This document shows positions 1 through 64,000 of a stretch of 64,000 nt of DNA, piece after piece. The notes under the pieces were generated by a model. The model was not told the origin of the DNA, ran no database searches, and worked only from the letters and a program-made list of their open reading frames with translations. The DNA lies in the NCBI GenBank assembly GCA_963457665.1, contig OY735216.1:47467825-47531824 (forward strand), given 5' to 3'. The stretch's first letter is position 1. Each line of letters begins with the position of its first letter. Source of the DNA: Thysanoteuthis rhombus (taxonomy: Eukaryota; Mollusca; Cephalopoda; Oegopsida; Thysanoteuthidae). The translations under genes were made by a program, and so were the position numbers.

Positions 1-537
1 AACCTGCATTTTTGTAGTCAACCAAATGAAATGGATATTGAATTTGAAGCAATCAGAATCAAAAAAAGGACATTTTTACAATAAACAGAAAAGTAAAAAA
101 AAAAAAAGAAAAAAGTACATATAAAAAAACTATTGTAGATAATTTTCTAAATTTTTTTTTTTCTTCATTCAATGGCCGAGATCTTCTAGACATTTTTTTT
201 TTCTGATCTTCATGGACATTGCTTCCTCCCCACCTTTTTATTGCAGTCTTTGAAATTACTCCCCCTTATCTCCCCTCTCAGTGCCCATTTATTTCCCCGA
301 TTCCTCCTTTCAGTTCATTGTCAGTGAACGGTTGGATTTGTACGTACACGTATTTCCCCAACCAGCTATCACCCCTTGCAGGGTTGCCGTTTCGTATTTT
401 GAGCAAATTTGGTACCGAAGAGAAATTTAACAATATAACAATCCCTTTACTCACGAATATGATACGACATGAATATACATGAACGATAGATTTAAAAAGA
501 AGGGAAAAAAAATGATGAATTTTAATCCATTTTCCTG
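1..537. other. AT-rich intergenic sequence
   Basis: Poly-A and poly-T runs in AT-rich DNA; no coding frame with recognisable protein character and no repeat I can match elsewhere in the window. Confidence 0.5.
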
Positions 538-650
538 CAAGCTCAGTCTAATGATGGATTTAGGAGTTGATTATTTTGGTACTAAGACCACACAGATTTG
601 GTCTTGTGCTTCAAAAGACGTCTGGCAACCCTGTTCCCTCGGCGTTATGA
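538..650 (+). repeat. Repeat family K (also at 32958-33052, inverted)
   Basis: Sequence beginning GCTCAGTCTAATGATGGATT and running through CTAAGACCACACAG...TCTTGTGCT is the diverged match of the minus strand of 33052-32958. The second copy directly follows a LINE reverse-transcriptase relic, so this may be a LINE 3' untranslated piece. Confidence 0.45.
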
Positions 651-1367
651 GGATAAACAACTGTAGGAAAAAAAAATCTGAAGAGTTGTTTCCCTTGTCC
701 CAATAGTCACCCTGTCCATTCTCCCGTCCCGCTGCTGCCAAGACAAAGAGTTATCTCCCCTGTCCAGGCTAGTTCGAACATTAGCTTCTCCCATTTCCCT
801 GATTCCAAACCAGTGATTTTTTTTTCTTTGTATATCTTAAAAATAAAACTCCGCTAATTCTGCAATTGTCTTTTTCATTGTGTTTTTTTTTATTTTAATT
901 TTTATCAAAAATGTTTGTTGACAGACATAGCTGCTAACAACTGGGCTTCGTACAAAGTGTCCCTAAAGTGACTATCTAATTTGACTTATTTGAATAAAAA
1001 ATAAATAACTCAAGAGGTGAATATACAGGGTGTCAACAAAGAAACCAGTCTAAACTGGTGAAATAGGGAGGATTTAAAAAATCTGCTATATTAGCACTAT
1101 TGTATGCATAATTTCATACGAAACGCAAGTATTTCTTATACATATAAATTGTCTGAAATCTATCATGAGGTGATATCTACATTTTTCTCTTTAGACCTAT
1201 TGACCTTCATAATTGTATTACTGATACGGTTTTAAAAGTCATGTCTAAAAGTTTGTTCTATGGAACAATTGATCGCTCTGAGACATCGATGGTCACCACC
1301 TAAAATGTAATAATTAAACATGGTCCGATTTTCTTTCGTGCATAGATAAACAAACGTACTTGGATTC

Positions 1368-1374
<7 letters not shown>
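651..1374. other. AT-rich intergenic sequence without recognised features
   Basis: No gene-like frame. A CAGGGTGTC near 1026 resembles some transposon ends, but I found no partner terminus. Confidence 0.4.

Positions 1375-1434
<60 letters not shown>
1375..1434. repeat. (TA)n microsatellite
   Basis: About 60 bp of TA after a short GTGTGTGT lead-in. Translated frames across it are Tyr/Ile artefacts. Confidence 0.95.
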
Positions 1435-1435
<1 letters not shown>

Positions 1436-1975
1436 CATTTCATGCTCTTAGGTTATTTTTGAAAAATTCCCATCATTTCTCCAAGTAAAAGGTTATTTTT
1501 TGGACTCTTTGTATGAAAGTTTTATAAACGCCTTATCAAAAACTGAAGCACGTAAAATGGATTCGTATTATTTTCTGAAAGTCATGAATTTCAATTTACC
1601 TGTACTTTGATCCTTTGCAAGGTATAGCAAGCAGATAAATTCAAGATACTTCCTTGCCAACTTTAAAATGAATTTTTTCGTTTGTCACCATTTTCTGATA
1701 GTCACTCATTTATTATCGACAAAGCAAAGCATAGAATATAGAAACAGAGATTTTGGTTTCCATGCATTTGAGTTATTCGAGTGAATATTCTTAGATAACA
1801 AGTTGAAGCATTACGTTCGTTTACATACTAGTTAATCCATGAGAAAAAGTTCACGGATATCTTTGAATTTCTGAGATTTATTATTCCTTTTTTAATTTTT
1901 AAATTTTTGTTATTTATTTTTATTTATTTATTTATTTGAGAAAAAATTTCTGTACTCGTTTAAGTGGAAGATTTC

Positions 1976-2072
1976 ATTGTTTCAGATATTTTATCAGTAC
2001 CTTTCAGGTGGAAGAGTCCATTGTAATGGACAGAGAAACGAAAGAATCGCTGTTCATTATATAAGTAGAATA
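1976..2072 (+). repeat. Repeat family I (also around 36180-36440 and 36840-36900)
   Basis: Contains AGGTGGAAGAGTCCATTGTA and a following AGTAGAAT(A/T) segment, closely matched at about 36255 and more weakly at 36385 and 36875. The preceding 1435-1975 is AT-rich with no other feature. Confidence 0.45.
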
Positions 2073-2117
2073 CAAGTTGTGTAGAAACTTTTGTTTGGTT
2101 AATTGAATTGCTGTATA

Positions 2118-2560
2118 ATTATCAGCCTTTTAGCGTCGGTCGATGAATATCGACCTTCACTCAGATTTGCCTAACTTTTCTATCATAGGGGATGCAGAAC
2201 CAATACTTTCTGAACTTGTTCGTTACGCCATCTTGTTTTTACGTATGAATTCTGGGATTCCATCTTGTGATGTCCAGCGATTGTCTGATATCCTATCAAC
2301 TTGCCATTTAAGTTTTCTAATGGATTCAATGATATCTCTGACTGCTGTTTTTTTTCTGTAATATACCATCCTGTCTTCTGATGTTGTACAAGATTTTCCT
2401 CCTGTGAACATTGCATGATTCTCAGTTTTAGGTCAGTTAGAGTTCATGTTTTGGCTCCATATGTGACTATCAGGAAAATGCATTGGTTGTATACTCTCTC
2501 TCTGTCTGTCTCTCTCTTTTTTTTTTCTTTTCTTCAGGACCAATGGAATTTTCTTATGTA
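2118..2560 (-). mobile_element. RTE-type LINE, 3' fragment (reverse transcriptase C-terminus), degenerate
   Basis: On the minus strand, matches the C-terminal reverse-transcriptase region of five other fragments in this window: first the segment for GGAPXXGY-like setting with NLT/LRIMQ, then the HVARM-type and W-rich end. It is the most diverged copy, with several stops. The full-length 5' portion (endonuclease, catalytic reverse transcriptase) is absent. Confidence 0.6.
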
Positions 2561-3461
2561 AAAATTACACTCTGTCCAATACACTGATATTACGGCTGCC
2601 AAAGCTCAATATGGACAGTTATGGGGCTCAGGTGATTTTCAGTGAGAAATAACCCTCCAAATACTCTTAAAACATTCATGTGATAGACATATATGGTAGT
2701 GTATTTTAGTTATATTGGTCAGAAATATAAATTTTCTCGCATGAAACCAAATATCCATTGATAAGAACATCTTGAGCTAAGCTTTGGTCGCACTACGTCC
2801 CAATAAAATTATTGTTGATAATCTAGGCCTTACTAATCATCCAAAGATTCTTGCGATGATGCAAAGAGGTCGACATTTTTATTTCATCTTATTTTTTTCA
2901 TATCATCGAAAAGAAAGTGACATTGAATTATTTCTTCCTTCTGATTGGCTACAACATCTGACTGGATTGTAGAAAATAGAGCATTTCTAAAACTACAATT
3001 CAATTGCAGATATGATCCGAGACGTTTTTCTAAAGTTGTATGAGAACTGAAGGCGGCAGTTGCTCGCCAATAGGACACACAAAATGGAGATTTGACGAAA
3101 TCCAATTGAAGACCGATTGTAAGCAAGTTTAGCTTAAAGGAAATAAGTCAATTAAGTCATACGTTCAACGGATATACTTTAACTAATGAGGGTTTAGATG
3201 ATGCACGGTTATGGTATTGCTGTACAAAATACTGTGAGTATAAGCTGGAAAACAAACAAACAAACATAAAAACATAGGAAATTTTGGAACGAATTAACCA
3301 CACTGTTGGAGGTATGCCTACATCTCATTGAAATTCCAATTTTCTTCAGAGTTATCTCCCTTATACACCCATCACTTCATTATTCATTACTAGTTTTCTC
3401 TTGCAGTCAAAAATGAAGGCATCATTTAAGTAATTTTTGCAATTGCATTGTATTTATAGTA
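2561..3461. other. Unassigned intergenic sequence
   Basis: AT-rich single-copy-looking DNA. No coding frame with convincing composition, no long repeat. Confidence 0.4.
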
Positions 3462-3562
3462 TTTCAAAAGCATTATGTTGCACAGCAATTTCTTTTTTAC
3501 GTTCAATTCTTTTAAATATTAAACTAAAGTAAAATTGAATGAAGATACAAAAAAGTCTGGAG
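3462..3562 (+). repeat. Repeat family H (also at 23555-23680)
   Basis: Shares TTGCACAGCA, then AATATTAAACTAAA and GAATGAAGATAC-like blocks in the same order and spacing with 23555-23680. Confidence 0.5.
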
Positions 3563-3696
3563 AGTCTAATAATACATAAGAAATCGACGTATTGCTTGCA
3601 TCAATTTTTTTTTCATCTCATTGAAAAGCGTTTTACATAAAAACACACGTACGTGTGTATTGTTAAGATGGGGGATCAATATTTCAGATGAAATTC

Positions 3697-3700
<4 letters not shown>

Positions 3701-3765
<65 letters not shown>

Positions 3766-4080
3766 GTATCATCCACAGACGGCTGTTTCGTTGTATTACA
3801 ACTCTTCAGTATGGCTATAGACTATCCAGTACCTAGAGGTAGGATCAAAACTTTCGCTTCAGACCCAGAAGCTGGCATCTTACCTAGGCAGAAAAGAGTG
3901 CTCAACCATATATATATATATATATATATTGTGTCATCCATAGACAGCTGTTTTGTTGTATTACAACTCTTCAATGTGACTATAGACTATCCATTATCCA
4001 ATCCACCGCCATGAGGCAGGATCGAAACCTTAGCTCCAGATCCAGAAGCTGGTATCCTCCCTATACTCCATGGAGCTGAG
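3701..4080. repeat. Two ~167-bp direct repeats, each led by a (TA)n tract
   Basis: Unit 1 has a TA tract (3701-3762) then TTGTATCATCCACAGACGGC and on to about 3908. Unit 2 has a short TA tract (3909-3930) then TTGTGTCATCCATAGACAGC and on to about 4080. Each continues through AGGATC(A/G)AAAC and CAGAAGCTGG(C/T)ATC. The TA tract lies at the same place in both, so it belonged to the duplicated unit. Confidence 0.7.
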
Positions 4081-4990
4081 TTGAATTTTAGCGATATCAT
4101 GTACAAATTTTCTTTAATCGCTATCCAATCCACAGCCAGAGTAAGAAAACCCCAAACTTTACAAAAATTTGCGAACTTCCTCAGAGGTATATACATGGTG
4201 TTTCTTCATGGGTGCCACTATTTTAAAATACCAATATGTTGCTATTCAAATCACATTCATCTGGTAAGCACAGGCATCGTCTCTACGTGAAATCGAGAAC
4301 TTGAGTTCGTTACTAAGACGGAAAAATAAAATTGCATTATTTTTCATTACGACAGAAGTAGTAATAGAACATGTTGATAAGTGACGTCATTCAAGGATAT
4401 ATTTTACCCTGATATATCTCTTCAGCTGCTCCCAAGGGGCAGGGCCGGCACTACTTATCAGGACAAATTGTATAGCCACCTAGGGCATAGTATTGACCTT
4501 TCAAGAAGAAAATTAAAAAAAAAAAAATCAAGCAACTGGGGGTTCAAATTTCAAATCTCGCCTGGGGCGCAGAAAACTCCCACACCAGCCTTGTCAAGGG
4601 GTTAACATAGTGTTGAGTTTCATTTTCTTTGATGTGCTTGTGGGAGAACCTATCATGAATATTATATCAAGCAATGTGTCTGTCTGTCACTCAGTCACAT
4701 CTTCCGGTTGTCCATCTGTCCGTCACACAATGTCTGTCTTAGTTTAAAAATAAAAACTTTACACTGAAAGGGGTTGGGAATGGAATTGCAACACCAAGAC
4801 CGTCGAGAGTGGTGGGGAGATGCAGGGCAAGGGTGAAAGGGTGGGTGGTGAAACAAAGATATTCGGTAAAGGAGAGCGGCTGAATTCCGTTGTCGACAAG
4901 AAGAAGTAAGTTAAATGAAGTGGATTTGAATTTACTTTCGAGTTCCTCTGAGCGAAAGATTCGGTCACGTGTCGGGGATGGTCGCTTCTA
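4081..4990. other. Unassigned intergenic sequence
   Basis: Mixed composition, no recognised gene; weak frames only. Confidence 0.4.
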
Positions 4991-4995
4991 GAAAC

Positions 4996-5048
4996 CACCA
5001 CCACCACCACCAATAATAATAATAATAATAATAATGATAATAATAAAT
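4996..5048. repeat. (CAC)n/(AAT)n compound microsatellite
   Basis: Six CAC-type triplets pass into about nine AAT triplets. Confidence 0.9.
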
Positions 5049-5285
5049 GAAAATAAAGATATATAAATATAATAATGAAAATGAATAAAAAAATATGTAA
5101 GTATAAATATAAAAATTTAAAAAATATATGAATATATATAAAAATATAAAGACAATTTTTTTTTAAGATACTACTGGTTTTAGATTTCCATCCTTAGACT
5201 CGCTATAAACAAAAGAAATTGGTATTTTGATATTTTCAAATACATTGTAGACTTATGGTTTCATCTCCTTACACCCACTTGCACC

Positions 5286-5655
5286 GATCACCGTGGCCCA
5301 GTGGTAAAGTGTTCGGTTCTAGTTCGGTGAGTAGGGGTTCAATCAATACCACAGACTTGAAAAATGGTACTCAATGCCTCTTTGCTAAGCTCACGGTACA
5401 CGGATTAGGATCGAGGAGCTTTTCCTGGAGGCTAAAAGATTACATCGGTTCTCGTGAGATCACAAGTTATGCAAAGTCGAACCTGGTCAGCATCTAGTTG
5501 GGTTGCCATAGGGGGAATACCAGGTGCCGTTAACAAAACCAATTCCAACAGGCCTGGCAAGCCGGAAATGGGCCTAAAGACTATTTCCCATGTGGACCTA
5601 ACATCGTGACACCCCCAGTAGGGGATATGAGCGGAGCACGATGGTGATACCTTCA
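5286..5655 (+). mobile_element. tRNA-derived SINE
   Basis: A polymerase III A box TGGCCCAGTGG (5294-5304) and a B box GGTTCAATCAA (5336-5346) stand 42 bp apart as in tRNA genes. A non-tRNA body of about 300 bp follows. The T-arm does not pair as in a functional tRNA, so this is a SINE head. Confidence 0.65.
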
Positions 5656-5747
5656 CTTACATGACCCTTTGTTGCGCTTAACCACTTCACAACATACAAG
5701 CTACAATCTAAGAGTTGTTAAGACTTCTAAATATACTTTTTGTTCCA

Positions 5748-5930
5748 GGAATTCACCTGTGTTATACAGGTTGCCGAGAGTGGATCTGTCTGCGCGGCCC
5801 GTATTGATATAGAATCACCTGCGTTGAACAGGTCGCTGAAAATGGGTCCGTCTATGTGACCCGTATTTCTATGGAATCACAAGTGTCAAACAGGTTGCTG
5901 TGAATTGATCCACATGTTGCCAAGGAACGA
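5748..5930. repeat. Tandem repeat, ~63-bp unit, 2.8 copies
   Basis: Units begin near 5748, 5812 and 5874 with GAAT(T)CAC, each followed by ACAGGT(T/C)GC(C/T)G and (C/T)CCGTATT blocks. Confidence 0.75.
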
Positions 5931-6019
5931 GCAGAGCCAGTCGGCGTATTAACCACTACTATTTCCTTACTAATCACCTCCACTTTCTTGAGAGAACAGG
6001 CCCCTTCCTTTTTTTTTTC

Positions 6020-6312
6020 AACGGATTGAACACCTGAAGAAGGCTGTAAAATGGATCAGCCAACAACTAAAGCAGCAAAAAGAATTGAGTTCAGAAGAAT
6101 TGACAATTCTTGGGATACCGTTGTTGGATATTTCTTCTCCAGAATTTCCTTCCTTTAGTTGGCCACTCAACGTAACTACTGTGGCCGTCGACCTACGACA
6201 CTGAGTGAAAAGCGTGGCCAGGACTGAAGGATAACCTCTTGGTAAGACTTGAACTCGCATCGTATTAGCATTCGGAAAGCCAAGATATACGTGCCAGCAG
6301 CTCAATCACGTA
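6020..6312 (-). mobile_element. Possible tRNA-headed SINE
   Basis: The minus strand from 6312 has an A-box-like GAGCTGCTGG and, about 42 bp on, GAGTTCAAGTC, which fits a B box, then a unique body. The A box is poor. Confidence 0.3.
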
Positions 6313-6319
6313 CAAGTCA

Positions 6320-6640
6320 CACCAATGGAGCTAGAGGGCTGAATATTTCAACAATTCCTCTCCATGTCTAAAAAAAAAAAATTCTGTTTAAAAATCCAAC
6401 CATTTTTCGTGTGACCTCAATTTACAATCCAAGTTAATGCTAAATTGGTCACATGTTTTTTTTTTGTTATATTTAGTTGTTGCAACTCTCCGGTGATCCA
6501 ACAAAAAAGCGAGAATAGTGACTCATTCATTAATCACCTTAATATTCTATCTTCAATAGATTACCAATACGGCATGCTGCCAAAACATGTTGGTCATATG
6601 ATGATTTCTACTGAGTGACTAACTATACCCATTTTATTCT
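6320..6640 (+). repeat. Repeat family C (also 53680-54070 and 57330-57720)
   Basis: Shares (in order) a leader with GGAGCT(A/C), GTTAATGCTAAAT(T/G)GGTC, GTGATC(A/C), TTCATTAATCACC and GTGACTAACT with the two other copies. The TA tract of the 53.7 kb copy is not present here. Confidence 0.55.
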
Positions 6641-7349
6641 TCATTTTCAAGAAGAGACGATCAGTACTAATCAAAATCAGAATTAGTCTATTCACAAGAT
6701 CCACTTACTAATGGACACCTGGACCGCAACACATGATACTGGCTTGTCGGATATGCCACATAATCGTTGTAGAAGGCTTCTTCAAGAGAAGAGATGAGAA
6801 AATTCTCGATTTCTATAAGGAACTACATTCGTGTGCAGATATCATAGGAAAGAACGGATCTTCCAGCCGTTAAATATCTTATTACTGTATATTGTTAGAA
6901 ATTCAACTGTACATCGTTGTAATAGTTCAATTCACTTACTGTTTATTGTATTTCATCTCTCGCTAGGCTTAACTTGGACATTGAATTAGGAAACACTTTG
7001 TGAATATAGGGTTTGGTGATAACCGCAGTTTCAGGCAGCCGTTGGGGGTCTTGGTGAACTGAAACATCAACACCAAAGATATGTAATAGGGAAAAAGGTA
7101 CACTGTAATGCATGCTGAATTCGAGTAATGAATTAGGTTTGTTTTCAAATAAAATATGTAATATTGCAATTCAAAGTAAAGTTCCAAATGAATGAAGTCG
7201 TGTCACCAATTGTTCAATTCAGAGATAATTTATAAAAAAATAATATTTTCAATGAATTAAACGTTGACGATTTATGTCTCTATCAATTTATTCTACTACG
7301 AGTCACGTTTTCTTATTCCATCACTGGTTCAATGACATCCTTGGTAGCA
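6641..7349. other. Unassigned intergenic sequence
   Basis: AT-rich; no supportable coding or RNA feature. Confidence 0.4.
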
Positions 7350-7418
7350 TTATGTGTGTGTGTGTATATGAATATGTATATATATATGTATGTGTATATA
7401 TATATGTATATGTATATA

Positions 7419-7458
<40 letters not shown>

Positions 7459-7654
7459 CATACATATATATGTATACATATATATGTATACATATATATG
7501 TATATATATATATGTATACATATATATGTATACATATATATGTATATATATATGTATGTATATATATAGATGTATATATATGTATATATATATATTTATG
7601 TATGTATATATATACGTATATATATATGTATGTATATATATATACACATATGTA

Positions 7655-7685
<31 letters not shown>

Positions 7686-7686
7686 T
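7350..7686. repeat. Complex GTATA/TATACA microsatellite
   Basis: About 340 bp of interwoven TA, TATG and TACA units. Six overlapping frames of Tyr/Ile/Val are artefacts of the repeat. Confidence 0.95.
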
Positions 7687-8354
7687 TCAATTATTAATCC
7701 ATAAGTGGTTATCATCGACATCATTCACTCTTCCTGTTATATCAATCACCCCATTACTATGAATTAGACCTACCTTTTATCATCAACATTCAACCCGTTT
7801 CGTTTCCTTTTAATAGATAGTAAATCAAGTTATTTCTTTCTCCCTACAACCCTCGGAACGAATTCCCCACGAAGCATTGATTACAGTATACTAATTAAAC
7901 TCAAAGCCATGTATAGATTACTTTCAACACAAGACAACAAAAAGCACAAACACGTTTGTTTCGTTTATATTTGATTTATTAGTTTGATCCCAGCAGATAA
8001 CTAAGCTATGTAACTCAGCCATTGTTGGGAAATTTTCTTCAATATCTTATAAAAATAATGATTTCTGTTTTTAAAAGTCTGTATTGGGAATTCAACAGAG
8101 TTGAACTCAACGTCATGGTCCACTTTTCAACAACGAATTTCGTTATATCTCTTAGCCATATGGCAAACTGGCTTGAAACGTCAGTTTTCTGATGAGGGTA
8201 TGCCCATCATAATAGTTCTTCTTCAGTTACTTTTCTTTCCGAATTTGATCGTTGATTTTTCATTTTTATTTCATGTACTGCACATTCTAGATAGTGACCG
8301 GCTCTGTGATCACTAAAAGTTCGTGAGGATGTAGTCATCTTCTGTGATGTGCCT
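7687..8354. other. HES 3' flank, unassigned
   Basis: AT-rich, no repeats recognised; may include the distal HES 3' UTR if the second AATAAA near 7980 is used. Confidence 0.4.
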
Positions 8355-8367
8355 TATCACATTTATT
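8355..8367 (-). promoter_or_regulatory. Candidate poly(A) signal with adjacent K-box motif of the HES transcript
   Basis: Minus-strand AATAAA at 8367-8362 lies 76 nt after the stop codon and is followed directly by TGTGATA (8361-8355). TGTGATA is the K-box of Drosophila E(spl)-family 3' UTRs, a miR-2/13-class target. Another AATAAA occurs near 7980, so the real 3' end may lie further on. Confidence 0.35.
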
Positions 8368-8442
8368 GGTCCCCTCTTTTTAACTAAAGAAGTTTTTATA
8401 GTCAAGTCTTTTTATATTAACAGGGCAAAAACATTAAAAAAA

Positions 8443-9246
8443 TCACCAGGGTCTCCACAAAGGAAGTTCTTTGATTGGTTCAGGTGAACTGTGTCTTTTG
8501 AACGGTTGTGTGTAAAAACCGGCTAATGTGGCTGAAGTAGGTTTGGCTTCACTGATACTGCCAACGTACACTGGAACTGTGGATACATAGCAACCGTTCG
8601 AAGCATTACTGTCCGACACCAGGGCCTTCATGTGAACGATAGATGGAGATGTGATCGTGTTTGGAGGGGTTGTGATAGCTGTGAGGGAATTAACTGGGGT
8701 GTTGATCACATGTGTGGACGGAGAGCTGGTACTGGCGGGTGAAGAGTTGATGGCTGTGTAAGATACGGTTAAGGTCTTGTAGGGAGATTCAGGAACCGCT
8801 GCCATCATTAAAGAACTCTCTGACTGTTTGGAAGCAATAGGAAGAACTATGTGCGTCGTATTGTCTCTCAAAGGAGACGTCTGAGGTGGTTGATTCTGGC
8901 GGATGTGTTCAGGTGTTTGTGGGGTGGTAGGGATCTGTTGATGAGTGGTGATCTGTTGATGGGCTGACGTTGGGGTAGGTGGGGTCTGAGTGTTGGTGGG
9001 TGCGACGATGGGTACGGTGGGGGACCCGCTGCTCACCCGGACACACTTGCTGATGTGGTCGGTGAGGCGAGATCGGGCCTCTTCACTGTTCATATAGCGC
9101 ATCACCTCAACATCAAGGGGAACCCGGTATTTGCCCCCCAGAGAGTCGGTGGTGATATTCACTTGTTGCTGCTGATGGAGAAAACGAAGGTATTTCACGG
9201 TCATCTCCAGAATATCAACTTTTTCCAATTTTGAAAACTGTTCGCC
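8443..9246 (-). other. HES: HES coding exon 3 (helix 2, Orange domain, C-terminal WRPW)
   Basis: 804 nt including the TGA stop at 8445-8443. The acceptor is a pyrimidine-rich run ending CCAG before GGCGAACAG (Gly-Glu-Gln). Helix 2, the Orange domain, the Pro/Thr/Gln-rich linker and WRPW (8446-8457) lie in this one exon, so the intron that many HES genes carry after helix 2 is absent. Confidence 0.97.
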
Positions 9247-11856
9247 CTGGAAGGAGAAGAAGAAGGAAAGGAACATTAGTAATTTTAAAAATCATGAAAA
9301 TCAAATATTATACATAAAGCGATATTTTATAATGAAAAGAGTTCATGTGTGTGTATATCTAAATGGCTGGAAACCCTATATCTTTTCTAGGCGTTCGTTT
9401 GTTTCGTGATCACAGGCGCGTATCTAATACGGGAAATGAAAGAAAAAGATTTATATCTGGATGAAGGAATCTTAGGAATATACCCCTTAAAAACTCAAAA
9501 TGATCCAAGAATTAAACCGTTGATTCACAAAAAAAAAAAAAAAATTCTGATACCCATGTGTTATTTGTCAGATCTGATGTTACGCAATAGAAAAAAAACG
9601 GTTAAATTTAAATTCAATTAAGTCAACTATCTGGCACTAAATAATTTCTGATTATCATTCATCTTCGAATCAAAAGATGAATGTAAATAAGTGACAAAAG
9701 ATCTATAGCTTACTATATTCACGAATACGGCAAATAAAAATTCTATTGAAATAGCACTAGTTTATGCCCAATAAGAAAAAACGTTGAAAATTTGAAACTA
9801 GTCAACGAAGTAAAAGAGGAAGTATTGTAAATATTAATTAAAAAAATTATACTAGTTAAAATATAGAAATGAAAAGAAGAGTTGACTCAAGCAGTCGCTG
9901 GGGCAACAACTTGTTCAATGGTAAAAGACAACCCCTCCCTTTCCCTCGTTGCCTTACCGCCCGTTGGTAAGTATAAGTATATATACCTAAAATATATGTA
10001 AGCTTCAAAAAGCTTCACAGACCCCACCTATATCTCCTCTCCCTCACTTACGTAGTCCCCACCCCTCTGTCAGTCCGTGAGTCTTGTTCGCGTCTCAGCG
10101 ACATTTTCCCACGGAACCTAATGTACGGGTGACCCTGGAGGTCAGGCTTTACGGGGGCAGGGTTGGGAAGAGACGGGCAGAGGAATTAGGGAAAGCTGCA
10201 GGAGCAGGAAGAGAAAGAAAGGGGAAAGGAGTAACAGACAGACTCTGTGTCTGTGTGGTTGCTTTATTAAGACTACCGCCTCTTTCCTCCTCACCCTCGA
10301 TTTCTTCTCTTTTCTCTCTCTTTTTTTAATTTTTTATTTATTACGCCGCTCTAATCTCTAAAAACCCCTCATCTCCTCCCCTCTCACCCGTCTCATTTAC
10401 ATCCTTCCAACACGTGGGAAAATGCTGGCTTTTGTGTACACACACTGAGGCAAAGAACTCTCCCATCTCTTCCCCCTTCGCTTGATTCTCGCATTTGACA
10501 AGAAGGGCGAAGGAAAGAGCGTACAATACATAACATAGGAATGTCTAAACTCTTCATAAGTCAACAAAACAAATTAACTTTTCTCAGATTCCCACACACA
10601 CATGAACCCATTTCATTATACATATTTTCAGTTCATGTGAATCTGTATTTTTGACATATTTTAACCATCTTATATATATATTCAACAGATAACAAGTTAA
10701 TTTTATACAGATTCAACATATCTTAATCATGTTTTATAGATTTAAACATATTTCAATCATGTAATACGGATTCATATCTTTTGATCATGTTGTAACATGT
10801 TACATGAATTAAACAAGTCATTATCATATTATAGACTCAAAATCGATTCAGGATTGTTATTATCATTTCATACCTAGAGGCAACACGAACAGAAAATCAT
10901 ATTATTCGTGATGCTGACATTGTAACCTCTCTTAACGATACTGTCAATACTGTCACAGGGTGATTAAACGAAGATACATTGAAAGTTGATTGATACTTAC
11001 ATCTTTTTTGAGGGCTTTGAGCACCAGGGTCTTCAATTCAGATAAACAATCGTTAATACGTGTTCGTCTTCGTTTTTCCATCATTAATTTATTAATCTGA
11101 AATAACGAAAAAAAAAGGCAATAAGTAATTTGTTGTTTCAAAATTTTACCTCGATCACTCATTTAAAAACATAATTCATGCAATTCTAGAGAGAAAACGG
11201 ACACTACATGAGAGATAATTGAATTACGATTCCAAGTTGCTAAAATGAGGAAGTAGCATTGAAATTCCAACAAAAATAAATGCTGTTACTCTCTGTTTTT
11301 CTTTATCTACTGCACGTGATTGGTTCTGTTCAAGATCAATGTTGAAACCAAGCAACTCATTTCGAAGCAAAACAGTTGACACTGACGGTTATGATTACGT
11401 TCTTACATGTCAAATATTCACATTGACAGATATGAGAAATCTATGTTGTCGATTGGGTTAGGGAAGATTAGTTTGTCACACACTCAAGTTAGATAAACAA
11501 TGAGAATGTTCGCGTTCAGTTGAACAGAATGCAAAACATCTCAGTATTCAATAAAAACAAATACAGATTTATGATAATTTCTGTAGCTGATTATTATCAT
11601 AAGTTATGTATCGACTCAAGAGAAGCTCCCCAGCATTCTGCCTAAGATCAGAGTGTAGTATACGTGTGTGAGTGTATACTGATATTGATATATCTTCTGA
11701 CAGCTTAAACACACCAAAGAGTGAATGATTTAGTTGACAAATATAATGACATAAAGATCAATATATTAAAACAAAACAAAAACTTACTTTTCTGTGTGTT
11801 GGTGTTTTGATGGGACCGGCATTAGAAGCCACAGTATTTGTAACGCTGTCCAGCAT
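8443..11856 (-). CDS. HES: HES-family bHLH-Orange transcriptional repressor, three coding exons
   Basis: Coding exons are 11856-11788, 11096-11001 and 9246-8443, giving 322 residues. Both introns have GTAAGT-type donors and pyrimidine-AG acceptors and fall between codons (phase 0). Residues 24-55 hold the basic region and helix 1 (MEKRRRTRIND, then LSELKTLVLKALKKD). Residues 59-82 are helix 2 (FSKLEKVDILEMTVKYL). About 94-125 is the Orange domain (RVPLDVEVMRYMNSEEARSRL to HISKCV). A Pro/Thr/Gln-rich linker follows, and the protein ends exactly in WRPW, the Groucho/TLE-binding tetrapeptide. By family knowledge it is a nuclear DNA-binding repressor acting downstream of Notch. The first ATG in exon 1 has A at -3. 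The usual HES basic-region proline is Leu here (NKLMMEKRRR). HEY is excluded because it ends in YRPW and has Gly at that site. The family call is very secure; the paralogue is not. Confidence 0.97.
10106..10113 (-). promoter_or_regulatory. CSL/Su(H) site in HES intron 2
   Basis: CGTGGGAA on the minus strand, an exact high-affinity CSL octamer, in a non-repetitive GC-rich part of intron 2. Confidence 0.45.
10411..10420 (+). promoter_or_regulatory. Overlapping E-box and CSL site in HES intron 2
   Basis: CACGTGGGAA combines an E-box (CACGTG, 10411-10416) with a high-affinity CSL octamer (CGTGGGAA, 10413-10420), about 300 bp from the CSL site at 10106. Occupancy by HES/bHLH factors and CSL would be mutually exclusive. 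Confidence 0.45.
11001..11096 (-). other. HES: HES coding exon 2 (basic region and helix 1)
   Basis: 96 nt, 32 codons, from INKLMM to ALKKD. Acceptor TTATTTCAG|ATT and donor GAT|GTAAGTATC. The exon carries the whole basic region and helix 1 and ends in the loop, so the two helices are split across an intron. Confidence 0.95.
11097..11787 (-). other. HES intron 1
   Basis: A 691-bp AT-rich intron with GTAAGT at the 5' end and TTATTTCAG at the 3' end. I see no coding sequence or long simple repeat in it. A phase-0 intron just before the basic region is a common position in HES genes. Confidence 0.85.
11788..11856 (-). other. HES: HES coding exon 1
   Basis: Codes for 23 residues beginning MLDSVTNTVASN and ending THRK just before the basic region. 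The donor reads AAA|GTAAGT. It is too short to stand out as an open frame; it was found by looking upstream of exon 2 for an ATG with a matching phase. The N-terminus is short, as is usual for HES proteins. The exon also carries the 5' UTR up to the predicted cap near 12112. Confidence 0.88.
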
Positions 11857-11948
11857 GATGAGATGTTTTCAAATATAGTTCAAAACAAATCCAAGAACCA
11901 GATCAATAGAAAGATGTGTTGAAAGATCGTCAGGTGGTTGTTTCCCAA

Positions 11949-11972
11949 TCAAATGGTTTCAAGTATTACCAT
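11949..11972 (-). promoter_or_regulatory. Short upstream ORF in the HES 5' UTR
   Basis: ATG at 11972 opens a seven-codon frame (MVILETI) closed by TGA at 11951-11949, 92 nt before the HES start codon. It is the only upstream ATG I see between the predicted cap site and the main start. It could reduce translation; this depends on the inferred cap site. Confidence 0.5.
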
Positions 11973-12133
11973 AGGAAATATGTATGAGTATGGAATAGGT
12001 AAAAGCTTCGTTACTTTGAAAAAATCAAAGTTTCGTTTCCGAGTAAGTGTTCGATTGGCGATGGACAAGATGAGAGATGCGGCCAGAACGGCTACGGGAT
12101 TGACAATGTTCTGACGACACAGTGAGCAGGCTG

Positions 12134-12141
12134 TATTTATA
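12134..12141 (-). promoter_or_regulatory. TATA box of the HES gene
   Basis: The minus strand reads CTTATAAATACAG in GC-rich surroundings. An initiator-like TCAGAA near 12114-12109 lies about 27 bp downstream, so the cap site is predicted near 12112 with a 5' UTR of about 255 nt. Confidence 0.75.
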
Positions 12142-12175
12142 AGCCCCCGGAGCCCCTCCCCGCCCTCCTTGGAGA

Positions 12176-12181
12176 CACGAG
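12176..12181 (-). promoter_or_regulatory. N-box (CACGAG), possible HES autorepression site
   Basis: CACGAG on the plus strand lies between the TATA box and the paired CSL site. HES1 represses itself through N-boxes (CACNAG) in the same interval. A single hexamer is weak alone; position gives it weight. Confidence 0.45.
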
Positions 12182-12197
12182 CTGAGCCGGCGAGCTG

Positions 12198-12229
12198 TGT
12201 GTGAAGCGGAGACCGGCCACTTTCCCACG
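12198..12229 (-). promoter_or_regulatory. Su(H)/CSL paired site (SPS) in the HES promoter
   Basis: On the plus strand TGTGTGAA (12198-12205) is followed after 16 bp by TTCCCACG (12222-12229). These fit YRTGDGAD and HTCHCAYR at every position, and the inverted arrangement with a 15-17 bp spacer is the Notch paired-site architecture known from E(spl) and HES1 promoters. It sits 57-88 bp upstream of the TATA box, the usual place in HES1-type promoters. In such sites two Notch intracellular domain/CSL/Mastermind complexes bind cooperatively. Confidence 0.85.
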
Positions 12230-12545
12230 CTAGTTTTTTACCACACATTCTGACGGACGCGTTCGGCAATCGTGTGTGACCAGAGACCGAAAGAAAGGAA
12301 AGGAGAGTGGGAAGGGAAAGGGAAGTGAGCGGGGGGAGGGGGAGAAAAAAAGAGGGAAGGGTGAGGGAGAGGTGGCGGTGAATGGCTGACGAGTGGCGGC
12401 TGCCCGACCTGCTCTCCCACCCTCACCGCGCCACCGCCTCGTCGACCCCCCCTAACCCCTCCCGAAACCCTCCACAATCCACAACACATTCCCATACCCG
12501 ACCCCCTCAAACCCCGACCCCGAAAACCTTACCTCGTCATCGTCT
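12230..12545 (-). promoter_or_regulatory. GC-rich distal promoter flank of HES
   Basis: Purine-rich then C-rich sequence with many CpGs, in sharp contrast to the AT-rich surroundings. It has no convincing coding frame and no simple repeat beyond short G/A and C runs. It probably forms a CpG-containing promoter region. Confidence 0.5.
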
Positions 12546-12599
12546 TCCTGCTTACGATTCTTTTCCACTTACACTGCAAGATCTGTGTATCACTATGTC

Positions 12600-12860
12600 C
12601 GTATGTGTGTCTGTGTTTGTGTGTACTTATACAGATGTGTATAGATATGTGTATTGTTATGAATAGAGGCTCTATAATGCCTTTGTACGCGTGTCTATGC
12701 TTTCATCAGTCTGTGATTATCTATAAATGCTGGTGCGTATGCATTGTGACACACACGTTTATCTTTACATATTCATATGTATGTATGAATGTATATATAT
12801 TTGCGCATGTATCACTCTATCGTTAAATAAATGTCTCAAGTTATGTTTATGTGGGGTTGA

Positions 12861-12940
<80 letters not shown>

Positions 12941-13397
12941 TTGTATATGTATATATGTTTGCGTATGTATGACAGTATTGTCAAATAGATATAATAATGT
13001 TAGTGTATAGTTATTCATTCGCATGTTAGCGTGTGTTTGTGACACTATTGTTAACTACAATAATACGTGTATATCAAGTTATGTTTCGGTGTAATTATAT
13101 GTATGTATTTACGTATGTGTACATTTTTGTGTATGTATCGAATTGTGATATAATAACATTGTATGAGAATTCACTAAGTGTTTGATTGTTGGATGAGTGT
13201 GTACACAGATCTGTCTTCAGGCATGCAAATATGACTCTTTACGTATGCGTTTTTTTGGTTTGTGATTACAGTACACATGTGATCCTGTAGGCCCTTATGC
13301 ACTCTCACACTCACACACACACATAGATACTCAAATATAGACACTCACATACACACACAGACACACACAATCACTCACACACACTCTCAGGCATAAT

Positions 13398-13446
<49 letters not shown>

Positions 13447-13465
13447 TATACACACATATATACAC

Positions 13466-13563
<98 letters not shown>

Positions 13564-14050
13564 GTGTGTGTGTGTGTGTCTATGTCTGTGTGTGAGTGTG
13601 TATTTATGCCAACAAGTAACATAGCTTGTCTTACTCATTGTTTGCAGTATTATGATGCTGAATAATGAAAACGTTTATAATTGTACTCAAATATGTAGTT
13701 ATGTGCATCATATGTATATATATATACATATATATATATGTGTGTGTGTGTGTGTACGTGCATGTATGAGTATGTATTGGAGGTTTCTGTCTGACTGAAG
13801 TATGTGTGTGTTTCATTACAAGAGTGAATGCCATTACTGTATACGTACGTACACTACAGGTGTTTTTGTTTCTACTGTACGTAGAATACATAATTGATTA
13901 ACTTATGTACGCATGGGTGTGTTTATGTCTTTCAGTCTAAGAGTATGGATACAAATTCGAAATGCGTGTGTGCAGTGTAGGTGGTTACAATGTTTGCGTA
14001 TAGTTATGTATTGTATTATTTGGTAAGTAGCTCGTGTGTATGTATATCCG

Positions 14051-14139
<89 letters not shown>

Positions 14140-14869
14140 TGTGTGTTACGTAAAATGTATAATTGAGTATAATTGTATTTCTGTACGTGAAGGCATTTAG
14201 AATTGTTGTATATATCAACGTAATAATGTTTCAGTGCGTGTATATTTCATGTAGAGACGAGTGTGTGAAAACCAAATAAAAAAGTTATGCGTGTATACAT
14301 GTGTATGTATTGACATAGTGTTCGAATATCTATGTGTATGGGTACATGTGTATTTTTCTAAAAGTTTGTATGCGTTACTATATACCGTATCTATGTATGT
14401 GTGAGTACATTATCAGAAACGTGGGAATGTATACGTCTATGTCTATGTGTCCGTATTTTCCCCTGACAGTGTGTATGTAATCAACTTTCAATACGGATGA
14501 GTGTGTGCGTTTGCGTGTACATGTACACGATTAATTATGCATATCTCTATGCACGTGAGAATGTATACGTTTGTGTATGTGGGTACAAGTGTGCGTATTA
14601 TCTCTCAATGGTATGTATGTGTGAGTGTGATTCACATCCAAGATGGATGAGAGTATATATGTTTGTACTTCTAATTATATGTGTATGTTCGCTCGATGTT
14701 ATGTTTGTGTAAGTGAGTGAGTGCGTACGTATGTGTATGTATGTGTATGTGTGTGTATGTATGTGTGTGTGCGTGTGCGTACGTATATTTTACTTCTCAT
14801 ATGGATGAGTGTGTATGTTTCTACGTACAATTATATTCAGCTGTGTAAAAAAGAAAAAAAAGTCTTTTT
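12600..14869. repeat. GT/TA microsatellite-dense flank upstream of HES
   Basis: Nearly continuous GTGTATGT-type sequence with long pure TA tracts at 12862-12931, 13405-13441, 13505-13561 and 14056-14135 and a CA run at 13478-13505. No coding content; Cys/Val/Tyr frames are repeat artefacts. Confidence 0.9.
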
Positions 14870-15190
14870 ATTGCAGATATGAGCGTATGTGACGGCATTT
14901 TAAAAGCAGCCGTATGTAAGCGTGTGTTGTACGTATGTGTGGGAAAGAGTGAGAGATCTGGGAGTGGAAGGGGCTTACCGGGAGGAAATATTGGCCCTAG
15001 GCAGGCGTGGGAACGTGGCCAAGCAGTCTGCGTAAACATTAAAATAATAGAAGGAAAGAAAGGAGAAGCGGGGGGGGGGAAGAGAGGGTGTGATGAAAAG
15101 AGTGAGGGAAGGCTGACACTCCCCGCCACGACCTGATACCTTATACCAAAAAGCGACATCAAGCTGATTGTCAACGTTGCGCCCCTCCTT
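14870..15190. promoter_or_regulatory. Unique-sequence island upstream of HES, candidate Notch enhancer
   Basis: About 320 bp of complex, partly purine-rich sequence surrounded by kilobases of GT/CA microsatellite. It contains TGTGGGAA (14938-14945) and CGTGGGAA (15006-15013), both fitting the CSL consensus, plus CAGCTG-like sequence near 15160. It lies about 2.8 kb upstream of the predicted HES cap site. Enhancer function is inference. Confidence 0.35.
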
Positions 15191-15735
15191 GCCTCCACAC
15201 ACAAACACCTGCACACACACACACACACACACACACATGCATGCACACATTCTCATACACGTATACGGTCACATAGACACTTATAGACACAAGATCAGAC
15301 ATACACACTGATGCGCATACACATACATAGACACAAACACACACATAAACACATGTAGATGCGTGCACACACATACACACATACATACACACACACAGAG
15401 GTGCACACACATACAGAGACACAAACACACATATAGGCACATACAGATACACATACACAGAGGGGTAGACACACACATGCACATATACGCAGAGGCACAC
15501 ACATGTACTCACGCATACAGAGACAGACATACACACAGAGGCACACATACACATACACATACATATGTCTATACACACACACACACACACGCACATACAG
15601 AGATGTATGGAGATACACGCACATAGAGACACTCAGAGAGATGAACAGAGACTCACACATACATCAATGCATACCGACACACACGCATGTGAAGAAACTT
15701 GTATTGATACCATTACATAAAACAATGTAGTTATT
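15191..15735. repeat. CA-rich microsatellite tract
   Basis: Imperfect CACACATACA-type repeats for about 540 bp, giving Thr/His or Cys/Val pseudo-frames. Confidence 0.92.
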
Positions 15736-15743
15736 TACTAAGA

Positions 15744-15800
15744 GTTCTTTAGTCTGGCACAAGGCCACAATAGTGGTGAACCCCGTCTGTTTTTACATAC
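15744..15800. repeat. Short SINE-like motif copy 1 (TGGCACAAGGCCA)
   Basis: GAGTTCTTTAGTCTGGCACAAGGCCACAATAGT-type block, recurring at 15955 and 16322 within CA repeats. Three closely related fragments in 600 bp suggest a short repeat dispersed together with CA tracts. Confidence 0.45.
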
Positions 15801-15954
15801 AAACATCTGCAAACACTGACACGCACACACACACACACACATACACACACTGACATACAGATACACAGACACACATGCAGACATGCGATCATAGACAACT
15901 GCGGGCGCGAACACGCACACACGCCTAGACATTATCTATTTAAGGTTATTTAAC

Positions 15955-16012
15955 AAGTGTTCTTGAGTCTGGCACAAGGCCATGATAACGAAGAACATCC
16001 CCAGCCTCTACA
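15955..16012. repeat. Short SINE-like motif copy 2
   Basis: TGTTCTTGAGTCTGGCACAA followed by GGCCATGATAAC; matches the copy at 15744. Confidence 0.45.
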
Positions 16013-16510
16013 CACCCCACACCTACATACACAAACATACACCCAGATATACAAATGCATACACACACCCACAGAGACCCACGGACACAAACATACAGAA
16101 CACAAACGCACACACACGGACACATAAATAACCCTAAGATAATACATACCCACGAAGACACACATAAACACACACGCACATATGCACATACACATGAACA
16201 TATATACACCAAAACACACGAACACACAGAGAAATACATACACACGCATACACACGTAAACATACCGGAATGTAACGACAAACTTAAATATGTGTACATA
16301 CATATCACAACATAAAATAATGTATTTATTTATTAGTGGCACAAGGCCACAATAATGGGGCTCTTGTGAGGATCGAAGTTGCTATGTCTTGCAAGATTTG
16401 CTCGGTAACCATTACTCTACGGCAACACACACGCATACACACATACACATGCACACACATACATACATACATACATACATACGTACTCCCACCTCGAAAT
16501 GCATAAATAC
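16013..16510. repeat. CA-rich tract with motif copy 3
   Basis: ACACAT/ACACAC repeats. Within them 16333-16425 has TGGCACAAGGCCACAATAAT followed by a tRNA-like GAGGATCGAAGTT. It ends in a CATA microsatellite at 16459-16482. Confidence 0.75.
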
Positions 16511-17089
16511 ACAAATTAAGTAATATGGATTTTACAATCCTACCAAGAAGTAAGACCGTATAGAGTCAGTCTGTCGGGGACAAGACCAAACAAAGAATCG
16601 GCGGCAGTTTAATTGTTTTCTCCATCTCTCTAAATACTCAGTTGGATTTTTAAAAAAGATAGTTTTCATGTTAATTTATGACTACATAGGATTATTTGTC
16701 TTATTTCTTTATTAATAAACTTTCTCTCTCTAAAAATTGAAATTTCAAAAATGATTCTGTGAATGGAGGTGTCCGCCTGAAACTACGTTGAAAATCAGCA
16801 TTGGAAAAGAAAACTTCAACAGAACACAAGAAGAGAGACTAACGGCTGGAATAATGGTAACCGAAGTCGCTTTTATTTCACTTTGTGTCAGTTGTGATGA
16901 GATGATGAGGATCCAGCGCCGACCAAAGTTCCTCGCAAGCTGAACTTCGGCGTCTTTTTAAGCCTAACTGACCTTGTCGTTGTTCATGGTTTTAGTATCG
17001 GAAAGTATTTAACTATCAGATATTCCTGAAAAATCTGACATCAAATCATGGAATTTTCTCATTGAACAACGGTAGCCATCAAAGATGGC

Positions 17090-17600
17090 AAAGTTTGTTC
17101 GTGAGTTAATGTGTTTATGTATTCTAACGCTAATACAGACATATAAATTGGCATCTGCATTCTGCTAGACCCTTCCAAGAAATACTTATTTTTAATTTTT
17201 TGACTTTTTTATGGCCTTGTCCTTGTTTGTAAATTCATTTGTTTGTTCCAGCGCTCCTGGCCATACCGTTTTATATACAGACTCGGGAATTGGCATAAGT
17301 ACTCCACTAGACGCCTTCAAGAAATGTTTTTGATTTTTGAAGAAATAAGCTTCTTCGGACCATTTGGGGCATTATTCGAACGGGTTTATTCATAACATCT
17401 AGATTATTTTTTTAAAAATTCTGTTTTAGATTTTTTTTTTCACAGGAAAACGCCAGTGATGTCATGAATAGAATTCATTCTGACCATATTCATTTTTCGA
17501 TGAATTTCTTCTACGTGGCATCAAATTATGCCGCAGCGGTTCTTCAATTATTGACTGTGATGACGAGTTTTGACTGTTTTAATTTTGTTTAATTGATTCA
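17090..17600 (+). repeat. Repeat family A, plus copy with internal duplication
   Basis: Blocks GTACTCCACTAGACGCCTTC, CAGGAAAACGCCAGTGATGT and ATTGACTGTGATG(A/G)CGAG recur at 21240-21960 (interrupted), 29040-29340 (inverted) and 49650-49880. Two similar leaders at 17095 and 17215 show a local duplication. An inverted piece follows at 17840-17990. Confidence 0.6.
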
Positions 17601-17839
17601 TTTGCCCCTTTTCCGTTTATATTTAGAAAGCCTCACTGTATCAGGCACATAAGAAGCGCCCTCTCCCCACTTATTAATTTTGGAAAGAAATTCTAACCCC
17701 TATTCTTACACGACCCCATCCCCACTGAGTAAATTTCGAGTTTCAATCTCTACTCTCACCCCCTTGATAGCTGGGAGGCAGGAAGCTATGGATCTGCCAA
17801 AATGGTAAGGTATGAACTTGAAGTCACATGAAAAAATCC

Positions 17840-17990
17840 AGCAATGAATAAATATGGTCAGAATACATTCTATTTATGATATCACAGGCGTTTTCCACTG
17901 AAAAACATAAAAGATACAGTAAAAATAGCATCTAGATTTTGGAGAAAAATTCTTTGCCAAAACGTCGGGGCAGGGAGTTAGTGTATTAAA
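17840..17990 (-). repeat. Repeat family A, inverted partial copy
   Basis: The minus strand repeats the GTTTTCCAC/CAGTGGAAAACGCCTGTGAT-type block of 17440-17480 and the TAGAATG(T/A)ATTCTGACCATA block. With the preceding copy it makes an inverted repeat of about 350 bp spacing. Confidence 0.55.
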
Positions 17991-18729
17991 TTCAATTGTA
18001 TCGGCTAATTTCACAGATTTTAAGATTGTGTTCCACCAAAATACCTTTCCGTTCAATCTTTCTACGAAAACAAAAAAAAAATTTTTGAGGATTAGACGGA
18101 AAAAAGAGAAAATTTCAAGATTTAAACCTTCAAGAAGCTACTCCCAAAAGTTCGTAGAAATTGAAACACGACTTGGCTTCCTCGAAGGAAGAAAATGATG
18201 AAAAATGAGATTCTCTACTGTGTTGACACTCTGGATATTTTTTTTATACATAAATCTTGATACTTCAGATTGTCCCTAGATCATGAGAATTGGTGTTTAG
18301 TTACTGGACATAAATCTAGATAATTATGAAAGAAATATAGATGATTTTGCTTAATTTTTCTTTATTTCTCAGTGGAGTGATTTCGAGTGATGCAGGAAAT
18401 GTACGGAGAGACATGAGAAATTCTAGATATTCTTCCTGTGACATATGGCACCAAATAAAAAAGAATAAAACTTTTGTTCATGTAAATCAACAAAAAAAAA
18501 AAACCAAGATAAATTACTTAATTAGAACAAAGTCAGTTAAATACTATACTAGCGTTGCCCTTTTGAGTTTTGTCTTGATGCCTTTTGACTGGTGAGACTT
18601 TTGGACAGCAAGAGTAATAGTTTACGTAATTGTTCTCCATTGCAAGATAAAAGCTCTCACCCATTGCAAGTTATCTATTGATTGTTGATTGCATCATCAA
18701 TCAAAATAAAACGGAAATTTCATTGAGTT

Positions 18730-18965
18730 AGCCGTAAAACTACATGACGGAGATACCCGTCATTAGCAGTTAACGGGCTAGCAGTTGATTCTATATGTTG
18801 GCGTTTGTTTTTGTCTTCGACCAAACGTTTTAATGGTCAACGTGATAGTGTTTCTAAGAATTGATGTAAACGGACCTACTTTTCTGTTCATTTTTTAATG
18901 CACACTCTTATTTCAAATTTCTCTCGTAGGTGACTCACTGTCCATGGACGCATATGCAATAGTTT
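18730..18965 (+). repeat. Repeat family E (also 24675-24945)
   Basis: Shares GTTGGCGTTTGT, GACCAAACGTTTTAAT, GAACGGACCTACTTTTC-like and GTGACTCACTGTC blocks with 24675-24945. The second copy has a 60-bp insertion in the middle. Confidence 0.65.
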
Positions 18966-19282
18966 GGTGCTAAAGAAAGAAGTAAGGTGACGCAGGGCTA
19001 CCTGCACTCAGGAAGAGGGGGAGACCTCTAAGCGCCCACCCACGGAAATTTTGAAAATTCAACTGATTTCAGGGACGTTTTTATGCCATGTGTGGTGGAC
19101 ATTTAGACTTATACGGGTTAATTTTTCACGCCAGTGAGAATTTTAGTTGTCTCTAGATAGTGAGGGAATGCCGTTCCCTCTCCTCTAAAATGGTAAGGGA
19201 AGAATAGACACGTACTCACACGCACACATGTACAAACAAACACACTCGCACAGACATCTACACACACATACACACAAATATG

Positions 19283-19480
19283 ATTACTGTAGTAAAATTA
19301 ACTTGGATTTATATTAGATGAAGCTCCGTCAACCATGACTAATTTTTGACTAGTATTTCTTTCATCTTAATTTTAGTTGCTTTACATCACAGCTAAGATG
19401 AAAGAAATATTAGTTAAACTTTAGTAATGGTTGACAGTGATTCATCGAATAGAAATCCAAGTTATTATTACTATAGTAAC
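19283..19480. mobile_element. MITE-like inverted repeat, family J
   Basis: Almost the whole 198 bp folds back. The left arm (ATTACTGTAGTAAA, AACTTGGATTT, CCGTCAACCATGACTAA, TATTTCTTTCATCTTA) is the reverse complement of the right arm with few mismatches. No coding capacity. A related element lies at 41621-41990. Confidence 0.65.
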
Positions 19481-19482
19481 TA

Positions 19483-19485
<3 letters not shown>

Positions 19486-19554
<69 letters not shown>

Positions 19555-19690
19555 TGTGTGTGTTTGTGTGTGTTCGTGTGTGAGTTATGTGTGAGTGAGT
19601 GTGCATTTGAATGTGTGTGTATGTGTGCGTGTGTATACACAAGTGTGTGTGTATGTGTGTGTGTATTTTTATGTGTCCGTATGTGTGTAT
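19486..19690. repeat. (TA)n followed by GTGT-rich tract
   Basis: TA run 19486-19551 then imperfect GTGTGTTC/GTGTATGT to about 19690, directly abutting the inverted-repeat element. Confidence 0.92.
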
Positions 19691-19893
19691 GTTTCAACAT
19701 GGCCACACCTAGTAATACATAAACATAATGACTCATAAACGTGTCCCTACCATCAGACATATGTCAACAGGGATATAATATGTACAAAAAAAAAAAAGTG
19801 ACAGAAATTTTGAAAGAAACATATTTGTAGAGATAATCGGCGTTTGTTCAACAAGCTATCATGCAGAAAATCAGTTTATCAATATTTCTATAT

Positions 19894-20208
19894 TTAGAAT
19901 GTGGGTGTGAATAAAACACGGGGTGTCTCACAAGTGACACTACATTTTCTTGTTGCATTTTTCCTCTCGGATTTCCGTCCGATCTCAGTGAAATTGATAT
20001 CAATCGATGGCTCAATGTCTGAGTCTATTTCTTGACACTCGAGCTCAACATCTGCATCCATTATGGTGACAATGACACGAGCACTAGAACCGAGAAGCAA
20101 AGTCGCTGCCTGGTACGGATTATGGATGAAGATTTCTTTTTGAGGGGTGACATCAAGAGCAAATTTTATGCAGCAAGATGATGAGGCCTTTAGGAAAACT
20201 CGAGACAA
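19894..20208 (-). other. Unassigned 104-codon open frame
   Basis: Open frame on the minus strand with balanced amino acid use (starts MSRVFLKASSSCCIKFALDV, acidic middle with DADVELECQEIDSDIEPSIDI). It is not low-complexity and does not overlap a repeat I recognise. I know no family for it, see no splice-linked partner exon and no signal peptide. It may be a chance frame or a transposon relic. Confidence 0.15.
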
Positions 20209-20242
20209 AAATCAGTGATTATTGTGCCACACATCGCACTTG

Positions 20243-20890
20243 TAATGATGCCGTTTGATCGAACGCGTTTTTGACTTGCTGTGTTGTCCTTTTGACTGAT
20301 GCTTTTTGTCTTTATGTCTTTTCCCCGGTCACCCAATGCATGTGTCAATCATTGGCTCAGATAGAGTGTCATGAAGAAGCTGGCTCACATGTCTGGTGTC
20401 TTTTGTCTTGATGCCTTTTGACGGGTCACCAGATGCCTGTGTCAATTGCTGGCTTGGATGAAATACCATCAAGAAGCTGGCTCACACGATTGATGCTTTT
20501 CGTCTTGATACCTTTTGACCAATCACTAAATGTCTGTGCCAATTGCTGGCTTGGATGGAGTGCTATGAAGAAGCTGCCTCACATGTCCGGTGTCTTTTGT
20601 CTTGATGCCTTTTGACTTGCCACCAAATGTCATTGTCAGCTGCTGACTTGGATGGAGTGGTCTGAAGAAGCTGGCTCACATGACTGAAGCCTTTTGTCCT
20701 GTTGCCTTTGGGCCGGTCAACGGATGCCTGTGTCAATCGCTGGCTTGAACGAAGTGCTATGGAGAAGCTGGCTCACATGACTGATGCTTTTTGTGTTGAT
20801 GCATTTTGACCGGTCACCGAAATTTCGGGAATGCCTGTGCCAATCACAGGCTCGGACGAAGCGCTTTGAAGAAGCTAGCTCACACGTAGA
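20243..20890. repeat. Satellite-like tandem array, ~97-bp unit, six copies
   Basis: GAAGAAGCTGGCTCACA recurs at about 20374, 20473, 20567, 20665, 20760 and 20867. Between copies lie TTTTGTCTTGATGCCTTTTG and GTGTCAATTGCTGGCTTGGA. A single diverged monomer piece also appears near 18570-18600. Confidence 0.8.
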
Positions 20891-21380
20891 AGTCTATCAG
20901 CGGAGTAATTCTCATCTAAACTTGGCAAAGTTTGAATGAAAGAGTTCTCAAACATCTTAGTTTTTGTGTACCGATTTTCTAACGTTCTTTGTTTTGAAAA
21001 GAGCGTATAATGGATTCTGCTCTGTTACTTTAATATCAATCATTTCCTTTGGTTAATAAAACTGTACTGGCGTGTTTTAATATAAATCAAGTGTGAATGC
21101 AATCTACAAATTAATGCATTCAGTCGAACGACTGCCGCCATCAAAGATGGTTTCTATCCTTCTTTTTATATTTGTGTGTGTTTATTTCTGCGTTCGTTAC
21201 TTCAAACGCTCGTCTACTGACGTGAAAACTGGCACTAGTACTCCACTAACCCCTTCTTAAAAGAAAATTTATTAATTCTTTTTGGAAAAGAAGCTTTTTT
21301 GACCTTTTGGGATAATTATCTTGCAGAATCTAGATGTTTATCAACTCTATCTTAGATGTTATTAAAAATACCAGTGATAT

Positions 21381-21895
21381 GATCGTCATCATCATCATCA
21401 TCAGTCTTTTAGCGTCCGTCGTTGGACATAGACCTTCCCCAGGATTTGCCACACTTCCCTATCATGGGCGTCACGGAGCCAGTATTTCCTGAACTTGTCT
21501 AGCTCGTCTCTCCATCTAACACCTTGCTGGCCTCGGTTGCGTATGTTGTCTCGGGGGATCCATGTTGTGAGTCGCGATATCCATCGATTGTCTTCCATTC
21601 TTGCAACAAGGCCAGTTTGAGATTTTTAATGGATTCTATGATGTCCCTAAGTCTTGTCTTTTCTCAGATGTACTCTGCTGTCTTGTGGTCTCTCCATGTG
21701 AGGCCCAACATTATTCTTTCATGTGCACGTTGCATGGTCCTCAATTTTCGGGTCTGTCTCTTGGTTAAGTTCCATGTTTCAGCTCCATAAGTGACTATTG
21801 GGGGGATGCATTGGTTATACACCCTTCTCTTTAGGATTAATGGGATCTTATTATTTTTGAAGGTTGAGCTAGTTCTGCCAAAGATCTTTTTTACA
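21381..21895 (-). mobile_element. RTE-type LINE, 3' fragment, nested in repeat family A
   Basis: The minus strand ends with WRDELDKFRKYWLRDAHDRE and QILGKVYVQRRTLKD, then a (GAT)n tail (plus-strand ATC triplets at 21389). It continues 5' through the TW(R/K)DHK/AE-type segment with frameshifts. Family A sequence stops at about 21378 and resumes at about 21898, so the LINE inserted into it. Confidence 0.8.
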
Positions 21896-22033
21896 TAATT
21901 TCAAATTTTGATGCCGCGGTTGTTCGATTATTGACTATGATGGCGAGTAGGGTGAGATTTTATTCTATACTCTGAAATACTTTGTTCAGTTAGTTTATCC
22001 ATTGAATAGAATAGTCGATGAGTATTTTTTATT

Positions 22034-22339
22034 TTATATGATGCTATGTGCACAAATGTGGTGTTTAAAAAAAACCTTTTTCGATTGCTCAGTCAACGTT
22101 TTCCTAACACTTCTCCTAAATGCTAATCTGTTTTCCTCTATCAACCATTCCATGAATATTCGTAACGCAAACACATATTGACTGACATACTCAATCGGCT
22201 GGCTCTCTTCATATTGGCAGACGATCTTTGCAGCTACAGCTGCTATGCTAGGGAGCATAGTATGGAGGGAGTGTTGCGTCCAAGTTCCTCTCCCCCCTCT
22301 CAACCGTGCTGAACTCTTCCAAAAGAAAGAGAAGGTCAA
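22034..22339 (-). other. Unassigned 101-codon open frame
   Basis: Minus-strand frame of ordinary composition with a charged helical-looking stretch (EYVSQYVFALRIFMEWLIEE, then NRLAFRRSVRKTL). I do not recognise it. It is flanked by repeats and could be a decayed element. Confidence 0.15.
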
Positions 22340-22879
22340 TACGGTGAGAGATCAGCTCAATTGCCAAGGAAACCAGATGACAATGTGATGCAGCATCTCT
22401 CCATCAGCTGACGTCGGGTTCCATTCTCCGGATCTTCTCTGGGGGATTTACTCCCAGACAATTTACATATGGGTGAATATCTAAAGCACCCTAGTATGTT
22501 AAGGAAAAAACTCAGAGGAGTTGCATGTAGCGACCATCCTCGAACCAACCAAATCTTCCGCTCACAGACACTTGAGAGTTAGTCCAATTCCACCTCATTT
22601 TACTTCATTTCCTTCCTTCTTCTTCTACATAAGTGTCCAGTTCAGTCGTTCTCCCTTAACGGATATCTTCGTCTTTCATCCCCTATTCTTTTGAGTACTC
22701 CTATCCTGTTTTTCCCCTCCCTCTTCCCGTCGTCTTCGGGGTCTCTGTGTTGCGATTCCATTCTCAGTACTCCTCCTCTAACACCAACCTTTTTAAGGTT
22801 ATTTTCTCAAAAGTGTGACAGACAGAAGTGTAACAGACTTGAGAGCATAAACACGTAGACTAAAAACTAGCAACCGCCC

Positions 22880-23000
22880 GTAAAAAATGACGAGGTTATT
22901 TATGTATTGGCCGGCTCCAAGAAGCCCAAAGTTATTGTATTTGGTAATTTTTCTAATCATTCAAGTATCCTTATTATAAGTTTTAAAAAAGTCTATTCTC
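22880..23000 (+). repeat. Repeat family F (also 24950-25095, 34965-35080)
   Basis: TGACGAGGTTATTTATGTAT, AGCCCAAAG(T/C)TATTG and AATTCAAGTATCCT(T/G)ATTA-type blocks occur in this order in all three copies. Confidence 0.5.
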
Positions 23001-23169
23001 GAATGAGGGTGTTTTTGTCTCAAAACGTAAAAATCTTGAGACAAAATGTTACGTAAGAAAAACACTACAGATATCACGCAGTATGATAAAGGCATAGGAA
23101 GAAACTTATTTTATTGAAAATATAACTTATTACTTTACAAAAAGAAGTTGGATGTTTTTTCATTAAAAA

Positions 23170-23480
23170 AAAAATATGGCCGAATTAGACAAATCTGGCA
23201 TTTTGAAAAAGCATTCACACACCCTTTTTTTCTCTTCTTTTACTTTTAAAACTCATATGTTTTTCTGTGACGCATTGTTCATCTTTATATCACAACAGTC
23301 TATCTCATTTTATTACAACATTGTTTCTTTCAGCTCTGTTAATCTATTTCACATGGACAAATCAATCATAATTTGTTGGTTAAAGTAAAGATATCAGATA
23401 AAGCGGGTATACATACAACCAAACAATTTTACAATCAAACATACTTGCAGTCATGGCTTTTAGATGGATAAACTAGTTTA
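23170..23480 (+). repeat. Repeat family G (also 25200-25380)
   Basis: TTTCACATGGACAAATCAAT, ACCAAACAA and CATACTTGCAGTCATGGCTTTTA-like blocks match 25235-25365 in order. Confidence 0.5.
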
Positions 23481-23554
23481 CACTTGCTGCCAAAAAGATG
23501 GAAATATAAAAGTACTTTTGCTGTTGCATCCTACTCGTAGAAAACCAATAACAT

Positions 23555-23680
23555 TTTGTTGCACAGCATTTTTCTTGTCCATTTTCAATACTTCCTGAAT
23601 ATTAAACTAAACTAAAAGTTGAATCAAATAAAGATACGAAAAGAATTGAAAGAGTCCAATATAAGGAATGGCCTATTGTC
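23555..23680 (+). repeat. Repeat family H, second copy
   Basis: Matches 3462-3562, with TTGCACAGCA, AATATTAAACTAAA and AAAGAGTCCAATA blocks. Confidence 0.5.
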
Positions 23681-24079
23681 ATTTTTGTGTGTATAAAACT
23701 TAAAAACTGTTACACAACCCCCTAAAAAAACTGATATGCATATATTGATACACAGAAGTCAATTTCTCAGATAGAAGATATGTTGCCCCCCCTCCCCCAA
23801 TTTATGAATAACATCCAACTCAGCAATGAATAACCATGGCAATTTATTTATTAAGTTTAGCATACCATAACAATTCTATTTTTACTACGTCATCAGAAAA
23901 TAGAATTCTATTTTGACTACGTCACCACGTGGTGATATAAAAAGTGTGACAGAAGACAAATAAATGAATACACATTTGCGTTTTATCATAAGCGGAGATT
24001 GATTTTGTCAAACTCCAAATCTGGCTGTTGGCTTCATTTTCCTACAATAACAAAAACAATCCTCACCAAAATTTCGAAC

Positions 24080-24170
24080 GTAAACCGATTTGTAAAATCC
24101 ACCTTCCCCACCGTGAATCGAACTCATGATCAATTGATTACAGGAGGCAGTCTTACTAAATGAATTGAGA
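24080..24170 (-). mobile_element. tRNA-like sequence (SINE head or tRNA relic)
   Basis: The minus strand has an anticodon-arm-like CTCCTGTAATC and a good B box GAGTTCGATTC at about 24130-24120. No paired acceptor stem, so not a working tRNA. Confidence 0.35.
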
Positions 24171-24674
24171 CATCATAGATATTAACGAAAGTTCATCATA
24201 TAGAATGAATAAATACAGTTATGCGTCTTTTTTTGGTTGAATAATTGTTTATTTGTTATACGCAGAAGATGAAGTAATCATCTTGAGTCGTTATATAAGT
24301 TGGAGTGGAGTTTGACCCTGCAGCAGTCGGGCTTGTTTGAAAGAGCGCTGATCCTTCGGTAGGATACCATGTTGCTCTCGATTAAGTGTGCGTAGAAGTC
24401 AATTGTTGCTATTTCTTCGTCTTACACAATTCACTTTTAGTTCAAGCGAAACCCATGACATAGTTGATCGTTGGGGAACCACGCTGAGTCCTTACCCTTC
24501 ATGGCATTTCTCGGGGCAATGGGGATTACATGGCAGTAATATGCGACAGGTTGTACTGGGTTACATAGTAGCAGCAGAAGTGGAAACAGTCAGCCTTACA
24601 AGCTCCATTTCTTATCTTTTATTGAATTGGTCAAGGATCTGTAAGACAGAAATTCACATCATTTAAAGTTGATG

Positions 24675-24945
24675 CACTAACAGCTGATCCTATACGTTGG
24701 CGTTTGTCTCTGTCTATGACCAAACGTTTTAATCGATGACGCAATAGATTTTCTCGGAATTACTATGAACGAACCTACTTTTCCTTCAGCAATTCTTTTC
24801 ATATTTTTTCTCAATAGCAGATAAGGCATGTATCTTTATCTTGTAAATGTTGGTAACCAAGTTATTACACGCTCTTATTTGAAATAATCTATAGAGGGTG
24901 ACTCACTGTCGAGGGACGCTTATAAGTATGCGCACGCGCACTTGG
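24675..24945 (+). repeat. Repeat family E, second copy
   Basis: Matches 18730-18965 over GTTGGCGTTTGT to GTGACTCACTGTC. Confidence 0.65.
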
Positions 24946-24949
24946 GATG

Positions 24950-25095
24950 GCAGTTTTTTTTTATATATGGATCGGCCCTAAGGGGGCCTGAAGCTATTTC
25001 ATTAGGTGACTTGTTTTTAATAATTCAAGCGTACTGATTTTGATTTTTTTTAGAAATGTTCGAAATCAACTCAAACTGTTTTAAAGTCTTGTTAG
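24950..25095 (+). repeat. Repeat family F, second copy
   Basis: TATATATGGATCGGCCCTAA, GCCTGAAGCTATT and AATTCAAGCGTACTGATT blocks; diverged. Confidence 0.4.
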
Positions 25096-25199
25096 TATAA
25101 CGATAACACTGAACAAACGTTTCTTTCAATTACTCACTCTTTTTTTTTTCTTTTCAGTGTTTTGTGGCGTAACCTACGTCGTTATGACAACAGACTATC

Positions 25200-25380
25200 A
25201 CCTTTTACCACCCGTTTATAGTTCTATCGGCCCTGTTAGTCAATTTCACATGGACCAATCCATTAAAATATTTTAGGTCATAATAGGATTCTGACCGGAC
25301 AGACGATCATTTAACCAAACAAACATACTAATTTGCATACATGACTTTTATATAGATAGATATCGTGATACTGACTTTTA
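25200..25380 (+). repeat. Repeat family G, second copy
   Basis: TTTCACATGGACCAATCCAT and AACCAAACAAACATACTAAT blocks match 23340-23460. Confidence 0.5.
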
Positions 25381-25682
25381 ATTTTGACATCAGATAGATT
25401 TCAACTTTTTTTTTTATTTACTCGTTTCAAAATTACCTTCGCCATTTTTTACTTTTTGAAATTTGATTTTTTTATGGCTTCAAGATTAAGGAATGAGAAA
25501 AAAGATTTCGGGATATCGAAGGGGTATGAGCCTTGAGAAATATTGAGGGCTGTTGCGTTGGAATTTCTTTAATATTAGGTATCCACCCAGTTCCTGTCGT
25601 TGAGCCGAGTTTAACGTGGACGATAGAATTGAAAAATAACCTGAAGATGGTGATAGGAGAAAAGCTTACAAGAATGGCTGGA

Positions 25683-25683
<1 letters not shown>

Positions 25684-25717
<34 letters not shown>

Positions 25718-25778
25718 ATATTTTTCCCGCCTCTTTCTCTCTCCCTCATCCTCTCTTTCTCTCTCTCTCCCTCTCTAC

Positions 25779-25846
<68 letters not shown>

Positions 25847-25974
25847 GTGTATGTACGTGCACGTATGTTTGAGTATCGTTTGTATGTCTGCTTGTATGTA
25901 CATATGCACGTGTGTATATATACCAATGTGTATCAATATATATATATATATATATATATATATTGATACACATT

Positions 25975-26025
<51 letters not shown>
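25684..26025. repeat. Compound (CA)n, (CT)n, (GT)n, (TA)n microsatellite with palindrome
   Basis: CA at 25684-25715, CT to 25778, GT 25794-25848, TA at 25936-25962 and 25976-26022. The core 25919-25982 is a perfect palindrome (ATACCAATGTGTATCAATA, TA run, and reverse complement). Confidence 0.92.
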
Positions 26026-26341
26026 GAATGTGGATTTGCTACACAAACTAGCTCATGTTTCTGCCCTCTCCGAGCCTCATCAGGCGAAACTATTTATTCA
26101 TGGCCAGCTCTACTCTAAAACAACTTAACTTCCATAGTATAAAGTTGAATGTATCGAGCACTCTATGAAATAAATCCATCACATATCAGAAGTTGCTTTA
26201 TATCATTAATATATTTGTGTGTGTATGTGTGTGTGTGTGTTGATAAGTTGAATTGAAGGGGTAATAGAATTGAAAAATAACCAAAAAGGGGCGACAGGAA
26301 AAAAAAGGTTGAGTAACCCCACGAGAACGGACGGATCACAT

Positions 26342-26525
26342 ACACACACTCACGCTCTCTCTCTCTCTCTGTTTGTCTGTCTGTCTCTCTTTTCTCTCTC
26401 TCTCTGTCTCTCCCTGTCTCTCTATCTCTTTTTTCTCTCTTTCTCTCTCTCTCTCTTTGTCTCTATCTCTCCCTCTCTCTCTCTCTCTCTCTCTGCCTGT
26501 CTCCCTTTTCTCTCTCTTTCTTCAC
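26342..26525. repeat. (CT)n-rich tract
   Basis: About 180 bp of CTCT with TGTCTG interruptions; Leu/Ser frames are artefacts. Confidence 0.92.
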
Positions 26526-26674
26526 ATATAAATGTATGTAGGTGTATGTATGCGTACACAAGTACATTTGTCGAGTATGATTCTGTACGCCTGCGTGTGT
26601 ACGTACCCATGCTTGCGTGTACGTACTCTAATGTGTGTCAATATAAATGTTTGTTAATCAACTATTGTATTGGA

Positions 26675-26800
26675 CAGGGCTTCTTAAAACTGGTGAATGA
26701 TTCACCCAAGGGTGAATGGAATTCTTCTGGGGGTGGATGAAACAAGAAGGGTGAATAATGTACCAAGGGTAGATGAGTCAATCCATCCGGATGTGTGCAT
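26675..26800 (+). mobile_element. Possible hAT-type terminus
   Basis: CAGGGCTTCTTAAAACTGG then repeated GGGTGAAT motifs resembles the CAGNGGTTCTCAAAC termini seen at 51909 and 52043. No opposite end was found. Confidence 0.3.
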
Positions 26801-26999
26801 TTTTCTATACTTAAAACAAGTATTTCATAAACAAATACGATAAGAAAACATAGTTTTCTAACTCCAAGTTCTAAGGCTGTTGATAACTAGTTCTAATAAT
26901 TTTTCAGTGTTGAATTTTTGTTAAGTTCTCTTCCCATATTTTCAAGATATTCAAAATTTGGGGGGAAAAAAAAAAGAAAAGAAAAAAAGAATGAACACT

Positions 27000-27226
27000 G
27001 AAGAAACAAGAAAGCACCCGGAGAGCGAACAACTAACTCTGCCAACGCTATGGAGGTGATAGTGCATGGATCCGCACCAAAATATAATCAGTTTTTCTGT
27101 AGCCTGTTGTCACGCTTCCTCGAAACGTCATTGAGATTCATTGGAAATATTTGGAGGTATCACGTGGTGAAAGATGAAATATTGGCGATATTACATGGTT
27201 TGGACATACAAGTACGATGTAGGAGA
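27000..27226 (+). repeat. Repeat family B (also 27515-27600, 31880-32160, 59560-59650)
   Basis: AACTCTGCC, GTGCATG(G/A)ATCC, TTCA(T/C)TG(A/G)GAA-like and GATATCGTG-type blocks are shared with 31880-32160. A LINE fragment interrupts the family at 27228-27515. Confidence 0.5.
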
Positions 27227-27227
27227 G

Positions 27228-27270
<43 letters not shown>

Positions 27271-27515
27271 GTCTTTTAACGTCCGTCGTTGGACATAGAC
27301 CTTCCCCAGGATGTGCCACACTTCTCAATCATGGGCGTCGCAGAGCCAGTACTTTCTGAATTTGTCTAGCTCGTCCCTTCATCTGATATTCTGCCGGCCT
27401 CGGTTGCGCATGAGATCTCCGGGGATCCATGTCGTGAGTCGCGATGTCCATCGGTTGTCCATCATTCTTACAACATGGCTAGCCCACTGCCATTTGAGTT
27501 CCCAAAATTGAAATC
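27228..27515 (-). mobile_element. RTE-type LINE, short 3' fragment
   Basis: A 14-unit ATC run (the LINE's GAT tail on the minus strand) leads into AGTCTTTTAACGTCCGTCGT, the reverse complement of the final coding segment, and stops after the segment for KWQW(A/T)GHV-like. Only about 240 bp of LINE body remains. Confidence 0.8.
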
Positions 27516-28244
27516 ACTTCCTTGGCTAATATATCACAAAATTTCACTGAAATTTATTGAGAACTTTTGAAGATATCGTGTATACATGAATGTATGTTTA
27601 TTGTGTAGGTGTGAGTTGATCCGACAGGATGTTGGTAATTTGACAGTTGGAAGCTGAATTTAAGAGAAAAAGACAGGTGTTCTAGCTCGTAAATGATTAT
27701 TATCACGTGGGAATGTTTTGATGCATTTTGATGGTTGCCAACAACCTTTTTCAAAAAAAAAAAAACCCCAAAAAACTTGCATCGGTTGCAGAGAAAAATG
27801 TATGTTGTTTACATGCTTGAAATTTGAGAAATGAAATGAGGAGACTTGTGTGTTTCAGTTGTTTAAATGTATTAAAAAAAAGAGAAATATCTCACAATCC
27901 AGAAAGAATTTCAGGATCCACCCCAATATTCAACAACCCCTTCCTTACGCCATTGCCAACACTTCCGCAACATTTGAAATGTGTGGGTTTTGATGTAGTA
28001 CGTTTAAGGTATTGCTGTGCAAAATGAATTTAACAAAATATGAGCTGTGATAAAACACATTAGATAATAATATGACCTCAAACAGTGCAGTTTTGAACAA
28101 TAATTTTGAAACGAATAACCTGCATTATTCGAAAAACACCTTTATTTTTCTTTCATAGGAAAAAAAATGCATAACATGAGATTTTTGCGCCCAGTGACTA
28201 CTAAAAATTAGATGAAACATTGTCCAACAGTCGTACAAAGCCTG

Positions 28245-28245
28245 G

Positions 28246-28338
<93 letters not shown>
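28245..28338. repeat. (TA)n microsatellite
   Basis: About 94 bp of pure TA. Confidence 0.97.
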
Positions 28339-28340
<2 letters not shown>

Positions 28341-28734
28341 TATGTGTCAAAATAGTCTCGAAGGGATTAGTATAATAGAATTAATATTTTATTATTTAGA
28401 CTTGAATGTATCTAGGGACATCTCTCTCCTTGGCAAGGCAAATTTATGGGGAAAAAATGCTTCGGTATAACAGCATTTTAATCCTAGTCCTCTGTAGAGA
28501 AATAAAGCCAAACTGCCAAGAAAATTTGTACGGCAAACTGTTACATTTAAAATAAATTTTCAACAATATCAGTTCTTTTAAAAAGTGATAACGTGTCTTT
28601 TTGGTGCATGTTACATTCTGCTTCATAAATTGGAGGTAACCGTAATCCTTGGTCTTACGGATGTAAAATATGGTATCTGGATCCAGCATACGAAGGATTC
28701 AGAGAGTCAAACAACCCTACAAATGATACAAACT

Positions 28735-28955
28735 AAGGGACCAATTTAACATAAACTAACATTGGAAATCGAATCTCCCAAATTATATTTTTTCTAGACA
28801 TAATAAGGAGTAAATGTTCGAATATTCAACCCTGTAGCTGGCCAGCTAGAGCCACTTGAAAACTGAAGATACTTATGCTGATAGTTTTGGCTGGCGGTTT
28901 TTGATAATCACGCGAAAAGATACATTAATGTGTACCAGCGACAGTTATATGACAT
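28735..28955 (+). repeat. Repeat family L (also 43510-43720)
   Basis: GACCAATTTAACATAAACT, TTTTTTCTA(G/A)(A/G)CATAATAA, ATATTCA(A/G)CCCT and AAAACTGAA blocks are shared in order with 43510-43720. Confidence 0.5.
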
Positions 28956-29039
28956 CGTGAAGTAAAAGAAATAAATGTATGACCAGCCATTAAAGCAATA
29001 ACTGTAGCGTCAAAATTTTAAGTCATGCAAGAAGAATCT

Positions 29040-29345
29040 ATTTGAAAAATAAATATGATCAGAATATATATTCTATGTATGAAATCACTGGCGTTTTCCA
29101 CTGGAAAACATCTAAAATAGAGAAAAAAATCTAGAAATATCTAGATTCTGGAAATCCAGATGCTATCAATAAACCCGTCAAAATAAGACCCCACAAAAGG
29201 TCGAAGAAACTTTTTCCCCCTCAAAGCAATGAAACCATTCTTAGAAGGGCGTCTAATGGAGCACTGATGCCAATTTTCAAGTCTGTAGACAAAACGATAT
29301 GGCCAGGAGCACTAGAACACACAAACACAGGCACATATAAAAAGG
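29040..29345 (-). repeat. Repeat family A, inverted copy
   Basis: The minus strand carries GGCCATATCGTTTTGTC, GCTCCATTAGACGCCCTTCT and CAGTGGAAAACGCCAGTGAT in family order. A partial A copy also resembles 43200-43300. Confidence 0.6.
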
Positions 29346-30254
29346 GATAGAGCCCTTTCACCACTTTTAGTGGTTACAGTTGTTCAATTTGCGAGCTGTC
29401 TGTGACAACGAACAGAAATTCAAGACTTTTACTTAACAATACCTTGCGTTAACTCTGGAAATTACTGAGTAAACATATTGACTAAGTAAGACTCAACTTC
29501 CGGTATAGCGTTAGCAAAGAAACGCGTATTAACTAGTTGTTTATATGGCAAAGGATTTTGATTATGTAAGTCAGTTACTGAGCCGGTCTGCCATTTTTTA
29601 GAAGCAGGCATCAACAAGTTTTTAGGTTTTATACAGTTCATTATGAAACGGAAAAGCAATGAAAAAATACAGAAGAAAAACAACAAAAAAAAAAACAGGC
29701 CTGGTTCATTATCCAACTGAAACAGCCACATGACCTATGTCTTTTGGCAGCATGCGGTGTTGTAGGTAATCAATAAATAAGTTACTTCTCTCGCTTTTAG
29801 TTGGACTAATCAAGTGATCACTGAGAAAAAAAGTCTGAATTTTCGAAAATTAAACGTGAATGCTGCCGGGCACGAACTAAACGTTCAATCTAGCATAAAA
29901 TTACATTGCAAATTGGACCCCCCCTTCGCTAAAACCCAATGCGTGGTGATGATAAAAACAAAAAAAAAAGGCTTTTTCCTGACAAATTTTTTTCCAGCCT
30001 TATAGCTCATTTGGTGCGTCCTGTACGCGTGATACATACATAGCCAACCAGTCAGATAGACAACTTAGAAACTGAAGAGAACTGTGTTGACAGTTTTAGT
30101 GACTGTTTTAGTAGACAGTTTCTCATTTAACTGTCGGGGAAGGTTAGAGTTAAGGTGTTTTTTTTTCCATATATATATTGACGCTTCCTTGATATACGTG
30201 CAATGAAAATGGCGAAGCGGCTCATTACACAATGTAACTTCCTATTCTTATTTT

Positions 30255-30256
<2 letters not shown>

Positions 30257-30322
<66 letters not shown>
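30257..30322. repeat. (TA)n microsatellite
   Basis: 66 bp of TA. Confidence 0.97.
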
Positions 30323-30326
<4 letters not shown>

Positions 30327-30485
30327 TTTTTCATCAAACTATGTCATGAAACAGATCCTGGACCTTACTGATACTTCTTTATGCATGGTTTTCCCCCAGG
30401 CCGTATTTCCGATGCAAAGACGTGATCTTATTCAACTAGAGTCATATCATCTAACTGGGTCTGTATCATTTTTCCGACTATAAGG

Positions 30486-30781
30486 TTACTCACTGTTCAT
30501 TTGCTTGCCGTCGATTGGTAGACTCTGAATTCCTTGAAAAAAACAGAGGAGGAAAATTCGTGGGCCTTTCTTTCATAGTTTATCATTTACGAAAATACCG
30601 GTTGACTTATTTTTTCCTCAAATTTGTGCAATGGGGGTATGCTTACGATTTTCGAAAGAAAGTATCTATTGTAAATATTGCAAATGTACTTTTTGTTGAA
30701 CTTTGAAAGAAAGGCCCTCTAATTGTCTTTTGGGGAATTCAGAGCTGATCAATTGGTGTCAAGCAAACGAACAGTCAGTAA
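30486..30781. mobile_element. MITE-like element with ~85-bp terminal inverted repeats
   Basis: The left end TTACTCACTGTTCATTTGCT and the reverse complement of the right end TTACTGACTGTTCGTTTGCT match, and homology continues through CTGAATTCC and GGGCCTTTCTTTCA. 296 bp long with no coding capacity. Superfamily not assigned; no clear target-site duplication by eye. Confidence 0.75.
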
Positions 30782-31737
30782 TCTGAGATTCAGGATTTTG
30801 ATTGCCACCATCTCTAGTATATTTGAAGAAATCTCTGTGAGCGTAGATGTACGCATTGAGATAATTGGTTTTGATATTCGCCACACATATTAGTAAGCAC
30901 ACCAGGTATTGTGGTGTCGAGTCTGAAGTTGTTCTCAAGAAAACTAATGCACCGCGATAACTTGACAACTGGCCATTGTACGAAGTTGACATTCGTTACA
31001 TATACATTTTACACGACAATTACGACAGGATGTTCCACATACCATAGGGTCTGGTCACAAGCACATTTGTAACGGGCACTATCTAGTTTACTAAATGCCT
31101 TATAAATAATGAAGTACCGGTAGCCAAGCGGTTGTAAGCACGAAATATGAAATCGACTGAGATCTGCATTCACTTCACACTGATACCCTTGGGAAAGCAA
31201 TGAACCCATCTCTTCTCCTTCTATCTATGGGTAAAATAGCACATGGTGAAGTGAGTGACGCCACCTCAGAAGCGTGTCAATTTCATATATGGTAAACCTC
31301 AGATAATCCTGTGATATTTGGAGCTCGGACAGTGACAGTTGATGCCGTAGTCAGCGTAAGGACACTTTGATTTGATCTCTTTTTTGTCAGTTGTTTCTAT
31401 ACTTTTTACATTGATGCCTCAATCCTAGGGATCAATTTCTATTACTTATTATAGCAAAGCTATGCGTAACAAACTAAATTCCTTCAATCTTTCTATGAGT
31501 AACCAAATGTCAGCCTGTCTCTCCGTCTATCATCCCATAACTCAAAGACGAATAGAGCTATGGTTATCAATTTTTCTATGATTTTTAATAGGACCCCGGA
31601 GCATCTTGGGTGATTGTTTTTATCAGGTAGCTAATAATAATTTTCCACAAGTATTTTTTGCTTTTTATCGCTATTCCTAGACCGTTATTATGCAGTCGTC
31701 GGTGTGCAGTGTGGATTGGAAATAATTAATAAACCTC
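30782..31737. other. Unassigned sequence with a lone tRNA A-box
   Basis: Mostly unrecognised. CGGTAGCCAAGCGG near 31117-31130 is a perfect A box (TAGCCAAGCGG), but no B box follows at the right distance. Confidence 0.35.
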
Positions 31738-31810
31738 AGGCCGGACTCGAACTCTGAGGACTGCCTAACCGTGATACCTGTGTTACCGGTCATTCTTCAT
31801 TTCCGATCTG
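31738..31810 (-). mobile_element. tRNA-like SINE head
   Basis: The minus strand holds GAGTTCGAGTCCGG, an excellent B box, preceded by a tRNA-like TTAGGCAGTCCTCA. No intact cloverleaf. Confidence 0.35.
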
Positions 31811-31879
31811 CACTGCCTACCATTGACCGCAGAATGACCATTTTGGAGTTGTGATAAAAAGCAACAGAAACTAAAAAGC

Positions 31880-32160
31880 ATCCCAGAGAGCACATAACTC
31901 TGCCCCAATTCAATCACTTCTTTCGAAGCCAATTGTCCGCCCTTCCACAAAATTTCACAGGAATTCATCAGGAACTTTTGGGGATATCGTGTGAAAAGAA
32001 ATGAAAATTTGGCGACAATATGTTATTTGGACATATAACTACAATTTGTGGGAGATAACTGTGCATGAATCCAACCCAAAATTTAATCAGTTCTCCCGTA
32101 GCTTATTTCCCACCAAGTGAAATTAATTGAGAAATTTTGGAGATATCGGGTGGACAGTCG
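31880..32160 (+). repeat. Repeat family B
   Basis: GCACATAACTCTGCC, CCACAAAATTTCACAGGAAT, ACTTTTGGGGATATCGTGTG and TAACTGTGCATGAATCC blocks; shows the unit twice in diverged form (31890 and 32060). Confidence 0.5.
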
Positions 32161-32449
32161 TGATTGTATTCATAAATATATGGAGGAAAAAAAGGAAAAA
32201 AAATTATCTCAATAAAAAATAAATTCCTGCATCCGCCCCCAAATCTAACCACCAACTTCTTTTTGATATTTGCGGCGGCAATTTTAGTTCCTCCTTCATA
32301 AGAATAGCCGTCTCATTTATTACCCAGTTAAAAAAAAAAAACAAACTCCTCAAGTTCTGGTTAATGTGGGCCTGGACAAAGAAGGTTACATTTATCTTTT
32401 GAGCCATTTCGGGTGAAAAAGGGTGGGTCTTATATGTCGTCGAGTACAG

Positions 32450-32900
32450 TAATCATTAAGTGCTTCGTATATTTCACAAAATCCTCATCTGCTGCTATGG
32501 ACAGACTCAAGAGGCTCTTCAAATCTCTGGTGCTCTCCATCCTGCAGTGTGGGTGTGAGTCGACACCGCTGCCTGAAGAAGAAAGACGACTCCAGGTGTT
32601 AAAAACAAAATGTCTGAGGAGGCTACTCCGCATTTCCTACTTAGGAGACCAATAAGTACGCGAGGAGCAAGATCGGGAGCATTGTGTGTCCCTAGGAACC
32701 TCTCCTTACCACCGTGGTGCTGAAGTGGTCCGGTCACATCGCGACAGCCTACGCAAGACCGTCATGCAGAGCACTGTCGGGGTCGGGGGTACACGCGAAG
32801 GCGGCGACGGAAGGGCTGGTCCGACAACGTGAACGAGTGAACTGACATGACCATAATAGAATTTGGTGCGGGTCGCAGACACTACACAGACCAACCTGGA
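32450..32900 (+). pseudogene. LINE reverse transcriptase C-terminus, degenerate (second LINE family)
   Basis: The frame MDRLKRLFKSLVLSILQCGC...KTKCLRRLLRISYLGDQ matches the post-polymerase region of invertebrate non-LTR retrotransposons (typical K.LVxSILLYGCE and KCLRRLLRISY motifs). The following H.D.L.KT(V/I)(M/L)Q and GRR.G motifs continue in another frame to about 32830 after a stop. It differs from the RTE-type copies elsewhere. The clade is not assigned. Confidence 0.75.
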
Positions 32901-32957
32901 GAAGGGCTAAAATTTCTTTGGTCTGTGTTCCCCAACCCCGACGACAGCATCAATCTG

Positions 32958-33052
32958 AGGTTGTCATATGTCGCACAAGATAAAATTTGAATGGTCTTGG
33001 GACCAAATAAAGTGGCTTCTGTACCAATTGAAAATTCATCATCAGATTGAGC
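32958..33052 (-). repeat. Repeat family K, inverted copy
   Basis: Minus strand GCTCAATCTGATGATGAATT, then CCAAGACCATTCAAAT and TCTTGTGCGACA, matches 538-650. Confidence 0.45.
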
Positions 33053-33985
33053 GATGCAATTTTTTCTGTTTATTTTTTCATTTGTTTGTTTGCACTTAAA
33101 TGGGGTCATCTCATTTATTGACTTATCCTCGTATTATGACATTGTAATAATAAATTACGTCATAGAAACTTTTTGGACTTGATTTCTGATCATCATACAT
33201 AAAAACAGCTAGAGTTGAGTTGAGACTTTTAAAAGACTTAAGATTAAGATACTTGATTTATTAAAATAAATGAACTAACAGAATAGCTATAGGCTCTTTA
33301 GTGCCGATCCATGCATGAATAATCCTGTCATTTCAGACGGGCATATTCTAGTAATCAAATAACTGAAAATCCATCATCATATGGAGCTTTTATATGATAC
33401 GTATTTAAAAACGAAAAACAAAACTATGGGTCACGTATGTTTACAACGTCTCCTATCATCCGTGTGTGAAGGGATTGTTCTCTTTTGTAAATTTTCCTTT
33501 GGTACTAAATCTTTATTTTCGGAACCAGTTGGCTTTTGTTCAATACTAATTATGCCCAATTTTGGTCTTTAAAAAAACGAATTTCAGTTCTCATGGGAAT
33601 GAACTGAACCGAACTAATTGTTCACAAGAACATTCACGATATGATATTCAAGACGAGTTGACAAAGGAAACAATCGTAGAAGAAGATCCGGTTGACGTCA
33701 TCTAAAACCCCAACAATCAAGGAGATAGGGAGGGTCAGCCAGCAACGTTCAAAAGTGCATTCTTATTCCTGTAGTTTACATCATACTTTTCAATCGATGC
33801 ACTCTTTCACCTTTCAGAACTGCATGTCGTATACAGTAACCTTCAAATAAAACCAGGATTGGCCCGTCCATTAGTTGAACCTTGGCGGTCCTGTGAGTGT
33901 TCTCAAAGATAAAATTAATAGTCGTTAGCATGCAACCGGGAGTTTGTTTTATCATATCCAGTGGCATTCCTAAGCATTAAATCCC
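33053..33985. other. Unassigned AT-rich sequence
   Basis: No supportable gene, RNA or repeat. Confidence 0.4.
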
Positions 33986-33989
33986 TATA

Positions 33990-34345
33990 TAGCCTAAGCT
34001 GGTGTAATGGTTTGCACGTCAGTTTCACATGGGTTCGGGTTCGATCCCGATACGAGCGAAGATTATGGCAAACTCATTTATTAGGAAATTTTCCTCTGCA
34101 CTTTGAGTACACTCTGAATAGGGATTGGAATCGGGCCTTCCCTTATTCGAAAGGATAGTAGAAAACGAAAGAGGGGCCTTTGGGTCGCCCACGACTGCGG
34201 TTGATTTGCAACTAACAATCTTCCTCGTGGAACCGCAGTGATCTGCGCAGTAAGCCTTGCATTTCCTTAAAACTTGTATACAAGGAAACCAACATAAACG
34301 CAAACCACCTTGCCCAACCTCCAGATCAGCCAAGCCCTTGGAATG
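33990..34345 (+). mobile_element. tRNA-derived SINE
   Basis: A box TGGTGTAATGG (34000-34010) and B box GGTTCGATCCC (34038-34048) both match the polymerase III consensus perfectly at tRNA spacing. A body of about 290 bp follows, including TCCTCGTGGAACCGCAGTGA and ending near AACCTCCAGATCAGCCAAG. There is no acceptor stem, so it is a SINE and not a tRNA gene. Confidence 0.75.
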
Positions 34346-34424
34346 AACTCACTACTCCAGGAATCAAACTGAACTGACATCGAGAACCAGGATCTTAATC
34401 CACCAAAGTTTTCCCTCCTGTGAA

Positions 34425-34510
34425 TGTGCGAGTGGCGTAGCGGTCAGCAAGCCGAGTTCAAACTTTAGTAACACCCTTGAAAAAGCATGAATCCATCTAA
34501 TCCGAACCCA
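34425..34510 (+). mobile_element. tRNA-like SINE head
   Basis: GAGTGGCGTAGCGG has a perfect A box (TGGCGTAGCGG). GAGTTCAAAC about 30 bp later is a B-box-like sequence at short spacing. Probably a truncated SINE. Confidence 0.35.
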
Positions 34511-34964
34511 GAATTGTGCCCCGGAGGAGTCACTTCAGTGTCGTTCCACAGTATACAGAGGCATCAAGCGGAGTGTTGGATTGTCTGTTGAACAAAGGCA
34601 GAAAAATAAACGCCAGTATATTCTAAACCTTTAAATTGGTTGTTACAAATTGAATGTCGTTTTTTTTCTAAATAGTAGGATATACGGTGATATAAACAAA
34701 CACCAATGAATATTTGAGACAAAAATCTCTTTCCAACGGTACTCTAATGATAGCATGTCTTCTCAATAAAATCATTTAGGTTTAGCGGTAAAGAATTTAG
34801 TGAAAAGACGAATTATGGCTACCCATCCCATGGCGAACATTTTATAACGGATATGAAGTTCAAGTGTGTAATATACTATATAATAGTATCAATAAATTAT
34901 GCAAATGGGAATAATTTCTTTTTTCCCCTTTTGTTTCAGTGTCCACAGTTTACTAGAATATACC

Positions 34965-35080
34965 CGTCCAAAATGACTAGATTATTTATGTATGGATTGA
35001 CTCTTAGCAGCCTAAAGCTATTGAATAATTCATTTTCAGTAATTCAAGTATCCTGATTAAGTCTTTTCAAAGTCTCAGGC
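34965..35080 (+). repeat. Repeat family F, third copy
   Basis: TGACTAGATTATTTATGTAT, AGCCTAAAGCTATTGA and TAATTCAAGTATCCTGATTA blocks match 22880-23000. Confidence 0.55.
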
Positions 35081-36175
35081 TATTTTGATGTGTGATGATC
35101 AGAAATGAAGTCTTAAGGGCTTCCACGGTGTAATTTTTATTGTTATGTCATAATAGGGGAAGTAAATCAACCAATGAAAGACTACCCCATTTGAGCGCAA
35201 ACAAATCAATAATCATTGCTTTCACTGCCTTCACCACCATCTACGAATCGTCCTGAATCGCTTCCAATTCCTTGCTCAAGTAAGAAGACCACGAACTCAT
35301 AAAGATATCGCCAAATTCCTCACGAACCTTTCGTTTCAATTCATTCAGTATTTGGGCTTCCTTCCCAGATACCCAGGGTCGAATTTAGCATTGACGGGGT
35401 CCAGTGCAGAACTTTTCTATTTTTGTGTTTAGCAATTATTCAAAGACTAATAAAAAAAAGATTTAAATATTACAAAAAAAATTATGATTTTTAATTTAAG
35501 GTAAGGTCTTTTATGGGTCGATAATTTATCACTATGTAACCTAATAAATGAAAAACATTGAAATAAAAAAAGCCTATTAATCAATAATTTTTTTTTAGGA
35601 CTCCCAAAATCATGACGCCCCGTACAGCTTCACTGTTTGTCTTTCCTCACGTACAGCCAGCTCCTTCTAGCTATCGACCTTCTAACTACTTACGATCCGG
35701 GGTCCTTATAAGGAAAGAAAGTTCAATGAGAAATTCTCTGAAAACTGGGCCGCTCAGATAAAAATGAGAATATGTTTCCTGACGACATCAAATCAAAGGT
35801 CTATATTAGTGTTTGACCCTGTGACGACATGATTGTCATTGAAAACGTGAAATGGTAGATAAACTGGCTCTCCATGTGCTTTGTATTTCAAAGAGCCAAC
35901 CCTAAACATCTTCCGGGACTGCTTCGTCAAGGGAGTGTTACATCCGCTCTAACACATCTGGTTGTCTGCTAACGGTATCAGACACATCGACGTCATATCA
36001 AAGACCCTATTGCTGACGTCATGTTTAAGGGCCCCTTTTTCGTCAAAAGGAATTGTCTGGATGCTGACGATTGCATTCGATTTATTTTAAGAACAAGTTA
36101 ATCCTTGTGATAAAAATTCTTGGTTATATTTAAATGACAATGAGAATTCCTCCTTTTTTTTTTAGAAAAGAAATG
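35081..36175. other. Unassigned sequence
   Basis: No convincing coding frame or repeat by eye. Confidence 0.4.
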
Positions 36176-36179
36176 ATTC

Positions 36180-36506
36180 GACTTGTTTCAGTGGATAAGT
36201 CCATTGTTTCAAATAGCCAGTACAAGACATTTCCCTCCGAAAAATAGTAATCTTTAGGTGGAAGAGTCCATTGTTGCAGACAGAAGAACGGAAAAAATCA
36301 CGCTATTCGTAATAAAAGTAGATTAATTGATCCATAAGAAAAATAAATCACGGATGTATTTAACTACTATGAGATCACATTTAAAAGAAGAAACCCTACT
36401 GACCTCAAGCGGGAGAATCCATTGTTTTAAATATCTGGTGAAAGATATTCTCACCAGTATACTTGGTACCTTTATTTACAATATTTATTTAATTTCCATA
36501 CTTTTA
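36180..36506 (+). repeat. Repeat family I, carrying the U2-headed insertion
   Basis: AGGTGGAAGAGTCCATTGTT near 36256 matches 2003. Similar sequence resumes after 36864 (ATGTGGAAGGGTACATAGTA), consistent with insertion of the next element. Confidence 0.45.
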
Positions 36507-36864
36507 ACCTTTTTCTGGCCCTGTCTTCGGGATCAAAGTGTAGTATCTGTTCCACGGCATAGACCGAGGAGTCTGTACTGACACTTGCCCGTTGAATGGG
36601 CCGGAGATTGTGTGGAAGGTATCAAAGACTGGGTGCGCCGGTGCAAACGTTGGCCAATGAGGTTACACTGAGGCTGCGTTTGCTAAGCGCATTGGGAAGC
36701 CTTTGGACTCGTCCTTAGGCTCTCCCATTATTACTCGGCCCAGCTTTCGCAGGTAACTGCGTCGGCTGGAGCCATTTTTTGGGAGTAAGGTACTACTATT
36801 TCTTCCCACGTTAAGCCCGACCTTGTGTCACATATTGCTGCGGTGGGACAGTGATTAAATAGTT
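36507..36864 (+). mobile_element. U2 snRNA-headed SINE-like element, copy 1
   Basis: AAGTGTAGTATCTGTTC (36536-36552) is a 17-nt exact match to the U2 snRNA branch-site-pairing region. Diverged U2 5' sequence precedes it and U2-like CATAGACCGAGGA follows. A non-U2 body of about 290 bp then runs to CCCACGTTAAGCCCGACCTT...GTGATTAAATAG. The same body follows a U2-like head at 43867-44182 (minus), and its 3' end alone occurs at 48858-48947. ACCTTT at both ends (36507, 36865) may be a target-site duplication. Not a functional U2 gene: the Sm region and 3' stem-loops are missing. Confidence 0.7.
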
Positions 36865-37099
36865 ACCTTTATGTGGAAGGGTACATAGTAATAGAAAACG
36901 ACTCAGTTCAATATGTAAGTAAAACTTACATGATTTCATTTAATGAATATGTTTACCGTTCCAGCTTATTACACTGCACCACGCATTTCCCGGGTAGTGG
37001 GTGCTATTTTCTAGCTGTTTATATGTAGAGGAGTAAAATGGCGTTTTTTTCCCTTTGAAATTTGCTTTTGTGACAAGGTCAGGGATATTCATTTGTAAT

Positions 37100-37555
37100 T
37101 GTTTTTCTCAATGTGATTAAAACTGTGCGAATTCTTCCTTTGTTCAACTGGAAATAAGTGGGTTTCAAATTATCACTGTCTCGGTCATAAAAGCTAAGTT
37201 TGAAGAGAATAATGGACATATTCTGTGATTTTTAGAATTAATCAATTACAAAATAACAATCATTACACAAGAATGAAAAAAGTAAAAATATTTTGCACAG
37301 TATTATCACTTATTAACCAAATACGTGCACATGTGGGCAAGGACAGAAATTGCCAACCAGTATCGTGTAAGTGTTAGAAATGTACTTCCGGTACTCCCGT
37401 TTTAGTGCAATGGAGAGGTGCTGCCGCATTATTGCAATCCTTGGGACTGGAAATTATATAATTTTCTTGTTCACCGGACGGATCCTGGGGCCGGGAAATT
37501 ACAAACAAGCATATGTCTATCACTTCTCCAAAGTGGGTGCACCTGTGATTCAAGA
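37100..37555. other. Unassigned sequence before pyrimidine tract
   Basis: No gene recognised; an open frame running into the CT-rich tract is a composition artefact. Confidence 0.4.
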
Positions 37556-37559
37556 TCTG

Positions 37560-38135
37560 TCTATCTCTTCCTTCTCTCCCCGTCTTGCTGCCCCAAACTT
37601 TCGCCCCTGCTCCTCCCCTCTCTCACTTACCCCTTCATCTCCTTTATTTTCTCTGCTCTCTTTCCCTAAGTCTCCTTCTCTATACTTTATCTCTCCCTTT
37701 CTCTCTCTTCCTCCCCGTCTCCTTCTCTTTCTCTCTTCCTTTCATTCTCTTCCTCCCCTGTCCCCTTCTCTTTCTCTTTCCCGCTCTCATCATCCTTCCC
37801 TTCTATCTCCATTCGTCTCCTTCTCTCTTCATCTACCTTTCTCTTAACTCTCTCCAATCTATTACTTTGTCTCCTCGCTTTCTAGTTCTCCCTCCCTCCC
37901 CTCCTCTCTTTCTCTTCTCTCCCTTAATCTTCTTCACTCTCCCCCTCTCTCCCCCTCTCCCCCTCTCTCTCCCCTCTCTCTTCCTCTTGCTCCATTTCTT
38001 TCTCTCTTCGTCGTCATTAATCTTCTTTCCTCAACTCTCTCGCTGTCTCCCACTATCTCCCTCTGTGTGCGCTTTCGCCCTTCGTCATCTCTTTACTCTC
38101 ACCCTCTATCTGTCTCTTCTCTCTCCCTGATTAAC
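37560..38135. repeat. Long polypyrimidine (CT-rich) tract
   Basis: About 575 bp of almost pure C+T on the plus strand, giving a Leu/Ser/Pro frame of 181 codons that is not a gene. It could form triplex DNA. A GA-rich tract (38700-38765) lies downstream on the same strand, so the two are complementary in base character. Confidence 0.9.
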
Positions 38136-39480
38136 TCATTCACCTCAACACATGTACATGTGAACCAGCACAATATAAATAGCCCCTCTTAGTGACAATA
38201 AGCTCTCATCTCTCAATTTTTCATCCCATTTGAAAATTAATAACTCCTCTCTTGGCTGCCTTCAACTCCTAAATTAACCCACCTTTATATCCCCCTCTCC
38301 ATCTCCCTGGTCCCTCCCGCTACATCTATCCCCCGCACCCTCATATCAGCCCTAGCCCCACCCTCGTATTACCAATATCATCTTCATGCTATCATCTTTA
38401 TAACACTAGTTCGCCCGAGTTCCCAAGCACACAGACCCATGCGCATTGTATCGGGTCGATAGATGTAGACTGAAAGAAATGACGTCTACGGTTATATACA
38501 TATACATACGCACCCGAGACGACCGTGGGAATGTAGTCCTACCTGTTTTCGGGGTACATTAAATGCCAGGTGGTCAGCTATTTGCCTTCGTTCTCCTTTA
38601 AATCCTCACCACCCCACCTATATATCCGCTTTTTACACCTCGAACACAACAAGAAGAGGGAAGGGTGTGACAGCAGGTGATTGTGAAGAAGAAGGAAAAA
38701 GAAACAGAGAGAGAGAGAGAAACAGAGAGAGACAGAGAGAGAGACGGACAGACAGAGTGAATGATTGAGTTGCAGTGACTTGAAGCGAAGAAGAAAAGGA
38801 AGGGGTAAATGAAGTTTAAGAAATGAAAAAAAGAAAAGACGGAGATTTTATTTACAAAATCTGTTCAGTAATGAGACACACTTTTACGGTGTATTCATCG
38901 TGGCGTGGCAAGCAACACACGTATATATAAATAAGGAGACGGGCAGGAACAGTGTGGCCAGATAGTTGGCAATGTTTCTGGCCAAAACACGTCAAAATGG
39001 CCATTAAAGGCCAATTGCTTGTAATGTCTTGGAAGACAATTATTTTATTTATTTGCTCAAATATTTCCAATCATTAGTATTTATTTGAAAAAAAAGTTTA
39101 TACACAATTAGCTTAATGCCCTTTAATTGCTTTATAGCAACTTTGAGGTGATGACCTGAGAATTCAAGTTGCAATTATTAGAAAAAAACAACTGAAAAAT
39201 CAAGATGAAGGTATATAGTATTATATAATAACAATTGTTGATGAAACATTGCATACCAGTACACACCAAAAATAAGAATTTATTAAAAATACTACTGCAT
39301 CAAAGTCAAAGATGGACAAAAATCTAAATATGACAAAACCAAACAGTTCATGGCAAATGCTTTTCGAAAGATTCTCATTTGGCCATAAAGTGGCAAAAAT
39401 GGCGACCCCTGAGAGATGGACAGGAAAGATAGAAATACATTTTGTTTTTTGTTTTTTATACCGTCCTTGTATTATTTTTT
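38136..39480. other. Mixed unique sequence
   Basis: 38140-38660 is GC-richer and non-repetitive with a TATAAATAG near 38173 and CGTGGGAA at 38524. No exon can be supported. The rest is AT-rich. Confidence 0.35.
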
Positions 39481-40726
39481 TTATATAGTTTTTTTAAAGC
39501 TTTTTTTTTTCTTTCCCTTTTTAATGAAAACAGAGCCGCGTTTCAAAAGCAGGGTTTTCTGAGAAAATGCCCACGAGGGCGTTGGAAATATTGGACATAG
39601 ATATTTGCGAAGATAACTTCTCCTGCGGGACAGCGACGTTAGTTTCGTACATAAACAATCGTGTATAGAATGCAGGTTAAAGTAAGTGTAGGGTTCAAGA
39701 TAGCAATACATACATTGAGCGTATAAGAATTTAGATAAATTCCAGCGTTGATATATTCCGGGAGATAAAAAAAAAAGAAAAAAGGTGTAAGACATCGCAT
39801 TACAAATAATTGGGTTCAGCAGAACAGGTGTTACGCTGAAGACTTGCAAGGTCGTAATTGAGAAAAAGTGATCGTTAATGAATCTACAAGAAACAGGTTG
39901 TTTTTATCACTGTATGGCGTTGAGATATAATTTTGACGGCAAAATGAGTGCCATGTACATGGGGCCGACCTTAGGTACCGACAAGACAGGCAGTCGTACG
40001 GGGCGCCAAATGTTAGGTGTCCGAGACAGTAGGATTCTCCAAATTCAAATGGAAAAAACACGAAAATTGATACATTTAATTAGACTAAAAACAGTCAGAA
40101 TAGGAAAAATCCTTGCTGTGATGTCAATTTTTTTTAGGAATATTTGATAATTACTTTCTTTTGTGGTGAAACTAAGAGGAAGGATTTTCAAAGGAAATTC
40201 TCATGACCGACGACAAACTCAGACTTAACTAATTTATTGAGGTAGAGTCCTCACAATAGCTAGGGCCTTGGATGGAAGGTAAGTGGAATAACTTGAGACC
40301 GCAAGCAGGCAAATAGATAAATAAGATGATGCTAAATTTTGAAGGGTTTAGAGGTTTATTTTGCAAGGGGTGCTAGGAACCCCAAAGCTGGTCCTAGTGG
40401 TACATTGGCTGGATCAATGTCTGACGCCTGGCATAGTTATTAGCTGACTTGTGATCTGAAAATTTCTCTCTGTATGATTAATCATTAACAGAGAAACGTT
40501 GGTTGCATGCATCGACAAGGAAAGAGATTATGTTGAAAAAATATATTAATTATGTATACTACAGATTTATTGATGCATCTATGTATATACCATTTTTTAA
40601 AATTTGAAAAGCTAAATAGAAATATCGTCAATTCTTCTTTTTTTTTTTTTACAAATATTTCTTTGATCTTGTTTTTCTTGCTTTTTGTCGTTTCTCACTG
40701 ACCAGCTTTCTACGATCGTTAGCAAG

Positions 40727-41095
40727 CAGTGCGAATCGGAAATTAAGGATGAGTATGAAAGAATTATGCTGGGCCTCACATGGAGAGACCACAAGATAGC
40801 ACGGTACATCCGGGAAAAGACAAGAGTCAGAGACATCATAGAATCCATCAAAAAATGCAAATGGCAGTGTGCTGGCCATGTTGCTAGAATGGCGAACAGC
40901 CGATTGACATTGCGACTCAAGACATGGGTCCCCCGAGATCACATGCGCAACTGAGGCCGGCAGAATATTAGATGGAGGGACGAGCTGGACAAATTCAGAA
41001 AGTACTGGCTCTGTGACGCCCACGATAGAGAAGTGTGGCAAATCCTGGGGAAAGTCTATGTCCAACGACGGACGTTGAAAGACTAATGATGATGA
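40727..41095 (+). mobile_element. RTE-type LINE, 3' fragment
   Basis: Reads ERIMLGLTWRDHKIARYIRE, IKKCKWQCAGHVARM, LKTWVPRDHMRN, a stop, then WRDELDKFRKYWL and VYVQRRTLKD with a GATGAT tail. These are the conserved C-terminal segments of RTE-type endonuclease-reverse transcriptases. The least diverged copy here, but it has an in-frame stop and no catalytic domains. Confidence 0.85.
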
Positions 41096-41620
41096 TATAT
41101 TTTTTAAAAAAATCTCATTTGTTATCGATAAGACTACAAAAACTGACTGGTTATAGAAATTCAAATTTTACCATAGTTTCCATCACTCATTTTCCGCGAA
41201 CGCCTGATGCGCCATCATTTTATTTGTTTACTTTAGTAGTTATGGGCGCCAGCTGCCAGTTTTCCTGGGGGCAAGAGGGCAAAGGTATAAATTTCCATGA
41301 TAGTGGCAAAAGGATATATTCGAAGTATCAACCATATTACATAACAGGTACCCCACCCGTCATTTGTAATGTACGCAAATACGACTCAATGCATGAACCA
41401 GATGTTCGATGGTACACTTGATTCTTGACACAGACGCATGACCTGACCCTGCAATGACATAATACTGTGAGCATCAGTGGATAATAACACAATTTTTTTT
41501 ACATGAAAACATCAAGTTGAGGTTATATAATACTATTGCACAGCACCATTACAGTTTATTTCAAACCCCCTCCTCAGTGGTCAACCGTGCCAGTAGTATT
41601 GAGAGCAATACCGTTCGAAT

Positions 41621-41990
41621 TCCTTCGATGAACCATTATCAATTATTATTGATTTTTGATTAGTATTTCTTTTATCTTAAAAGTCTGTTGTTCTTTTTTT
41701 TATAGCATCATTAGTATTAAATATAATTTCTTTCGAATTTCTCAATATGATTTCGAGTAGGCAATATTTCATAGAAGCAATCCGAATAATGTTACATCTA
41801 ATACAACCATTGTGAGTAAACAAAGCTGGTAGCGTATAGGTGTTCAGGATTATAAGGAATATAGCTATATTTAGGTGATTGCGACTTGCTAACGATCATT
41901 AAATGATATCTAGGAGATGCGGTTAAAAAAGTAACAACTGGAATTAAGATGAAAGAAACACTAGTCAAATCAGTCACATGATGAACAAAA
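41621..41990. mobile_element. Inverted-repeat element, family J (second copy)
   Basis: TTGATTAGTATTTCTTTTAT (41650s) has its inverse AAGATGAAAGAAACACTAGT near 41945. Arms of about 50 bp enclose 250 bp of AT-rich spacer. The same arm sequence is in the compact element at 19283-19480. Confidence 0.5.
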
Positions 41991-42238
41991 AGAGAGGAAG
42001 GGGGAATGCAAACGTATGAACACAAAACTGGCTAGTACTAAGCAAGCTTAATATGTGTATTTGCTGGATGCTAGTAATGTACATACAACCACTACTACTA
42101 CTGATGTGTCAATTTTGTTTTGTATTTTTCAAATATTTTTTTGCGTTGAGAATGTATAGTTGGATTTGATTTCATAATGGTCTCTAAGACTCTAATAATC
42201 TCTGATTTTAGATAAGTGCTTTGGTAGAGCTTCTAGAT

Positions 42239-42780
42239 CAGTCATCCTCAACAGGAGTAATATCACCCCAAGGAGGCGAATTGAGTCGAGTGGGGTGATA
42301 GATTGTCACATACAAATGGATCTTCGATTAAGAAAATGGCCAACTCAAAGAATGATGAGGAGCTAGTCTTAATTGGCGAATCAAAAAATACATATTTAAA
42401 AAAATCGTTTTAAAAATTAATTTTCGTTTCAGTTATCGTATTATTTCAGAATGTAGGTCGTTCTTCAATTACCTGCCATTGACAATTTATCATATTTGGT
42501 TGAAAGTGGTTTTTGTGCAGTCAATAAGATATTGACAAAAGAAAGAGATAGACCTGATACACGCATGCGTGGAGACATGAGAATTAACTTGAAATTTTCA
42601 ATCCAAATATTGAGAATCAAGCAGGAAAACATCAAGTACAATGGTCACATTGAATAACCAACATAAGTAAAATGTCATTCATTAAGAATTGTTCATGATG
42701 ATGGTGGGGGTGCTTGTGCTTTAAAAAGAACCAGAAGGGAGCGACAGGGGCAAAGTTTGACAAATCTAGAGTTCGTGGCA
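42239..42780 (+). mobile_element. hAT element relic
   Basis: Opens with a hAT-like terminus CAGTCATCCTCAAC and includes a hAT transposase C-terminal remnant (next entry). GGGGGTG and GGGAGCGACAGGGG near the far end resemble hAT subterminal sequence. The right terminus was not located. Confidence 0.45.
42472..42657 (+). pseudogene. hAT-family transposase, C-terminal remnant (ZBED5/FAM200-like)
   Basis: An open stretch reads PAIDNLSYLVESGFCAVNKI, then LTKERDRPDTRMRGDMRINL and ends at TAA. VESGF.AV...LTK.R.R......GD.R..L is the characteristic end of the hAT dimerisation region in ZBED5-type transposases. Only about 62 codons remain; the catalytic core and BED finger are gone. Confidence 0.65.
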
Positions 42781-42879
42781 GATATTACTAAAAAATTTGA
42801 AAAATATACAAAAATACCCGAACCTCGCATAAGTGAATCATCATAACCTGTGCGTGTACTAGAATTTTTTTTTTTAAAA

Positions 42880-43142
42880 TTGTCTAAAGAAATAGATCTT
42901 TTATCTGAAATTATCTTAAAAAATAGATCTTTTATCTAAAATCATCTCAAAAAATAGATCATTTATCTGAAATTATCTCAAAAAATAGGTCTTTTATCTA
43001 AAATTATCTTAAAAAATAGATCTTTTATCTAAAATCATCTAAAAAATAGATCATCTATCTGAAATTATCTCAAAAATTAGATCTTCTTTCTGAAATTATC
43101 TTGAAAAATAGATCTTTGATCTGAAATTATCTTAAAAAATAC
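42880..43142. repeat. Tandem array, ~31-bp unit, about 8 copies
   Basis: Units follow AAAAAATAGATCTTTTATCT then GAAATTATCTT. An alternation of GAAATTATC and AAAATCATC variants suggests a two-unit higher-order period. Confidence 0.85.
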
Positions 43143-43300
43143 CAGCACAGATTTAGACATTGTTAGTCCCAAAATGACCATAGAACATCCCCAAGACTTG
43201 AACGCCCCCCCCCCAAGAAACCGTCTGTAAAGGGCGCCTAGTAGTACACTAGTAGTGCAATTTTTCAAGGTTGTAGCCCCAAACATGTGACCAGGATTGT

Positions 43301-43308
43301 CCGGACAC

Positions 43309-43343
<35 letters not shown>

Positions 43344-43375
43344 CACAGACGCACACACACACACTCACACACACA
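43301..43375. repeat. (CA)n microsatellite
   Basis: CA repeats with AAAC and GACG interruptions. Confidence 0.92.
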
Positions 43376-43509
43376 TGGACACTCAAAGAAAGAAGAATGA
43401 ATATGTAGCCCTCTTCGTAGTTTGGATCTGACTAGTATGATATCAAGATATGTATATGCATATAGATGTATAAACAGGTGGGTACGTCACTCGATAAGAA
43501 CCGTAACGA

Positions 43510-43720
43510 GACCAATAAGTGACCAATTCAACATGAAATTTAACCCATAGCTAAGAAAAAATACATAGAAAAACTGTTTTTTCTAAGCATAATAAAGATT
43601 GAATATTTAAATATTCAGCCCTCTAGATCCGTTGGTGCAGCCTGTATGCCAGCTGAACCAACATAAAAACTGAACAAACTTGAGTTGTATTGACGGTAAT
43701 AAGAGATTTTAGATAAATAC
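43510..43720 (+). repeat. Repeat family L, second copy
   Basis: GACCAATTCAACATGAAATT, TTTTTTCTAAGCATAATAAA and ATATTCAGCCCTCTAGATCC match 28735-28955. Confidence 0.5.
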
Positions 43721-43866
43721 TATGGAGGTATTTAGTTATTGGACGTAAGAGTTAATCTTAGTTATCCCCATATATAAAACGCAACGCTTATTCATAAGAA
43801 TATATTTTTAGTGTGTGTTTGAGTTACACTTTTCTGAGAGTGCACAGATTCGACACTCTGATCCGT

Positions 43867-44182
43867 ATTTATTCGCTTCCCAACAAGAACAAGATGTGAC
43901 ACAAAGTCGGTTTGATGTGGGGGAAAGCTTTAAAAATTGCTCCAGTCCCCGCAACTGATGTTGCGAGGGCGTCAGGGCGCTAAGAGAGTGCTGCCCCGGA
44001 GCTTGCAGATCTCTGAGGCTGGGCAGAGTTATTTTTTAGGCCTCATAACGAATCCTAGGCCTCTTGCACCTTACATTACCGAACGTCAACAGCCACTATA
44101 CAGCACAAGCGCAAAGCTACCAAAGTATATATTGCTGACAGATATTACGCTCTGATCCTGAAAGAAGTTTCGCAGAGCGACT
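43867..44182 (-). mobile_element. U2 snRNA-headed SINE-like element, copy 2
   Basis: Minus strand begins GTCGCTCTGCG and has GGATCAGAGCGTAATATCTG at the U2 branch-site-pairing position. The body aligns with copy 1: GCCTAGGATTCGTTATGAGG, TAACTCTGCCCAGC, GACTGGAGCAATTTTT, and a 3' end with CCGACTTTGTGTCACAT and AATAAAT. More diverged in the head than copy 1, but it starts at the second base of U2. Confidence 0.65.
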
Positions 44183-44689
44183 TTTTGATCGTGAGCAAAG
44201 TGCACGGAAATTACTTGATTAGTACAAAACCAGTGGAAATATTCTTACTGTACAGTCGACTTTATCAATTGATGACCTTTGATCGAACGCTGTTGTAACT
44301 TGCCGTACTCCGTTCGAGGTCGCCAGTTTGAATGTGATTTTTCAATTTTTTGATTCGGGAAGTCACTCTCAAATTCGAAAAACTAAGAAAAAATATTTCT
44401 CTTGGCAACACTTGACTTTAAAACATGAATTTAAAAAAAATCTAAATATTGTCAACACTGGAATCACTAATTCGAAATAAAGAAATTAAAAGAAAAAAAA
44501 GCATCTGAATTGGCAACCCTGGCCGTACTACACTGCTTGCTTTTTGACTGATGCTTATAGTTCCGATGCCATCATTTGGCCGCTCACAAAATAATCCTCT
44601 CATTTTTTATGGGTACTATGTAGGTATCAACTATAGCAGAAGAAATGTTCTGTTGAGACTGTGTGTTATGGGACGTCGTTTCAAATCAT

Positions 44690-44730
44690 ACACGCACACA
44701 CACACATACACGCACACACACATACACACT

Positions 44731-44796
<66 letters not shown>
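44690..44796. repeat. (CA)n then (TA)n microsatellite
   Basis: CA with ACAT interruptions to 44753, then pure TA. Confidence 0.95.
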
Positions 44797-44798
<2 letters not shown>

Positions 44799-46074
44799 TT
44801 TTACAAGCTTCAAAGAACCTACTCGGTGATAAATGAGAGTTAGGGAATGAGTGATTTCTACTGGGCTGAACTTTGCAACGACCTCATTCCTTTATTTTAG
44901 ATCCTTATTTTGATTTTGAAGAATTTGAGAGAGTGACAGGAGCAGGAATAGAGAGAAAGAGAGAGAGAGGGGGGGAACACCACATTATTTATGTTTTTCA
45001 ATAAGAAACAAATACGAAATGATAATGTTGACCTTAAAATACCAGATAAACGAAAAACACCAATAGAAATGTCAAATTATCAAAAATTATTTTGATATAA
45101 GTTGTCTCCGACAAACAAATAAACAAACAAAATGAAATTTAATATAGATGATCTCAAAGGCAATGATAAGAAGAACCACAAATCTGTTATTGCTCTGTAC
45201 CTTTTGAATTCATAGCAATATGAGGTTAATGCGAACAGGGTTTGCTGTTACAGTGTCAAACCCTATTCTACCTGAAGATAATTACTGCAACTTTTCTATT
45301 GTATGTATAATAAATGAATTCGTCAAAGCCATTTCGGCTTAATTAGTAAAAGAGCCGCCAAGCTATCACTTGATCGTGCTTTGGTTTGGAAATGTTAATT
45401 TTATGTATCTGTCTGGTTTAAAGTGACGGTATAGACAAACAGTGGACAGTTTATCCCTCTAAATCTGGCGAGGAACGATCTTGTTTTTGTTCTTGGTGTT
45501 AGCCGAGGGATAAATTCAACTCCTAGTTATACTGGACTTCGACAATATCCGATGTGCTGCTTATTTTCCCCGAAGAGTGTCTCTTAATGAAACCGTCTTT
45601 TGGCAGCTGGATGTTTCTCCTCGGAAGGACCGCACTCACTACTACCGATGGAACCTAATGGTGTTGATAATCGTACAATCTCCTTGGATCTCACTAGCAT
45701 TTTCAATATGAGCTGTGCACACCACGCAAGCTGGGCTCAGAAACAAATACTTGCCTTTTTGTGCGTGAATTTTAAGGGCTTGACTATTGGTGAAGAAATG
45801 GATCGCGCGTTCCACATTCAAGTTGAAAAAGTTTGAGTTTTTCCCTGAAAAGATGGATTTGGAAGGTAACCAGAAAAGTTTCCTCATTTCAATCATTGTC
45901 ATCACGCTACTTCGTGATGATTTCATGTTCTATTGAATTTCCCTAAAGGACTGAAGCATTTTCAACAATGTTTGATGTGTGCGATTGGTGGAGTTTTTAA
46001 GAATTAGAAAATAAATAGCAAAAGTTTGCTCGTTCAAAACTAGGGTGGATTTCGTGAAGGCTTCTAGTCGGTAA
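44797..46074. other. Unassigned sequence
   Basis: No recognised gene. A 78-codon frame at 45600-45836 (plus) has ordinary composition but no known motif. Confidence 0.35.
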
Positions 46075-46201
46075 TCAATTGAAAGAATCAATTGAAAAAA
46101 TCAATTGAAAAAATCAATTGAAAAAATCAATTGAAAAAATCAATTAAATTTATAAAGAAAATTCTAAATCAAATTTATAAAGAAAATTCTAAATCAAATT
46201 A
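46075..46201. repeat. Two short tandem repeats
   Basis: Five to six units of ATCAATTGAAAAA(A) (15 bp), then two of a 27-bp TTTATAAAGAAAATTCTAAA unit. Confidence 0.9.
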
Positions 46202-46824
46202 TGTAATACAAATTCAGTTGAAATATTCGTACAACAAATTTTAACTGATTCCTTTTGAACGAACGCGATTGTAACTTGCATTAGTGTGTACCATACTGAT
46301 GTCCTCGTAAAAAAGAACGATTGGGCCCCGATGGATCGTTCGAGAAATGCAGACAAAAATCATTGCCTCTTGAGTCGCGCGACACGGTAGTAACTGAGCT
46401 GAGTCGACTATTTCGTACCGCCTTAAAATAATATACATTAGCGACATCAGATAACAGAGAAATTTGTGAAAGCTAAACACTTGTTGCCTGGCTGGCCGGC
46501 CACAGGGGACAAAAATAGTTGTAAGTTATTTTGGAACACACTGAACTCATTCTCCTTGTTAATTTTGCAGTTCGCACAACGTTTCAGTCTATCTATTCTA
46601 GGGCCTTCCTCAGGTATACCATACATATTGACAATACAAGAGAAAAGTTGCCTTTTCAAGAATCTCCTTAATCGTTCTATCAACAAAAACTGACGAATTC
46701 GAGAGATTTTATGGTCTTAACCTGATAGAAGGCAGAATCAATTAAAGGATTTCTAGGAAACCTTGGTTCCAAAAGCATGACCCACTAGTTGTGCACATCT
46801 CATATCTTTAAAGAATTTGGGCGG

Positions 46825-47480
46825 TTAATACAATATCATCATCATCATTATTAGTCTTTTTACGTACGTCGTCAGACACAGACAGACCTTCCCCAGGATT
46901 CGCTACACCTCTCTATCGTGAAGCCAGTACTTTCTGAATTTGACTGGCTCGTCTCTCCATCTAATACTCTGCCGGCCTCGATTACGCATGTGATCTCTGG
47001 GAATCCATATCGTGAGTCATGATGTCCATCGGTTGTCCGTCATTCTTGCAACATGGCCTGTCCGTTGCCATTTAAGTTTTGTAATAGATTGTATGATGTC
47101 TCAGGCTCCCGTTTTCTTCCGTATGTACTGTGCTGTCTTATGATCTCTCCATGTGAGGTCGAGCATGATTCCCTCATGTGCGCGTTGCATGCTTCTCAGT
47201 TTGCAGGTCTGTCTCTTGGTTAGGTTCCATGATCCAGCTCCATAAGTGGCTATCGGCGGGAGGATGCATTGGTTGTATACCCTACTTTTAAGGATTAATG
47301 GGATCTTCTTGTTTTCGAAGGTTGAGCTTGCTCTGCCAAAGGCTTGTCATCCTAGGGTGATTCTTTGCTTGATTTCTTCTTCTTTCGATGGTTTCATAGA
47401 GATTCGTTGTCCTAGATAGATATAGCGGTCTTCTTTTTTCAGTTCTGCGTCGTCGATTTCGATCTCGGTGTTTATACATT
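46825..47480 (-). mobile_element. RTE-type LINE, longest 3' fragment
   Basis: From 47480 the minus strand reads, with frameshifts, the segment for EIEIDDAELKKEDRYIYLGQ-like, an EEIKQRI and FGRASSTFENKK-like stretch, then NQCILPP, LTKRQTCKLRSMQRAHEGIM and the terminal WRDELDKF/LKD region, with a GAT tail at 46836. YLGQ followed by CVLP...YG and W.LT is the thumb and C-terminal region of RTE-clade reverse transcriptase, which supports the clade call for all these copies. Confidence 0.85.
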
Positions 47481-47744
47481 AATATAAATGCTAGAGTTTA
47501 TCAATATAAGTGAAGCAGATTTGGTATATTGATTTAAAGGTTCTCCTGGGGTACATTGCCAAATTTGAAGCAGTTTCAATCGCATTAAACACTTTTTCGG
47601 GGGCTGAGGTTCCCTTCATGCATGAGTTTAGTTTTGAACCTCTCCGTGTTTTGCAGACTGTTCGTTCTCCACCCGGAAGGAAGAGTATTACTAGATCGAG
47701 TTTCGCCGGGAGGCTCGTCCCTGTTTGCCGACAGCCGAGAAATG

Positions 47745-48012
47745 ACGGTCTCTATCTCCCTCTCTATCATGAAAGAAACATAATCTCTCTATTCCCCCTC
47801 TCTGTCGTGAAAAGAAACATTCCCAAATACTCTCTTTCTCTCACTCCCTCGTAAAAAGATAATAATCCTTTCTCATTTTTTCACTCTCTCGTGAAAAGAT
47901 AAACATTATCTTAGTTTCATTCTCTCGTAAAAAGATAAACGTTCTCTTTCTTTCACCCGTAAAAAGATAAGCATTCTCTTTCACTTATTCTCTCGTAAAA
48001 AGAAAAAGTGTT
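47745..48012. repeat. Imperfect minisatellite, TCTCTCGTAAAAAGATAA core
   Basis: The core recurs about six times at 40-50 bp intervals with CT-rich spacers. Confidence 0.75.
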
Positions 48013-48278
48013 TTCTTTTTCTCTCTTATATTCCAAAAATGCATAACATCGAAATAATTAGAGGCACAGATTACGTCATAACCATGTCACTTTTAGAAGT
48101 CACAGAATATGTTCATTTCAATATAAATTTTTTCAAATGTAAATTGAGCACCCTCCCACTCATATCGAGAACCGTAAAAGCGAACGACTTCAAACTTGAC
48201 ACAGCAATGTCCGGTGCATAGGTCGACATATCTGGTGGATGTCAACTTCGTACACTGGACAGTTGTCGAGTTATTTCG

Positions 48279-48280
<2 letters not shown>

Positions 48281-48321
<41 letters not shown>
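48281..48321. repeat. (CA)n microsatellite
   Basis: About 40 bp of CA. Confidence 0.95.
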
Positions 48322-48323
<2 letters not shown>

Positions 48324-48857
48324 GATTTATCAAATTATAGTTAGACTAGGACATGTCCGCTCTAAAGGTGCGTCCAGTTTCATGGAAATCTTCAGGATGT
48401 TTACACTTGAGGAATGAGACGTTGTTCTTTATTCATGATGTCGTTGATAACATCGATCAAAGCATCAGAATATCGTCGTTAATAGCAATAGCAATCAAAA
48501 GATATTTTTTAAAAAGCCATTGCATCACATACTATTTACATCTACTTTATTTCGTTCTATAGAAAAATTTTGCGGAAAACAAAACTAATTCCCTCTCTCT
48601 CAATTCTATTCCCGAACCATATCAAAATGATTAGAGACGCACATCGCATCATAAAGCCGTCACTTTTTACGATCATAAAATATGTGTACATTCCAGTATA
48701 GATTTTTAAATTGAGTGCGCACACATGCTACTCACCAATGTCATTGCTATTTTTTTCCTTCTGACTATGGGCTTCGTATTTTTACTATAAATATTGTGAA
48801 CCGCTGGAACAATGTCAATCTGAATCAACGTGAATCTGTCTATATTTTTTGTAAGCA

Positions 48858-48947
48858 ACATTTTTTGGGCGGTTGACTACTATTTCTTCCCACGTTAAGC
48901 CCGACCTTGTGTCACATATTGCTATGGTGGGACAGTGATTAAATAGA
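48858..48947 (+). mobile_element. U2-headed SINE-like element, 5'-truncated copy 3
   Basis: ACATTTTTTGGG then GACTACTATTTCTTCCCACG through GACAGTGATTAAATAG is almost identical to 36770-36862, and homology stops abruptly upstream. 5' truncation with an intact 3' end is the signature of LINE-mediated insertion. Confidence 0.75.
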
Positions 48948-49649
48948 AAACACTATAATACTTTTATAAATATAGTATCATCGTTTTGAATTCAATTTTC
49001 ATAACTATCCTTAAATCGTACAGTTGACGAGTAAAAATGTTATATGGAAAGCCGTTATTTCCGACGGCACAAGTGACTATACGTACTTTTAATCCATCTT
49101 TTTCGGCTGATGGCATGCACTATCGTCTTTACGAATTATTGGTAATATTTTACAAGTAAATACAAAGTACTAAGTCTTCAGGTAAGAAATTCACCAATAG
49201 TTTAACCCGCCGTTTTGAGCGTGCGTCATTTTCTATAATTGATCAAAAAAATAATCATTTTTTAAAACAAGGGTATATTAATTGAAGATGTTCCGCCTAA
49301 ACATAAATTCAAGATGATATTTCCATTGTTCCCTGAAAGAGAGAACTTGTGTGTGATCACCTGAAGATCCCACCTAGGCTTTATGTTTGGCGTGGGATAT
49401 TAAAATAACCCTTTTCAAAAAAGGGTCATTTTAACTCCCACCTCGTACTAAACCAAAAGTCTAGATTAGAGAGATCCACCAAAAACATTCAAAGCTTCGA
49501 GTTCGGACTTCAACTCAAAACCATCAGAGAGTTTTGTGAACCAATCAGATTGGATGCGGACAAAGACTACGTGTTTGAGTGTTAAAGTGCTCCTGGTCAA
49601 AACGTTTGGTTTATTGACTTGAAAATTGACTTTAATCCTCAACTAGACC

Positions 49650-49885
49650 CCATCTAAAAATGTATATTTTTGATTTGGGAAAAAAAGGCTTCTCTTACTT
49701 TTTATGGACCTTATTCTGGCGGGTTTATTAATTACATCTACATGTTTTTAACTTTATTACATATGTTTCATGTGGAAAACGACAGTGATGTCATGAATAG
49801 AATATATTCAGAAAATACTTATTCTTCGACTGAATTTTTTCACATGACTTTAAATTTCGCGCTACAGTTGTTCAATTATTGACTG
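49650..49885 (+). repeat. Repeat family A, plus copy
   Basis: TGGAAAACGACAGTGATGTC, ATGAATAGAAT and ATTATTGACTGTGATAGC match 17440-17560. Confidence 0.6.
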
Positions 49886-50255
49886 TGATAGCTAATCTTT
49901 AAATTTATTGAAAAAATGAATCAATTCCTGTCTTTCCGAGTTTCCGTAACGTTCCCTAAATTATGATGGTTTGCAATTAGATATCTTCCCTCTTGGATTG
50001 CTAAGGGAATGTTCAGTTGGCAAAACTTAGAGGGAGGATGTTCAATGCCTACCCTTGGTGGATGTTAAAGTGATTTCTTGGAAATCTGTTATCTGATAAA
50101 TATTTATTATATGTCTATTACATTAAATGGTTCAAATCATGGGAATAATGTGAAAAAATTATATAAAGGCCGTTGTTACTTTGTTTGTTGTTTCTGTCAC
50201 GCTAAAGCAAACAGAAATAAAATAAATAATGAAACTCCGCCATGATTGTCTGATT

Positions 50256-50430
50256 GAGTGGTTCCCAACCTTTTCAAGGTCATTCCCCACTTTTGTCAAT
50301 CAGATTACCAGTTTTCACCCTTCCATTCACGTAAGTTGCAACCAAGAACAATTTCAAATAATTAATTCATTTTGCGTATTATTACGCAGTTTTATAAGAA
50401 GAATTAGTTCAATTTTGAAATAATACAGCT
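50256..50430 (+). mobile_element. Possible hAT-type terminus
   Basis: AGTGGTTCCCAACCTTTTCA then CCCCAC resembles the conserved hAT end; the opposite terminus was not found. Confidence 0.3.
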
Positions 50431-51349
50431 GCTACTGTGTATTTGTTACTCTAAGAAATCAAGTGAAAATAATTAGAAACACATCATTTGAAATCTATTA
50501 CCAAAAAGAATTCTGGCGTGAAATTGATAGACATATCAATATGATTTCGGTTCTTGATTTTTTTTTTTTGCTACTTGTTCTCCGATTTGCAAGTCTATTA
50601 GTGAGGAACACGTCCCTTCTACACTTACGTCAAAAAACATTAAACATAACTTCCATTGTTACCAAACAGCCTCATTTCCCATAGACTACCTAAATCCCCC
50701 CCTCGAAGGAATCCCCCTGTTGGAGACCATTGACTAATTTTATTGATCCTTCATACTGCATCCGATCAGTCCCCCAGTTTGCACACTAATGATCTTGTGT
50801 CATTTAATTCTGTTTCTGGCTACATTTGACCTATTCCTCACGTTGCTTCTTGACACCGGTTGATTCCACCTCCTTAAGGGTCTCCCTTTCCTTTATTTAT
50901 TTACTCTGGGATACCAAACTGCAAGATGCAAGGGAATCAACTCAGAAGTTGACACCAAAACACAACCTGGATACGAAAAAAAAAAAAAAAAAAGATGTGA
51001 TGTGTCTAGTCCAATCGAGTTTGCCCTCTAAGAATTGATTATACATTCCAGAACCAGCCACACCCGATGAAGGTCATCGGATACAGGGGTCGAAACGCCG
51101 TGAAGAAATGAACACATAGACGAGGAAGATAGTCCAACCATAGCATAAATAATGCTATTTGAGCTGTTCACATGGTATTTGACATTCTTATTACGTGGCC
51201 GGTCTATCTTTGCTTTGGTAGTCGCCTTTCGAGAACGACATCTTTGAATTTGGTCGCATTTTTATGCGTTTATTCGGTAAAAGCCCACGCAGCGATATAT
51301 CGAGAACTCTTCGTTCCATCGCTCTTTAAGTGACTACCAGGTCCATAAC

Positions 51350-51484
51350 CAGTGTCTCCTGCCGATAGTTATTTACGAAGGTGAAACATGGAACTTAACC
51401 AAGAGATTGGCTCTCAAACTAAGAATCACACAGCACGTACAGGAGAAGATCAAGCTTAACATCACATGGACAGATTACAAGATA

Positions 51485-51550
<66 letters not shown>

Positions 51551-51800
51551 AAAGCAAACAGAAGTCAGAGGTATTCTAAACGTCATTCGAAAGCTCAAAT
51601 GGGTATGGTTAACGACTGCAAGGCATCACGTCTCAAACATGTATCACCCGAGATCATATGTAAAGTTGTGGCCGAAAAAAAAAAAATTAGCGCAATGATT
51701 TAGACAAGTTCAGAAAATAAAATCTTGGGAAAGGTCTATATTCAATAATAGACTTTAAAAGGATGATGGTGATGATGATTATGATGATGATGATGATGAA
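51350..51800 (+). mobile_element. RTE-type LINE, 3' fragment split by a (TA)n tract
   Basis: Frame GETWNLTKRLALKLRITQHV then TWTDYKIA is interrupted by about 60 bp of TA (51486-51546). The LINE sequence resumes with AAACAGAAGTCAGAGGT and runs to the GGGAAAGGTCTAT end and a GAT tail (51760-51800). Heavily mutated. Confidence 0.75.
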
Positions 51801-51908
51801 GAGGAGGAGGAACAAGAAGATAATGATGATTATAGCGGCGTAACTGGAGACTTTGGGACATAGTGGGCCTTTACTCCTTGAGGCCCTCCCTCCCTCCAAT
51901 ATTTAGGG

Positions 51909-52635
51909 CAGTTGTTCTCAACCTGAGGGCTTCAAATCCCTGATGGTCCACAAATGGTCCGTGAGCAGACATTTCAAGAGCCTGGGGGTCCACAAGTTTG
52001 TTGGATAGGTAGACCTTTCAAAAGCCTGTAGTCCATTTAAATCAGGGTTTCTCAAACTGGGGCATTCGTACTACCAGGGTTCTGCAAGAGAAATCACGAG
52101 GTTACGTGAGATCAATAAAAACATCGGAATTTTGAAGTAATCACAACTGACTGAATGCAAGTTTTCTTGTCTTGTAACATACAGTTAGCAACACTCCGTA
52201 AACCAAAAGGATAATTCTGAAAAATTTAAATCTCTGGTTCGCACATATATTTACACTCATTCGACTTCCTTGTCTACTCCTGCTATGTCCTTCTATTTTT
52301 TTAAAATATAAAACAAGTTTCGTGCAAGGCTGTCAATTGGGAATGATATCTATGTATGTCTTCCGGAAACTTGGCCTCGATTAGAGTTGCTTGCTGGAAT
52401 GAGCCAAGTTCGTCCATATCAGTGAAAACACAAGATGGAATAAAATGCAAATTACTAACAAGAACTAAATGTCTATAGTCTCTTCCATGTTATCTATACA
52501 TTTTACACTATATACTTCACTGGGGGTACGCCAACACTGTTGGACAGGACAAAGGAGTACGCAGGAAGAGAAGGTTTGAAAACCCCTGATTCAAATAAAC
52601 GTGGTCACTTGTAATGAAAAGGTTGGGAAGCACTG
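51909..52635. mobile_element. hAT-type non-autonomous element (outer of a nested pair)
   Basis: Ends CAGTTGTTCTCAACCTGAGG and (reverse complement) CAGTGCTTCCCAACCTTTTC. Flanked by ATTTAGGG (51901-51908) and ATTAAGAG (52636-52643), 6 of 8 matching, the 8-bp duplication expected for hAT. Without the inner element it is about 180 bp, a MITE. Confidence 0.65.
52043..52588. mobile_element. hAT-type non-autonomous element (inner)
   Basis: Ends CAGGGTTTCTCAAACTGGGG and (reverse complement) CAGGGGTTTTCAAACCTTCT. Flanked by ATTTAAAT (52035-52042) and ATTCAAAT (52589-52596), 7 of 8 identical. 546 bp, no transposase frame. Inserted into the outer element after it. Confidence 0.75.
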
Positions 52636-52643
52636 ATTAAGAG

Positions 52644-53384
52644 AGAATTGGTGAAATCTGCCACGCTTACGAATCTGCTAACGGATGTGAAGGGAGAATC
52701 ATCAAAGGTGGTGACGTAACTAGATTTGAGAGTACGGACGGCTGTCTGGCACATCGAATGTCCCCTTCCAACATTTACTGAGAATTGTTGTTGCATACTG
52801 TAAGTAAAAATTCAGCAGATTAACTACTATTCATAAAGCTTCGAGATCCGCCCTCCATTAGGATTACTCGACAACTCAGCATTGTACGAAGTTGACATTT
52901 CTCAGAGAGATTAGTCAGCTCACAAACCAGAGCCGTGTCGAGTTTGAAGTATTTTGGATCAGCAGCTGTCGAGATATCTAATCAAAATAAATTAAAATTC
53001 CAGATTGTACATCTTTCTTTCTTCATAGATTCTATAAATAATCTTCCTTGACTTTGCTCTTTAAAAATATCTAGATTTGGATATAAAAAAAAATCTAAAT
53101 TGGCAACACTGAAGAATGATAACCGAAATTCTTTAAAACCATAGTTTCGTATGACGGACGGAAAGTCGTTTTACATGGCAATTCTGCTCCACACACAAGA
53201 AAGACCGGCCCTTTCCAGACATACACCCTTGGAACGGGCAGTGCCCTACTTCCATTACAAAACTAAAAAGTCGTTCTCCGAAAAAACCTCTGCAGAATGC
53301 TGAAATTTCTCATCCCTGAATTTGAATGTGGAACGCGGAATTAATCTCTACACCATATGTAGAAAAAAAAAGGCTGTACTAAGC
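52644..53384. other. Unassigned sequence
   Basis: No gene or repeat recognised. Confidence 0.4.
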
Positions 53385-53480
53385 CAGTGGTTCATAAACT
53401 CTTTTGCCCCCCGCCACACCTCGGCAGCTTCAAAAATTTGATGTTTCCATGTATATGTAAAAAAATGAATTTAATCATTT
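53385..53480 (+). mobile_element. Possible hAT-type terminus
   Basis: CAGTGGTTCATAAACTCTTT followed by CCCCCCGCCACACC resembles hAT 5' ends; partner not found. Confidence 0.3.
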
Positions 53481-53679
53481 GTCATGTGGCAAACTCTGTG
53501 TAAAAAAATACTGCTATATGAACTTTGGGGAACTCACTAAAATGTTTGTAATTTCTCTATTGTGTGAAATTTAGTAACAGCAACGAAATTACTTCATTAT
53601 GTGTTGAGCATTACTTACTATGGAATCTACGGCATAACAAGTAATTAATATTATCGTATAATTTAGAAATGATAGAATT

Positions 53680-53755
53680 AGAAGCCGTCAAACAAAACTG
53701 TCAACATATAAACATAGGTTTCTTCAGTTTTAAGAGATTATGTCTGGCTCGTGGG

Positions 53756-53825
<70 letters not shown>

Positions 53826-54070
53826 GTGTGACGTACCAATTGAGATGGAAGGCTGAAAATTTGAACACTTTCTTCATATCATGTCTCGGAAAATGTTTTT
53901 TCTATAAAATTTGGACTATTTTTTAGTGATCAGCTCCCTATGAAAGGCGAGAAAAGTGACTTATTCATTGATCACCCCTTTTCCATTCTTTTAATTGATC
54001 ACCCCCAAAACAGCATGCTGCTGAAAGACGTTGGTCACGTAATGGTTAGTATTCTGTGACTAATCAGCCC
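53680..54070 (+). repeat. Repeat family C with TA/GT microsatellite
   Basis: CTGTCAACATA, TTTCTTCAG and GTCTGGCT then TA (53757-53795) and GT (53796-53829), then TTCATTGATCACCCC and CAGCATGCTGCTG. Matches 6320-6640 and 57330-57720. Confidence 0.6.
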
Positions 54071-54167
54071 TGTTGTATGGTTGTTAAGTTGTTAAGTCTT
54101 AACAAGATGATGAGCGTCCGCCACCACTTTTCTAGGGGGTCGAAATTATATATTCGGAATGTATTTG

Positions 54168-55134
54168 ATTGGTGCAAAAATAATTGCGTTTTTTTTTTTT
54201 TTTTTCGAACTTTGGGGCTTATAAACTGTTTTGTAATCAAGTTCATGGAATTTACTATTTTTGAAACGTGAATTTCGTTCCATTTATTTAAGCTGAACGT
54301 TTTCTTATCATTATCTATTCTGCCTTGTTTAAGGCAGTCAAACCAAAGATGGAAAAAAACACACTCGATCAATTTTGTTGTATAGGTTCGGAATGGGGCG
54401 TAAATCAGCGGAAACTGCTCGCAATATCAACCAAGTATTTGGCTAGAGGGGCGTCAACGAACGTATCGCACAACATCGGCTCCAAAAATTACGAAATTTA
54501 GATAAAAGCCTTGAAGACGTGGACGTCCGCCTGTGATTGACGACATCAAATTGAGGACCAACGCAAAACAACTCGAGAGGTTGCAGAAGAACTACACGTT
54601 GACTATTTAACAGTAAGGTTCTTTAGATTTGGACTAATTTTTTCCCTTATCTCAATTTCAGTTGTTTTTTTCCTTTCTTCAATACAACCTCCAATTTTGG
54701 CCATCGTTTTTATGGCAACGGATAACAGCGCGTTCGTAAGTAAAGGATGAATTTTCGGTTAGAATCGAACTCACGCTCCCATTTTTGAACACATTTCCTA
54801 CAATATTCAACAGTTGCTCAATATTTGCACCAAATTTGAAGAAAAAAAAGAAGTTCGACACATCGTACAAATGACCCTGCAGACCTTGAACAAACTAGGC
54901 TACGAAACTCTACCTCACCCAGCTTACCCAACAGACCTCTCTCGGACCAACTACCTCTTTAAAAAAAAAATTTTTTTTCATTTCGACCATTTCCCGGAAG
55001 GGAAGGTCTTCAACAATCAGGCAGAGGCTCAAAACGCCTTCGAAAGGATTCATTGGTTCCAAGACTCCAGAACTCTATCCCTCCGGATTCAACGGACTTG
55101 TTTCTGGTGTACAAGATTCTTATTTCGATTAATA
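54168..55134 (+). mobile_element. Degenerate mariner (Hsmar1/cecropia-like) transposon
   Basis: TTGGTGCAAAAATAATTGCG (54170-54189) closely resembles the Hsmar1/MADE1-type terminal inverted repeat. Downstream are pieces of a SETMAR-type transposase: an N-terminal helix-turn-helix region with SLED and GRPPVIDD-like segments and (T)REVAEELHVDYLTV at about 54570-54610, then VQMTLQTLNKLGYETLPHPA from about 54860, and the C-terminal end ...SYFD stop at 55134. Multiple frameshifts and stops. The central catalytic D,D(34)D part is missing and unrelated sequence (54620-54810) lies in its place. The 3' TIR was not found. Non-functional. Confidence 0.75.
54620..54810 (-). mobile_element. Insert within the mariner, tRNA-like
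   Basis: The minus strand has GTGAGTTCGATTCTAACCG, a good B box, in sequence unrelated to mariner. It may be a SINE inserted into, or replacing, the transposase core. Confidence 0.35.
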
Positions 55135-55559
55135 ACTTATATTCCAACCTTAAATGTGCTGCATTTAAGTTCTTGGTGAAGAACAGAAATTATGATAGTA
55201 CCAATCTTATACTTCGACAACTACCCCGTTGGAAGCAAATGATAATGTTATCTTTTTATACGGGTACATCAAGTAAGAGTAACTTACATAAAACAATTGT
55301 ACTGCACCGTTATTCAACTATTACGTTCCAGCTTTCAACCCCCACCCTAGGTGAGAGGGCCTGATTCAAGGGCAAGGGGCAAATACCTCGTTTGCTACCC
55401 CACCCCCTGCGATTCAGTTCTGAGCCACGGAGAGCTTTTTACCCGTGTGCTAGACTGAATCATTCGTCATACGAAGCAACCGCGAGATTTCTAGTAAAGC
55501 TCATTGTGTATATGCTTTCACATCGGTATGTGTGTTTAGTTATGTATGTCAAAATTGAA

Positions 55560-56010
55560 GAGTGTGTATTTGTGCTTACTTGAGTGTGTGCTTACGTTAT
55601 TCCTGCACTTGGGAATGTATGTGTAAAAATGCGTGTGGAGTGTGTACGTGTAATAAAATGCTCCTTTATGTATCTTCCCCAAGATGTGTGTGTATGTGTG
55701 TGTGTCTTTGCGTTGGATAGAGTGTGATTTGGAGTATGAAGTGTGTACGTATAATAAAATGAGTGTATATGTCCCCCCCCCCCAGCATGTCTGTATGTAT
55801 TTGCATTGAAAAGACTACGTCTACTTGTATGAAGTGTGTACGTGTAATGAAATGCGTGTATACAGTCTCCCAGCACGTCTGTATGGCTACTGCTTGAAAA
55901 GAGTGTGTCTAACAGTATGGAGTGTGTACGTGTAATAAAATGCGTCTATATGCTCTCCCAGCATGTGCGTATGCCTATGCGTTGAAAAGAGTGTGTCTAA
56001 GTGTATGGCA
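55560..56010. repeat. Minisatellite, 89-105 bp unit, about 4.5 copies
   Basis: GTGTACGTGTAATAAAATG recurs at about 55638, 55743, 55836 and 55925, with CCCAGCATGTCTGTATG and TTGAAAAGAGTGTGTCTA in between. Confidence 0.8.
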
Positions 56011-56169
56011 CGTGCTTGTGTCACCCTCGAGGAATGTGTGAGATATTGTTTCCTGCGTCGGCACGCTGGCCTCTCGGTTTTCCTGCCCACTCCTAGTACG
56101 AGTGTCGTCTGCCGCTTAGGCCAACATATCACCTCCACCTCCTGTGCCTGAAAAAAAGAACCAAAAAAA

Positions 56170-56620
56170 AACCAGTCAGTCAAGTCCACGAACCTATTTC
56201 CCCTTCCTTCCCTTCTCTCTTTCTTTTTTCTAGGAAAACCTCTTCACTTCTTTGTCCATATATCTATACCTCTCTCTTTCATTCCCCTCTCTGTGTTTGT
56301 TATCCCCTCTCTCTGTCCCTCGACCTCTCTTTTATTTAACGACCACCCTTGTTTTCGTCAGCAACTCTTCAGCATCTGCCTATAACTCATACCGTGGGAA
56401 CGTTGACTCTAACTTGTGCCCACGTGTTTGGGCCGACACTAACACCAGCAGCAGGAGATCCTCCGCTTACACCCATACCTCCATCATTCTTTTTTTTCCC
56501 CTGGTCCTATTGCCCTTTCTTTCTTTCTCTCTTTCTTCCTTTTATTATTTCATTCTTTTCCATTTCTTTCTTCTTCGCAATTCCTATCTTTTCTGTCTTT
56601 TGAACGATTTTTGTCGGGTG
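56170..56620. repeat. CT-rich region
   Basis: Pyrimidine-rich tracts at 56190-56340 and 56480-56600 around a short complex segment (56350-56480). Leu/Phe/Ser frames are composition artefacts. Confidence 0.7.
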
Positions 56621-56867
56621 CGAACACCCACCCAATCGGCTGGACGACACACTCCTGACATCCGATTCTAGTCACCCAAAAATCATGGCTTGCCACTAGA
56701 AAAATTTACTTCTGTATTTTTCTCACACCCTTTCAATTTATACACCCCTTTGGGCTGACATAACGACACGTGATCTGGACTCCCTGTTGCCGTTTATTCA
56801 ATACAATTTTTTCAATACCGATTTGTTGGAATTTGTTTCCAAGTGACGTTAAAATACCTATGCGTAC

Positions 56868-57290
56868 GTTACAATAAAATTGTGAAAGTAGTTGTTTCAT
56901 GAAATCCCCGAACATTTCAGTAATTTCAAAAAAACCCCTAGTTTCACAATAAGTGCGGTAATAGTTAACAAGCTTGTGATACTACCCATTACTTGCTCTA
57001 ATGAATTCGATCCGCACAGGGTGCCACAGTACTCGTGTCAAACCAAGTTGTATATACACTGTAAGGACAGAAGCAGGATATACTTTAGTAGGCTTAGCAT
57101 AGTTTGTCACGGGGCCATAGGTTGTGGGATACCCAGTGAAATCGATCTCATTACAACAAACGGTCAACGTCTCAAGCTTGTTGACCTGATTGTGAACCTA
57201 GGGATTTCATGATATTACTGAAACGTTCAGGGATTTCTCAAAATCACTAGGGCTTTCACGGAATCACTAGTTTCATTATCTTACTGTAAC
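56868..57290. mobile_element. TIR element, family D (also 63640-end)
   Basis: The left end GTTACAATAAAATTGTGAAA and the reverse complement of the right end GTTACAGTAAGATAATGAAA match; arms of about 125 bp share TTTCATGAAATCCC, ACATTTCAGTAAT-like and TTAACAAGCTTG blocks. 423 bp, no transposase. Superfamily unassigned. Confidence 0.7.
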
Positions 57291-57329
57291 ACAAATATTA
57301 TCTATCTATCATTCTATCTACCTATCTAT

Positions 57330-57712
57330 CAGAAACCTGTCACCAAAATTGTCAACATAGTTTTCTTCAGTTTTTCAGTTAGTCTGGCTGTATATATCGT
57401 GGGTTTAGGCCGCACTAATGGAGCTCGGGAATCAAAATATTCATTTTCATTTTGTACAGGAAAAAACCTTTTTGAGTGTTTTTTTTTTTTCTCAATTTTT
57501 CCCTAAATCTGTTTTTAGAACAATGTAAGTTTATGCTAAATGGGTCCGATAACGCTCACACTTGTTTTTTTTTCTTGTTGTTGTTGAAAATTTGGACTCC
57601 TTGAGTGATCACTTCGCAACTAAAAGTGAGAGAAGCAACATATTATGATTATTATTCATTGATCACCCCCTTTCTATTTAGTGACTAACTGGACCCATCC
57701 AACCGGACACCA

Positions 57713-57720
<8 letters not shown>
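57330..57720 (+). repeat. Repeat family C, third copy
   Basis: AAAATTGTCAACATA, TTTCTTCAG, GCACTAATGGAGCT, TTATGCTAAATGGGTC and TTCATTGATCACCCCCTTTC blocks combine features of the other two copies. Confidence 0.6.
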
Positions 57721-57747
<27 letters not shown>

Positions 57748-57810
57748 ATTTTCATTTGTTTTGTATCTATCTCTGTCTGGCAGCATCGCAGTTTGCCTAC
57801 AAATCTTTAC

Positions 57811-57866
<56 letters not shown>

Positions 57867-57868
57867 AT
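57714..57868. repeat. (CTAT)n tetranucleotide repeats
   Basis: Two tracts (57714-57743 and 57810-57868) separated by about 65 bp. Confidence 0.95.
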
Positions 57869-57872
57869 CTAT

Positions 57873-57889
57873 GTATCAATGCCACTCTA

Positions 57890-57951
<62 letters not shown>

Positions 57952-57996
57952 TAGAGTGGCATTGATACTCTCTCTCTATGTATCAATGCCACTCTA

Positions 57997-58072
<76 letters not shown>
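57873..58072. repeat. Palindromic TA microsatellite, repeated, ending in (GA)n
   Basis: GTATCAATGCCACTCTAG, a TA run and the exact reverse complement CTAGAGTGGCATTGATAC form a perfect ~96-bp palindrome (57873-57968). A third copy of the 18-mer (57980-57997) leads a second TA run, then GA repeats to 58072. Confidence 0.95.
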
Positions 58073-58074
<2 letters not shown>

Positions 58075-58436
58075 CCAAGAGGTTTTAGGGGTCTCGCGAA
58101 TTTCCTTCCATTTGTTTTTTTTTATATGTAGAATAGCGGTCCCTGTCATGAACGAATTTGACACAAGAAGCCATTCGAGTTTTATGCAGGGGTTCCTTGA
58201 GATATGAAAGTTATTTCAAGGGTTCCTCGTGTCTAGAAAGACAAACACTTGAACTCTAACATACAGAGACTGGATGGAATAAGTCGAAAGAAACACCCAG
58301 CAACTGAATAAATAACATTGTATTACCATGCAGCATTATGACCATAGCTGTTGAGACTCCAGATTCGGTCTGATGAGTAAGCATATACTTGGTTTCATAT
58401 ACAGATAAAAGTAAACATGTGTGTATTGTGATGATA

Positions 58437-58438
<2 letters not shown>

Positions 58439-58477
<39 letters not shown>
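58439..58477. repeat. (TA)n microsatellite
   Basis: About 38 bp of TA. Confidence 0.95.
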
Positions 58478-58479
<2 letters not shown>

Positions 58480-58539
58480 CTATTAAGACGAAGAATGTTT
58501 GTTTTCATGTTTTTAAAGACCCCTGAACGGTTGCATCCT

Positions 58540-58845
58540 ACAAGCTGAAAATATGTGTATAATGGTAACTTGACACTAGGATGAACTAAGGATTGGTGAC
58601 AGTGACCTGTGGTGACCTTTAAAGGTCAATTTGAGGTCAGATCAATTTGATCAGGTCAATTTTCGCAATCTCGAATCTAACAGAGATGGCCCTAACTTAA
58701 AGCTGCAAATTTGAGTAGAAGTGTGGCTTGATCTCGGGATGAACATAGGCTGGGTGGTTCTGACCTCTAGTGACCTCTAGACGGTGGATCCCCAAAGGCT
58801 GTAAATCTGTATACAAGGGTAAATTCACATCAGGATGATTTGCCC
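58540..58845. repeat. Diverged direct repeats with AGGTCA half-sites
   Basis: AAGCTG(A/C)AAAT...GGATGA recurs at about 58547, 58697 and 58793. Between them GAGGTCAGATCAATTTGATC and CAGGTCAATTT form nuclear-receptor-like half-sites. Confidence 0.5.
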
Positions 58846-59844
58846 CGCCTCCAAGGAAAAATGGCAGCGTACGCCCCTGATCAGTGACCCATTAATCGAA
58901 GTTCTCTTTTCACTGACATTTGCCTAACGATATTCTAAATGCTGACCCAACTTGTCTCTCTTTATCAGATTGCGCTCTCTTGCGATCTACATTCACATTA
59001 GCAAGTGTCAGTGGTGCGGTACTGCAGGAATGCGTGCGAGCAGCGTTTCCTAATTCTGTTCGGGAGAAGGCGTTCGCTCACTATCTATATACTACTAAAA
59101 TCCACGTTATGTTTATCTATTTGTACGCTCAAATTAACCGAAATAATGCGTCGTAGCTACTTATATTGAATAATCAAGAGCGAAACCCGAACCACCAAGC
59201 TGTAGAGGCTTGCTTCGCTCACAGGATCACTACAGGTTCCCTAACTTGCACACCACTGCTAAGCACTGCTTCTCCAATATCCGATCTATTCTCAAAAATC
59301 CTACACTAAATAATGATGATAAACATTTCAATTGAACAACGAAACTACGCTGGCTCATTTTGGGCAAGTCATCATAGCACTTTAAAGGAACAAATCTTCA
59401 CGTTTCTTGTTCGCTTGTGCCATTATAATGAGGGATTGTTCCAATAACCGTCTATAACCACATTTGAAAATGGTTTACCTGAAGATTTTGATTTTAGTAA
59501 GCGGATTATTTTTAATTCTTTGCTAATGTCAAGAAAGCTGGAGAGGCATATATATATTCAGTCATGTCCGTCTGTCTTTCCAGCTTCTTACACACGATAT
59601 CTCCAGAAGTACACAATGAATTTCAATGAAATTTTGTGGAAAGGTGGACAATGGTGTGAATAAACAACAAAAAAGAACAAAAAAACAAAACATGCTAACA
59701 AAAAACTGGCTACATTTTGAACGGTTCCAGATTTTTTTTTTTTGATCGAGAAAGATTTTTCCGTTTCTTTTTCATATACTTACCATTGTGCTGACCATTG
59801 TGCTGGTTGAAGGCAGTCATTAGGCCTTAGCATTACCGGCGGGC
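58846..59844. other. Mostly unassigned; family B piece
   Basis: 59560-59650 has ACACACGATATCTCCAGAAG and TTTCAATGAAATTTTGTGGA, a family B match. The remainder shows nothing supportable. Confidence 0.4.
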
Positions 59845-59930
59845 TGTATTGTACAATGGTAAGTGCATCGCTACGTTGAAGCGGCTATCCTATCGGTGGC
59901 AGGTTTGATTCCTGCGGCAGCACCGTTTTC
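59845..59930 (+). mobile_element. tRNA-like element, family T (also 61624-61702)
   Basis: GCAGG-TTTGATT-CCTGC (59899-59915) is a perfect 5-bp T-arm with a 7-nt loop, followed by GGCAGCACC. The upstream CGCTACGTTGAAGCGGCTAT then CCTATCGGT is shared with the inverted copy at 61.6 kb. The acceptor stem does not pair, so it is a tRNA-derived repeat and not a tRNA gene. Confidence 0.5.
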
Positions 59931-60054
59931 TCTAATGGGTTATTCTATATACGTTGTCTAAATTGGATGATTTATTAACCGTGTGACTACGGTAGATCGT
60001 TTCTATATAATATAATGCAATTTATGGTTGATTCAAATACGCCCATTTCTTAAA

Positions 60055-60055
60055 T

Positions 60056-60132
<77 letters not shown>
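60055..60132. repeat. (CA)n then (TA)n microsatellite
   Basis: CA 60055-60078, TA to 60130. Confidence 0.95.
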
Positions 60133-60135
<3 letters not shown>

Positions 60136-61560
60136 ATGTTGAATGCGGCAATTTGGTCTATAATGGTTAAACCATCGTTTCGCTTTGTTAGCTCATCAGA
60201 TAGCCAGTGTACTTAAGCCTGCTTATAATTCATATGCTGTGGGGAAATTACTTTCACTTTGATTTGAAAAGTGACAGTTGGTGTAAATTGTTATTATTTA
60301 CTTTGTAGAAAATATGATAGTGACTACCACTATATCTAAGGTATGTGTACTCAGATTACATTACAAGTAAGTGCTTTTGGGTTTTCACGATAATTTTCAC
60401 GCTTTTTATTTGTTTAATTAAAAAATATTATTTATTCAAGTTGTTTCATTTAATGTATTTCATTTCTATCTTCTCTAAATTCATTTCATGTATTTTATTC
60501 CTATCTCCTCTAAAGGTCTTTAGTTTTGTTTTTTTAAAAATCATTATTTGATTAAGTTATTTTACGCCCAATTCCTCTTATCAGCTCATAATTACTTTTC
60601 TCCAAATCATATTTTTTTCTTTTTTACGGTTGTTCAAGTGCTGTAGAAAGTTTTTTGGGCGGGTTATAACATGTCAGTATTTTAATCTTCGAATATCTTA
60701 AAAGAGTATTTTATTTTATGTCGACATTTGATGTCTGTTTTTGACTTTGAATTAAGTGGTTTATCCCTGTCCCGAAATGTTGATATGTATAATTTTTCTT
60801 CTAGGCACAAGTTATAGCTTGAGTTCTACAAACGTCATTCTTTTTTTTAAATTAATTTTCCTGCCGACCATCGGATTTTTCCTTTTTTTCTAAGTGTCCA
60901 AAAATGAACAGAGAGGTGTGCAACGTTTTTTTGATTGTCAAGTGTAAAAGTGGAATTGTGGTTAGCTAGTCTACTCTTGAAATCTAATTCTTATGCAGAA
61001 TTCAGAATCTTATGTAGAATTCTTATGTAGAATTCAGAATCACTTTTTATCTGCATGTGTGTATGTTTGTGCTCTATATACAATTTCTGGTGTAAAGCAT
61101 TTGTTTGTGAGTCGCATTTTCAGATTCTCCACAGTTACGTATTTGATCTTATTTCTGTTCGTTGTTTTTCATCTATTTTACCTAATTGATTCAATATTTT
61201 ATCCGTATGATTTTAGATGATTCTTTTAATATTGTCCTGCAACTGTATCCTAATTTCAATGTGTTTGAGTTGAAAAGATAGTGTACTTGCTGTGAATTGT
61301 TGTTCTACCTACGTTGATTATGCCCTGCTTATTTCTCTTTCTATATTTTTTGTTAGTGTTGGTACTTTTTTGTTTGCTTTCAATTTCATCATTAAATTCT
61401 AGTTCATTTCTTACAAATCTATCATTTTCAAGTGCTTTCCGGTAAATTTGGCAGTCCTCTTGAAACTTCTTCGTTTGATGATTTTTATGTAAATTACTAT
61501 TAACTGAATTTCGGACCAGTTTCAGGTCCCAACTCGGACGGGTCCCAATAAACACACGCA
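60133..61560. other. Unassigned AT-rich sequence
   Basis: Poly-T-rich; a short direct repeat of CTTATGTAGAATTC near 60990-61035. No gene supported. Confidence 0.4.
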
Positions 61561-61566
61561 TATATA

Positions 61567-61585
61567 TAGGTGTGTGTGTGTCTAG

Positions 61586-61622
<37 letters not shown>
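61567..61622. repeat. (GT)n microsatellite
   Basis: GT repeats with a TCTAGT interruption, abutting the tRNA-like element. Confidence 0.95.
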
Positions 61623-61623
<1 letters not shown>

Positions 61624-61624
<1 letters not shown>

Positions 61625-61702
61625 TTGCTGCAGGAATAGGACCGATAGGGTAGCCACTTCGACGTAGCGTTGCTCTTACAATTGAGCTAAACAGCCACTA
61701 GC
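61624..61702 (-). mobile_element. tRNA-like element, family T, inverted copy
   Basis: Minus strand GCTGTTTAGCTCAATTGTAA has a near-consensus A box. CGCTACGTCGAAGTGGCTAC then CCTATCGGT matches 59870-59897. The B box is decayed (GGTCCTATTCC). Confidence 0.5.
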
Positions 61703-62560
61703 AATGCAAAGGTCCAAATGACTGCTTCAACTCTGGCAACGTCGAGTTTAAAGTGGGACCCTCACGTATGCGTGGATAAGGACCAGAATTATCCAATACC
61801 CCAACAGGTGTCAGAAATGTCTGACTCTCCTTTTCAAGTGCTATGGGAACATAGCACCGAAGTGTCAGAATCCCTTGGACTAAAAATTATTTAATATTTT
61901 GTGACGACAAGGCGAATCTTGGGCCGTTAGCTAACGCATCTAAGTGCGTCGAACAGAGGGTCGTCAGGAAACTTCTTGTATCTAGTGAAGTGACCATCAG
62001 TGGTACTGATCGCTCAAGTGAACAAGAGACCACACGTAAATTTCAACAGAGTTCTTCTTGCAGGGTCATATTTGGAGCTATGCATACAATTCAACTTTAC
62101 AGGGCACCAACATTTTAGGCTCCACCCAAAATATGTCGTAGAAATATTTATTTTCGATGTCTCGACTAAACTTGATTGGGGATTCATCTTAAAATAGGGA
62201 TTGGTTTATTGATCAATAAAGGATTTTACGTTAAATCAAACATCATAATTTGATAGATATTTCATTTTTGTTTGAAAACAATAGCTGAATATAAGAATAG
62301 AAGGGCCCTTCCACAAAAAAAATGTGAAGTGTCGAGAAGGTCGCAAGTGAATTACAATAGAATACTTCGTGTCTCTTGCACACGGTAAATTCTTTGACCC
62401 GTTTTCCATTATTATTCATAAGAATATACACAACCACACCCAATTTGTTCGTCCACACGTAGATTGCAACCTACACGCATATATTGACCCGTGAAAAATG
62501 TCGTGAGATAGCTGTCCCATTTATTTCACCGTAACTTATGTATCAGTTTCAGTGAAACAA
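61703..62560. other. Unassigned sequence
   Basis: No supportable gene or repeat. Confidence 0.4.
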
Positions 62561-62562
62561 GC

Positions 62563-62563
62563 C

Positions 62564-62635
<72 letters not shown>
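62563..62635. repeat. (TA)n microsatellite
   Basis: Pure TA except one TG near 62578. Confidence 0.96.
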
Positions 62636-62637
<2 letters not shown>

Positions 62638-62900
62638 CTTAGTCATTTAGTAGTCCAACACAAGCATAGACACGCATAGCTCTTAAAAACCTTACAAGGC
62701 AGGGCTTATGAGAAGGGATACAGAGGTATTTGTAAGCGAAAGTTGGTTTGAGAGAAATGTTGAATCAAAACTTTGACGCAACTCGGACGGGTGAAACGAA
62801 CGTAAGCTATAACATTCATTAATTAAAAAAGATTAAGATGTAGTAAATAGTCTCCAGTCTTTTTCCTCTTCCATAATGTCAACTCTTTTTACACAAGTGC

Positions 62901-62935
62901 GCACACACACACAAACACACACACACACACATATA

Positions 62936-62974
<39 letters not shown>

Positions 62975-62975
62975 G

Positions 62976-63045
<70 letters not shown>
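62901..63045. repeat. (CA)n/(TA)n compound microsatellite
   Basis: CA to 62931, then TA interrupted by ACATATGCATACAT. Confidence 0.95.
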
Positions 63046-63046
<1 letters not shown>

Positions 63047-63049
63047 TAT

Positions 63050-63512
63050 AAAGCTTTACTGTTGTAAGAATCAACGATCTCACTACGTAAACCGAAATTC
63101 ACTTACTTATTTCTGCATTTACATAAGAACTATAAGTGAATTTAATTCAAGAGGATTGTCAATTGCTTACCATGGAACGGTTTCCGGAACTTAAAAGCAA
63201 TACTACTGTTCCACGATGGTTCTCCGGTAGTATGGATCAAATACCACTTCCTCTCAAGTTGAGATGTTCTTATAATTTGGTTATTAGCTTCAATTGATAT
63301 CAAAAGCCTTAGTACTTTTGATACTAGGAGGGTACCCCGATAAGAGGTGGGATACCTTAAGAGTACATATCCGAATACCCTAATACAAAAGCTTTAATGC
63401 TGTGAGAACTAACAACTTTACTAAGTAAACAGAAATTCACTTGCTTCTGCATTTGAACACACATTATATCTGAATTCATCTTGGGAGGATACTCAGTTGC
63501 TTACCATGGTAT
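63050..63512. repeat. ~340-bp direct repeat, two copies
   Basis: 63050-63175 (AAGCTTTACTGTTGTAAGAA, ACCGAAATTCACTT, CAATTGCTTACCATGG) recurs at 63390-63510 with about 75-80 percent identity. Confidence 0.75.
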
Positions 63513-63552
63513 TTTTTTTTTAATGAGAAGTGCGACTTGCCCAGGGCTGTAC

Positions 63553-63639
63553 CTAGCCTTCGGTGTGGATCGAACCCACTTGCAGTATCTTTCGAGAAAA
63601 GCTTGCAATTCTTTGCTACGACAGAGTATGCTTGTACGT
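63553..63639 (-). mobile_element. tRNA-like SINE head
   Basis: Minus strand TGGGTTCGATCCACACC holds a consensus B box (GGTTCGATCCA, 63587-63577). No clear A box. Confidence 0.35.
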
Positions 63640-64000
63640 GTTACAGTGAGATCGTGAAACTAGTTATTTCGTGAAATCACTGGGGATTTTATGAACGTAA
63701 TTCAATGAAATACATACTTTCACAATCCAAGCAGGAATGTTTAACAAGCTCATGATGGTGACTATTAACACTGTAATGAGCTCAATCACAGAGTGAACCA
63801 CTATCGTGTTCCCGTCTCAAACTAGGCTGTATATACACTGTAAATACTGAAGCATAATATATTCGATATTAACCAAGTTTAGTTTAGTTTGACTCTAGTC
63901 AACAGTAGTTAAGCCCCCAGTGAGGATCAAATTCGTTACAGTAGTAATGATTAACATCTCTATCTTGTTAACCATTAGTACACAGATTGTGACATTAGGG
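63640..64000. mobile_element. TIR element, family D, second copy, cut by window end
   Basis: GTTACAGTGAGATCGTGAAA, TTTCGTGAAATCAC, TTAACAAGCTCATGATG and GTATATACACTGTAA blocks follow the order of 56868-57190. The right arm begins near 63940. Confidence 0.65.

Follow-up and report, generated by a model that had tools for sequence, protein, structure and literature searches.

SINEs headed by snRNA sequence have reportedly been described by Kojima, in 2015, under the name SINEU. As the promoters of U1, U2 and U4 genes lie upstream of the gene, it is a puzzle how snRNA-headed SINEs come to be transcribed. The SINEU class is named in a Repbase table (excerpt of PMC5753468) and is tied to avian and crocodilian genomes in the excerpted part of a second paper (PMC8010984). 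Utopia and Keno are LINEs that occupy one fixed position within U2 genes, with the U2 sequence after the insert starting at nt 39, and crocodilian Utopia copies outside U2 often carry short U2-like junctions (both from the quoted passages of PMC4640811). Dada-U1 DNA transposons, as the excerpt of PMC3706591 has it, insert in U1 genes at the site GCGAAT, with proposed duplications of 6 bp (6-7 bp for Dada). In LINE-1/U6 chimeras the 5' end of a retroposon is fused to an snRNA in sense orientation (passages quoted from PMC13174262). Within the openly licensed literature we found no report of an snRNA-derived SINE in molluscs, nor, among the titles and abstract openings listed, of a SINE in U1 genes.

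The locus considered here lies in a window of 64 kb (the whole stretch of DNA that was analysed) from a cephalopod host, in which a preliminary description had proposed three copies of a mobile, SINE-like family with a U2 head and a non-U2 body. Contig C45 of the genome holds a cluster of reading frames with up to 90% identity to a reflectin segment of a bobtail squid, and we regard the host as a coleoid, probably from the squid-cuttlefish branch. A scan of the genome (2.73 Gb in 514 contigs) reveals that the family is larger, with about 1,750 head matches genome-wide, and that copies of the element reside at the starts of U1 genes; the latter is the central fact of this analysis and lay beyond the view of the preliminary description. 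The features of the window copies are as follows (TSD, target-site duplication).

36498..36862, plus strand: copy 1, full length, young family, subfamily A, from sibling alignment; start ATACTTTTAACC at 36498 and end TTAAATAG at 36862, set by comparison with siblings
36498..36509, plus strand: eroded 5' end ATACTTTTAACC, aligning in a 23-copy alignment with subfamily B ATACTTACCTGGCACC/CACAGG, which is host U1 nt 1-15/1-18
36513..36552, plus strand: segment like U2 nt ~6-46
36531-36552, plus strand: GATCAAAGTGTAGTATCTGTTC, host U2 nt 25-46, 22/22 bases identical
36634..36685, plus strand: segment like U4 nt 6-60 (5' half of U4), score 33, reached by 0/300 shuffles
36768..36782, plus strand: Sm-site-like motif GGAGCCATTTTTTGG, from a 14-sequence alignment; function putative
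36802..36862, plus strand: conserved 3' end CTTCCCAC...GTGGGACAGTGATTAAATAG, from sibling alignments
36467..36475, plus strand: possible 5' TSD copy TACCTTTAT, weak, 22 nt from copy 1
36864..36872, plus strand: possible 3' TSD copy TACCTTTAT, weak
43866..44181, minus strand: copy 2, older U2-U4-core family; U2-like from 44181, AGCTTTGCGC from 44118, tail end at 43866
43843..43865, minus strand: 3' flank of copy 2, CGGATCAGAGTGTCGAATCTGTG, U2-like
48859..48946, plus strand: copy 3, 3' end only, 93% over 88 bp

Copy 1, placed by the preliminary description at 36507-36864, is confirmed there, with its ends reset by the sibling comparison, and its U2 match is real and longer than the 17 nt first claimed, running for 22 of 22 bases along host U2 nt 25-46. 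It shares 91-97% identity with the other 41 places listed genome-wide; of the U1 head only ATACTT is left in it, and its candidate TSD has a score (9) that was matched by 22 of 1,190 mismatched flank pairs. A second copy had been claimed on the other strand at 43867-44182. Minus-strand 44162-43866 does align to the family (score 101, against a maximum of 43 among 200 plain shuffles), but copy 2 is a diverged member of the older U2-U4-core family, with 65-86% identity to the other 50 places listed. The third copy, described as a 3' end alone at 48858-48947, holds: 48859-48946 is the last 88 bp of the element, 93% identical. Elsewhere in the window, an ORF of 277 codons lies at 8443-9276 on the minus strand; at its beginning it resembles the final part of a helix-loop-helix domain (E 0.00099; 19.3 bits, slightly short of the Pfam threshold of 20.7), and its sole match among solved structures is HES-1 (E 0.011). 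It is possibly an exon of a Hairy/HES-like gene.

Genome-wide, a 40-mer from the head occurs at 1,748 places (853+895) and a 40-mer from the tail at 1,887 places (955+932), both with up to three mismatches, these being separate counts in which heads and tails were not paired; the reversed patterns of both 40-mers, used as controls, occur at none. The near-equal numbers fit heads and tails travelling together, and tails are in no large excess over heads, as they might be were there copies with the body and without the U2 head. The young consensus is 366 bp long and its longest open stretch has 54 codons. The proposal of a mobile, SINE-like, snRNA-headed family is thus supported: the element is short and dispersed, has no open stretch above 54 codons, carries TSDs, and shows heads and tails in similar numbers. 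No strict A or B box pattern was found in the young consensus, an absence compatible with a borrowed promoter, and a tRNA search of the 64-kb window gave none. A single tail pattern, used to look for a partner LINE, identified none; it did yield 30 places where the tail follows a different upstream sequence, which may be truncated copies.

The head of the element aligns with the host U2 gene, and the 22 of 22 match of GATCAAAGTGTAGTATCTGTTC recurs in every one of the 30 U2 loci fetched. Host U2 and the element alike read GATCAAAGTG with three A's, one more than human U2 has there. The U2 match score was reached by none of 500 and none of 1000 dinucleotide shuffles, and in single young copies the match stood out in four of four (0/300 shuffles reaching the score in each). 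A "U2 head" is present but is an incomplete account of the 5' end: siblings start with U1 nt 1-15 or 1-18, and the U2 sequence comes after. In the 23-copy alignment, subfamily B copies open with (AT)ACTTACCTGGCACC or (AT)ACTTACCTGGCACAGG, which is cut short in some of them; the ACTTACCTGGCACC form is host U1 nt 1-15, and the ACTTACCTGGCACAGG form (for example in loci L028 and L063) is host U1 nt 1-18, 18 of 18 bases including the host's CACAGG. Human U1 diverges after GGCA, so the match of the element is to the host form of U1. In subfamily A, which includes the window copy, the U1 end is eroded and reads ATACTTTTAACC. The U1 match of the young consensus was reached by 0/500 and 0/1000 shuffles; with looser alignment scoring 5% of 200 shuffles reached it, against 0/200 for U2 and U4, and the U1 origin of the head is firm because of the insertions at U1 genes considered below. 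That the element contains U1 and U2 pieces is certain. Full-length U2 homology in the body was also considered and is rejected, as only nt ~6-46 stand out; extra pieces of U1, U2 or U4 elsewhere in the body are likewise rejected, the second-best alignments being at shuffle level (p 0.27 or more).

The "non-U2 body" of the preliminary description is partly U4-like. Host U4 nt 6-60 aligns to the young consensus with a score of 41, which none of 1000 shuffles reached, and in four single young copies the scores were reached by 0, 0, 0 and 2 of 300 shuffles. When L028 was scanned alone against 4,227 Rfam families, U4 was the sole listing (E 0.017, 19.9 bits, below the gathering score of 46); a scan of four loci placed U4 at the same position in five of five copies (E 0.3-2.9), beside unrelated weak hits, and a scan of the 64-kb window at gathering thresholds returned no RNA family. 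A U4 piece in the element is likely. All three pieces, U1, U2 and U4, are in sense, represent the 5' end of the respective gene, and follow one another in the order U1-U2-U4. As a separate observation, L016 contains at 351-500 an extended, imperfect inverted repeat; it gives a microRNA-like hairpin hit short of the gathering score, and is perhaps a small inverted-repeat transposon.

Further downstream, the element carries a motif resembling an Sm site, GGAGCCATTTTTTGG in the young family and GGAGCAATTTTTGA in the old, of which GGAG and most of the T run are kept between the two families in the 14-sequence alignment. The predicted fold of one U1-resident young copy is far better than that of shuffles (z -8.6; 0/100), and the by-eye consensus of the older family gives a predicted z of -4.7. 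For the 3' part, 11 predicted pairs, of which four show a double change in one sequence or more, are no more than suggestive of a conserved fold.

Five copies of the element lie at the start of U1 genes, three of them at L063, L098 and L099 and two at the diverged U1s L091 and L021. At L063, L098 and L099 the 3' end of the element abuts U1 nt 1, that is, at 3 of 59 good U1 gene starts, a lower bound given that the junction pattern was exact whereas the 59 starts were found with up to three mismatches. The element also abuts U1 nt 1 at L091, where the U1 is 91.5% identical to the others, and at L021 it is followed by U1 from nt 3 (87.7% identical). Among the U1 loci read directly, 4 of 28 carry the element junction (L063, L098, L099 and L091). 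On contigs C46 and C133, U1 genes occur every ~9.5 kb, separate from the element-bearing clusters of C47.

Comparison of the 150 bp upstream of 59 element copies with 24 clean U1 promoters gave scores, out of 150, of 150 for L098, 144 for L063, 135 for L081 and 126 for L099, and the upstream sequences of L063, L098 and L099 correspond to three different clean U1 promoter types. L081 has the U1 promoter ahead of it but no U1 downstream; L021 scores only 20 against the 24 promoters, L091 fits none of them (it falls outside the top 14, hence at most 11), and the remaining copies score 17 or less. The order U1 promoter, U1 head with element, whole U1 gene is thus clear in three loci (L063, L098 and L099). 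From this order it follows that the U1 head is duplicated target: the duplication at the U1-resident copies measures ~15-18 bp from U1 nt 1, and the sequence just before the U1 differs among the junctions (TAAATAC, TAGCC, TAGA). Were some 1,750 insertions spread at random over 2.73 Gb, the chance of a hit on a given base in any of 59 genes would be about 4 in 100,000; the residents of U1 genes known here number 5 or 6 of ~1,750 copies. Insertion at U1 is seen directly.

Dispersed copies carry target-site duplications as well, a feature that the preliminary description had left to be looked for. Duplications of at least 12 bp flank 23 of 35 dispersed copies, against 5 of 1,190 mismatched flank pairs, and the other 12 show no clear duplication. 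Across the analysis, L001-L008 were left out as duplicates, L090 and L093 because they overlap L021 and L092 respectively, and, in one comparison, L119 and L120, which have no recognisable tail. In 13 dispersed B copies the duplications resemble U1 nt 1-9, with a mean longest match of 4.46 against 2.94 and none of 10,000 controls reaching it; in 10 subfamily A copies no such U1-like preference was found (1,254 of 10,000 controls reach the value). These 13 B and 10 A copies have a TSD score of at least 9; L009, a simple repeat, and copies lying in U1 genes or in tandem are not among them, and L089 was kept although its duplication is not U1-like. The A and B labels in this comparison were assigned by hand; a rough labelling rule, used in another comparison, put L076 and one of the L097 copies, at the least, in the wrong subfamily. 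Seven subfamily A loci (L074, L075, L076, L084, L085, L086 and L118) share a GATATC- or GAAATC-like sequence directly after TTAAATAG, and on account of this shared sequence target preference may differ between the subfamilies.

Exact tail-to-U1-head junctions number nine, three at the U1 genes and the other six within tandemly repeated elements, two of these six in a single trimer. These tandems, dimers and the one trimer, fit insertion of the element into its own U1 head. The U1-resident copies at L091, L098 and L099 and one copy of the dispersed pair L097 are 0.3-0.6% apart, a difference that points to recent activity.

The older family was examined through an alignment of 13 monomers from nine loci and the window, and its middle differs from that of the young family. 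Its U4-like part opens with AGCTTTGCGC, which is host U4 nt 1-10. The U4 score was reached by 0/1000 shuffles for a by-eye consensus and by 2/1000 for a strict majority consensus; single monomers gave 0/300 in 2 of 13, 9-12/300 in four, and no significance in 7 of 13, and an Rfam scan of five older-family loci gave no U4 hit with an E of 2 or below. Four monomers with a visible 5' part were tested for U2 there, of which three match U2 nt 2-43 or 2-45 (0/300 shuffles each); the four include window copy 2, whose signals taken alone are weak (U2 over nt 25-44 only, reached by 2/300 shuffles, and a U4 score reached by 105/300). L125 has no U2-like 5' part in the alignment. After the tail, 12 of 13 monomers are followed by U2-like sequence, in three of them due to the next tandem unit, and this 3' flank starts near U2 nt 23-25. 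Beyond the U2-like flank, the older copies of L124, L127 and L129 and that of the window (43800-43842) are followed by CA/TA-rich sequence. Neither the young nor the older family adjoins U2 in the 30 U2 loci fetched, and neither adjoins U4 in 6 U4 loci, one of which has an older relative ~1 kb away. Contig C36 (L038-L058) holds a large array of U2 genes, many ~1.95 kb apart, in which the U2 differs slightly (171.9 bits) from the other U2s listed.

We consider it probable that the element is a SINE spread by retroposition, which has no recognised promoter of its own and acquires promoters anew through insertion in snRNA genes (first U4, then U2, then U1). A copy lodged just within such a gene would be expressed from the upstream promoter of that gene, as presumably happens at U1; the element RNA would then begin with the 5' end of the snRNA, and the duplicated target would become a permanent head. 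All pieces would be in sense and 5'-terminal because insertion takes place just inside the start of the snRNA gene, with the host promoter starting transcription at snRNA +1. Each layer would mark one in a succession of host genes, from the innermost, U4 nt 1-60, through U2 nt 1-46 to U1 nt 1-15/18, the outermost and latest. In the present round, insertion at the U1 start would duplicate U1 nt ~1-15/18 and leave the element behind the U1 promoter with the U1 coding sequence downstream, with mobilisation putatively through target-primed reverse transcription driven by a LINE. U2-like sequence flanking older copies at both ends hints at the U2 step; the U4 step of promoter capture, the order of the captures (U4, then U2, then U1) and any role for the Sm-like site are what we infer. 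We are evenly divided over an extended form of this proposal: a promoterless SINE living by serial promoter capture, settling each time at a fixed site of another snRNA gene, whose RNA would resemble an snRNA (the pairing parts of U1 and U2, a U4 stem-loop, an Sm-like site) and may use snRNP processing or import, and whose heads would be a fossil record of host genes.

Sense, 5'-terminal snRNA pieces would equally be produced by template switching, in which, as cDNA synthesis ends, the reverse transcriptase jumps from the element RNA to snRNAs and pastes on the 5' pieces of U1, U2 and U4, the copies in U1 genes being secondary; template switching or RNA ligation has been proposed for the LINE-1/U6 chimeras (again in the quoted part of PMC13174262). 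We regard this as unlikely, as the U1 piece is the duplication at the U1-resident copies, dispersed B copies favour U1-like targets, and U2-like sequence flanks the older copies on both sides. Still less likely is recombination, by which U1-headed elements or circles would have recombined with U1 genes through the 15-18 bp common to head and U1, with no targeted insertion: the tandem dimers and trimer are in keeping with it, yet the U1 residents involve three promoter types, several subfamilies and differing junctions, and the U1-like preference is found at dispersed B sites too. A functional composite snRNA gene, giving an snRNA-like RNA with an Sm site and leaving many retropseudogenes without any parasite, would account for the strong predicted fold (young copy and older by-eye consensus alike) and for the Sm-like motif kept between families, but is highly improbable given that several subfamilies each lie in U1 genes and that the young and old middles differ.

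If promoter capture by insertion into snRNA genes is correct, the copies at U1 starts offer a direct and testable answer to the puzzle of how snRNA-headed SINEs are transcribed, namely a promoter borrowed by landing in the gene; snRNA genes would then be a renewable launch pad for SINEs, and the heads a layered record of past target genes.

Among known systems, SINEU is the closest class by definition, rather than by sequence comparison: both are SINEs with a head derived from an snRNA gene, and the element has the traits of that type, being snRNA-headed, short, non-coding and dispersed, with TSDs. Points that may set it apart are the pieces of three snRNAs layered in one element, its cephalopod host, and its copies at U1 starts. 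SINEs derived from tRNA, 5S or 7SL have an internal Pol III promoter, whereas the element has no strict A or B box. Like Utopia and Keno it is a retroposon in snRNA genes, but it encodes no reverse transcriptase (no open stretch above 54 codons), and where the 3' flank of those LINEs, in the account quoted above, begins at U2 nt 39, that of the older family begins near U2 nt 23-25 and that of the young family at U1 nt 1. Dada-U1, too, lies in U1 genes, but as a DNA transposon and at a different site; in place of the short duplications proposed for it in the excerpt, the element duplicates ~15-18 bp at the U1 5' end. Finally, the LINE-1/U6 chimeras, as characterised in the passages quoted, are individual insertions with full-length U6, whereas the element is a family that passes on a 5' piece.
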